A stretch of DNA of 37,398 bases from Chloroflexota bacterium (GTDB lineage: Bacteria > Chloroflexota > Anaerolineae > Promineifilales > Promineifilaceae). Made by a program: the position numbers and the translations under genes. Of this stretch, positions 1 to 37,398 are shown piece by piece. The first letter of the stretch is position 1. Every line of letters begins with the position of its first letter. Where the stretch lies: contig JAKEFB010000063.1 in assembly GCA_022616275.1 (NCBI GenBank), positions 1 through 37,398 on the forward strand, given 5' to 3'. Below the pieces are notes generated by a model that was not told the DNA's origin, searched no databases, and saw nothing but the letters and a program-made list of their open reading frames with translations.

Positions 1-2087
1 CCGAACTCGTCGCCGCTGAACCAGATGATGGCCGTGTAGGGCGACATCAAGGCCACGCTGGGCTCGTTGTCGGAGTTGGCCGTGTCCCAGATGTCGTACT
101 CCAGACCAAGGGCGTCGAGGGCGGCGGTGTAGGTGGCGCGAACGTCGGGGCTGTTGTCGTCGTCGTCCACCAGCAGGATGGGAGGCACGTCCTCGGTCGT
201 GAAGTCGAAGACGGCCGAGTTGGCGCCTGGGCCACATTCATTGCTGGCCCGGACGCGCCAGTAGTAGGTGGTCAAGGGATCGAGCGCGGTTGGGGGGGTG
301 TGGCTGATGCCGGCGACAGTGGCGGTGTAGACGATGGTGGTAAAGGCGGCGTCTGTGGCCACCTCTAATTCGTAGCTCTGGCCCTGGGTGGCGGCCGTCC
401 ACTCGTAGTCTGGCGTGAGGGAAACGTTGGTAGCGCCATCGGCCGGGGCCACGAGGGTGGGCGCGCCAGGCGCGCCGGTGGAGACAAAGAGATCCAGGTC
501 CAGCGTATGGGTCAGGGCGCTGTCGGTGGCAAGGACCATGAAGGGATATTGGCCGGCCGTTACACCGCTGACGGTTACGTCCAGGGTGCTGCTGTCGGGT
601 GGGGTGACGGGGTTGGGGGTGAAGCTGGGGGTGGCTCCGGCCGGCAGGCCGCCGGCGCTAAGGGTAACGGTGCCGGTGTAGCCGTTGCGGGGGGTCAGGT
701 CGAGCGTGGTGCTGTCGTTGCCATTGCCGCAGACCGAGAGCACGGGGTCCGTGGTGTTCATGCGGAAGTCCGGGGACAGCGCCGGCTGGACCATGAAGAG
801 GCCCTGCTCGATGCCGCTGATGATGACGACGCCGCTGGCGAAGTAAGGGTAGTTGCTCCAAGCGCCGTTGAAGCTAGGATTGTCATTCAATGGATAAATG
901 TCAAAATAGCCCACTTCGCTCAAGTTGGCGGTAGCCACATCGGTGATGTCGAGGATGCGCAGGCCGGAGCGGTAGTTGGCCTCAAAGACGTAGTCGCCCA
1001 GGGTGTAAAGGTTGTGGTCAATGGAGGGCACGGCAGCATCGTAAAAACCGACCAGGGTTGGCGCGTCCAGGTCAGAGGCGTCAAAGACGCGGGTGCGGGT
1101 GTTGTGGCCGAAGCTTTGTTCGTCCAGCTCGTCGTCCATCAAGAAGTAGACGTGGTCCTCCGTCAACCAGCCCTGGTGGGTGTAGCCGCTGCCAGCGTAG
1201 GGAGTGCGGGAGAGTTGCACCGGGGCGGCCTTGTTGGTCACGTCCACGATGGTGACGGTATCTTCGTTGGAGTTAAAGCAGATCTCTTTACCCTGGTGGT
1301 TGGGGTCGGGGCCGGCATAGTTGACGCACTGGGTGTCGTGAGTGTAGCCGTCGGCGCTGAAGCAGCCAGCGTTGGTTGGGTTGGTGGGATTCTGAATGTT
1401 GATCATGTGCAGGCCGCCGCTGCAGGTGTTGGAGCCGATGGCGTAGGCATAGCCGCTGTCCTCATTGATAGCAAGGTTATGGGCGTTGCCAAAGGCAGGA
1501 TAGTGCGCAGTCTCACTGAAGGTGACTGGCGGGAGAGGAACGCTACGCAGCTCGGTCAGGTCGAAGACCTGCATGCCGTGGCCGCCGGCCTCGCTGACGA
1601 TAAAGGCATGGTTGTTATAGACCTTAATGTCACGCCAGGATGAACTACTCGTATGGGTGGGCAGCTTGCCCAGGTAGATGGGGTTTTCCGGGTCGCTGAT
1701 GTCTACGAAACCGGTACCGTTATTTAACCCCATGAGGGCGTACTCTTTGCCGTCCAGGGGGTCGGTCCAGCCCCAGCTATCGTTGCCGCTGGAAGCGCCG
1801 AAGGTGGCCAGGGGAATGAAGGCCAGCAAATCTACGTTGTTGCAGGGGTAAGGACCGGCCATGCCGCCGACGCAGAGGGTGGCGCTCATTGCTTCCCGGT
1901 TTTCGGGTGGTAGTTTGTCCTCGAGCATCCGCCGCATGGTCTCGGTCATCCCCGGCCGCTCCTCCCCTCTAGGTTCGTCGTCTTGCGCCGCCAGCCGCCC
2001 CCCCTGGGCCAGGAATAAGGCCAGGAACAGGCAGGCGGCGCCAGGTGTGATGATTTTCAACAGGTAAGCAACGCTTCTCTTGGGCAT
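1..2087 (-). CDS. Secreted choice-of-anchor-B surface protein with FnIII-like domain (3' end outside window)
   Basis: The frame is open from the ATG at 2087 to the window edge (695 codons, no stop). GGAG at 2094-2097 is a good ribosome binding site. Residues 1 to about 30 form a signal peptide (MPKRSVAYLLK, then a hydrophobic run ending near RLAAQ). The body carries repeated LVIVD-type blades, for example TGFVDISDPENPIYLG, VTIVDVTNKAAP and LRILDITDV, typical of the choice-of-anchor-B beta-propeller family. From about residue 540 there is a fibronectin-III-like domain (PGAPTLVAPADGATNVS to YYWRVRASN). From about residue 635 an LLVDDDDNSPDVR segment starts another domain that leaves the window. 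The family is extracellular or cell-surface. The anchoring C-terminus is not visible, so sorting type and ligand are unknown. Confidence 0.85.
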   Translation of the reverse strand, partial: MPKRSVAYLLKIITPGAACLFLALFLAQGGRLAAQDDEPRGEERPGMTETMRRMLEDKLPPENREAMSATLCVGGMAGPYPCNNVDLLAFIPLATFGASSGNDSWGWTDPLDGKEYALMGLNNGTGFVDISDPENPIYLGKLPTHTSSSSWRDIKVYNNHAFIVSEAGGHGMQVFDLTELRSVPLPPVTFSETAHYPAFGNAHNLAINEDSGYAYAIGSNTCSGGLHMINIQNPTNPTNAGCFSADGYTHDTQCVNYAGPDPNHQGKEICFNSNEDTVTIVDVTNKAAPVQLSRTPYAGSGYTHQGWLTEDHVYFLMDDELDEQSFGHNTRTRVFDASDLDAPTLVGFYDAAVPSIDHNLYTLGDYVFEANYRSGLRILDITDVATANLSEVGYFDIYPLNDNPSFNGAWSNYPYFASGVVIISGIEQGLFMVQPALSPDFRMNTTDPVLSVCGNGNDSTTLDLTPRNGYTGTVTLSAGGLPAGATPSFTPNPVTPPDSSTLDVTVSGVTAGQYPFMVLATDSALTHTLDLDLFVSTGAPGAPTLVAPADGATNVSLTPDYEWTAATQGQSYELEVATDAAFTTIVYTATVAGISHTPPTALDPLTTYYWRVRASNECGPGANSAVFDFTTEDVPPILLVDDDDNSPDVRATYTAALDALGLEYDIWDTANSDNEPSVALMSPYTAIIWFSGDEF

Positions 2088-2463
2088 CAAATTCTCCTTT
2101 CCTTTTTGAAGTGCGGCCGGAACGGTGTGCCGGCGCATACCATAAGTCACGGGTGGCCCGCGACCTCACGAACACGGTAGCGTGTTAGCTTGGTTTCTTG
2201 GGGTAGATACGCTCCAGGAGCCAGAAGAGGCTGGATCTCAGGCCGGGGATATTCCAGATGAGGCATGTTCCTGCAGAAGAAAACGGTACGATTGGCGGCT
2301 GCTACTCAAGCCAGGGGATGAGTATATGCCACAGTCAACAATGTTGCCAGCGCAAAAGATGAGAAATTGGTATGAATCTCTTTGATTGGCGACGCGGGTG
2401 GCGGCAGAGGTCGTTTTGAGTATAGTAGAAGACGTGCTGTTGAACAGCCTGCTATACAAGGCG
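2088..2463. other. Intergenic region between divergent genes
   Basis: This stretch separates the minus-strand surface protein from the plus-strand metallophosphoesterase. It contains the Shine-Dalgarno of the former and a short hairpin at 2171-2186 (AACACG / CGTGTT, 4-nt loop). No convincing -35/-10 pair was found for either gene. The metallophosphoesterase frame is open upstream to a TTG at 2386. A 67-codon frame at 2182-2385 has no protein-like composition and is not called. Confidence 0.5.
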
Positions 2464-3600
2464 ATGGTCTTGTTTCATAAGCCGGCCGGCTGGCCGGTGG
2501 CGCTGGTGGCCGGTGGGGCGCTGGCGCTGGCTGCTGGGGCTGCCCTGGCCTGGCGGCTGACGCTGGGCGAGACGGTTCTGGCGGCGACTGCGGGGCTGGT
2601 GTTGCTCTTTTTTGCCCTGGCGGACGGCTGGTTGCTGCGAGCGCTGCCTCGCTGGCGGGTTTCTTTCGGCCCGTGGAAGGCCCAGCTCTTTGTTTTGCTG
2701 GTGGCCCGGATGATGGCGGCCGTAGGGCTGGCGCTGCCGGCGCGGGCGGTGGGGGCCGAGTGGGGGTTAGCTGTCCTGGTGTTAACGCAAACCCTGGGTT
2801 CGGCCGCCCTGGCTTGGGGAACGCTGGTGGAGCCGTTCCGGCTGCGGCTGACTCACCTGGCGGTAGAGAGCACCTACCTGCCGGCCGGCGCGCCGCCCAT
2901 CCGGCTACTGCACATCAGCGACCTGCACGTGGAGCGGCTGACGCGCCGGGAGGAGAAGCTGCTCAAACTGGTGGAGGAAGCGGCGGCCGACCTGATCGTC
3001 ATTACCGGGGATTACTTGAATCTTTCCTACGTCCAGGACCCGGTGGCCCAGGCCGAGGCACGCCGCCTGCTGGCCCAACTTTCGGCCCCGCACGGCGTCT
3101 ACGCCATCCTGGGGAGCCCACCGGTGGACGCACGGGAGGTGGCGCCATCTTTGTTTGCCGGCCTGCCAATACAGTTGCTGGTAGACGAGTGGGCGGTGGT
3201 GGAACTGGGGGACGGCCGGCGGCTGATTTTGCTGGGCCTGGATTGTAGCCATCGCATCCCGGTAGACGCCCGGCGGCTGGAACGGCTGGTAGCCGTCTCA
3301 CCCAACTCGGCGCCGCGGGTGCTGCTTTACCACGCGCCGGACCTGATGCCGCAGGCGGCCGGGCACGGAATTGACCTGTATCTGTGCGGCCACACGCACG
3401 GCGGCCAGGTGCGGCTGCCCTGGTTTGGCGCGCTCCTGACCAGCTCACAATTTGGCAAGCGATATGAAATGGGGTTATACCGGGAGGGGCAAACTCACTT
3501 ATACGTCAGCCGGGGGGTGGGGTTGGAAGGGCTGAGCGCGCCCCGAGTGCGCTTTCTGGCCCCGCCGGAGATTACGTTGGTGACGATTGGGGGAGAGTAG
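2464..3600 (+). CDS. Membrane-anchored calcineurin-like metallophosphoesterase with an altered GNHD motif
   Basis: The protein has 378 residues from the ATG at 2464; the frame is open upstream to a TTG at 2386, but the ATG gives a clean N-terminus. The first ~130 residues hold about four hydrophobic segments. The phosphoesterase domain follows, with the metal motifs LLHISDLHV (D-x-H), VITGDY (GD), LLYHAPD and CGHTHGGQ. This layout is that of the YkuE/YaeI-like membrane phosphoesterases. The block that should read GNHD reads LGSPPVD (3109-3129), so the Asn and His that bind metal and substrate are absent. Either activity is reduced or another residue substitutes. Substrate is unknown; family members act on phosphate esters at the membrane. 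It is immediately followed by a 7-bp-period repeat. Confidence 0.85.
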   Translation: MVLFHKPAGWPVALVAGGALALAAGAALAWRLTLGETVLAATAGLVLLFFALADGWLLRALPRWRVSFGPWKAQLFVLLVARMMAAVGLALPARAVGAEWGLAVLVLTQTLGSAALAWGTLVEPFRLRLTHLAVESTYLPAGAPPIRLLHISDLHVERLTRREEKLLKLVEEAAADLIVITGDYLNLSYVQDPVAQAEARRLLAQLSAPHGVYAILGSPPVDAREVAPSLFAGLPIQLLVDEWAVVELGDGRRLILLGLDCSHRIPVDARRLERLVAVSPNSAPRVLLYHAPDLMPQAAGHGIDLYLCGHTHGGQVRLPWFGALLTSSQFGKRYEMGLYREGQTHLYVSRGVGLEGLSAPRVRFLAPPEITLVTIGGE

Positions 3601-3632
3601 ACGAGGGACGACGGGCGATGGACGATGGACCG
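3600..3632. repeat. 7-bp-period tandem repeat (GACGAnG type)
   Basis: About four imperfect heptamers (ACGAGGG, ACGACGG, GCGATGG, ACGATGG) start directly at the stop codon of the metallophosphoesterase. This is one of several arrays in the window with the same period and different words. Confidence 0.6.
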
Positions 3633-3752
3633 CAGTCTGTCGCCAGCTAACCGGCCGCAACTTTCCCCCTGAAATTGCGTATTATTTCACGAGAGTAAAG
3701 AAAGATAACCGGTACTTGCGAAGCGCCGGCCACCTGATAAGGAATACAAGCA

Positions 3753-4205
3753 ATGAAAGAGGATAATGAAGTGTCTGAAGCTGTGATGGTTTCTAAAGTT
3801 AAACACCCGGTGCGGGAAATCCCGTTTTTACTGCGGGTGATCTGGTTTTTTGTCCTGGGCTGGGAACTAGCCGGGGCCTGGATTTTAATTGCCTGGGCGC
3901 TGAATGCGACGATTATTGGGTTGCCGCTGGGGCTGTGGATGATTGACCGGGTGCCGCAGGTGTTGACGTTGAAGGCCCGGCCGGGGGCCTGGGTGGTGGA
4001 CCTGACGAGCGGCCGGGCGCGCTTTATGGCCGTGCGGCAACCGTCGTGGCTGATCCGGCTGGCGTACTTTGTCGTTATCGGCTGGTGGTTCAGCCTGATC
4101 TGGGCGGCCGTGGCCTGGGTCCTGTGCGCGACGATCATCGGCCTGCCGTTTGGCGTGTTGATGCTGCACGCGCTGCCGGCGGTGACGACGTTGCAGCGTG
4201 GGTAG
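3753..4205 (+). CDS. YccF-family inner-membrane protein with duplicated domain
   Basis: A 150-residue protein starting at ATG 3753, with AAGGA about ten bases upstream. It contains two copies of a YccF-like unit. Each has a hydrophobic segment followed by a characteristic glycine/proline turn: ATIIGLPLGLWMIDRVPQVLTL at residues ~50-72 (shown here in two parts, ATIIGLPLG and PQVLTL) and ATIIGLPFGVLMLHALPAVT at ~126-145. The second half also has a Trp-rich membrane segment (VIGWWFSLIWAAVAW). YccF proteins are integral membrane proteins of unknown function; the duplication is normal for the family. The stop codon lies inside a 28-bp palindrome shared with the convergent dehydrogenase gene. No partner is suggested by context. 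Confidence 0.85.
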   Translation: MKEDNEVSEAVMVSKVKHPVREIPFLLRVIWFFVLGWELAGAWILIAWALNATIIGLPLGLWMIDRVPQVLTLKARPGAWVVDLTSGRARFMAVRQPSWLIRLAYFVVIGWWFSLIWAAVAWVLCATIIGLPFGVLMLHALPAVTTLQRG

Positions 4206-4229
4206 GGGCACGATGCATCGTGCCCCTAC
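4202..4229. repeat. 28-bp perfect palindrome spanning two convergent stop codons
   Basis: GTAGGGGCACGATG at 4202-4215 is followed directly by its exact reverse complement at 4216-4229. The TAG at 4203-4205 stops the YccF gene. The stop of the minus-strand dehydrogenase (CTA at 4229-4231) begins at the palindrome's other end. It could act as a two-way terminator stem but has no T-tract. Confidence 0.85.
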
Positions 4230-5308
4230 TAGGCCAGGGAGGACCAGACTTCGAGTTTGCCTTTGACGCGGCGGATGACTTCGTTGGTGAATTCGTCGGT
4301 CTTGGTGGCGCCGCCCAGGTCGGCGGTGCGGATGCCGTCGTAGACGGCTTCGAGGGTGGCCTCGTAGATGGCCCGGCTGACCTGGTCGGCCTTTTTGTCG
4401 TGGAGGTAGGCCAGCAGGCCGGCCTCGGCCAGGATCATGGCCATGGGGTTGGCCACGTTTTTGCCCTGGAGGGTGGGGGCGGTGCCGTGGGGGGCTTCGG
4501 CCATGACGCAGTCCACGTGGCCCTCGTCGCTAATGGAGATGACCATAGATTCCGAGCCGGCAATGGAGCCGAACATTTGGAGGACCATGTCGGAGAGGAG
4601 GTCGCCGTCGCGGTTGAGGGAGGGAATGACCATGGCGTCGCCGGTGGTGGACAGCAGCAAGGCAAAGGTGGCGTCAATTAACTGGGGTTCGTAGCGCACG
4701 TCGGGGTAGCGGGCGGCGGCGGCATCCAGCTCTTCTTTGAACATGCCTTCGTAGACCGGGCTGACGGTGAACTTAGGGCCGCCAAAAACCTTGGCGTTGG
4801 TCATGCGGGCGTGCTGGAAGGCGTACTCGGCGACGTGGCGGCAGACGCGCCGGGTGATCTTTTGCGTCCGGTAAGCGACTTCATTCATCGCGCCGGCTTC
4901 GCCCTCGCGCCACTCCTTGGCCCCGTAGGCGTCTTCGACGGCCATGCGGACGACGCTGATGGGGGCGTAGACGCCGGCAATGGGCCGGACGCTGGGGATA
5001 CGCCGGCCGGTGCGGAGGATGACCTCGGCGTCAATGGCCTCGCGCAGGAGGGCGTTGGGGCTGCCAACGTCGTCTTTGCCGGTTGGGGTGATGGTGGCCG
5101 CTTTTAGCCCCAGGCCGTGGGCGAGCATGGCTTCAGCCGCTTCGAAGACGACTTTATTTTGGGTTGCCCGGCGGTTTTCCAGGCTCAGGTCAAAGTGTTG
5201 AAGATTCAGGTCCAGGCCGGTGACGGCCGGGTCGAGGACGCGCAGGGCCTCGACCAACAGTTCCTGCCCCGTTTGGTCCCCTTCCAGGACGACAATCGTT
5301 TTACTCAT
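4229..5308 (-). CDS. Isocitrate/isopropylmalate dehydrogenase-family enzyme
   Basis: A 359-residue protein, a usual length for the beta-decarboxylating dehydrogenase family. ATG at 5308 has GAGG eight bases upstream. The N-terminus shows the family pattern (MSKTIVVLEGDQTGQELL). The C-terminal signature is clear: SLNRDGDLLSDMVLQMFGS, then the adenine-nucleotide-binding segment PHGTAPTLQGKNVANPMAM. Such enzymes oxidise a 2-hydroxy acid at C2 and release CO2 using NAD(P). The substrate-recognition stretch is atypical: after NALLREAIDAEVILR comes VRPIAGVYAPISVVRMAVED instead of the usual ENTEG block, so the sequence does not decide between isocitrate, isopropylmalate, homoisocitrate or tartrate. 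The gene stands alone and ends in a palindrome shared with the convergent YccF gene. Confidence 0.85.
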   Translation of the reverse strand: MSKTIVVLEGDQTGQELLVEALRVLDPAVTGLDLNLQHFDLSLENRRATQNKVVFEAAEAMLAHGLGLKAATITPTGKDDVGSPNALLREAIDAEVILRTGRRIPSVRPIAGVYAPISVVRMAVEDAYGAKEWREGEAGAMNEVAYRTQKITRRVCRHVAEYAFQHARMTNAKVFGGPKFTVSPVYEGMFKEELDAAAARYPDVRYEPQLIDATFALLLSTTGDAMVIPSLNRDGDLLSDMVLQMFGSIAGSESMVISISDEGHVDCVMAEAPHGTAPTLQGKNVANPMAMILAEAGLLAYLHDKKADQVSRAIYEATLEAVYDGIRTADLGGATKTDEFTNEVIRRVKGKLEVWSSLA

Positions 5309-5346
5309 TCTGCTAACCTCTCATTCCTAGACACCTGAAAAAAAGC

Positions 5347-5374
5347 CACGAATTGCACGAATTTCTCGAATTTT
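5347..5374. repeat. 9-bp-period tandem repeat (CACGAATTn)
   Basis: CACGAATTG, CACGAATTT and CTCGAATTT lie in tandem between the dehydrogenase start and the end of the small YDFS-motif gene. Confidence 0.55.
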
Positions 5375-5386
5375 CTCTCCGGTATT

Positions 5387-5551
5387 TCACAAGGGTGTGG
5401 TAGAGCCGGCGTCGAGTTCAAAATGCTGGACGGTGGTGGTACCATCGGCATGGTGTATGGTTACTGTGTATCCCTGACGGTAGGCTTGGTAGTGCTTGCC
5501 GCGCACACCACCGGAGAAGTCATACTCTGGAAGCACATCGTCTCGCTCCAT
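5387..5551 (-). CDS. Small YDFS-motif protein (possible orphan antitoxin-like)
   Basis: A 54-residue protein (59 if the ATG at 5566 is used). The ATG at 5551 is preferred because AGGAAA lies just upstream and a TATACT -10-like box at 5573-5578 would start transcription near 5566. It contains LPEYDFSGGVRGKHY near the N-terminus, followed by a short beta-rich stretch (YTVTIHHADGTTTVQHF). The YDFSxGxRGK motif is known from short conserved proteins and from N-termini of some antitoxins, but the DNA-binding helices of those antitoxins are absent here. No toxin gene is adjacent; the upstream neighbour is the FemX pair on the same strand. Function unknown. Confidence 0.6.
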   Translation of the reverse strand: MERDDVLPEYDFSGGVRGKHYQAYRQGYTVTIHHADGTTTVQHFELDAGSTTPL

Positions 5552-5572
5552 CTTTTCCTGTTCCATGAACAA

Positions 5573-5578
5573 AGTATA
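5573..5578 (-). promoter_or_regulatory. Candidate -10 box of the YDFS-motif gene
   Basis: TATACT on the minus strand, 21 bases before the preferred start. No good -35 box was found. Confidence 0.3.
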
Positions 5579-5606
5579 ACTGCTGTTAGACGGACCGTAC
5601 AGTTTT

Positions 5607-6761
5607 TCAAGTTGTGTTAATCTGTGAAAGCTGTGGATTATTTCTGGCGCGCAGGAGGTCCAGGTACTTGGGGATGACGACGGTGTAGAGCCAGTACCAG
5701 AACGGCCGGGCGGGGTAGTCCCAGGCGCCGATGTGGCGGACGACCTGGCCGTTGAAGCCAGCCTTGAAGCGCCAGACGCCCCAGAGGAGGTCGGACTCGA
5801 CGAAATCATCCGGCGCGCCCCAGAAGTCGTAGACGCGGTAGCCGCGCTCCTGGGCCTGGCGAATGGCTTCCCATTGGAGCAGGTAGTTGGGCATACGTTG
5901 CCGCTCTTTGTCGGTAGAGGCGCCATACATATAAATGGCCCGGCGGCCATAGGAGACGACGATGACGGCGGCGACCGGTTGGCCTTCGTATTCGGCCAGG
6001 AGCGGGTGGGCCAGGCCGGCGTCGTAGAAGGTCTGCCAGGCGTCGAGGTAATAGGCAACCGGCCGGACGGCGAAGCCGTCGCGTTGGGCCGTTTCCAGGT
6101 ACATCTGGGCGATGGCGGGAAAGTCGGCCGGAGAGCCGGAGCGGATGGTGATGCCTTTGCGCTCGGCCAGGCGGATATTGTAGCGTGTTTTTTGTTTCAT
6201 GGCGGCCAGCAGCTCCCCGGCCGGCCGTTCCAGATCTAATTCTACCGTGTTGCGAAACTGGACCTGGTCATTGGAGAAGCGCCAGCCACGGGCCAGCAGC
6301 TCGCGAATGAATTTAGCCCCAACCGGCGAGTAGCGCTCGTCTTCCAGCCCCCAACTATAGACCACGTCGGGGTCAATCTTGACAAAGATCGCTTTCTGGC
6401 GGCGGGCGATTTGCTCTAACTGGGCCAGGACGACGCGGCGCAGTGGGGCGTTGTTGTAGTCGAGGATAGGGCCTTTGGGCACGTAAAGGATGGAAAAGGG
6501 CAGCCGGGGAAGCTGGCGTTTCAGGACCAGGGCGGCGACCAGTGGTTGGCTATCCTGGATGGTGAGGAGCAGCGGGGCGGCCGACCAGCCCCAACGGGAC
6601 TTAAAGTCTGCCCAGGCCCAGCTTTGCAGGGGGTGGGGGTTGGACAGGCTCAGTAGGGCCTGATGCCAGGCTTCGGCGGAAGAGACCGGGTGAAAGACCG
6701 AGCGCACCTCTGGTGCGCCGTGCGCCTCCTGTGGGCTGCGTTCTTCGGATGTGCTGCTCAT
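5607..6761 (-). CDS. FemX/FemABX-family aminoacyltransferase (second gene of pair)
   Basis: A 384-residue FemABX protein with two GNAT-like halves. Signature segments are LLAAMKQKTRYNIRLAERKG in the middle (K-x-R-Y-N-I core) and, toward the C-terminus, YMYGASTDKERQRMPNYLLQW and YRVYDFWGAPDD. These enzymes transfer amino acids from charged tRNA to the peptide bridge of peptidoglycan precursors in the cytoplasm. The start ATG overlaps the stop of the upstream paralogue as ATGA at 6758-6761, so the two are probably made together. With the L,D-transpeptidase nearby, a role in cell-wall cross-linking is likely, though some FemX relatives modify other substrates. Confidence 0.88.
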   Translation of the reverse strand: MSSTSEERSPQEAHGAPEVRSVFHPVSSAEAWHQALLSLSNPHPLQSWAWADFKSRWGWSAAPLLLTIQDSQPLVAALVLKRQLPRLPFSILYVPKGPILDYNNAPLRRVVLAQLEQIARRQKAIFVKIDPDVVYSWGLEDERYSPVGAKFIRELLARGWRFSNDQVQFRNTVELDLERPAGELLAAMKQKTRYNIRLAERKGITIRSGSPADFPAIAQMYLETAQRDGFAVRPVAYYLDAWQTFYDAGLAHPLLAEYEGQPVAAVIVVSYGRRAIYMYGASTDKERQRMPNYLLQWEAIRQAQERGYRVYDFWGAPDDFVESDLLWGVWRFKAGFNGQVVRHIGAWDYPARPFWYWLYTVVIPKYLDLLRARNNPQLSQINTT

Positions 6762-7816
6762 CTGCCCCGCCGCCAGTGGTAGAGCCGGTAGACGAGGTTG
6801 TTGTAGACGCGGTCGGCCGCGCCGACGGTGCGCCTGACCTGGCCGCCAAAGCCGCGCTTGAAGCGGTAAACGCCCCAGAGGCCGTCGTCGCGCTCTTCGA
6901 ACTGGCTCTCCAATTCGTTCTCGGGGTAATCAGGGACGCCCCACAGGTCGTACTCGGCGCAGCCCCGGGCCCTGGCCCAGCGGATGGCGGCCCATTGGAC
7001 GGCGTAGGTGGGCATGCGCTGGCGCTCCTCGTTGCTGGAGCCGCCGGCCAGGTAGACGGCTCGCGGCCCGGTGACAAAGAGCATGATGGCGGCCAGGGGC
7101 CGGGTGTTGTACTCGGCGATGAAGAGGGCGGCGTGGTCGGGGGCGAATAACTCGTAGGCGGCGCGGTAGTAGGCCGGGTCGTGGACGCCAAACTCATTGC
7201 GCCGGCCGGTGAGCTGCATGAGGGCGTTAAAAATGGGCAGGTCTCCGGCCGTGCCCTGGCGGACGGTGACGCCTTTCTTTTCGGCCAGGCGGATGTTGTA
7301 GCGGGTCTTTTGTTTCATGGCGGCCAGGATGTCTTCCTCGGGCGGCTGCAAATCTATGATGATGGTGTTCGGCGGCTGGATGGTGTCGCTGTTGGGCAGG
7401 CAGCCCTGCCGCCGGCAGAGGGCTTCCCAGGCAGCCGGGGGCACGTCCGATTGCCACAGCAACGGTTCCATTTTCAGCAGCCCGGCCCGCCGCTCGTAGG
7501 CGGCAAAGTCTACCTGGTTGAGCAAGACGCTGACCTGTTCGTCGTCCTGCCAGTTGACCAGCGGGCCGTGGGGAATGTAGGCAAGGCGCAGCAGCCCCAG
7601 CGCGGCCGAGCGGATGAGCACCTGGGCGCCGGCCACCAGCCGGCCGTCGCGGCGCAGCCAGACGCGGTGGGAGCGCCAGCCAAAGCGGTTCTTCAGCCTG
7701 GCCCAGGCGGTGGTTTGCAGCAGGCTGCCATTGGGATGGCCGGCGACGAAGGCGTCCCACTCGGCGTCTTCCTGGCTGTACGGTTCTTCTTCGAGTTCGA
7801 GTATTTTGTCGAGCAT
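6758..7816 (-). CDS. FemX/FemABX-family aminoacyltransferase (first gene of pair)
   Basis: A 352-residue paralogue of the downstream gene. They share the central ILAAMKQKTRYNIRLAEKKG block, the YLAGGSSNEERQRMPTYAVQW block and the CAEYDLWGVPD block. The pair probably arose by tandem duplication, then diverged in the N-terminal substrate-binding half. In Gram-positive bacteria successive amino acids of the interpeptide bridge are added by different Fem proteins, so a two-step bridge would explain two genes. ATG at 7816 has no clear Shine-Dalgarno. The region upstream is a nested hairpin repeat (7829-7879). Confidence 0.87.
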   Translation of the reverse strand: MLDKILELEEEPYSQEDAEWDAFVAGHPNGSLLQTTAWARLKNRFGWRSHRVWLRRDGRLVAGAQVLIRSAALGLLRLAYIPHGPLVNWQDDEQVSVLLNQVDFAAYERRAGLLKMEPLLWQSDVPPAAWEALCRRQGCLPNSDTIQPPNTIIIDLQPPEEDILAAMKQKTRYNIRLAEKKGVTVRQGTAGDLPIFNALMQLTGRRNEFGVHDPAYYRAAYELFAPDHAALFIAEYNTRPLAAIMLFVTGPRAVYLAGGSSNEERQRMPTYAVQWAAIRWARARGCAEYDLWGVPDYPENELESQFEERDDGLWGVYRFKRGFGGQVRRTVGAADRVYNNLVYRLYHWRRGR

Positions 7817-7828
7817 GATGGTTCAGTC

Positions 7829-7879
7829 AAACCCCGCAGGTCGGGGCACGATCCGTGCCCTCGGAGACCTGCGGGGTTT
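7829..7879. repeat. Nested palindromic repeat (hairpin within hairpin)
   Basis: Outer arms AAACCCCGCAGGTC (7829-7842) and their exact complement (7866-7879) enclose a second perfect stem, GGGCACG / CGTGCCC (7844-7850 and 7854-7860). The right half recurs at 23297-23324 with few changes, so this is a dispersed element. It lies between two genes read in the same direction. Confidence 0.7.
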
Positions 7880-7888
7880 CAAATGAGG

Positions 7889-8980
7889 TTACAGTTCGGC
7901 GCAGGCCAGCTCCTCGTAGGCACTGACCAGGCAGGCCATTTTCGGCTGCCAATAGGCCGGGGACGAGCCGGCCGTCTGGTTCCAGATTGGGTCAAAAATC
8001 ATGTAGGCGATCATCAGGCGGTAGTCACGACGTAATTCTTCCCAGGTATAAGCGGTTAGGCCGTGGGCCTGCAACTGCTGGTGGTAGCGGCGCAGCAGCC
8101 GCTCCTCGTGCTGTTGCCGCTGGGCCGGGGTCCAGAAGGTGGCCAACAGGTAGACCAGGTCGTAGGCGCCGAAGTTGGCACTGACGTCCTGGAAGTCAAC
8201 CAGGTAGGTCGGGCCGTTACCAGGAGGAAGCGGGCATAGAAATTGGTTGAAGTAGCAGTCGCCATTGGTCAGGGTCAGGTGGCGCCGGCCGGCCAGCCGG
8301 GGGGCCAGGTAACGTTCCCACAACTGCGGCAGGCGGGCGAGGGCCTGTTGGTATAGTTGCCGCCAACCGGCCGGCAGTCGCCCGCCTGCGGCGGCGACGA
8401 ACTGCTGCCACTCTTGCTGCCGCCGGGCAACGTGACGCTCGTGGTGGGCCTGGTCGCTGTACCACCAGCGAAGTTCGGTGACGTCCGGTACGTGGCCCAG
8501 CAAGGGATGGTCCCACCAGAAGGCATGGAAGTGGGCCAGGGCGTCTATCATTCCGTCCAGATGTGAGCCGGCCGGCACGCCTTCCAGGGCCAGAAGTTGA
8601 CGGCGGGTGACGGGTGCGGCGTGGGTGGCCGACAGGTCGGCCAGCAGGCAGCAGGAGAGGCCGCTGGCCGGGTCGTAGGCGGCGGCGTAACAGGGGACCA
8701 CGGCCGGCAGCGGCCGGGGCAGGGTGGCCGCCAACTGGTAGAAGTGGGCCTCGCGGCGGCCGGCGTGGTCGTGGTTGATTTTCAGCAGCAAGCGGCACGG
8801 GGCGGCGGCCGGCGCGCCAGCCGAGTAACTCACTTCCAGGTGGGTGATGGCCGAGTTAAAGGCGTCGTTGGGGTGTTGCCGTAACGCCGTCACTTCACCG
8901 GCCGGCAGGATGCCGGCCGTGGATAGGGTGTGGGTGAGCCAGGTGGGGGTGGCCTGGCCGGCCGTGGTGATCAGTTCCAT
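7889..8980 (-). CDS. APH-fold small-molecule kinase (phosphotransferase family)
   Basis: A 363-residue protein from the ATG at 8980; a longer frame to 9043 would run into the divergent gene's start. The kinase-like order is a nucleotide-loop region with LLLKINHD (the ATP-contacting Lys), a hinge (GLSCCLLADLS), the catalytic loop LTNGDCYFNQFL at residues ~250-262, and the metal-binding YLVDFQDVSANFGAYDL. This is the pattern of aminoglycoside/choline/ecdysteroid-kinase-like proteins. The usual HGD of the catalytic loop is NGD, while the catalytic Asp and the later Asn are kept. Substrate cannot be predicted; antibiotic resistance is not implied. A TATACT box lies nine bases before the ATG. Confidence 0.8.
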   Translation of the reverse strand: MELITTAGQATPTWLTHTLSTAGILPAGEVTALRQHPNDAFNSAITHLEVSYSAGAPAAAPCRLLLKINHDHAGRREAHFYQLAATLPRPLPAVVPCYAAAYDPASGLSCCLLADLSATHAAPVTRRQLLALEGVPAGSHLDGMIDALAHFHAFWWDHPLLGHVPDVTELRWWYSDQAHHERHVARRQQEWQQFVAAAGGRLPAGWRQLYQQALARLPQLWERYLAPRLAGRRHLTLTNGDCYFNQFLCPLPPGNGPTYLVDFQDVSANFGAYDLVYLLATFWTPAQRQQHEERLLRRYHQQLQAHGLTAYTWEELRRDYRLMIAYMIFDPIWNQTAGSSPAYWQPKMACLVSAYEELACAEL

Positions 8981-8989
8981 TACCTTGAA

Positions 8990-8995
8990 AGTATA
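8990..8995 (-). promoter_or_regulatory. Candidate -10 box of the APH-fold kinase gene
   Basis: TATACT on the minus strand, nine bases before the ATG at 8980, with no good Shine-Dalgarno between them. This suggests a leaderless or nearly leaderless mRNA. No strong -35. Confidence 0.4.
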
Positions 8996-9028
8996 GCAGA
9001 AGGATTCGTTCCTTTCCCAATTCGTTGT

Positions 9029-9034
9029 TACAAT
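9029..9034 (+). promoter_or_regulatory. Candidate -10 box of the zinc-ribbon gene
   Basis: TACAAT lies seven bases before the ATG at 9042. With no Shine-Dalgarno present, this spacing fits leaderless transcription from the start codon. Weak -35 candidate TTCGTT at 9005-9010. Confidence 0.4.
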
Positions 9035-9041
9035 GGAATCC

Positions 9042-9740
9042 ATGAGCCAGGTTGAGCAGCTTTACCGTTTGCAGCACATGGACGACGAAATCCGGGAGAA
9101 GAAGAAGCGCCTGGGGGAGGTGCTGCGCCTGCAAAAGGAGAGCGAGGAACTGGTGGTCGCCCGAAAACGGGCCGAGGCGGCTGCGGCCGCGCTGCAACGG
9201 TGGCGGACCCGGCAGACCGATCTAAACCTGGAATTGAGCGGGCTGGAAAGCAAGGTCAAACGGTCGGAAGATCGGCTGTATTCCGGCATGGTGAAGAACC
9301 CCAAGGAGTTGTCTGACCTGCAGCACGAAATAGAGTCGCTGGTCCGCCGCCGGGCGGCGCTGGAAGATGAAATCCTGGAGACGATGATCGCGTTGGAAGA
9401 GGCCCAGGCAGCGGACGGGGCGGCCACGGCCGAATTAGATGGTATCCGCGCCGGCTGGGAACGGCAGCAGCAAGGGTTGAAGAATGAGCAGAATGAGCTG
9501 GCCCGGCGGCTGAACGACCTGACCAGCTTGCGCCAGCAACAGGTAGCCCTGGTGACGCCGGCGATGCTGGCCCGGTACGAGAGTATCGGCCAGAAGCGGG
9601 GTGGGGTGGCCGTGGTGGCGCTGCGCAATAACATGTGCCGGGGCTGCCAGACCACTGTGCCGGCCAGCCTGGTCAAAGCGGTCAATGAAGGGCGTGTGGT
9701 GACCTGCGATAGCTGCGACCGGATTTTGTGCCCGGTCTAA
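9042..9740 (+). CDS. Coiled-coil protein with C4 zinc ribbon (CT398/DUF164-like)
   Basis: A 232-residue protein from the ATG at 9042; another ATG at 9033 would overlap the -10 box. Residues ~1-160 are a long heptad-rich coiled coil (for example IREKKKRLGEVLRLQKESEELV in pieces, and DLQHEIESLVRRRAALEDEI). The C-terminal ~45 residues form a zinc ribbon, NMCRGCQT and VTCDSCDRILCPV, giving two CxxC knuckles. This architecture is the DUF164/CT398 family, found across bacteria and proposed to bind nucleic acid or serve as a chaperone-like adaptor in secretion and RNA metabolism; no firm function is known. It is divergent from the APH-fold kinase, with 61 bp between the two starts. Confidence 0.85.
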   Translation: MSQVEQLYRLQHMDDEIREKKKRLGEVLRLQKESEELVVARKRAEAAAAALQRWRTRQTDLNLELSGLESKVKRSEDRLYSGMVKNPKELSDLQHEIESLVRRRAALEDEILETMIALEEAQAADGAATAELDGIRAGWERQQQGLKNEQNELARRLNDLTSLRQQQVALVTPAMLARYESIGQKRGGVAVVALRNNMCRGCQTTVPASLVKAVNEGRVVTCDSCDRILCPV

Positions 9741-9796
9741 TAGGGTAAAAGTCCTACTTGTTAGCCGGATCGGTGGTGGTTAAACTATGGAAGATA

Positions 9797-9825
9797 GTTG
9801 GTGGTTGATGGTTGGTAGTTGGTAA
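9797..9825. repeat. 7-bp-period tandem repeat (GTTGGTn)
   Basis: GTTGGTG, GTTGATG, GTTGGTA, GTTGGTA in tandem, downstream of the zinc-ribbon gene. Confidence 0.65.
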
Positions 9826-9836
9826 GGCGTTGGCCA

Positions 9837-9863
9837 GCCGGTGCCTGAACGGCAAGCACCGGC
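9837..9863. repeat. Small inverted repeat, weak terminator candidate
   Basis: GCCGGTGC and its complement separated by 11 bases. A T-rich stretch (TTATTATTT) starts 12 bases later, too far for a classical terminator. Confidence 0.35.
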
Positions 9864-10000
9864 CGACGGCGGCGGTTATTATTTGGTAATTGAGTAGAGT
9901 AATTGGGTAATTTTCTTGTGCGCTTCAAGAATTTACCAACATTTTTATAAGGAAGGGAGCGGCAGGTAAAGTACTATTATAGTCAAGGAGTTTAAGCTAG

Positions 10001-11080
10001 ATGGTTCGCGTGGCCAGCCTTATCGTTCTTACTGTTTTTATTGTTGCGGCACTTTTCCTGGTTGTTATCCCGGCCGAAGCGGCGCGCTGTTTCTTTTACT
10101 CGGAGGACGTGGGCTACGTCTGCGACGGCCGGTTGCAGCCGGAGCCGGCCCCCTTTGAGGAGCCGGAAGCGGTGGCCGGCGGCCTGTTGAGCTACGTTAC
10201 CTACGCTTACCTGGAGGACAACGCCAACGTTTACCCGCAGCCTAGCCTGGCTTCGACTCCGCTCTATAACGTCGGGGTTGGCTTTTTGTACGTAACCATT
10301 CATGGCTCATTGGAAAATGAGGGCCAACGCTGGTACGTGCTTAACCCTGACCAGTACGTGCGGGCGGAAGACGTGCGGCTGGTGCCGACACCCGATTTTC
10401 ACGGCGTGGAGGTTACGGTCCAGCCGGAACGGCCGTTTGGCTGGATTTTGCAAGACGTGCGGCCGAGCAGCGAGCCGGACGGGGAACCGAACGAAGCGTT
10501 TGCCGAGCTGACCCGGTTTACCTTTTTCCAGGTGTTTGACGCGGCCGTAGGGGCCGAGGATTGGATCTGGTACAACATTGGCGGGGGGCGGTGGATCCGG
10601 CAGACATATGTGAGCCTGTTGGACGTGGATCCCCGGCCGCCAGAGGTGGGCTACAATGAGTTCTGGGTGGAAGTGGACCTGTACGAGCAGAGCTTCGCTG
10701 CCTACCAGGGCGACCGGATGGTATACGCCGGGCTGATTTCCAGCGGTTTGAACCGCTGGCCGACCTACGAGGGAATTTTCCAGGTGTGGAGCCGCTACCT
10801 GCAGACCAGGATGGCGGGGGCTGAGGGCAAGATAGATTACTACAACATTGAGGACGTGCCTTATACAATGTACTTTGACCTGGAGAACGAGATTGCTCTG
10901 CACGGCGCGTACTGGCACAACCGCTATGGCTATAAGCACAGCCACGGCTGCGTGAATATGCCGCCGCGCGATGCCGAGTGGATCTACTACTGGTCGGAAA
11001 ACGCCCCCAACGATCTGTGGGTGTGGGTGCATACGTCGGACCCGATGCATTACTTTGAGCGGTTTGGGGATGAGAGTTAG
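10001..11080 (+). CDS. Exported L,D-transpeptidase (YkuD fold)
   Basis: A 359-residue protein with an N-terminal signal segment (residues ~5-28, ending PAEAARC). ATG 10001 has AAGGAG at 9985-9990. Two SH3-like regions (about 60-130 and 140-205) precede the catalytic domain. The YkuD signature is IALHGAYWHNRYGYKHSHGC (shown to the nucleophile), followed by VNMPPRDAEW, with the catalytic Cys in SHGCVNM and the usual two His. L,D-transpeptidases make 3-3 cross-links in peptidoglycan or attach proteins to it, outside the membrane. Its presence near two FemX genes supports a peptidoglycan-containing, modified wall. The stop codon is followed at once by a CACAGAG-type repeat. Confidence 0.9.
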   Translation: MVRVASLIVLTVFIVAALFLVVIPAEAARCFFYSEDVGYVCDGRLQPEPAPFEEPEAVAGGLLSYVTYAYLEDNANVYPQPSLASTPLYNVGVGFLYVTIHGSLENEGQRWYVLNPDQYVRAEDVRLVPTPDFHGVEVTVQPERPFGWILQDVRPSSEPDGEPNEAFAELTRFTFFQVFDAAVGAEDWIWYNIGGGRWIRQTYVSLLDVDPRPPEVGYNEFWVEVDLYEQSFAAYQGDRMVYAGLISSGLNRWPTYEGIFQVWSRYLQTRMAGAEGKIDYYNIEDVPYTMYFDLENEIALHGAYWHNRYGYKHSHGCVNMPPRDAEWIYYWSENAPNDLWVWVHTSDPMHYFERFGDES

Positions 11081-11095
11081 AGAAGTTTTGGGAAT

Positions 11096-11140
11096 ACAGA
11101 GAGCACAGAGGAGACACAGAGATTCACAGAGAACTCAGAG
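11096..11140. repeat. 9-bp-type repeat (CACAGAG words)
   Basis: Four or five CACAGAG/CTCAGAG words with 2-3-base spacers lie just after the L,D-transpeptidase stop. Confidence 0.55.
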
Positions 11141-11284
11141 ATTTTTTGGCCAAGGGCTTTCTGAGCATTGGTGGGTTGCTCTTCTTGATCTGGTCTTGAG
11201 AGATACGAATTAGAGTAGAATGCGTGGCGAGTGGCCTGGTAGGATTCCGGGCCATTTGTTTTTCTGGAGCGGAGTGGGAACAGC

Positions 11285-12304
11285 GTGCCGTTAGATCCCG
11301 ATAAGTCTTATTCCAGGTTGTGGTCGCTGAGGGGTGGGGTGGCGATGGTGGTGAGTGATTTGCATGGTGACTGGGACGCTTACCGACGTTACCGGGACCG
11401 CTTTGTAGCGTTGCAGGCCAGGGGGGAGGCGGATTGGCTGATCCTGGCGGGGGACCTGATTCACGCTGATTCGCCGGCCGATCCTGACGACTCGTTGGAG
11501 ATGGTGACAAACGTACTGGCGTTGCAGGCGACTTACGGCGAGGCGATCATCTATCTCTGCGGCAATCACGAGCTACCACACATTTACGGGTTTAGTTTGA
11601 GCAAGGGGGAGACAGAATATACGCCGGGTTTCGAGGCTACTTTGAGCCAGAGCGGGCGACGCGCCGAGATTATGGGTCTGTTCGACGGGCTGCCGTTTTT
11701 TGTGCGCACGGCCGGGGGGGCCAGTATTACACACGCTGGGGCTTCCAGGGCGGCGACGACGAAGCGGGAGGCTTTGAAGCTGTTCAGGTGGAACCACCAG
11801 GAGCAACTATCTATCGCTGAAGGGCTGCTGGCTGAAGAGGACGTTCCCGGGTTGCGCCGGGCTTACGCCCGGTTGAGCCAGGTGGAATCGTATGAGGCGT
11901 TGGCGCGGCGTTACCTGGCGGTAACCGGCCCGGACGATCCGCGTTACGACGATTTGCTACGGGGTATGTTTGTGATGATGATCCCCGGTTTTGACCTGCT
12001 GTGGGAGGCACTTTTCACGACCTGTGAACGGAATGAAGGGGAGGAGGCGTATGAGGCAACCCTGATTCAGATGTTGGCTTACCTGTCGGAAGGGTTTGAC
12101 GAGCAAAGGGTGTTGGTGGCCGGCCACATGAAAACGCCTGGCGGGCATCAGGTCGTTGCCGGGCGACACCTGCGGCTGGCCAGCGCGGCTCACGCGAGGC
12201 CACGGGAAGCAGGACTGTATTTGTTGTTTGATGTAGCGCGCCCTGTTTACCAGGCGGCCGATTTGCAGACTAATCTATTTAGTGTTTACCAACTGGTTGA
12301 CTAA
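11285..12304 (+). CDS. Calcineurin-like phosphatase (Ser/Thr-phosphatase type)
   Basis: A 339-residue protein starting with GTG 11285, with GGAG/GGGA purine-rich sequence upstream. All metallophosphatase motifs are present: VVSDLHGDW (residues ~22-30), ILAGDLIH, LCGNHELPH, ITHAGAS and VAGHMK. The DLHGDW/GDLIH/GNHE pattern resembles PPP-type protein phosphatases and ApaH-like enzymes, unlike the membrane phosphoesterase at 2464-3600, whose GNHD block is lost. There is no signal peptide, so it is cytoplasmic. Substrate (phosphoprotein or dinucleotide) is not determined. The gene ends shortly before an 18-bp-arm inverted repeat. Confidence 0.85.
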   Translation: MPLDPDKSYSRLWSLRGGVAMVVSDLHGDWDAYRRYRDRFVALQARGEADWLILAGDLIHADSPADPDDSLEMVTNVLALQATYGEAIIYLCGNHELPHIYGFSLSKGETEYTPGFEATLSQSGRRAEIMGLFDGLPFFVRTAGGASITHAGASRAATTKREALKLFRWNHQEQLSIAEGLLAEEDVPGLRRAYARLSQVESYEALARRYLAVTGPDDPRYDDLLRGMFVMMIPGFDLLWEALFTTCERNEGEEAYEATLIQMLAYLSEGFDEQRVLVAGHMKTPGGHQVVAGRHLRLASAAHARPREAGLYLLFDVARPVYQAADLQTNLFSVYQLVD

Positions 12305-12335
12305 AGGGCTTAAGCTTTGCGGATTTCCTCGCAGG

Positions 12336-12399
12336 AGTGCCTGGCACGGGGCAAACGGCTTTAGATTAACCGGGGTGGCTCTGCCCCGTGCCAGGCACT
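12336..12399. repeat. Inverted repeat with perfect 18-bp arms
   Basis: AGTGCCTGGCACGGGGCA at 12336-12353 and its exact complement at 12382-12399 enclose 28 bases. It lies between the convergent phosphatase and MBL-hydrolase genes and may end both transcripts. GCCTGGC/CCAGGCACT words recur at 16778-16806. Confidence 0.8.
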
Positions 12400-12404
12400 G
12401 TGAG

Positions 12405-13049
12405 TTACATGTCCCAGGTGGCGTCGCCGTAGAAGTCGCCGTGGCCTTTGCTAAGGAAGGTTTCGATGGCCGGCCGGAGGTCGCCCAGGCGGAAGGCGGG
12501 GCCGTGGCCGGGATAGCAGACGGTGTCGTCCGGCCAGGACAAGACTACCCGGCGTAGGGTAGCCAGCGTGGTCTGGAAATCGCCGGCCGACCAGGTTTTG
12601 CCGGGGCCGCCTTCAAAGATGGTGTCGCCGACGATGGCACGGGTGTCGTCTTCGAGGAGCAGGCAAATCTGGTCGGGGATGTGGCCGGGGGCGTGGTAGA
12701 CCTGTAGGGTATGCCGGCCGACGGCGACTGTATCGCCGGTGTCCAGATGGCGGTCAGCATTCAACTGCATCTCCTGGTGGTGGGGGCCGGCGTGGGCCAG
12801 CAAAGGGACGTGAAGGCGCTGGCGCATCTCGGCCAGGGCACCAACGTGGTCGGGGTGGGTGTGGGTGAGGAGAATGGCCACCGGCCGGCTGTCGCCCAGC
12901 ATTTCCAGCAGTGTGTCCGGGTCGGCGCCCGGGTCAACGAGGATGCTTTCGTTGGTGGTGGGGCAGACCAGGGCGTAGGTGTTCATGGGCCAGGGGCCGA
13001 CAGCTCGTTTCCGAAGCTCAAGTCGGGGTTGGGTGGTAGATGTGTTCAT
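12405..13049 (-). CDS. MBL-fold hydrolase (glyoxalase II-like)
   Basis: A 214-residue protein from the ATG at 13049 with AGGAA about ten bases upstream. The metallo-beta-lactamase motifs are LLTHTHPDHVGAL (HxHxDH), a downstream His (APGHIPDQ), GDTIFEGGPGKT (bridging Asp) and CYPGHGP (last His). The length and the compact PGH ending match the hydroxyacylglutathione-hydrolase-like group of hydrolases, which act on thioesters in the cytoplasm. True glyoxalase II enzymes are longer, with a C-terminal glutathione-binding domain that is missing here, so the substrate may differ. It lies downstream of a 19-bp-arm hairpin on the same strand. Confidence 0.85.
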   Translation of the reverse strand: MNTSTTQPRLELRKRAVGPWPMNTYALVCPTTNESILVDPGADPDTLLEMLGDSRPVAILLTHTHPDHVGALAEMRQRLHVPLLAHAGPHHQEMQLNADRHLDTGDTVAVGRHTLQVYHAPGHIPDQICLLLEDDTRAIVGDTIFEGGPGKTWSAGDFQTTLATLRRVVLSWPDDTVCYPGHGPAFRLGDLRPAIETFLSKGHGDFYGDATWDM

Positions 13050-13072
13050 ACTATGGAATTTCCTTTTGCTCG

Positions 13073-13121
13073 GGCCGGTCTCCTGACCGTGTCCGTTGGT
13101 GGCACGGTCAGGAGACCGGCC
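13073..13121. repeat. Inverted repeat with perfect 19-bp arms
   Basis: GGCCGGTCTCCTGACCGTG at 13073-13091 and its exact complement at 13103-13121 enclose 11 bases. It sits between the VWA lipoprotein and the MBL hydrolase, both minus strand, and could be a terminator stem or an mRNA-processing hairpin. Confidence 0.8.
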
Positions 13122-13146
13122 ACAGCGTAAGTGGATTTGGTCATCT

Positions 13147-14796
13147 CTACCTCCCAACCCCGACCGAACCGCCAAAGGCGGCGGACATTTCTTCGTAGAT
13201 GGCGGCAATGCTGGCTTCGTCGCCACGGTAGAAGTTGCCGTTGGCCCCGAGGGCCAGCTCGGAGAGGATGGCTTCGTCGGCGTCGCCGCCGTAGGCGATG
13301 GTAAAGACGGTGGCGCCGTTGGCGGCGGCAAGGCTAATCAACTCCGGGCCAAAGTCGTAGCGGTAGCTGTAGGTATCCTGGCCGTCGCTCAGGACGACCA
13401 TGGCGTTGGTCGTTTGGGAAGAGGTCGTGTTGGCAATAGCGGTAGCCCCGTCACCAATGGCGTCGTAGAGGGCGGTGTCGCCGCTGGCGTTGAGGTTGCC
13501 AATGGCCTGGATGACCCGGTCACGGGCCTGGCTCACCTGTTCGTGGTCGGCCAGGACGGTGATGACATCGGAGAAAGTGATCAAGGTAATGTAGTCGTCG
13601 TCGCCCATTTGCTCCATGAACTGGATGGCTGCCTGGCGGACGCTGTCAATCTTGTCGCCCCTCATGCTGCCGGAGACGTCAATGAGCATGACCAGGTTGA
13701 CGTCTTTGCGGGATTCTTGCCATAACTCCTGGACGGCGTAAACGGTGTCTACGGTAGGAGAATTAAAGACGGCCTGGGGCTGATCCAGGTCCACGCCGTG
13801 GGCGGCGTCCAGCGGGGCGCCGGGGGTGACGCTGTTGTTCACCGGCCGCAGGCCGTTGGCCACGGCCAGTTGCTGGGCCTCTTCGCCGACCAGGTAATCA
13901 CGGAAGAGACCGGCCGCCTCCTGGGTCTGGCTGTCGGCCGCGCGGTTGAGGCAGGCCGGATGGGTGGCGACAAAGGTGCCTTCGAGGGGGTAAATGGGGA
14001 CGATTTCCCCGTTGCCGTAGGCGACGACAGTGCTCTCGTACATGACGGCCGCGCCGAGGTAGGTGATGCCTCGCCGGCTCATGGTCTGGCCGAGGGTGTC
14101 GGTGTTGGCGCTGAACCAGGAGACGGCGGCCTCAAAGGCGCTGACGGAGGCCTGGACGATGGGCTGGTTGATGTCTTCGACGGTTACGGCCTCGGTCTTG
14201 GACTCGGCCGCCTGGACGATAGCCAGCAGGGTGCTGGTGCCGCTGCCCGACAGGCCAGGATGGGTATGACCCAGGCGGAGGGCATCGCCAAATTCGCCGC
14301 CGCTGTAATAGTCCCAGGCGGAGGGGTCGGCGGCTAGGCTGCCTACATCTAGCCAGCCCAGGGGCAGACCCGGCCAGCCCAGGGACTCGGCCACCGGCCG
14401 CCACATGGCGATGACTAACGGGCTGCGGGCGACGCTGGCGCAGTCGCCCTGGTAATTGGCGTTGCCGTGGTTGGCCAGGACGCTGGTCCAGACCTGGTCG
14501 TCGGGCAGCCAAAGGACCGGGGAGGCTGCGCCGCCGGCAATGTCGGTTACGGCCTGGCCGGACTCGACCAGGGTCACGACGACGTAAACGGTTTTGTCGT
14601 CGCTGGTTTTGGTTTCACTTTCGTTGAAGGTTTCGACGGCGGCCGTCAGCCAGGGGCCGAGGCTGGTGTTGGCGACTACTTCGACCACGGCCGCGTTGCG
14701 CGGCGGGCCCTCGTCGCTACCCAGACCGCAAGCGGCTGCGGCCAGGGTCAGAACGACGAAGAAGAGGAAAAGTGGGTTTAATTGTTTGGGTCGCAT
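13147..14796 (-). CDS. Lipoprotein with solute-binding domain and VWA domain
   Basis: A 549-residue protein from the ATG at 14796, which has GAAGGAG five bases upstream. The N-terminus is a lipoprotein signal ending LAAAAC, so it should be anchored on the outer face of the membrane. Residues ~40-330 resemble an extracellular solute-binding protein (PVLWLPDDQVWTSVL, SGSGTSTLLA, YLVGEEAQQLAVANGLRPVN). Residues ~360-540 are a von Willebrand A domain with an intact MIDAS: LIDVSGSM (DxSxS), the later Thr (GDTALYDAI) and VVLSDGQD. Proteins with this fusion are known near tellurite/Ter-like stress genes, but no TelA or TerD gene is visible here. No permease is adjacent, so transport is unlikely. It is paired with the SBP-OmpA gene upstream. 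Confidence 0.85.
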   Translation of the reverse strand: MRPKQLNPLFLFFVVLTLAAAACGLGSDEGPPRNAAVVEVVANTSLGPWLTAAVETFNESETKTSDDKTVYVVVTLVESGQAVTDIAGGAASPVLWLPDDQVWTSVLANHGNANYQGDCASVARSPLVIAMWRPVAESLGWPGLPLGWLDVGSLAADPSAWDYYSGGEFGDALRLGHTHPGLSGSGTSTLLAIVQAAESKTEAVTVEDINQPIVQASVSAFEAAVSWFSANTDTLGQTMSRRGITYLGAAVMYESTVVAYGNGEIVPIYPLEGTFVATHPACLNRAADSQTQEAAGLFRDYLVGEEAQQLAVANGLRPVNNSVTPGAPLDAAHGVDLDQPQAVFNSPTVDTVYAVQELWQESRKDVNLVMLIDVSGSMRGDKIDSVRQAAIQFMEQMGDDDYITLITFSDVITVLADHEQVSQARDRVIQAIGNLNASGDTALYDAIGDGATAIANTTSSQTTNAMVVLSDGQDTYSYRYDFGPELISLAAANGATVFTIAYGGDADEAILSELALGANGNFYRGDEASIAAIYEEMSAAFGGSVGVGR

Positions 14797-14813
14797 CCTA
14801 ACTCCTTCAATGG

Positions 14814-14877
14814 GGCAAGTAGCAAGTATGCAAGTGTGCAGGGGGCAAGTGGCAAGTGACCTGCAAACTCGCACACC
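14814..14877. repeat. 7/8-bp-period repeat (GCAAGTn)
   Basis: Words of the type GGCAAGT, AGCAAGT, TGCAAGT and TGCAAACT fill the gap between the two solute-binding genes, starting at the stop of the upstream gene. Similar words recur at 16698-16734. Confidence 0.55.
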
Positions 14878-14884
14878 TATACAC

Positions 14885-16513
14885 CTACCGTCCGACGGTG
14901 ACGAGGGTCAACTCGACGTAGCGGTCCTGGGCCTGGATTTCCGGGTCGTCGGTGTTACGATGGTCTTCCGGCGGCAAGGCGGCTTCGACGATGAAACGGG
15001 CTGGATCAATGCCCTGAGAGACCAGGTATTCTACGACCGATTGGGCGCGCCCTTCGGCCACTTCGAGAATATCTGCCTCGGTGTAAGGCGGATCGTTGGC
15101 CGGCCAGGCGGAGGAGCCACGAACCCGCAGGAAGAGGCCAACGCTCTGGGAGAGGGTGGGGACGACGCAGTTATCGAGAATGCGCCGTGACTCCAGGGTC
15201 AGTTCCGTGGACTCGGGCAGGAAGGTAAAGGTCCGGCAGGGCAGGACGGCCAGCGTGGCGGCTTCGTCGGTGTTCACGCCGCTCAGGTCAAGCTGGGCGG
15301 AGATAGAAAAGGTATCGTTGACCGGGTTGCCGTTGGGTTGCAGGCTAGGCTGGTCGGCGGCGCGGAGGACGAAACCGGAGTTGACCAGCTCTTCGACGTT
15401 GTCGCTGGGGACGGGCACGTCGGAAGCGGCCCAGACGCGGCGGGCAATTTCCAGGCGGTTAAGAATCGGCCGGGTGTCGCGCATGACGAAGGCGTTATCC
15501 CCCAGGTCGGCCTGGGCGACACTGGCCAGCCACAATTCAAGGCTTTCGGTAGGGGTAACAGGCGACATGAAGCTCCAGTCGTTGTGGCCCCAGTCGGTAA
15601 TCTGGCGGGCGGCCGTGTCAAAATCTTCTACCTGGGCCTTGAGGGTGTCGAACCAGGCGTTGTGGAAATTTTGGACCAGGTCTGGCTCGTTGGTAATGGA
15701 CTGGCGTGAGGTGACGACCACGTCAATGACGATGCGCAACTGGTTAGAGCTGAGCAGCGGTACGCCACCGCTTTCTTCGGCAGCATAAATGTCCGGTTCC
15801 CAGCCGGAAACGACGTCGGCCTGGCCGTTGTTGAAGGCGGCGACGGCGTCGGCGACGCTGTCCTGGGGGACCAGGGTTACGTCGGAGCGGGGGCTGAGCT
15901 GGGCAATAGAGAGGACGTAGTAAACGAAGTATTCACCCACGCTGCCGCGAGAGAAGGCAATGCGCTTGCCACCCAACTCGTTGATAGTAGCTGTGTCTCG
16001 CGCCCATACCTGATCCGCGCCGGCGCTTTCGTCCACGATGGCGGTGACCACGCCAGGGCTGGTCAGGGCTACCGAGTCCAGCGTGGTCAGCAGGCAGTCC
16101 CATTGGCCGGCATTGAGCAGGGCTGTGCGCTGTTCCTCGGATACCTCGTAAGCCGGGTCGCCATCCAGGGCAAAGGGGACGATGCCGAGGTGGAAGCCGT
16201 GGGCGACGTCTTTGCCGGATATCTGCATCTGCTGCAAGGTAAAGTAGCTGCCGAAGGCGTCGGCCCCGCAAATGTAGGTGGGCAGGCCGTCATTGGGATC
16301 GTAGTTCGGGGCCCAGACGGGTTCCGGGGATTCCAACTGAACCGAGGGGGTGGTCTGTGAGACTGGCGTGTTGACGCCGACGACGGCCGTGGGGGTTTCC
16401 TGGCCGCCGAGCTGGCGGGCTATCAGGCTGACGCCGGCCGCGCCGCAAATCACCAGCAGGGCCACTCCAACAATGGCGATAAAGATGATGCGGGTACGAT
16501 CCATGTTCTGCAT
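14885..16513 (-). CDS. Membrane-anchored solute-binding protein fused to an OmpA-like domain
   Basis: A 542-residue protein; ATG 16513 has AAGGAG upstream. Residues ~8-30 form a single membrane anchor (IIFIAIVGVALLVICGAA). Residues ~70-340 look like an NMT1/TauA-type binding protein: YICGADAFGSYF, IAFSRGSVGEYFVYYVLS, AFNNGQADVVSGWEPDIY. The last ~130 residues are OmpA-like (FTFLPESTELTLESRRIL to RAQSVVEYLVSQGIDPARF), a fold that grips peptidoglycan. The protein could therefore sense an extracellular ligand while held to the wall. It lies directly upstream of the SBP-VWA lipoprotein on the same strand (88 bp apart), and the two may work as a surface pair. No ABC permease is nearby. Confidence 0.85.
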   Translation of the reverse strand: MQNMDRTRIIFIAIVGVALLVICGAAGVSLIARQLGGQETPTAVVGVNTPVSQTTPSVQLESPEPVWAPNYDPNDGLPTYICGADAFGSYFTLQQMQISGKDVAHGFHLGIVPFALDGDPAYEVSEEQRTALLNAGQWDCLLTTLDSVALTSPGVVTAIVDESAGADQVWARDTATINELGGKRIAFSRGSVGEYFVYYVLSIAQLSPRSDVTLVPQDSVADAVAAFNNGQADVVSGWEPDIYAAEESGGVPLLSSNQLRIVIDVVVTSRQSITNEPDLVQNFHNAWFDTLKAQVEDFDTAARQITDWGHNDWSFMSPVTPTESLELWLASVAQADLGDNAFVMRDTRPILNRLEIARRVWAASDVPVPSDNVEELVNSGFVLRAADQPSLQPNGNPVNDTFSISAQLDLSGVNTDEAATLAVLPCRTFTFLPESTELTLESRRILDNCVVPTLSQSVGLFLRVRGSSAWPANDPPYTEADILEVAEGRAQSVVEYLVSQGIDPARFIVEAALPPEDHRNTDDPEIQAQDRYVELTLVTVGR

Positions 16514-16814
16514 GGTTAACTCCTTAAAGAAGTGATAAGTGATGAGTGATGAGCGTAGTTAGCAAGGCCAACTGTAAGCAATGAGCAATGAGCAATGAGT
16601 GTAGTTGGCAAGGCCAACTGTGAGCAATGAGCAATGAGCGTAGTTGGCAAGGCCAACTGTGAGCAATGAGCAATGAGTGATTTATCTTTTACCTGATCGC
16701 AAACTTGCAAACTCGCCTACTCGCAAACTTGCAGCTACTTATTCATACGATGAAACGCGGCTGGAGTTGCGGATGGAGGCCAGGCACTTTTGAAGCGCCT
16801 GGCCTTTGAACGTT
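16514..16814. repeat. Repeat-filled intergenic region
   Basis: Three copies of a ~39-base unit start with GTAGTT at 16555, 16601 and 16640. Each holds the hairpin AGTTGGC-AAG-GCCAACT (the first copy has one change) followed by two or three GCAATGA heptamers; an extra heptamer makes the first spacing 46. GTGATGA heptamers precede them at 16531-16551. Further right are CAAACTT-type words (16698-16734) and a GGCCAGGC/GCCTGGCC inverted repeat (about 16778-16806). A 64-codon minus-strand frame through the repeats is an artefact. No promoter of the downstream gene was recognised. Confidence 0.75.
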
Positions 16815-18251
16815 TTAGAGGGCCAGGTAGCCGAGGTTGCGCATGACGTCGCTGAAGGTCTGGCCCTGGAGAACTTCAAAATGGTAGGGGCCAGCGGCGT
16901 CGCGGTCTATGATTAGCTCGCTGGCTTCGGGCAGGACGCAGTGCTTGCTGCCCTTGACGCCGCCCAGCATTTCCTGGTAGGCGCCGATGCCGAAGAAGCC
17001 AATGTACAGATTTTCTGTTTCAACGGGCAAATAGAGAGGGGAGGCGCTGGGTTTAGGTGGGTAAACGTCGTCGCTGTCGCAGGTGATGCCGCCAAGCTGT
17101 ACCTGTTGGAACGGTTGGTCCAGGTGGTTAAGGGGGAGGACGATGAAGTGCTCGCTTAATGCCCAACTGTCAGGGAAGGAGGACATGATTGAGCCGTCAA
17201 TAATGTACCAGGGCAGGGCGGAGTTGTTTTCTTTGGCGGCTATGATTTTGAAGAGGTGCGCGCCGTGTTCGGCCGTGGTGTAGCGGCCGAATTCGCCCAT
17301 GACGTCGGGCACAGGCACCCGATAGCGGCCGCACACTTCCTGGAGAGTGGTCAGCAGCAGGCTGGCAAAGGCGTCGTAGTCGAAGTGGAAATCCAGGGTC
17401 ATGGCCACTGGCACTCCGCCACCAAAGTTAAAGATGTGCAGGGTGGGATGGCGCTGGCGCAGCCGGGCATAAATCTCCATTGGCGGCTTGAGCCAGGCGA
17501 CGAAGTCGGCCGGGCTGGCGATCTGGCTGCCGACCATGGCGTGGTACAGGCGCAGGTTAAGGTTAGGGGCGGCGGCGACGTAGTCGGCCGTTTTCCAGAT
17601 GGTGGCCAAGTCCATGCCGAAGCGGGAGTTGTAGCTGTCCATTTCGGCCTCGTCCTGGTGGGGGCCGTAGCTTTTCTGGCGCAATCCTACGTCAAAGGGC
17701 AGGCCGGAATCAATCAGGGGCGGCAGTTCGGCCAGGTCTTCGACGACGGGAATGAGGTTGGCGTGCTCGCCCTTAAAACGGAGGATGTTGTTGGCGTAAT
17801 CGCTGCCGGCGGTCTTGAAGCCGTTACAGATGACCAGGCGGCCGGGCGGCAGCAGGCCCCGAGCACGCATGATCCGGCCAATCTCCACATCCACCGTGGA
17901 GGACATTTCGTGGTGGGCACCGGCGGCCAGGGTGGTGCGGATGACCTCCTCGGCGGCGTTGGCCTTGGAGGCGTAGGCGTAATAGAAAGCGCCTTCATAA
18001 GCGGTGGTCCGGATGGCCTGGTCAAAGATGGCCTGCATGCGCTGAATCTGGTGGCGAATGCGGGGCAGATAGACGATTTCTAAGGGGCTGGAAAGAGGCT
18101 GGCCGGGCCCCTGGCCGGCGCCACCCAGGAAGAGCTGGGCCAGGTCAAGCTCTTCGTAAAACAGCCGGCCGTTACGCGAGTTCAGGTAGTCGTTGAAAAC
18201 GTGGTCAGGGACCGGCGTTTCCTGTTCCCAGCCGATCACGGGTCGGGTCAT
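16815..18251 (-). CDS. Arginine decarboxylase-like PLP enzyme (fold type III)
   Basis: A 478-residue protein from the ATG at 18251, chosen because GGAG lies seven bases upstream (a TTG just before would lack this). FYYAYASKANAAEEV near residue 90 carries the PLP-binding Lys. HIFNFGGGVPVAM is the phosphate-binding glycine loop, and ITCDSDDVYPP holds the Cys and Asp of the substrate site. These are hallmarks of the alanine-racemase-fold decarboxylases (SpeA, ornithine and diaminopimelate decarboxylases). The DVGLRQKSYGPHQDEAEM region and overall pattern fit arginine decarboxylase. At 478 residues it is much shorter than the ~630-residue E. coli enzyme. It would make agmatine for polyamine synthesis, but no agmatinase gene is visible. 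Confidence 0.8.
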   Translation of the reverse strand: MTRPVIGWEQETPVPDHVFNDYLNSRNGRLFYEELDLAQLFLGGAGQGPGQPLSSPLEIVYLPRIRHQIQRMQAIFDQAIRTTAYEGAFYYAYASKANAAEEVIRTTLAAGAHHEMSSTVDVEIGRIMRARGLLPPGRLVICNGFKTAGSDYANNILRFKGEHANLIPVVEDLAELPPLIDSGLPFDVGLRQKSYGPHQDEAEMDSYNSRFGMDLATIWKTADYVAAAPNLNLRLYHAMVGSQIASPADFVAWLKPPMEIYARLRQRHPTLHIFNFGGGVPVAMTLDFHFDYDAFASLLLTTLQEVCGRYRVPVPDVMGEFGRYTTAEHGAHLFKIIAAKENNSALPWYIIDGSIMSSFPDSWALSEHFIVLPLNHLDQPFQQVQLGGITCDSDDVYPPKPSASPLYLPVETENLYIGFFGIGAYQEMLGGVKGSKHCVLPEASELIIDRDAAGPYHFEVLQGQTFSDVMRNLGYLAL

Positions 18252-18273
18252 CAATGGTCTCCTAAAAAACAGG

Positions 18274-18303
18274 ACGCTGATTAACGCAGATCAGCGCAGA
18301 TTA
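18274..18303. repeat. 10-bp-period repeat (ACGCAGATTA type)
   Basis: ACGCTGATTA, ACGCAGATCA, GCGCAGATTA in tandem, upstream of the decarboxylase start. Confidence 0.55.
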
Positions 18304-18350
18304 TTTTATTCCAAATGGGGAGAATGGGGTAATAGGGGTGGGGTGGGTGG

Positions 18351-18773
18351 CTATAAGGGCTGGCCGAGGGTGATTACCTGGAGGGCGGCGACCATGACGT
18401 GGTAGCCGGGGAAGAACAACTCGCGGACAAACTTCCTGGATTGGCCATTCAAGCTCCCCGGGCTGACGCGAGCGGGGCGAGAAATGAGGGGAAAGGTAAT
18501 AAAGGAGTCGAGCCGGCCGAACGTTTCGACCACGGTCTGGACAGCCCAGCGGGCTCGTTGCCTGTTGGGTTGGGGAAGGGGGATAGCCAGGCAATCGTAG
18601 CCAAGGGCTTCTACCTCTTGCCTGATCTTTTCAACTGTCTCGTGGGCCTCGTTGAAGTAGATCATGGCAATGTGCGAGCCCTGTTCAGCCAGGGCCAGGG
18701 CCAAGTCACCCCCTTGTTCACTGACTTCACCGGCCAACAACGTTACTCGCTCTATCGTCGTGTCTCTATTCAT
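18351..18773 (-). CDS. Short SDR-like (Rossmann-fold) protein, probably non-catalytic
   Basis: A 140-residue protein from the ATG at 18773, with GGGAG about ten bases upstream; the frame is open further to 18899 but lacks a start signal there. The layout resembles the first half of a short-chain dehydrogenase: VTLLAGEVSEQGGDLALALA in place of the TGxxxGxG loop, SHIAMIYFNEAHETVEKI, CLAIPLPQ and a VETFGRLDSFITF strand. The usual glycine pattern is weak, and the NNAG and YxxxK catalytic motifs are missing. Normal SDRs have about 250 residues. It may be a remnant or a small binding protein. It is divergent from the NarL-type regulator. Confidence 0.55.
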   Translation of the reverse strand: MNRDTTIERVTLLAGEVSEQGGDLALALAEQGSHIAMIYFNEAHETVEKIRQEVEALGYDCLAIPLPQPNRQRARWAVQTVVETFGRLDSFITFPLISRPARVSPGSLNGQSRKFVRELFFPGYHVMVAALQVITLGQPL

Positions 18774-18913
18774 AGGGTCAGACTCCCACTTACGGTGAGG
18801 GTAATCCAAAGAGTGCTCACCTGAACGGATGTAACCGTACTCAAGGAGGTGTTTGTTGACAATGTGCCAGGGTATAAATGGAGATACAAATTGAGGCACG
18901 TTTGGGTTCAGGC

Positions 18914-18942
18914 TTCGACAAAGCGTTGGATTTGCCTATAAT
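18914..18942 (+). promoter_or_regulatory. Sigma-70-type promoter of the NarL-type regulator
   Basis: TTCGAC (18914-18919) and TATAAT (18937-18942) are separated by 17 bases, 25 bases before the start codon. Confidence 0.65.
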
Positions 18943-18966
18943 TCCAAGGGTGGAGAGAGGCAGCCT

Positions 18967-19617
18967 ATGATCAGCGCCCTGGTGGTTCATCCAACCGCAT
19001 TAATTGGTAATTTGATTGCTTCTGTGTTGTCGGGAGAGGACGATATTACAGTCGTCGGGCAGAGGACGACTCTGGACGGTGCCCTGGCCGAGCTGAAAGA
19101 GCAGGAATGTAACATGGTCCTGGTGGCGGCGAACCTGCCCGAACAGGGGGCCATGAAGCTCACGGAGATGCTGGCCCGGATAGAACCGCCGGTGAAGGTA
19201 TTGGTGTTCGGGCTACCGGAATCTAAGAGTGCGATTTTGCAATACGTGGCGGCCGGGGCGGCCGGCTACGTGTTGCAAGATGTTTCGGTGGACAATTTGC
19301 TAGACAACGTGCGGGCCATTCACGGCGGCGAGGCGCTCGTCTCCCCCTCGATTGCCGCGGCGCTGATGAAGCAAATCGCCGAGTTGGCCAGGATTTCCCA
19401 CCAGGCAGAACTGGATCCGGCCGCCCGGGAAACATTGACGCCACGCGAGCGGGAAGTCCTGGAGCTTATTGGCGAGGGTTTTACCAACCAGGAAATTGCC
19501 GACAAGCTGTTCATCGAGATCGGCACGGTGAAAAATCACGTTCACAATATGCTGAAAAAGCTGGACGTGACCAGCCGGCACGAAGCGGCGGCGCTGTTGC
19601 CGTTTATAGAGGATTAG
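18967..19617 (+). CDS. NarL/LuxR-type regulator with a degenerate receiver domain
   Basis: A 216-residue protein from ATG 18967 with GGAGAG upstream. Residues 1-115 have the receiver fold, but the phosphorylation residues are missing. The acidic pair before HPT is VV, the phospho-acceptor position reads VLVAANLP (Ala54 for Asp), and the conserved Lys is Gln (GYVLQD, residue 104). Residues ~155-212 form an intact LuxR helix-turn-helix: [15 protein letters not shown] and [19 protein letters not shown]. It should bind DNA without phosphorelay control, perhaps through ligand binding or dimerisation. No kinase is adjacent. It is transcribed from its own promoter, divergent from the SDR-like gene. 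Its stop codon lies in a 7-bp repeat. Confidence 0.88.
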
Positions 19618-19663
19618 AGAATTGGAGATTAGAGATTGGAGATTGGAGATTGGCCAATCTCTA
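19611..19663. repeat. 7-bp-period repeat (TTGGAGA/TTAGAGA) at the regulator's stop
   Basis: Heptamers TTAGAGA, TTGGAGA and variants run from the NarL gene's last codon (its TAG is part of one unit) to GAGATTGGCCAATCTC, a palindrome overlapping the 3' end of the convergent NB-ARC gene. The same words recur inside that gene at 20801-20870. Confidence 0.75.
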
Positions 19664-22129
19664 TTGTCCGATGGCTAAGGCAACCGCCTCTTCCACCGAC
19701 ATCGCTTCCCCTTCGGCCCAAGCGCGGGCAAAGGCTTCTTCCCCGGCTCTGGACCGCATCAGAGCAATCTTAGCCTCGTCTTCGAGGCCGGCGGCCGGCG
19801 AAGTGACCTTGCCTAATTCCTCTTGCAACTTAAGGCTGGCCCGCATCAGCCGCACGGCGCTTACGACATCCCCTAGATAGAAAAGCGCTTCGGCGGCCCC
19901 GCCCAAAGAGTTTACCACACCTGGCCGGTCGCCCAATTCCTGCCGGATGGCCAAAGTTTCCCGAAAGGAGGTTAGCGCGGCGGCGTGGTCGCCCTGGGCG
20001 ACATAGACGGTGCCCAGGCCATGGAGCGCGCTGCCCAGGGCTTTAACATTTTCGATTGCCCGGCTTAATTCGGCCAATTCACGGTACAACTGCTCCGCCC
20101 GGCCGAACTCCTTCAGTTGCCAGGCGACAACGGCCAAGTTGTTCAGCGTGGGTAATAGCTTCGCCGGATCGCCCAGCCGGCGCCGTATGATTAACGATTG
20201 CTCCAATAGGGTACTGGCCTGGACGGTATCCCCCTGGCTACTGGCAAGGATGGCCAGATTTTCCAAGGAACGGCTCATCCCCATTTCATCCCCTAACAAT
20301 TTCTGAATGGCCAGGGCCTGCTCCTGAAAGGCCCTGGCTGCCTCACGATCGCCCTGCAACCGGGCCAGCCAGCCGGCATCGTTCAAAAGGTGGCCGCGCA
20401 GCCTGGTGGGCGTATCGTCCATGGCCAGGACCGTCTCCAACCAGTGACGCCCTTCCCTGATATAGCCGCGAGTGTCCCAGAAGTCTAACATGGCTTGGGC
20501 CAGTTCCAGAGCAAAGGCGGCCTGGCCGGGTGTTTCTGTGGCCCAGGCCAACGTAGCCCGTAAGTTATTGTGATCTTGTTCCAGCCGCCTGAGCCAGATG
20601 GCCTGGTCGCCTCCTCTCAGCAGGTGGGTGCTGGCCGTTTGGGCCAGCCGAAAGTAATAGGCCGCGTGCGCCTGTCGCGCCTGTTCCAGGGCGCTACCGG
20701 CCGCTAACTGCTGCTGGGCATAGTCGCGCAAGGTCTCCAGCATCTCGTAGCGCGCTTCTCCCTCGGGCGTCATTTCGTAACGCAGCAAGCTTTTTTCGAT
20801 GAGAGATTGGAGATTGGAGATTAGAGATTGTTTATCGGCCAATCTCCATTCTCTCATCTCCAATTTCTCCACAACCGCCTGGACCGCTTCCAGGTCGCAG
20901 CCGCCCACAAAGACCCCCAGGAGGTTAAATAGCCTCTGTTGTTGGCTATCGAGCAGGTTGTAACTCCACTTAATGGCCCCGTTGAGCGATTGCTGGCGCG
21001 GGCTGAGGTCGCGCGGGCCGCCGGTGAGGGCGCTGAGGCGATTACTTAACTGTTCCAGAATCCGATGGGGAGGCAACCATTTGACCTGGGCGGCGGCCAT
21101 CTCGATGGCCAGAGGCAGGCCGTCCAGCCAGGCGCAGATGTGGGCCACGTCGGCTGCGTTTTCGGCGGTGACGTGGAATTCATGCTGGACGGCCCGCGCC
21201 CGTTCTTTGAACAACTGGACGGCCGGGTAACGGGCGTAAAAAGAGCTGGCCAGGGCTGTGGGGAGGCGGTTCACGTCTGGCAAGGCCAACGGCGGCACCG
21301 GGAACTCGTGTTCACCATAGACGTGGAGCACAGCCCGACTGGTGACCAGGGCCTTGACGCCGGGGGCGGCCGCCAGCCAATCGGTGACGAAAGGCGCGGC
21401 GGCGGTTACCTGTTCAAAGTTGTCGAGCACCAGCAGCAACCGTTTAGAACGCAAAAACGCCTTGAGAGCCTGCTGGACGGGATACTCCTGACTATTGTCG
21501 CCGGCCGCTTCGCGCACGCCCAAGAGCTGGGCGACGGCCGAGACGACCAGGTTGGGGTCGCGAATGGGGGCCAGAGGAACGAAATAGAGGCCGTCGGCAA
21601 AGGCACCGGTCTCTGCCAGCCGGCCGGCGGCGGCAATGCTGAGGCGGGTCTTGCCGACGCCAGGCGGGCCGGTCAGGGTCAGCAGGCGGACTCCTTCCTC
21701 GGCCAGCAACTCACAAACGGCCGTCACTTCCCGTTTCCGGCCGACAAAACTGGTCAATGGGGCGGGCAAGTAGATGAGGGCTGAGGATTGAGGACTGAGG
21801 ACTGAGGACTGAGGACTGAGGGCTGAGGATTGAGGACTGGGGAGGGAGGAAGGAGGGGTGCGGGTCTGTGTTGAGCCTGGTGAAGTGATTGAGGGCTGGC
21901 TGCTGCCGCCGCGGGCAAAGCGGACGAATGCTTCCTGCTCTTCAGCCGGAATGTGCAGGGCGGCGGCCAGCGATTCTGCCAGGGCCTTCGACGGGCGTAG
22001 CTCTCCTGCTTCCAGCCGGCGCACGGCGCTGGCCGAGCAATGGGCGCGTTGGGCCAACTCTTCCCGTGTCAGGTCCAGCGACTTCCGCCGCCGTTTCAGC
22101 CACTCTCCAAACAAATCCTGGTCAGCCAT
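19661..22129 (-). CDS. XRE / NB-ARC ATPase / TPR signal-integration regulator
   Basis: An 822-residue multidomain protein. Residues ~5-70 are an XRE-type helix-turn-helix (LTREELAQRAHCSASAVRRL). Residues ~75-115 are a low-complexity linker. Residues ~125-450 are an STAND/NB-ARC NTPase with SFVGRKREV, Walker A GPPGVGKTR, Walker B LLLVLDNFEQV, an ALVTSRAVL sensor and the GLPLAIEMAA motif. Residues ~480-800 are TPR-like repeats (LEQSLIIRRRLGD, FRETLAIRQELGD). Such proteins are predicted to switch on ligand binding and ATP exchange, and serve as transcriptional activators or immune-type sensors. Two stretches, SPQSSALSPQSSVL in the linker and LISNLQSLIEKSLL in the NTPase C-terminal part, are encoded by 7-bp repeats of intergenic type. 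TATAAT lies eight bases before the ATG. Confidence 0.88.
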   Translation of the reverse strand: MADQDLFGEWLKRRRKSLDLTREELAQRAHCSASAVRRLEAGELRPSKALAESLAAALHIPAEEQEAFVRFARGGSSQPSITSPGSTQTRTPPSSLPSPQSSALSPQSSVLSPQSSALIYLPAPLTSFVGRKREVTAVCELLAEEGVRLLTLTGPPGVGKTRLSIAAAGRLAETGAFADGLYFVPLAPIRDPNLVVSAVAQLLGVREAAGDNSQEYPVQQALKAFLRSKRLLLVLDNFEQVTAAAPFVTDWLAAAPGVKALVTSRAVLHVYGEHEFPVPPLALPDVNRLPTALASSFYARYPAVQLFKERARAVQHEFHVTAENAADVAHICAWLDGLPLAIEMAAAQVKWLPPHRILEQLSNRLSALTGGPRDLSPRQQSLNGAIKWSYNLLDSQQQRLFNLLGVFVGGCDLEAVQAVVEKLEMREWRLADKQSLISNLQSLIEKSLLRYEMTPEGEARYEMLETLRDYAQQQLAAGSALEQARQAHAAYYFRLAQTASTHLLRGGDQAIWLRRLEQDHNNLRATLAWATETPGQAAFALELAQAMLDFWDTRGYIREGRHWLETVLAMDDTPTRLRGHLLNDAGWLARLQGDREAARAFQEQALAIQKLLGDEMGMSRSLENLAILASSQGDTVQASTLLEQSLIIRRRLGDPAKLLPTLNNLAVVAWQLKEFGRAEQLYRELAELSRAIENVKALGSALHGLGTVYVAQGDHAAALTSFRETLAIRQELGDRPGVVNSLGGAAEALFYLGDVVSAVRLMRASLKLQEELGKVTSPAAGLEDEAKIALMRSRAGEEAFARAWAEGEAMSVEEAVALAIGQ
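20801..20870. repeat. 7-bp repeat element inside the NB-ARC gene
   Basis: GAGATTGGAGATTGGAGA and following words, then GGCCAATCTCC and CTCATCTCC words in inverted orientation. It matches the intergenic repeat at 19611-19663 and is read in frame. Confidence 0.7.
21775..21850. repeat. 7-bp repeat (CTGAGGA) inside the NB-ARC gene linker
   Basis: About nine CTGAGGA/TTGAGGA/CTGAGGG heptamers, coding in frame for a Ser/Pro/Gln repeat between the XRE and NTPase domains. Confidence 0.8.
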
Positions 22130-22137
22130 TAACGCCC

Positions 22138-22143
22138 ATTATA
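22138..22143 (-). promoter_or_regulatory. Candidate -10 box of the NB-ARC regulator
   Basis: TATAAT on the minus strand, eight bases before the ATG at 22129, with no Shine-Dalgarno; leaderless arrangement. Upstream, TGTCA occurs twice 12 bases apart (22157-22161 and 22169-22173, plus strand), a possible operator. Confidence 0.45.
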
Positions 22144-22280
22144 ACGCAGAAATTGTGTCAAAAATGGTGTCATTTTTTGCCACTGACTTTTAGGCTATCT
22201 GTGCTTACCCTGTACCTTAACTTGACATTCCCGGATGAAAACTCGTTTGTATCAATTTGTAAGTCCCCTTAGGAGGTGAC

Positions 22281-22376
22281 ATGGATGACTGGGAAGCGCC
22301 AGGGCCGGTGATCTGGCTTCTTTGTTTTCTGATGGTGATGGTGGTTGTGGTCGCCCTGATCGTTAATTTCACCTGA
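22281..22376 (+). CDS. 31-residue single-pass membrane peptide
   Basis: ATG 22281 follows a very strong Shine-Dalgarno, AGGAGGTGA (22271-22279). The peptide starts MDDWEAPGPVIW, continues as one hydrophobic helix (LLCFLMVMVVVVALIVNF) and ends in Thr. This is a short acidic N-terminus plus one membrane segment. A TTGACA lies at 22222-22227, but no matching -10 was found. Eighteen bases after the stop begins a long hairpin, then the gene for a secreted protein on the same strand, so the two may share a transcript. Strong initiation signals make it more credible than its length suggests. Function unknown. Confidence 0.6.
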   Translation: MDDWEAPGPVIWLLCFLMVMVVVVALIVNFT

Positions 22377-22394
22377 GTTATACCCGCTTAATAC

Positions 22395-22440
22395 ACCCTC
22401 TCGGAGGTTGGCGATTCATCGCTCGAACCTCGGGGAGGGT
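22395..22440 (+). repeat. Long hairpin between the small peptide and secreted-protein genes
   Basis: ACCCTCTCGGAGGTT (22395-22409) pairs with AACCTCGGGGAGGGT (22426-22440), with one wobble and one mismatch. The loop itself holds GCGAT-TC-ATCGC. It may be a processing or attenuation structure in the leader of the secreted-protein gene, whose start is 24 bases downstream. Confidence 0.6.
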
Positions 22441-22463
22441 AGAACTGTAAAAGGAGAATTGCT

Positions 22464-23156
22464 ATGTTATGTTCCTCTGGAGTTCGCCGTTTCCTGGTCG
22501 TTGTTGCCTTCACGGTTATCCTGATAGCTAACTTCACCCTGGCGAGTTCTGCTCAAGGACCTGATAACGGTGTGCCTAGCGACCGTCCGGCCGGCGCGGC
22601 CCAGGAAACTGTCCTGGAAGAAGAAGTTAAGTTGCCAGGTGAGGAGGCCGGAAGTACGGCCACGGCCGGCAACGCTGACCCTGATGTGGTTGAGGAAGAG
22701 GTAGTCAATGGCAGCGAGGCGCCAGGCCAGACCTTTTACAAGCGCTGGGCGGCCGAAACGTTTGTTCCTTACCACTACCTCAACGAGTGGGCCAATATGG
22801 GCAGTGGTTGCTTCCGCCGCCTCAACGGCTACATATGGACCACCGACGTCCAGTTGCCTGAGGGGGCGATAATAGATTATTTTCGGGTATATTATTACGA
22901 TACAGACAGCGCCTATAATGTGGAAGCAACTCTGCTTCGGTATGACAGTACCGGTTCCAGCGAGTTGCTGGCCTCAGCCAGCGGCTCCGGCACACCCGGC
23001 TGGAGTTCGGCGGGGAGCGGTTTATTTTCACATTCTGTTGATAACCTGAACTGGTCCTACGCCGTCAATATGTCTTTTACCGGGGGGACGACCGCGGCTT
23101 TGCGTGCTTGCGCGGTGCGCATCCGCTACCAGTATGACCCGGCCACCCTCCAGTAG
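22464..23156 (+). CDS. Secreted protein of unknown function
   Basis: A 230-residue protein; ATG 22464 has AAGGAG seven bases upstream. A signal peptide occupies residues ~1-30 (RRFLVVVAFTVILIANFTLA then SSAQG). An acidic, low-complexity linker follows (ETVLEEEVKLPGEEAG, DPDVVEEEVVNG). Residues ~90-225 form a compact beta-rich domain with paired cysteines (GSGCFRRLNGYIW and LRACAVRIRY), a tyrosine-rich strand (DYFRVYYYDTDSAYNVEATL) and NWSYAVNMSFTGG. This looks like an extracellular jelly-roll-type domain, but no family is recognised. It may share a transcript with the upstream membrane peptide. Its stop codon falls in a 29-bp palindrome, followed by a terminator. Confidence 0.7.
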   Translation: MLCSSGVRRFLVVVAFTVILIANFTLASSAQGPDNGVPSDRPAGAAQETVLEEEVKLPGEEAGSTATAGNADPDVVEEEVVNGSEAPGQTFYKRWAAETFVPYHYLNEWANMGSGCFRRLNGYIWTTDVQLPEGAIIDYFRVYYYDTDSAYNVEATLLRYDSTGSSELLASASGSGTPGWSSAGSGLFSHSVDNLNWSYAVNMSFTGGTTAALRACAVRIRYQYDPATLQ

Positions 23157-23181
23157 AGACGTTGCATTGCAACGTCTCTAC
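23153..23181. repeat. 29-bp palindrome (14+1+14) carrying the stop codon
   Basis: GTAGAGACGTTGCA (23153-23166), one T, then the exact complement (23168-23181). The TAG at 23154-23156 is the stop of the secreted-protein gene. Confidence 0.85.
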
Positions 23182-23203
23182 CTAAGATCATATCCTGATC
23201 TGT

Positions 23204-23239
23204 AACCCAGGCACATGCGGCCTGGGTTATTTTATTTTA
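23204..23239 (+). terminator. Rho-independent terminator
   Basis: AACCCAGGC (23204-23212) and GCCTGGGTT (23220-23228) form a 9-bp stem with a 7-nt loop, followed by ATTTTATTTTA. It ends transcription after the secreted-protein gene. Confidence 0.8.
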
Positions 23240-23296
23240 GAGTGAAGCGAAGGAGGAAGTGAATGAATTTCTCCGCAAGTATGAGTGATTGACTAG

Positions 23297-23324
23297 ATCC
23301 TGCCCTCGGGGACCTGCGGGGTCT
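23297..23324. repeat. Half-copy of the 7829-7879 repeat
   Basis: TCCTGCCCTCGGGGACCTGC and following GGGGTCT match the right half of the nested palindrome at 7851-7879 with a few changes. Confidence 0.55.
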
Positions 23325-23340
23325 AACTAAAGGGTAAACG

Positions 23341-24486
23341 ATGGGTAGCTCAATTAAACTGTTCTCGGTACGGGGCATCAACATTTATATGCACGTCACC
23401 TTTCCGCTGATCCTGGTGTGGGCGGCCATTCAATTTGGTTTTCTGGCCGGAGGTAGTTGGGCCGGGGCGCTTTTCGGGGTGATCGTCGTTATCCTGCTGT
23501 TTGTCATCGTGACGCTGCACGAACTAGGGCACAGTTTTGCCGCGCTGAATTACGGCGTCCAGGTGCGGGAAATTGTGCTGTTGCCCATTGGTGGGGTGGC
23601 CCAGCTTCAGCGTATCCCGGAGAATCCAATCCAGGAGTTCGTGATTGCCATTGCCGGCCCGGCGGTCAACTTTGCCCTGGCTATTGTCATGGGACTGGTC
23701 GTGCTGCTGTTTGACATCCCACTCATTAACCCGGCGGAGGTTTTGACCAACCTGCGGGCTGCCGGTCCAAACGCCATCTTTTCCTACGTTTTCTTCTCCA
23801 ATATTTTCATCGGCGTTTTTAACCTGTTGCCGGCGTTCCCGATGGACGGCGGCCGGGTGTTGCGCGCCCTGCTGGCTACCCGTCTCTCTTACAGCCAGGC
23901 AACCTCTATTGCCGTGGCCATTGGCAAGGGGATGGCCTGGCTCCTGGGCCTGTATGGTTTTCTGGGAGGCGGCTTTTTCCTGATCCTGATTGCCTTCTTC
24001 ATCTACATTGGAGCCAGCCAGGAGGAACAACTGGTGACAATGCGCACCATTTTGCGCGGCCTGACGGTCAACCAGGCTTATTCGCGCCAGGCACGGACGT
24101 TGCGGCCGGACGACACGTTGAAAGATGCGATTAACTTGACGCTAAGCACTTTCCAGGCCAGCTTTCCCGTTTGCGACAACGACCACCTGGCCGGGCTCTT
24201 GACCTATCCCAAGCTCGTCGAAGCCTTGACGACATACGGACCGGATACACCTGTAGAACAGGTCATGCTGCGCGACGTCGAGTCAGTATCACCTACGGAC
24301 GAGCTGTTTGATGTCCAACGGCGCTTTGAAGAGGATGAGGTTGACGCTCTACCTGTTGTCCAGGATCAGCATTTCCTGGGTCTGATTACCAGCCGCGATG
24401 TTAGCGAGGTGTACCGGTTGTTATCTATTGATCCTAATTTGTTGCGGAATAACGGGCAGGTGAAGGTCTTTACGGCGGAATCGTAG
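23341..24486 (+). CDS. Site-2 protease-family (M50) membrane metalloprotease with CBS domains
   Basis: A 381-residue protein; ATG 23341 with AAGGG upstream. The first ~230 residues hold six or so membrane segments. The zinc site is VTLHELGHSFAAL (HExxH) near residue 62, and the third ligand is in NLLPAFPMDGGRVLRALL near residue 165. A central IAIAGPAVNFALAI motif is also typical of the M50B/SpoIVFB group. The C-terminal ~140 residues carry two CBS-like modules (ARTLRPDDTLKDAINLTL; MLRDVESVSPTDELFDVQ). Such proteases cut substrates within the membrane, and the CBS pair is thought to bind adenine nucleotides and tune activity. The gene overlaps the convergent LysM gene by 17 bp at the 3' end. 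Confidence 0.88.
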   Translation: MGSSIKLFSVRGINIYMHVTFPLILVWAAIQFGFLAGGSWAGALFGVIVVILLFVIVTLHELGHSFAALNYGVQVREIVLLPIGGVAQLQRIPENPIQEFVIAIAGPAVNFALAIVMGLVVLLFDIPLINPAEVLTNLRAAGPNAIFSYVFFSNIFIGVFNLLPAFPMDGGRVLRALLATRLSYSQATSIAVAIGKGMAWLLGLYGFLGGGFFLILIAFFIYIGASQEEQLVTMRTILRGLTVNQAYSRQARTLRPDDTLKDAINLTLSTFQASFPVCDNDHLAGLLTYPKLVEALTTYGPDTPVEQVMLRDVESVSPTDELFDVQRRFEEDEVDALPVVQDQHFLGLITSRDVSEVYRLLSIDPNLLRNNGQVKVFTAES

Positions 24487-25522
24487 CCGAAGGAGTGTTG
24501 GTGTTGGGTGGCTCGGGCTGAGGGGTGTCGGTTGGTATCGGGCTGGGGGCGGCCGTGGCTGTGGCCGTAGGTGGGGGAAGCGGTGTTGGAGTAGGTGTCG
24601 CGGTGGGGGCCACAGTCGGCGCAACCGTGGGAGTTGGCGTAGTCGTCGGTAGCGGTGTGGCCGTGCTGGTCGGTTGAATTGTGGCCTGAGGGGTAGGTTC
24701 GGGCGTGCTGGTCGCCGTGGCCGTGGGCGGCGCGGGGGGCGTGCCGGTGGCCGTGGCCGTGGGCAGGGGCGTAGTGGAAGGCGTGGAGGAGGCTACGGCA
24801 GTTGCCGGAGGGGTTGCAGTCGCTGTAGGCGGTTTCGTGGGCGTGGCGGCCGGTGGGGAGGGTAGGAAGAGATACTGACCGGCATAAATTCTGGTGCTCA
24901 CCAGGCAATTGGCCTGCATAATGGCGTTAATGGTGGTCCGGTAGCGGCCGGCCAGGGAGAAAAGGGTGTCCCCCGGCTGGATGAGGGTGCGTTTCCACGA
25001 TTGTGGTGGCCCACAAGGTACTCGAGTGGGGGGTGTCAAGGGCACATAAAGGACCGTGCCGCTGTAAATCTGGTATCGTTCCAGGCAGTTGACCTGGCTG
25101 ATTTCGCTGACAGTTGCCCCGGTTTGAATAGAGAGGCGGTAGAGCGAGTCGCCCGGCCGCACGGTATAAGGCGTCCAGCCGGCCGGGATTTGACCGCAGC
25201 TAGGGGTAATAACCAGGGAAACGGCCGTTGGCGTGGTGGCCGGCAGCGAAGGAGTCGGGGTGACGGAAGCCGTCCCGGCGGCCACGGCGGCTGACGAGGC
25301 GGTGAAATCAGGCGAGGGGAAGGCTGGCGTAGTGGGCGGCCGGGTGGAAGTTACCAGAGCGCCGTCGAAGCCAGGTGGCCGTAGTGGAAGTGGCAGGCGC
25401 ATTTGTAATTCGTCGGCTACGGCCAGGAAGATAGCCAAGAGCAGTGTCAAGAGGACGCCGGCCGTTAGAATGACGCTGGTCCGCCAGTCGCCGCCAGGCG
25501 ATGGTTGTTCCTGATGGCTCAT
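24470..25522 (-). CDS. Membrane-anchored LysM protein with Thr/Pro-rich tail
   Basis: A 350-residue protein. Its ATG overlaps the stop of the upstream kinase-like gene as ATGA (25519-25522), so the two are coupled. Residues ~16-36 are a membrane anchor (VILTAGVLLTLLLAIFLAVA). Two LysM modules follow: YTVRPGDSLYRLSIQTGAT (about 117-165) and TLIQPGDTLFSLAGRYRTT (about 185-230). Each has a Cys in the same place (QVNCLERYQIY; QANCLVSTRIY). The last ~120 residues are a low-complexity Thr/Pro/Ala spacer (TATATPPATAVASS), well suited to span the cell wall. LysM binds peptidoglycan or chitin-type glycans. The coupling suggests it may feed a wall signal to the kinase-like protein; this is inference. 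Confidence 0.85.
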   Translation of the reverse strand: MSHQEQPSPGGDWRTSVILTAGVLLTLLLAIFLAVADELQMRLPLPLRPPGFDGALVTSTRPPTTPAFPSPDFTASSAAVAAGTASVTPTPSLPATTPTAVSLVITPSCGQIPAGWTPYTVRPGDSLYRLSIQTGATVSEISQVNCLERYQIYSGTVLYVPLTPPTRVPCGPPQSWKRTLIQPGDTLFSLAGRYRTTINAIMQANCLVSTRIYAGQYLFLPSPPAATPTKPPTATATPPATAVASSTPSTTPLPTATATGTPPAPPTATATSTPEPTPQATIQPTSTATPLPTTTPTPTVAPTVAPTATPTPTPLPPPTATATAAPSPIPTDTPQPEPPNTNTPSATIPP

Positions 25523-27954
25523 CCGTTGCCAGCCCCGCCCGCAACGCCGTTGTTGGACAGGGGTAGAAGAACAGAAAAAGTATTTCCCCCCGCTTCACGG
25601 TTCATCCAGGCCCGGCCGCCATGAGCGGCGATCAGGTTCAGGGCTGAGGACAAACGTTCACCTGTTCCGGCCGCGTGGGCCAGGCTAACTTCCCTGGATT
25701 GGCGGTGAGAATCCAGGACAAGAAAGCGGATGTCAGAGTCCGGTTTGCCACTGTCGGTGACGGCCAGGTGTAGGAAGCCAAAGCTTTCCGGCGCGCCGTT
25801 CTGGGCCGGTTCCTGGATGGCGTCGTGATGGGCGCTGACTACCAGGCGGCCGCCTTGGGCCGAGACCCAACAGGCGTTGTCCAGCAGCGTGGTCATAATT
25901 TGCTGAATGGCGTTGCCGTCGGAAAGGACCGGCGGCAGTTGTTCGTCTATTTTCAGGTCGAGGCGCAGGTTTTTTTCCCGGAGCCGGTCACTGACGGCGG
26001 TGACGGCCGATTCGATGGCCAGGCGCACGTCAACCGGTGTCTTGTACGTCTGCGGCTGTTCCGGACCGGTCAATTGGATCAACTGGTCGAGTAAGGCGAT
26101 CATGTGCTCGACGTTGGCTTTTATCCGCCGCATCAAGCCAATTTGCTTGGCGCTCAAGATGCCCATAGATTCGCTCAACAACAGATCTGTATAACCGGCC
26201 AGAGAGGTGAGTGGTGTGCGCAGTTCCTGAGCCAGGCCCATGACCAGGGGAGCGGCGGTAGACGGCTCTTTTTTGTTAAGCTCCATTTCCAGTTGATGGA
26301 TGCGGCTATGGGCCTCTTCCAGCTCACCTGAGTAGCGGGTGATGGCCAGAGTGACCCATTCGGGGCTCAGGCCGCCTTCGCCAGCCGCGGCCATAGCCAT
26401 AGCATCTTCGGCCTCAATAAGAGATTCACGTAGCGCCTTAATTTCTTCTTCCAGCGCAGCCACTTTATCGTCCCGGCTTAACTGTTCCATTTCCTCCAGC
26501 GTAGCCGCTAGAGACCTGGTCCGCTGGCTTTCGGCCAGGAGTTGAGCCTCGGAGCGCTGCCAGCGGCCGGTGAGCAGCTCAACTTCGGCCAGGGCACGGT
26601 TCCGCTCTTCTTCCAGGGCAATCAAGCGGCCGGAGACGACCGCTTCGCTGATGGGCACGGTCAGGGCCGGGGTGGTCAGGGCGTCCTGGTAGCGCCGGTT
26701 GTTGTAAAGCGCCTGGGCAATGTAGCCGGCCAGGGCGTGGCTTAGCAGCTTACTTTCGGTTGTCCAGCGCCCCTGCCCGGCCGGGCCGGCCAGCAGCAAG
26801 ACGCCAAGCTCGACGTCTGGGGCGACCAGGGGTTCGATGAGGAGCGCTCCCAGGCTGGAGAGTCCTAATTCGCGATAGAAATCTTCCAACTGGCGCGCTC
26901 CCAGGCCGTCCGGGATCAATTCCACTCGCTGCCGCTGCTGCATGGCCAGCCGGAAGGCCGGCCAGTCGCTGAGGGCCAGCGCCCAGCTTTGCCGTACGGC
27001 AAGGTCGTTGGCCCGCTGGTCGTGGCTGCTCTGGAGCCGCAGGCTGGTCACCTGCAGCGTGGCCGGGTCGTCGGGCAAGAGGGCCGCGAGGGCGACGAAA
27101 GCGACGTCTGTAAGCCGGGCGGCCAAAATCAGGGATTGGTTGATCGTCTGGCGGCTATCAGGAGAATCTATTACCTGGCGAGAGAGATGGAGTTGTTGGA
27201 TGGTCCGCTCCACCGGCGGCTGGCTGTCCCGCTGGGTTGCCAGTAGCTGGGCCAGGTTGTGGCGGTAGGCCAGGGCGGCCAGAAGGGGGAGGGCGATGAG
27301 GTTGCCGAGGCGCACCCAATAAGAGATGTCTGTCCCGGTGGGGATGATTTCGGGGCTGTTCCAGAAATGGGCCAGGTGGGCCAGAAAGAGAATAGCCAGG
27401 ACGGCCAGGCGCAAGGTCCATTGCTGTTGCCGGCCGAGGAGCACCAGTAAGCTGCCTAAGCCGAGAAGGGTCATCTGGAAAATGCCCCAGACGGCGGCCT
27501 GGGGAAAGCTGTTGTATCCTTGCTGGTCGCGACCACTCGCCACCTGGGCGGCCCAGTCGCGGGCGTCAAAGGCGAACATGATGCCGATGGATAAAAGGAT
27601 AAAGAGGAGGATTACACTGCCCAGGCGGGGGAAGCCGGGTATGGGAGGGGCCAGGGCCCAGACAAACAGGGCGGCCGTAGCCGCATCAATAGCCTGTTCC
27701 AGCGGGGGGAGGACGCTGTTGGCCTCTGCCTGGTTGCCGGCGGAGAGGACGACGAAGACGACGATGAGACGATTGAAGAGGACCCCGGCGGCGGCCCAGG
27801 CCAGCCGGCCGGCCAACTCGTCGGCCGGGTCGCGCCGCCGCTGCCACAGGGCCAGACCCAGAATGGCAAAAACAGCCCACAGGGTCAGCACGTGGTAGAC
27901 AATGCTGCCGGGCGCTTCGCTGAGGAGCTGGACGAGCTGTTGCAAAAAGGACAT
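25519..27954 (-). CDS. Membrane histidine-kinase-like protein lacking the phospho-accepting His
   Basis: An 811-residue protein from ATG 27954; a GTG two codons earlier is also possible and neither has a Shine-Dalgarno. The N-terminal ~230 residues contain about six membrane helices. A GAF-like domain spans ~270-440, a coiled coil ~450-560, then the dimerisation domain and an ATPase domain. The H-box reads GLAQELRTPLTSLAGY: Gln576 replaces the usual His. The N-box is LLDNACW. The G1 box is VTDSGKPDSD, with its second Gly missing; G2 is GTGERLSSALNL. It may be a pseudokinase or signal through another route. It is translationally coupled to the LysM protein. Confidence 0.85.
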   Translation of the reverse strand: MSFLQQLVQLLSEAPGSIVYHVLTLWAVFAILGLALWQRRRDPADELAGRLAWAAAGVLFNRLIVVFVVLSAGNQAEANSVLPPLEQAIDAATAALFVWALAPPIPGFPRLGSVILLFILLSIGIMFAFDARDWAAQVASGRDQQGYNSFPQAAVWGIFQMTLLGLGSLLVLLGRQQQWTLRLAVLAILFLAHLAHFWNSPEIIPTGTDISYWVRLGNLIALPLLAALAYRHNLAQLLATQRDSQPPVERTIQQLHLSRQVIDSPDSRQTINQSLILAARLTDVAFVALAALLPDDPATLQVTSLRLQSSHDQRANDLAVRQSWALALSDWPAFRLAMQQRQRVELIPDGLGARQLEDFYRELGLSSLGALLIEPLVAPDVELGVLLLAGPAGQGRWTTESKLLSHALAGYIAQALYNNRRYQDALTTPALTVPISEAVVSGRLIALEEERNRALAEVELLTGRWQRSEAQLLAESQRTRSLAATLEEMEQLSRDDKVAALEEEIKALRESLIEAEDAMAMAAAGEGGLSPEWVTLAITRYSGELEEAHSRIHQLEMELNKKEPSTAAPLVMGLAQELRTPLTSLAGYTDLLLSESMGILSAKQIGLMRRIKANVEHMIALLDQLIQLTGPEQPQTYKTPVDVRLAIESAVTAVSDRLREKNLRLDLKIDEQLPPVLSDGNAIQQIMTTLLDNACWVSAQGGRLVVSAHHDAIQEPAQNGAPESFGFLHLAVTDSGKPDSDIRFLVLDSHRQSREVSLAHAAGTGERLSSALNLIAAHGGRAWMNREAGGNTFSVLLPLSNNGVAGGAGNG

Positions 27955-28185
27955 GCTCACGCGCAGGTAAACAAGCCTGCCAGGCTCTCCGAGACGGCCG
28001 GAGCCGCTTCAGGAGAGACAAGCTAAGGTGATTATAGCATAACAGGAATGGGTTGCCGTGAATATTGTGTAAAGGTGCGCGCCCGCCTGTTGATAGGTGG
28101 CAATGCTGACAGCGACCTTCCGGCCGCCTTTTTCGCCAGAGTGGGCCGGCTTGAGGGGGCAGCATTGGCAGAACTGTGATAAAAT

Positions 28186-28306
28186 AAAAAAGACGCCCCG
28201 GCGCTGCTTGCAACAGCCCAGGGCGACGGCCAGCGGAGCGGCTGGCGAGAGGTAGTATAGCAGATTTCCGGCCGCTCACGCCTTAGCATGAGCGGCCTTT
28301 TTGTTT
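28186..28306 (+). ncRNA. Candidate structured small RNA ending in a terminator
   Basis: After an AT-rich start (TAAAAT at 28180-28185 as a possible -10, without a good -35), there are two GC-rich hairpins. One is around GCTG-CTTGCAA-CAGC (about 28207-28221); the other is GCCAG/CTGGC (about 28231-28248). The terminator follows at 28270-28306. The neighbouring gene to the left runs the other way, so this plus-strand terminator must end some other transcript. No known RNA family was recognised. Confidence 0.3.
28270..28306 (+). terminator. Strong Rho-independent terminator
   Basis: GGCCGCTCA and TGAGCGGCC (28270-28278, 28289-28297) form a perfect 9-bp stem with a 10-nt loop, followed by TTTTTGTTT. 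Confidence 0.85.
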
Positions 28307-28307
28307 G

Positions 28308-28940
28308 ATGAGTCAGGCAATGTTTGAACAGCAACAAATCGAAATATCCTCAAAAAAATGTAGCCGGCCTCAATTTGATGGACTTATGCGGGATTACTTT
28401 AGCCGGGGTCAATCGCCAGTTGCTCTATGGGTTAGACCCGTTCACGATTCCGGCCCTGCCATGCCTTATGGCGAGCCTGTTAGTCGGGGTGTTCCCATAA
28501 CTTCCCCGCATACCCCCGTAGCAATCAAAGAGTGGTTCATAGTGAGTGAGGCAACCGGCGGTAATATTCCGCTAGGCTGTATCAAGCGAAATGCGTTTCC
28601 TACCGGCCTGGAGATAATAGTCATTCCCTCAACCTTCGTGGGCGCGGCGGGATGCCCCGCTATCCAGGAGTTGCAAAAGCTGGTTGACGCTATTGTGTCC
28701 GTAATGCGGCGTTTTGGATTTGAAGTGAGGGAGGAAGGTCAAGCGCCCACCAAAGGCAAACAGGGGGCACGTCCCCGGTCGAGAGCCGAGAGAGTAGCCG
28801 CCCGCCAGGAGTGGGGGAACCTTGACAGAGATAACCACCCGATTACATGGGCGGAATGGTCAGAAGAAAAGTGGGGGGCACAAGCCGACGGTAGCCTTGT
28901 CGTGCCAAAGTCTACGTTCTTCGGTTGGCCTACAGAGTAA
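28308..28940 (+). CDS. Unknown protein at the left end of the mobile element
   Basis: A 210-residue frame from ATG 28308. The start is uncertain: it sits directly after the terminator T-tract, has no Shine-Dalgarno, and ATGs at 28320 and 28384 are alternatives. The central region looks like a folded alpha/beta protein (VAIKEWFIVSEATGGNIPLG, TGLEIIVIPSTFVG, LQKLVDAIVSVMRRFGFEV). The C-terminal part is basic then acidic/Trp-rich (RPRSRAERVAARQEWG; ITWAEWSEEKWG; STFFGW). No family was recognised. It is followed by its own terminator, so it is probably a separate transcription unit from the rest of the element. Confidence 0.5.
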   Translation: MSQAMFEQQQIEISSKKCSRPQFDGLMRDYFSRGQSPVALWVRPVHDSGPAMPYGEPVSRGVPITSPHTPVAIKEWFIVSEATGGNIPLGCIKRNAFPTGLEIIVIPSTFVGAAGCPAIQELQKLVDAIVSVMRRFGFEVREEGQAPTKGKQGARPRSRAERVAARQEWGNLDRDNHPITWAEWSEEKWGAQADGSLVVPKSTFFGWPTE

Positions 28941-29000
28941 AACTCGTACTAAAAGCCGTACTGTTTTCGGACTAATTTCGGACTACCACCTTTAATAATA

Positions 29001-29027
29001 AGGGCCATAGAGATATGGCCCTTTTTT
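29001..29027 (+). terminator. Rho-independent terminator
   Basis: AGGGCCATA-GAGA-TATGGCCCT stem-loop (29001-29022) followed by TTTTT, between the unknown gene and the small regulator. Confidence 0.85.
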
Positions 29028-29040
29028 GTTGGAGGTGCGT

Positions 29041-29241
29041 ATGCCTACTTTAAACATAGTCCTTGACGAACGGACCAGGGACGCCTTACGCGAGTTTGCC
29101 CGGCGGGAAGTACGCGACCCACGTGGCCAGGCTATCGTGATTATCCGCAAAGAGCTGGAACGGCAGGGTTATCTATCGGCCGAACCGCAATCACAACCGG
29201 CGCGGGCCGTCGAGGGGGCGAGCAATGCTAACGGCAATTGA
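29041..29241 (+). CDS. Small ribbon-helix-helix-like DNA-binding protein
   Basis: A 66-residue protein. ATG 29041 is chosen because GGAGG (29031-29035) is correctly spaced; an upstream TTG falls in the terminator. The N-terminal half fits the Arc/MetJ pattern: a beta strand (PTLNIVLDERT), helix 1 (RDALREFARREV) and helix 2 after RDPRGQ (AIVIIRKELERQGYL). The C-terminus is disordered (EPQSQPARAVEG). Such proteins bind operators as dimers and often control phage or plasmid genes, so it may regulate the downstream replication operon. The stop overlaps the start region of the next frame. Confidence 0.65.
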   Translation: MPTLNIVLDERTRDALREFARREVRDPRGQAIVIIRKELERQGYLSAEPQSQPARAVEGASNANGN

Positions 29242-29602
29242 CCTTTCGCCAGACCCGGCCGCTTTGGCTCTCAGTCGTTGTTATTCCCTGCTACTACGGG
29301 CAGCAGAAAAACACGACCAGCAACAGCCACCGGCCGCAGACCGGGCCGCAATTGAGCCAGAACTGCCCGAAAGCACGCAACAGGGGGTGGAACGCCCTGG
29401 GGGGCAACCAGGGCGGCGACAGGGGCAAGCGGGCGGGCGTTGTCTGTCAATTCCCATTCTACCACAACCGGCCGGTCAATTCCAGTATATCGCGGTGACG
29501 GCCGGCCGGTGGGTGAGATTATCAACGGCGTGTTGCGAAAGACGGCCCGGCGCGCCCACCAACTCCAACGGCCGGCGGCGTGGGCCTGGGATAGAGAAAT
29601 AA
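29225..29602 (+). CDS. Possible small element gene overlapping its neighbours
   Basis: A 125-codon frame starting with ATG 29225 inside the end of the regulator gene, with a purine-rich GAGGGGG upstream. The first ~60 residues look protein-like (IDLSPDPAALALSRCYSLLL, then Gln/Pro/Ala-rich). The rest is arginine/glycine-rich and overlaps the better-looking frame at 29440-29820. Either the real protein is short and extends into a non-conserved tail, or a frameshift joined it to the next frame. No family recognised. Confidence 0.35.
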   Translation: MLTAIDLSPDPAALALSRCYSLLLRAAEKHDQQQPPAADRAAIEPELPESTQQGVERPGGQPGRRQGQAGGRCLSIPILPQPAGQFQYIAVTAGRWVRLSTACCERRPGAPTNSNGRRRGPGIEK

Positions 29603-29820
29603 TTGACCGGGCAGAGGCGGCCGGGGCAACGTGGACGGAAATTCACGACCTGGACGGCGGCCGGGTTTACAGAGTGGCCTTGTCTGACTTCCGGCGGTAT
29701 TGCATCCGCGTCAATCGTGGTTTTGGTGAGCAACTTGCCTTACCCCTGCCATTTTGGCAGGTGCGCCGGCCGGGCGAAAAAATGGTAGAGCAGTTGTCAC
29801 GTTTCGAGGTACGGCCGTGA
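29440..29820 (+). CDS. Unknown small phage-type protein
   Basis: A 126-residue frame beginning at a TTG (29440); no ATG or GTG start exists before the conserved-looking region and the ribosome binding site is weak. The protein looks folded: SIPVYRGDGRPVGEIIN, an Arg-rich helix (LRKTARRAHQLQRP), EAAGATWTEIHDLDGGRVY, and an aromatic-rich end (NRGFGEQLALPLPFW). Codon use and the GTGA overlap with the primase gene (29817-29820) support it as a real gene of the replication operon. No function is known to me. Confidence 0.55.
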   Translation: MSVNSHSTTTGRSIPVYRGDGRPVGEIINGVLRKTARRAHQLQRPAAWAWDREIIDRAEAAGATWTEIHDLDGGRVYRVALSDFRRYCIRVNRGFGEQLALPLPFWQVRRPGEKMVEQLSRFEVRP

Positions 29821-30941
29821 AAGACCTTTACCCGTTTGGCCAGAAGTTGCACCAATGGGGGGCGGCCGTGACGGCTATACAGCCCAAAAGGAAAAGCCCA
29901 CTACATGAGTGGGCGCATTGGCAGAGCCGGCCGCAAACGGCCGAAGAGCTGGCCAGCCTACCCTGGGAACAGGCGGCCGCCGTGGGTATTGTCAACGGCA
30001 GCGGCGGCTTTCGCGTTTTTGACGTTGACCCCCAAAAGGACGCCCAGGGCCGGCCGCTTTACAAAGTGCCGGAGCAGGTTCTTATCGCGGCCTTGCGAGC
30101 CGTTGGCCTGCCGGACGATTACCAATGGAGCTATGCCAGTGGCAGCGGTGCGGGGTGGGGCTTTATCGTGCGCTGTACCGATAACTTGCCGGCCGGGTGG
30201 CCGGCCGATAAGGGCATTTTCAAAGGGACGTCGGCAAACGGCTATCAGTATGACCATTTAGAATTGCGCTGGAGCAGCGGCCAGACCGTCATCATGGGCA
30301 GTCACCCGGACGGGCCGGGCTACTGCTGGCGACGTGGTGAACCGCCTTTCGTCCCCCCGGCCGAAGTAACGGCCGGACAGGTAGAAAGGGGATTCCTGGC
30401 TATTGCAGTCCCCAAACATGAGCAACCGGCCGGGAGTGAGCACATTACGAGGCCGGAGACGACGCGGCCGGCCAGGAAGGTATCAGGTGGTCCTGATACG
30501 ACCGTCGAGGAAATACGCGGGCGCTTTGACCTGCTGGCTTATGCAAGGCGGCATTTTCCGGGCGAAGTTAGAGAGGAAAAGGGCGAGTATCGGATATTGG
30601 GCAACGGCGGCCTTTTGATTAAGCCTGATACCGGGAAATGGTTCTGCTTCGCTGAGGATCTAGGGGGTGACTGCTTTGACCTGGTAGGCTACTGCTTCTA
30701 TGGCGCAACCTGGTTTGGTAGCAAAAAGGACGGTGAAAAGTGGGGCCAGGTGTTACAGGACGCGGCCGCTTTTACCGGCGTGGCATTGCCCGACAATTCG
30801 CCGGCTTTCCACGTGGGGGATGTGGTTACGGCCGTCATCAACGGCGTGCCCAAAGCAGTGGGCCGCGTTATGGCCGTTAAGTGGCTGCCGCCAGAAGGTG
30901 GCCAATGGCGGCCGTATTATGAACTAGAGAGGCTGCCATGA
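29817..30941 (+). CDS. Prim-Pol (bifunctional primase/polymerase N-terminal domain) protein
   Basis: A 374-residue protein from GTG 29817, chosen because GAGGT lies six bases upstream and the start overlaps the previous stop. Residues ~5-200 are the Prim-Pol domain: KRKSPLHEWAHWQ, AAVGIVNGSGGFRVFDVDP (the DxD metal pair at 69-71), SYASGSGAGWGFIVRC and YDHLELRWSSGQTVIMGSH. It makes primers for replication of phages and plasmids. Residues ~250-320 (RFDLLAYARRHFPG, KGEYRILGNGGLLI, KWFCFAEDLGGDCFDLVGY) resemble the CHC2 zinc-finger fold of primases, but without the Cys/His ligands. The stop overlaps the helicase start as ATGA, giving a fused-function replication module. Confidence 0.85.
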   Translation: MKDLYPFGQKLHQWGAAVTAIQPKRKSPLHEWAHWQSRPQTAEELASLPWEQAAAVGIVNGSGGFRVFDVDPQKDAQGRPLYKVPEQVLIAALRAVGLPDDYQWSYASGSGAGWGFIVRCTDNLPAGWPADKGIFKGTSANGYQYDHLELRWSSGQTVIMGSHPDGPGYCWRRGEPPFVPPAEVTAGQVERGFLAIAVPKHEQPAGSEHITRPETTRPARKVSGGPDTTVEEIRGRFDLLAYARRHFPGEVREEKGEYRILGNGGLLIKPDTGKWFCFAEDLGGDCFDLVGYCFYGATWFGSKKDGEKWGQVLQDAAAFTGVALPDNSPAFHVGDVVTAVINGVPKAVGRVMAVKWLPPEGGQWRPYYELERLP

Positions 30942-32623
30942 CCCTGTACCACGAATCACAACTACAGCCAGGAATACAGGAAATACCGGCGGCCGTGTTG
31001 CCGAGCGCCAACGGCCGCGGCCCGGCCGGCGCTTCCCCGGCCGGAAACGGGCCAGACCTGGCTACAATGTTAGCGCAGGCAGAGCAATTGACCGACCAGC
31101 AGGCAGGGCTACAGCTCGCCCAACAGGCGGCGCACCTTGGCGCGGCGGACTGGGCAATTTTGCGGGATGCAATCAACAAAGCAAGCGGCGCAACCAAAAG
31201 CGACCTGGGAGCGGTGTACAGAGAGGCCAGGAAAGCGGCAAAGCCGGCGCGGCAAGTGGCGCCGGCTGAGGCAAGCGCCGGCTTTAGGTTGGACGACACC
31301 GGCAACGCCGAAAGGTTTGCGCACCAGCACGGCGTAAGCGTTCGCTACGTCCACACCTGGGGGTGCTGGCTGGTTTGTAACGGCCGTTTTTGGGAAAAAG
31401 ATGTAATCGGCCGCGTTGAACGCCTGGCAAAACAGACGGCGCGAGGTATTTACCAGGAAGCAGCGGCGGCGGCTAAGCAGGGCAACGATGAGCTGGCCGC
31501 CAACCTAAGCAAGTGGGCGCGCGAATCTGGCAGCGCAGCAAAACGCGCTGCCATGCTATCGCTGGCGCAATCAGAGGAGCAAATAGCTATAACCCACGAA
31601 TGCCTGGACAATGACCCGCTTTTGGTAAACTGTGAAAACGGGACGCTGGATCTCAGAACTGGCGTGCTACGGCCGCATAGGCGGGACGACATGATAACTA
31701 AATGCCTGCCTGTGGCCTATGACCCGGCGGCAACGTGCCCGCTTTTCCTGGCGTTCCTGGCGCGTGTTTTGCCCGACGCGGGTAATCGTATTTTTTTACA
31801 GAAGGCGGCCGGTGTTTCCCTTTCCGGTGTCGTTATCCAGTTTTTATTTTTTCTCTACGGGCGTGGGGCAAACGGTAAGTCAACGCTCATAGAGATTTTC
31901 CTTGCGCTACTTGGGGAGTATGCAGCAAAGACCGGCGCGGAAACGTTGCTCACCCAGGACAGGCGGGCAATTCCTAACGACGTGGCGGCTCTGGTTGGCA
32001 AACGGCTGGTTGTGGCCAGCGAATTGCCCGACGGCCGGCGACTGAACGAAGGGCAGGTGAAAGACCTGACCGGCGGCGACAGTGTTTCGGCGCGCTTTCT
32101 AAACCAGGAATTTTTCACCTTTAAGCCTGAATTCAAACTTTGGATGTACGGGAACCATAAGCCGGACATTACCGGCACGGACGACGGCATTTGGCGGCGT
32201 ATACGGCTTATCCCGTTCACGGTTCAGATACCAGAGACCGAGCAGGATACAAGCCTGCCTGAAAAGTTGCGCGCCGAGCTTCCCGGTATTCTAGCCTGGG
32301 CCGTCGAGGGCTGGAAGCTGTACCAGTTGGAAGGGTTAAGCCCGCCGGAGGCGGTTAGCAAGGCAACGGCCGCCTACCGGGCGGAAAGTGACCTGTTGGG
32401 CAAATTTTTGGAGGAATGCACCATTGAAAAGAACGGCGCGGAGACCAGGAGCAGCGCGCTACTGGACGCCTACAGGAAATATTCCGGCGATAACGAGATG
32501 ACGGCCGTCAGGTTTGCCAGGGCAATGACTGAGAAAGGGCACGAGAAGACAACGGCGACGGCCGGCCCGAATAAAGGCCGCGTGGTGTGGCCCGGAGTTG
32601 ATTATTGCACGTTGAAAAGGTAG
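30938..32623 (+). CDS. D5/P4-type superfamily 3 replicative helicase
   Basis: A 561-residue protein. Residues ~110-300 are a D5-N domain (HQHGVSVRYVHTWGCWLVCN; LLVNCENGTLDLRTGVLRPH; KCLPVAYDP). The AAA+ helicase core has Walker A GRGANGKST (308-316), VVASELPDGRRLNEGQVKDL, and KLWMYGNHKPDITGTDDGIW with RRIRLIPF (sensor and Arg finger). A C-terminal D5-type winged helix follows (LLDAYRKYSGDNEMTAVRF). These proteins unwind DNA at the origin for phage, satellite (P4) and plasmid replication, normally with a primase like the coupled upstream gene. The TAG stop is the first part of a large inverted repeat. Confidence 0.9.
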   Translation: MTLYHESQLQPGIQEIPAAVLPSANGRGPAGASPAGNGPDLATMLAQAEQLTDQQAGLQLAQQAAHLGAADWAILRDAINKASGATKSDLGAVYREARKAAKPARQVAPAEASAGFRLDDTGNAERFAHQHGVSVRYVHTWGCWLVCNGRFWEKDVIGRVERLAKQTARGIYQEAAAAAKQGNDELAANLSKWARESGSAAKRAAMLSLAQSEEQIAITHECLDNDPLLVNCENGTLDLRTGVLRPHRRDDMITKCLPVAYDPAATCPLFLAFLARVLPDAGNRIFLQKAAGVSLSGVVIQFLFFLYGRGANGKSTLIEIFLALLGEYAAKTGAETLLTQDRRAIPNDVAALVGKRLVVASELPDGRRLNEGQVKDLTGGDSVSARFLNQEFFTFKPEFKLWMYGNHKPDITGTDDGIWRRIRLIPFTVQIPETEQDTSLPEKLRAELPGILAWAVEGWKLYQLEGLSPPEAVSKATAAYRAESDLLGKFLEECTIEKNGAETRSSALLDAYRKYSGDNEMTAVRFARAMTEKGHEKTTATAGPNKGRVVWPGVDYCTLKR

Positions 32624-32723
32624 AGGGTTGAGGGTTGTAGAGGGTTAAACCGTCTTTTTCGACGGTTGAAAATCTCTATAAGGGAATACGTCTAAACCCT
32701 CTACAACCCTCTACACCCTCTAC
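32620..32723. repeat. Large imperfect inverted repeat with GTAG/CTAC ends
   Basis: GTAGAGGGTTGAGGGTTGTA (start of the left arm, 32620) matches in inverse AACCCTCTACAACCCTCTAC on the right (to 32723). A nested AACCGTC/GACGGTT hairpin with a T-rich loop lies at 32648-32667. The helicase stop TAG is at 32621-32623. The words have a period of 7-10. The replication origin or a terminator could lie here. Confidence 0.7.
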
Positions 32724-32737
32724 CGCACAGGAGAGAA

Positions 32738-32935
32738 ATGAGCAACGACAACGACGGCCTGAAGATAAAACGCATTGGCAAACGCCGCTGGGCGCTAATT
32801 TTCAACGGCCGGACGCTGGACGAAATGAGCTATGAGCAGGCCCGGCCGATTATCTTGGGCCATGTGGACAAGCGCGCCCTACTGGCCGGTTATGGCGTGG
32901 AACTGGCGGCCGGGCAGGGGGCAGGCAATGGCTAA
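32738..32935 (+). CDS. Unknown small protein of the element
   Basis: A 65-residue protein; ATG 32738 with AGGAG (32729-32733). It has a basic N-terminal beta-rich part (LKIKRIGKRRWALIFNGRTL) and a short helix (MSYEQARPIILGHVDKRALL). The layout suggests a compact phage protein. Its stop overlaps the start of the protease-like gene, so they are coupled. No family recognised. Confidence 0.6.
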   Translation: MSNDNDGLKIKRIGKRRWALIFNGRTLDEMSYEQARPIILGHVDKRALLAGYGVELAAGQGAGNG

Positions 32936-33554
32936 CGACAAGGCGCGCGCCATGCTAGAGGAAATCATCATCATGGGGCCTGCTACCCCCTCCTATCGTG
33001 TCACCCTACCCGACGGCCGTCCCTGCCTGCTGTCCACCAACGGCCGGCTCTACCCCCTGGCAGAGCTGGAACGGGTAGCGCCGTTTTTGACCGGCCGGCC
33101 GGTCTATCATCGGCACGAGGCCGGTACGGGGGCAACTACCCACATCGTCACCGCTGATGGCAACGGTAGCCGCGTGGGGGCAATTGCGGCGGCCTGGTGG
33201 CAGGCTGGCACGGCCGAAATTCGCGGCTCCCTACGGGTGACTGGCCCCTACTGGCAGGACGCCATTTTAGAGGCTGAACGGGCCGGCCGGCTTAACCAGT
33301 GGGGGTTTTCCGTTGACATTGAGATTCTGGCCCGGCCGGTGACGATTGCCGGCCGGACGCTGGAACTGGCGGAGAAAATCGCCACCGTTCGGAGTGTTGA
33401 CCTGGTAGCCCTGCCAGCTTGTGGCGGCCGATTCATCGGCGCTACGTGGACGCCGGAGCAACGTCGCGAGCTGGAAGCGTTGCGGGCTGGTGTGCTGCCC
33501 CGGCCCCGTCCGGCGACGGTACGGGCCAGTCTGCAACGGTATTTAGAACAATGA
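32928..33554 (+). CDS. Capsid maturation protease-like protein
   Basis: A 208-residue protein from ATG 32928, which overlaps the previous stop and has GGGGCAGG upstream. Its pattern is that of phage prohead proteases: GRPVYHRHEAG (candidate catalytic His), GSRVGAIAAAWWQAGTAEIR, a helix before QWGFSVDIEILA, and ATVRSVDLVALPACGGRFIG (candidate catalytic Ser in SVDLV). Such enzymes cleave scaffold and capsid proteins during head assembly. A capsid gene is not present in the window, which makes this protease an orphan unless it acts on a helper phage's capsid. It shares ATGA with the 18-codon frame that follows. Confidence 0.65.
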   Translation: MANDKARAMLEEIIIMGPATPSYRVTLPDGRPCLLSTNGRLYPLAELERVAPFLTGRPVYHRHEAGTGATTHIVTADGNGSRVGAIAAAWWQAGTAEIRGSLRVTGPYWQDAILEAERAGRLNQWGFSVDIEILARPVTIAGRTLELAEKIATVRSVDLVALPACGGRFIGATWTPEQRRELEALRAGVLPRPRPATVRASLQRYLEQ

Positions 33555-33607
33555 AACGCCGCCGGCTGCTATTGATTCTGAAAAAGAAAAAGGGACAACA
33601 GCAATGA
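33551..33607 (+). CDS. 18-residue basic peptide frame linking two genes by ATGA overlaps
   Basis: The frame reads MKRRRLLLILKKKKGQQQ. Its ATG overlaps the protease-like gene's stop (ATGA, 33551-33554) and its own stop overlaps the next gene's start (ATGA, 33604-33607). This exact fit at both ends suggests it is translated, if only to pass ribosomes from one gene to the next. The peptide is amphipathic and strongly basic, so it could also act itself. Confidence 0.45.
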   Translation: MKRRRLLLILKKKKGQQQ

Positions 33608-33945
33608 CAGAGATGTTATCACAACAGTACCGTGAAAATTGGCAGGCGCAGAACATGCGCCGGCAAGGGTTTATCGCCTGGCAGGAAGCGCGGCGCAAGG
33701 AGCGAGAGCGACTGCTTGAGAGCGTCCGGGCCGGCGCGGACCCGGTGGAAGTGTGTAAGCAGATAGCCGCCATTGACGGCGAGCTGGCTGTAGCCAGCGG
33801 CGTTAAGGTTCAACTGGATTTGGCCGTAGCCGACGCCAAAGACAAAACGACCCGGCAGGCGCAATATGAGCAGACGCCGCAATTCCGTAACCGGCAGGCG
33901 ACCATTGAGCAGGCGAACGCGGCCGGCCTTGCCCTCGACAATTAG
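33604..33945 (+). CDS. Unknown helical protein of the element
   Basis: A 113-residue protein that appears all-helical: RRQGFIAWQEARRKERERLL, VEVCKQIAAIDGELAVA, KDKTTRQAQYEQTPQF. There is no clear Shine-Dalgarno; initiation probably depends on coupling to the 18-codon frame. By position, between a protease-like gene and the terminase, it may be a scaffold-type or packaging accessory protein, but no family is recognised. Confidence 0.55.
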   Translation: MTEMLSQQYRENWQAQNMRRQGFIAWQEARRKERERLLESVRAGADPVEVCKQIAAIDGELAVASGVKVQLDLAVADAKDKTTRQAQYEQTPQFRNRQATIEQANAAGLALDN

Positions 33946-33965
33946 GGCCGGTCGTGACAACGCAC

Positions 33966-34000
33966 CCCGGCCGGTGGTGTTTCTCCAACCACCGGCCGGG
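33966..34000. repeat. Perfect 13-bp inverted repeat
   Basis: CCCGGCCGGTGGT and its exact complement with a 9-nt loop, before the small terminase gene. There is no T-tract, so it is more likely a structural or operator element than a terminator. Confidence 0.65.
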
Positions 34001-34017
34001 CCTCTCGTTAATGTGGA

Positions 34018-34482
34018 ATGGAGCATGGGATGGAAATGACCGACAACGCCGCCGGGCCTGCCCCGGCCGATGCTACCAAAACGAATCAGCGGCCGGTGAG
34101 CGAGGCGCAACTAGAGCAACGGCAGCAGGCGGCCGTTAAACACGGCATACACGCTTTTGAGGCGCGCGGGCCGCTGGCTCTGGACGACGGCCGGCTATCC
34201 CGTCTGGCCGAACTCCGGCAAATGGTCAGAAGCCACCCCGGCCGGATGGAATTACGGGAGGAGTTAACCGCCCGGACTGCCCTAATCGTTGACCTGGCCA
34301 TGAGCGAGCTAATCACCACCCACGAGGCCGGCAAATCTATTTGGGAATCGCCGGTTATCAAACGGGCCGGCACGTACCTGGCCGAGCTGCGGCGGCTTCT
34401 GGATTCATTTCCACCAGAGAAAAGCCAGGGCAGCGCGGCCGACATCATAGGGCAGATAATCGAGAATGGCCGCGATTCCTGA
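34018..34482 (+). CDS. Probable small terminase subunit
   Basis: A 154-residue frame from ATG 34018; ATGs at 34030 and 34036 are equally possible starts. The N-terminal part is flexible (AGPAPADATKTNQRP). Then come helices with KHGIHAFEARGPLALDDGR and LAELRQMVRSHPGRMELREE, and a C-terminal helix pair (KRAGTYLAELRRLLDSF, SAADIIGQIIE). Identification rests on its place directly before, and 17-bp overlap with, the large terminase, plus its size and the KHG-rich N-terminal pattern common in small terminases. It would recognise the packaging site. Confidence 0.6.
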   Translation: MEHGMEMTDNAAGPAPADATKTNQRPVSEAQLEQRQQAAVKHGIHAFEARGPLALDDGRLSRLAELRQMVRSHPGRMELREELTARTALIVDLAMSELITTHEAGKSIWESPVIKRAGTYLAELRRLLDSFPPEKSQGSAADIIGQIIENGRDS

Positions 34483-36001
34483 CATCGTAGCCTGGGCAGA
34501 GTCGCCGGCCGGCTTCTGCCTGAAAGAGACCAGGAAGCCTATCCGCCTGGCAAGCCACCAGCGGGATATTTTGCGCCATTGTTTCACGGCCGGGCCGGAC
34601 GGCCGGCTACCTTATGAGACCGTCGTCTACAGTTGCCCGAAAAAGAGCGGGAAAACGACGCTGGCCGCCCTGGCTACCCTTTACTTTGCCCTGTTCATTG
34701 AGCCAGAGGGCGGGGAAATTTACGTTTGCGCCAATGACCTGGAACAGTCCCAAGCCCGCGTTTACAGCGACGTGGCGACGGCCGTCCGGCTTAACCCGGT
34801 GCTGGCCGGCCGGACGACAGTCCAGACCAGGGTTACAGTCCTGGACAACGGCACGACCATCAACGCCCTGCCCAGTGACTACGCCGGCGCGGCCGGTAGC
34901 CGGCATGGGCTAACGGTGTGGGATGAGCTATGGGCCTACACGACAGAGAGCGCCCGGCGACTTTGGGACGAATTGACGCCCGTTCCAACCCGCCTCAATT
35001 CCATTCGCTTTATTGCCACCTACGCCGGCTTTCAAGGCGAGAGCGAACTTCTGGAAGAGCTACAGAAGCGCGGCCGGGCTGGGCAGGTGGTGGAAGAGCT
35101 GGCCCACATTGATAACGGCCGGGGCGAGCCTGCCTGCCGGGCGGCCGGGCGGACCTTTGTCTACTGGGACCACGAACTCAAGCCACATCCTGGCCTGACA
35201 ATCACGCCGGAAGCCTACCACGAGCAACAACGGCAGGACTTGCGGCCCACGGCCTTTACCCGCATTCACCTGAACGACTTTTCTACCAACGAGAGCCAGT
35301 TTGTCGAGCCTGAACAGTGGGCGGCCTGCTACGACCCGGCGCTTACCGCCTGGACGGCCGGGGACGGCCGTCGGCTAACCCTGGGGGCCGATGCTTCCAC
35401 GGCCCGCGATTTTACCGCCCTCGTGGGCTGTTGCCGGGGCAGTAGGGGCGGCGTTGACGTGGCCTATGTCAAGGTCTGGAAGCCACAGAAAAGCAACGGG
35501 CGCGGCAGGCCGACCATTGACCTGGATAAGACGATAGGGGCGGAAATTTTGAGCCTGCACAGGGCCGGGGCGGTCGTGGCCTGCTACTACGACCCGTACC
35601 AGCTTCACAGTATCGCCACGCGGTTACGGGCGGCCGGGGTGAAGATGATTGAGCTACCACAGACGAACGCCCGGATTGAGTGCGACCAGGCATTGTATGA
35701 TGCGATTATCGGCCGGACGCTGAGCCACTTTAACCACCCCGACTTAAACCAGGCCATAGCCAACGCCGTAGCCGTTGAGACGCCGCGCGGCTTCAGGCTG
35801 GCAAAGGAAAAGACCACCAGGAAGATTGACGCGGCCGTGGCTCTTTCAATGGGGGCGCAAGGGGTGAGAACGTCCGGCCCGGCCGCGGCCGGCGAAACGG
35901 CCGATATACCCCAGGAAAATTACATGACGCAAAGACCGGGCCACGCGGGCGGCCGGCTCTACGGCCGGGCCGGCAACGGGCTATGGCGGCGTAGGGGATA
36001 G
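34466..36001 (+). CDS. Phage large terminase subunit
   Basis: A 511-residue protein of normal length. The ATPase has Walker A CPKKSGKTTL (residues 58-66), Walker B LTVWDELW (Asp153-Glu154) and the coupling motif ATYAGFQGES (184-193). The nuclease shows the RNase H-like acids GADASTARDF (Asp309), CYYDPYQL (Asp376) and RKIDAAVALSM (Asp455). It resembles the HK97/terminase-1 type. It would cut concatemers and pump DNA into a prohead. No portal gene follows, whereas in phages portal normally comes next; here the integrase follows after 95 bp. Confidence 0.92.
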   Translation: MAAIPDIVAWAESPAGFCLKETRKPIRLASHQRDILRHCFTAGPDGRLPYETVVYSCPKKSGKTTLAALATLYFALFIEPEGGEIYVCANDLEQSQARVYSDVATAVRLNPVLAGRTTVQTRVTVLDNGTTINALPSDYAGAAGSRHGLTVWDELWAYTTESARRLWDELTPVPTRLNSIRFIATYAGFQGESELLEELQKRGRAGQVVEELAHIDNGRGEPACRAAGRTFVYWDHELKPHPGLTITPEAYHEQQRQDLRPTAFTRIHLNDFSTNESQFVEPEQWAACYDPALTAWTAGDGRRLTLGADASTARDFTALVGCCRGSRGGVDVAYVKVWKPQKSNGRGRPTIDLDKTIGAEILSLHRAGAVVACYYDPYQLHSIATRLRAAGVKMIELPQTNARIECDQALYDAIIGRTLSHFNHPDLNQAIANAVAVETPRGFRLAKEKTTRKIDAAVALSMGAQGVRTSGPAAAGETADIPQENYMTQRPGHAGGRLYGRAGNGLWRRRG

Positions 36002-36023
36002 GACGAACCTTAACAACCTCTAA

Positions 36024-36051
36024 TTGCACCCCCTCTAATTTGGGCTATAAT
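36024..36051 (+). promoter_or_regulatory. Sigma-70 promoter of the integrase
   Basis: TTGCAC (36024-36029) and a perfect TATAAT (36046-36051) with a 16-bp spacer. It would start transcription inside the inverted repeat that follows. Confidence 0.75.
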
Positions 36052-36082
36052 TCCTTATGATAATGATTGTTATCGTAAGGAA
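36051..36082. promoter_or_regulatory. Operator-like inverted repeat at the integrase promoter
   Basis: TTCCTTATGATAA and TTATCGTAAGGAA (one mismatch) with a 6-nt centre overlap the -10 end and the predicted transcription start. The core GATAATGATTGTTATC also resembles a Fur box, but the longer arms favour an element-specific repressor site. Confidence 0.6.
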
Positions 36083-36096
36083 TAAGGGGTAAGACA

Positions 36097-37020
36097 ATGA
36101 CTAACCAGCTCGCAGTTTACCGGCCGGACGGCCTAGAGCGTATCGTCAACCTGGTGGCTGATTCTGTCACCAGCGCCAATAGTCGCCGGGCCTACGGCCG
36201 GGCGCTTAATGACTTCCTGGCCTGGTACGACGGGCAGGGGCGGCCGGGCCTCAGTAAAGCCACTGTCAACGCTTACAAGAGCTACCTCTTGGCCCAGGGC
36301 CTCAGTCCGGCCAGCGTCAACCAGGCCATGAGCGCCATTCGCAAGCTGGCGACGGAAGCGGCCGATAATGGGCTTCTGGCCCCCGAACTGGCCGCCGGTA
36401 TTGCCAGGGCGCAAGGGGTAAAAGCGGCCGGTGTGCGAGCGGGTAACTGGCTCTCAAGGCACGAGGCCCAGGCGCTATTAAACACCCCGGATGTATCAAC
36501 GCTTAAGGGGCTACGTGATAGGGCGATTCTGGCCGTCATGATTGGCGCGGGCCTGCGAGTATCAGAAGTGGCCGCCCTTGCCTTTGCCCACGTGCAGCAG
36601 CGTGAGGGCCGGTGGGTAATCGTTGACCTGGTGGGCAAGGGCAACCGGGTAAGAACCGTCCCCATGCCGGCCTGGGCCAAGCACGCCATAGACCAGTGGG
36701 CGGCCGCGGCTAAGGGGCTGTACGTTGGCCCGGTCTTCCGGCCGGTGAACAAGGCCGGCCGGGTGGACGGTGATGGTATGACCCCCCAGGCTATTTACTA
36801 CCTGGTGAAAGAGCAGGCAGCGGCGGCCGGCTTCGTGGCAATCGCCCCCCACGACTTACGCCGGACCTTTGCCAAGCTGGCCCACAAAGGCGGCGCGGCG
36901 CTAGACCAGATACAGCTTACCCTGGGCCATGCCTCGATTAAGACCACCGAACGATACTTAGGGGTAGAGCAGAACCTATCACAAGCGCCCTGTGACGTTT
37001 TGGGTATTGGCCTGAAGTAG
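36097..37020 (+). CDS. Tyrosine recombinase (integrase)
   Basis: A 307-residue protein; ATG 36097 with AAGGGG upstream. Residues ~10-100 form a SAM-like core-binding domain (SRRAYGRALNDFLAWYDGQG; SVNQAMSAIRKLATEA). The catalytic domain has all residues: Arg154 (GAGLRVSEV), Lys181 (GKGNRVRTVP), His252 and Arg255 (PHDLRRTFAKLA), His278 (LGHASIKTTE) and Tyr287 (RYLG). The size and the lack of an N-terminal arm-binding domain are more like XerC/D-type or transposon integrases than lambda integrase. It probably moves this element, and it has its own promoter and operator. No attachment core could be recognised by eye. Confidence 0.9.
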   Translation: MTNQLAVYRPDGLERIVNLVADSVTSANSRRAYGRALNDFLAWYDGQGRPGLSKATVNAYKSYLLAQGLSPASVNQAMSAIRKLATEAADNGLLAPELAAGIARAQGVKAAGVRAGNWLSRHEAQALLNTPDVSTLKGLRDRAILAVMIGAGLRVSEVAALAFAHVQQREGRWVIVDLVGKGNRVRTVPMPAWAKHAIDQWAAAAKGLYVGPVFRPVNKAGRVDGDGMTPQAIYYLVKEQAAAAGFVAIAPHDLRRTFAKLAHKGGAALDQIQLTLGHASIKTTERYLGVEQNLSQAPCDVLGIGLK

Positions 37021-37078
37021 CAACCCACGCGCCGCCTGAATCGTTGTAACGCAATCCAGGCCATTCTAGGGGCCTTAG

Positions 37079-37282
37079 AGGGCAAGTCTACGCCGAACGT
37101 CGGGGGGGCAACTGATTGAGGAAATGCAAGAGCGGGGGGAATTGGCCAGCCAGGGCGGGGATAGAAAATCAAAGTTCCATGATGGAACTTTGATTTTAGC
37201 CGACATTGGTATTGAACGTAAGCAATCCCACCGCTGGCAAAAGATAGCTTCTATTCCCCGCCCACGTGGGGTTCAAATATAA
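37079..37282 (+). pseudogene. Truncated phage/plasmid gene running into the CRISPR array
   Basis: An open frame without a good start encodes GQLIEEMQERGELASQGGDR (beginning near 37106), then DGTLILADIGIERKQSHRWQ and KIASIP, and then ends with RPRGVQI from CRISPR-repeat sequence. The motif series (AGxLLxEMxERGE, then LxDLGIxxxQSSRWQxxAxIP) is familiar from phage and plasmid proteins, often next to ParB-like or MT-A70 methyltransferase domains. Normally an EEEFE-type segment and a long protein follow IASIP. Both the N-terminus and everything after SIP are missing, so this is a relic. The only in-frame ATG is at 37124. Confidence 0.6.
37165..37197. repeat. 33-bp perfect palindrome (16+1+16)
   Basis: AAAATCAAAGTTCCAT, one G, then the exact complement. 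It lies in the reading frame of the relic gene. The outer A/T tracts would also allow it to work as a two-way terminator of integrase transcription. Confidence 0.8.
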
Positions 37283-37398
37283 CAATTTGTTATATTTGAA
37301 CTTGGTGGCTGGCCGCCCCCGCCCACGTGGGGTTAACACATAAGTTCACGGTTATCAGTAATGGTGTCCCTGGCCGCCCCCGCCCACGTGGGGTTAAC
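37248..37398 (-). CRISPR. CRISPR array, type I-E-like, trailer end (continues beyond window)
   Basis: Two identical 29-nt repeats at 37309-37337 and 37370-37398 and a partial copy at 37248-37276 give a strict 61-nt period with 32-nt spacers (37277-37308, 37338-37369). Read on the minus strand the repeat starts GTTAACCCCACGTGGGC and continues GGGGGCGGCCAG. Its CCCC (6-9) and GGGG (18-21) lie exactly where they do in type I-E repeats. This orientation makes the left copy the leader-distal one, which suits its decay: only its first ~21 bases (minus strand) are kept. Leader and cas genes should lie to the right. The repeat at the window edge ends exactly at the last base. Confidence 0.85.
37271..37301. 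repeat. 31-bp perfect palindrome across the last CRISPR repeat and spacer
   Basis: GTTCAAATATAACAA, one T, then the exact complement. Its first six bases belong to the degenerate repeat and the other 25 to the adjoining spacer. Confidence 0.85.

Follow-up and report, generated by a model that had tools for sequence, protein, structure and literature searches.

The right end of the window (the whole stretch of DNA that was analysed, 37,398 nucleotides, which is the complete contig C264 of a Chloroflexota genome) most likely carries a truncated, leaderless array of type I-E-like CRISPR repeats or an element-borne mini-array. The specific reading preferred here, at a probability of roughly 0.42, is that the contig closes on the broken edge of a short I-E-like array beside a scrap of a phage gene, the leader end of the array having been lost by recombination. 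Such an array would read rightward, show two spacers and have neither a leader nor a cas gene on its left side, where it would abut the scrap and then the integrase end of an integrated, satellite-like element. Junctions between elements and CRISPR loci show how arrays get lost, broken or carried by elements; the present basis is one short stretch at a contig end.

Three Direct Repeats at the Contig End

The contig ends inside the array, at the third of three direct repeats on the + strand, whose start-to-start distances are 61 and 61 bases: (i) copy 1, a variant (37248..37276); (ii) copy 2 (37309..37337); and (iii) copy 3, at the contig end itself (37370..37398). Between them lie two spacer-like inter-repeats of 32 bases each (37277..37308 and 37338..37369), which are alike at 11 of 32 positions. 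Copies 2 and 3 are identical over 29 bases, while copy 1 is 72% identical to the reference copy and matches copy 2 at 21 of 29 bases, a likeness equalled by 21 of 200,000 pairs drawn at random within the element region. As the sequence-only reading had it, 18 central bases are shared; this core, CCCCGCCCACGTGGGGTT, begins at 37256 (37256-37273 in copy 1), 37317 and 37378. A search allowing up to 3 mismatches locates the core three times in the window, whereas 100 shuffles average 0.09 occurrences and never reach three. Copy 1 departs from copies 2 and 3 on both flanks of the core. The stretch thus has the direct repeats and the unique, even-length spacers of a CRISPR array, at minimal copy number only, and its three copies set it apart from a solitary repeat unit or RNA anti-CRISPR, which has one. 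The case for a broken array edge is weakened by the low count, two exact copies plus one variant, and by their position where the contig stops.

Similarity to the Type I-E Repeats of Relatives

Type I-E arrays of relatives in the same bacterial family (L055, L056, and L058) are built of the repeat GTTTTCCCCACAC[A/C]CGTGGGG[G/A]TGAACC. The window shares with them a period of 61-62 bases, the hairpin core CCCCNCNCNCGTGGGG and repeats of about 28 bases. Gaps of 61 are the most frequent in L055 (73 of 134) and L056 (29 of 37) and gaps of 62 in L058 (3 of 5), and the window's 16-base core is equal to the relatives' at 14 positions in L055 and at 13 in L056 and L058. In contrast to the window, the relatives' repeats are near-uniform and are preceded by a gene read as cas2 plus a short leader, whereas the window lacks both and has other repeat flanks. 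In gapped comparisons with the relatives' repeat, the + strand scores of copies 1, 2, and 3 are 15, 13, and 13, and their - strand scores 10, 8, and 8; the three copies are not independent of one another, and all three + strand scores lie above the maximum of 12 found among 20,000 + strand stretches of the window. The exact period, the gapped scores above these controls and the equality of 13-14 of 16 core positions all favor the broken edge of an I-E-like array.

Ungapped comparisons are less one-sided. Copy 1 matches the relatives' repeat at 20 of 28 positions, the top of the window, and copy 2 at 18 of 28 (+) versus 17 of 28 (-), while copy 3 matches at 17 of its 26 bases (+) versus 17 of 28 (-). 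The preferred reading is weakened by the score of only 18 for copy 2 and its strand preference of 18 versus 17, as well as by the 51 places in the window, both strands counted, that reach 16 of 28, and the three unrelated places that score 19. Predicted folding, which favors the + strand for copy 1 (-10.0 vs. -8.2 kcal/mol) but the - strand for copy 2 (-10.4 on + vs. -11.9 kcal/mol), weakens it likewise. On these alignments the core and copy 1 are clearly I-E-like, the flanks of copies 2 and 3 less so.

In the relatives, cse1 is located upstream of the arrays, whose reading direction is that of the window copies' best gapped match. Because the gapped scores are higher on the + strand, the left side of the array would be its leader side, and the array would read from left to right, although for copies 2 and 3 the evidence is weak. 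The gapped similarity therefore does not support the view that copy 1 is the leader-distal repeat, nor does the ungapped match of copy 1, at 20 of 28 against 18 of 28 for copy 2, support the further proposal that it departs from the repeat type at the junction. Ahead of the first repeat, the relatives have a gene read as cas2 and a short stretch ending in AAGG; nothing like the pre-repeat sequence of three relatives, compared by eye, is present left of copy 1, which also favors a broken I-E edge.

The core has no further exact match in its own genome. Allowing one mismatch, a looser form gives five matches there (the three window copies, C166 and C164) versus three for a reversed control pattern. 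Exact matches are absent from 396 other genomes of the class, leaving the search for an intact array in relatives empty-handed, from the species genomes (0 for two patterns) and from viral contigs; with 3 mismatches, single matches occur in 9 of 198 other genomes and form no cluster. A 3-mismatch match on C130 sits in a locus read as an ABC transporter, and a supposed inverted repeat copy upstream was dropped because 202 of 1000 controls of the same geometry score as high.

Likewise, viral contigs contain no exact match to a 22-base part of inter-repeat 1 or a 23-base part of inter-repeat 2. The spacer-like part of a CreA/CreR-type guide would match a nearby promoter beside a PAM; when the + strand spacers were compared in 16 registers with the window, C166 and C175, the only 9-base seed match, besides that of a palindrome with itself, was at window position 8594 after CAG, in one register. 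Conversely, among the best 20 matches of 174 relatives' spacers to the window and the integrase loci, the longest are one of 20 bases at 95% identity and an exact one of 16 bases. The lack of a spacer target among these sequences, and of a relative in the state before the join, further weakens the preferred reading.

The Gene Fragment and the Junction

Between the integrase stop at 37020 and the contig end at 37398 lie a gene scrap and the repeats. The scrap (37103..37258, +) is a phage-type gene fragment of 52 codons with both ends missing, recognized by its frame and its likeness to phage proteins, and translates as GGQLIEEMQERGELASQGGDRKSKFHDGTLILADIGIERKQSHRWQKIASIP. The earlier observation that the frame runs on into the repeat was accurate: after ...HRWQKIASIP, the P codon of which is at 37256-37258, it continues as RPRGVQI to a TAA stop at 37280-37282, just past the repeat. 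Two phage proteins, XAI96810 and WAX24296, align with the peptide over their front part (scores 65 and 68; equalled by 0 of 2000 shuffles each, shuffle maximum 51). These have 57 and 71 residues ahead of the shared part and a long stretch after it, both of which are missing in the window; the front of the similarity sits in another frame of the window, and the last codons of the similarity are those with which the repeat core begins. The two proteins were picked via an assumed consensus, a search with which returned nothing in phages or plasmids at 0.01, and, at E 10, four phage records (0.06, 0.06, 5, and 9), two of which were opened, and one plasmid (4). Searches of Pfam and PHROGs (up to E 1) and of NCBIfam (up to E 10) assign the fragment to no family, and a longer piece matches one PHROG at E 0.25. 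With the caveat of how the two phage proteins were picked, the likeness of the predicted peptide to them supports the assignment of the scrap to a phage-type gene, as first suspected of this truncated, phage- or plasmid-like frame.

An intact counterpart of this gene was sought in relatives, as had been suggested, and no match was found in 248 other genomes of the class (E 0.01). None was found in phages at 0.01 or plasmids at 0.1 either, the search at E 10 giving six phage records and one plasmid, all weak. In viral contigs, none of 16 pattern matches was confirmed, and a degenerate DNA pattern for the end of the gene matched no contig. At the nucleotide level, blastn of 37021-37398 against phage and plasmid records gives nothing up to E 1.

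At the junction, the gene scrap has the bases TTCCCC in common with a normal I-E repeat. Recombination over this short shared stretch, where the fragment reads TATTCCCC and the normal I-E repeat TTTTCCCC (37252-37259), could have joined the gene fragment to a repeat with loss of the leader end, and the resulting array would be unable to take up spacers from its left side. The TTCCCC overlap, in this one example, is what a short-homology join would be expected to leave. Of the abrupt switch from repeat to gene described in the sequence-only reading, a junction near 37252-37258 fits, whereas copy 1 differs on both sides of the core and is not simply cut at one point. That the fragment ends at the repeat favors a broken I-E edge.

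A palindrome scan found two perfect palindromes with one-base centers flanking the junction, one with arms of 16 inside the gene fragment (37165..37197) and the other with arms of 15 running from the end of copy 1 into inter-repeat 1 (37271..37301). Two further palindromes in the window, at 4202-4229 and 23153-23181, have arms of 14.

The Integrated Element and the Possibility of a Mini-Array

Up to approximately 28 kb, the proteins scanned have a chromosomal look. Beyond that, an integrated element extends from ~28.3 kb (this left edge being a reading) to 37.0 kb, which agrees with the claim that a mobile element adjoins the CRISPR-like repeats. On the + strand it encodes: (i) a primase-polymerase (Prim-Pol; 29754..30941; Pfam PF09250, 6.2e-11); (ii) a D5-type primase-helicase (30938..32623; Pfam PF08706, 4.1e-35; PHROG 1156 DNA primase, 6.6e-126); (iii) a terminase large subunit (34466..36001; PHROG 9, 1.2e-55, with weak Pfam TerL domains); and (iv) a tyrosine recombinase/integrase (36097..37020; Pfam PF00589, 3.2e-23; PHROG 1, 3.8e-39), which scores 3.5e-41 against the XerD model TIGR02225, yet below that model's cut-off. 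No capsid or tail name appears among the 11 element frames (Pfam on all 11, PHROGs on 7), and because of this the element is called satellite-like, as a reading. Between 27800-29300 and 36900-37398, the longest exact match is 9 bases and no 25-base pair has 18 matches, so that neither the repeat nor an attachment core was found in a copy on the left. The kinase gene left of the element has a match at E 1e-60 in 44 of 53 family genomes, its own included. No empty site was found at the kinase loci of 14 relatives (three of them with <410 bases upstream), where the longest upstream frames differ; among the first 60 matches listed, these frames show likeness between some pairs only.

A leaderless mini-array carried by the mobile element itself, used with the host I-E Cascade against rivals, or acting as a mimic that ties up Cas proteins, is a possible but somewhat unlikely alternative. 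The repeats start 228 bases past the end of the integrase gene; however, no matching attachment core was found that would mark the element's right edge. The best 15 integrase relatives in relatives' genomes are 49-60% identical to the window's, and a common feature was not seen downstream of related integrases at the 18 loci read (one with 7 bases only). One of eight viral contigs with a related integrase, L024 (the same as L084, IMGVR_UViG_3300027823_000108), encodes an integrase 57% identical to the window's and bears a single palindrome that equals the L055 repeat over 23 bases and folds as a 15-pair hairpin (-32.1 kcal/mol). The remaining 18 of 19 related-integrase loci, on the other hand, have repeat scores of at most 11. 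Scanning with the relatives' repeat yielded 13 putatively viral contigs with one (six contigs), two (two), three (three), five (one), or 11 (one) exact copies. L084 alone among these has, in the stretch examined, an integrase gene related to that of the window. Against the mini-array, the window's own core has no exact match in viral contigs and its spacers have no exact target there.

Virus-borne mini-CRISPR arrays have been published, and the phage mini-arrays known from earlier work are stated to be without leaders (PMC6858448). Like such arrays, the window has few repeats, one to two spacers and no cas genes in sight, and adjoins mobile genes; unlike them, it has no target found and lies near an integrase as a candidate member of the element only (PMC6858448). 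Repeat-mimicking RNA anti-CRISPRs derived from solitary repeat units are also published (PMC10651486). They too are repeat mimics in mobile elements, of which the related element L024 has a single one, whereas the window has three spaced copies. A broader proposal is doubtful: that satellite-like integrative elements of one family, sharing this tyrosine recombinase, carry I-E repeat mimics (a solitary one in L024, a leaderless mini-array in the window) that would borrow or block the host I-E Cascade. If the repeats do belong to the element, the range of mini-arrays or repeat mimics would come to include a satellite-like integrative element of this host family.

Two observations in these contigs stand on their own. 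The palindrome of L024, at 2668-2701, is a single symmetric I-E repeat-like hairpin and a candidate solitary repeat unit. In addition, L077, L078, L080, and L083 each have 2-3 I-E repeats (L083 with one partial in addition) at a spacing of 61-62 and are candidate virus-borne I-E mini-arrays.

Other Readings of the Repeats

An ordinary array end, which would be read from right to left with its leader past the contig and with copy 1 as the degenerate last repeat, would need no breakpoint, and is unlikely. Mutations in repeats can gather leader-distally (PMC4869251), and the variant among the three is copy 1; in ungapped comparison the - strand suits copies 2 and 3 nearly as well as the + strand, and copy 2 folds better on it. 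The gapped similarity, however, points in the opposite direction for all three copies, copy 1 is the most I-E-like of them, and the similarity of the gene fragment reaches up to the core.

It is quite improbable that the repeats are not CRISPR at all, but are spaced GC-rich repeats serving the element, for instance as binding sites for the integrase or a replication protein. Their position after the integrase gene, the two perfect palindromes close by and the confinement of the core to this contig in the genomes searched would suit such a role, and chance can produce a pair of this geometry, as in the unrelated locus L064, where a 25-base repeat recurs at a spacing of 60. The exact I-E period and the I-E-like core argue against it, as does the finding that none of 19 related-integrase loci, within reach of their flanks, shows a repeat of 18 bases spaced by 55-70 (window copies, known arrays and C175, 15 loci in all, were excluded from this repeat-pair scan beforehand). 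An assembly artefact, in which the last ~150 bases were wrongly joined to the element, is very improbable: the contig does stop with the third copy, and the 8.53 Mb genome is in 309 contigs, but no direct evidence favors it.

Cas Genes Elsewhere in the Genome

The broken edge of an I-E-like array is also favored by the presence of a Cse1 operon in the same genome. The Cse1 gene is on C166, in an operon read as cas3, cse1, cse2, cas7, cas5, and cas6e that runs off the contig in cas6e, while the only Cas1 match is on C175, beside a different array of longer repeats. Because the C166 operon breaks off and the sole Cas1 is on C175, the main I-E array and its cas1-cas2 are either missing from the assembly or absent, and the window array could be a remnant of the genome's main I-E array. 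The C175 array (L049 1-255) has four copies at 71-72 spacing and stands at a contig end, beside the Cas1 gene and a gene read as cas2.

Degenerate repeats have been described in published CreA elements (PMC8501985). A CreA/CreR-like element lies on C166 (L047 4973-5140), between the genes read as cas3 and cse1 of the I-E operon. It consists of two degenerate I-E repeats 62 bases apart (20/28 and 21/28 to the relatives' repeat), with a T run after the second repeat and, by eye, a promoter-like TTGCCT-16-TATAAT in front. A score search of four relatives' cas loci gave no such degenerate repeat pair and one single match, in L057. The spacer-like part of the element matches L047:4984, beside AAG, at 25 of 33 bases, and the first 23 mismatch only at positions 6 and 12, which are bases left unpaired by Cascade. 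This target adjoins TTGACA-17-TACTAT, reading towards cse1.
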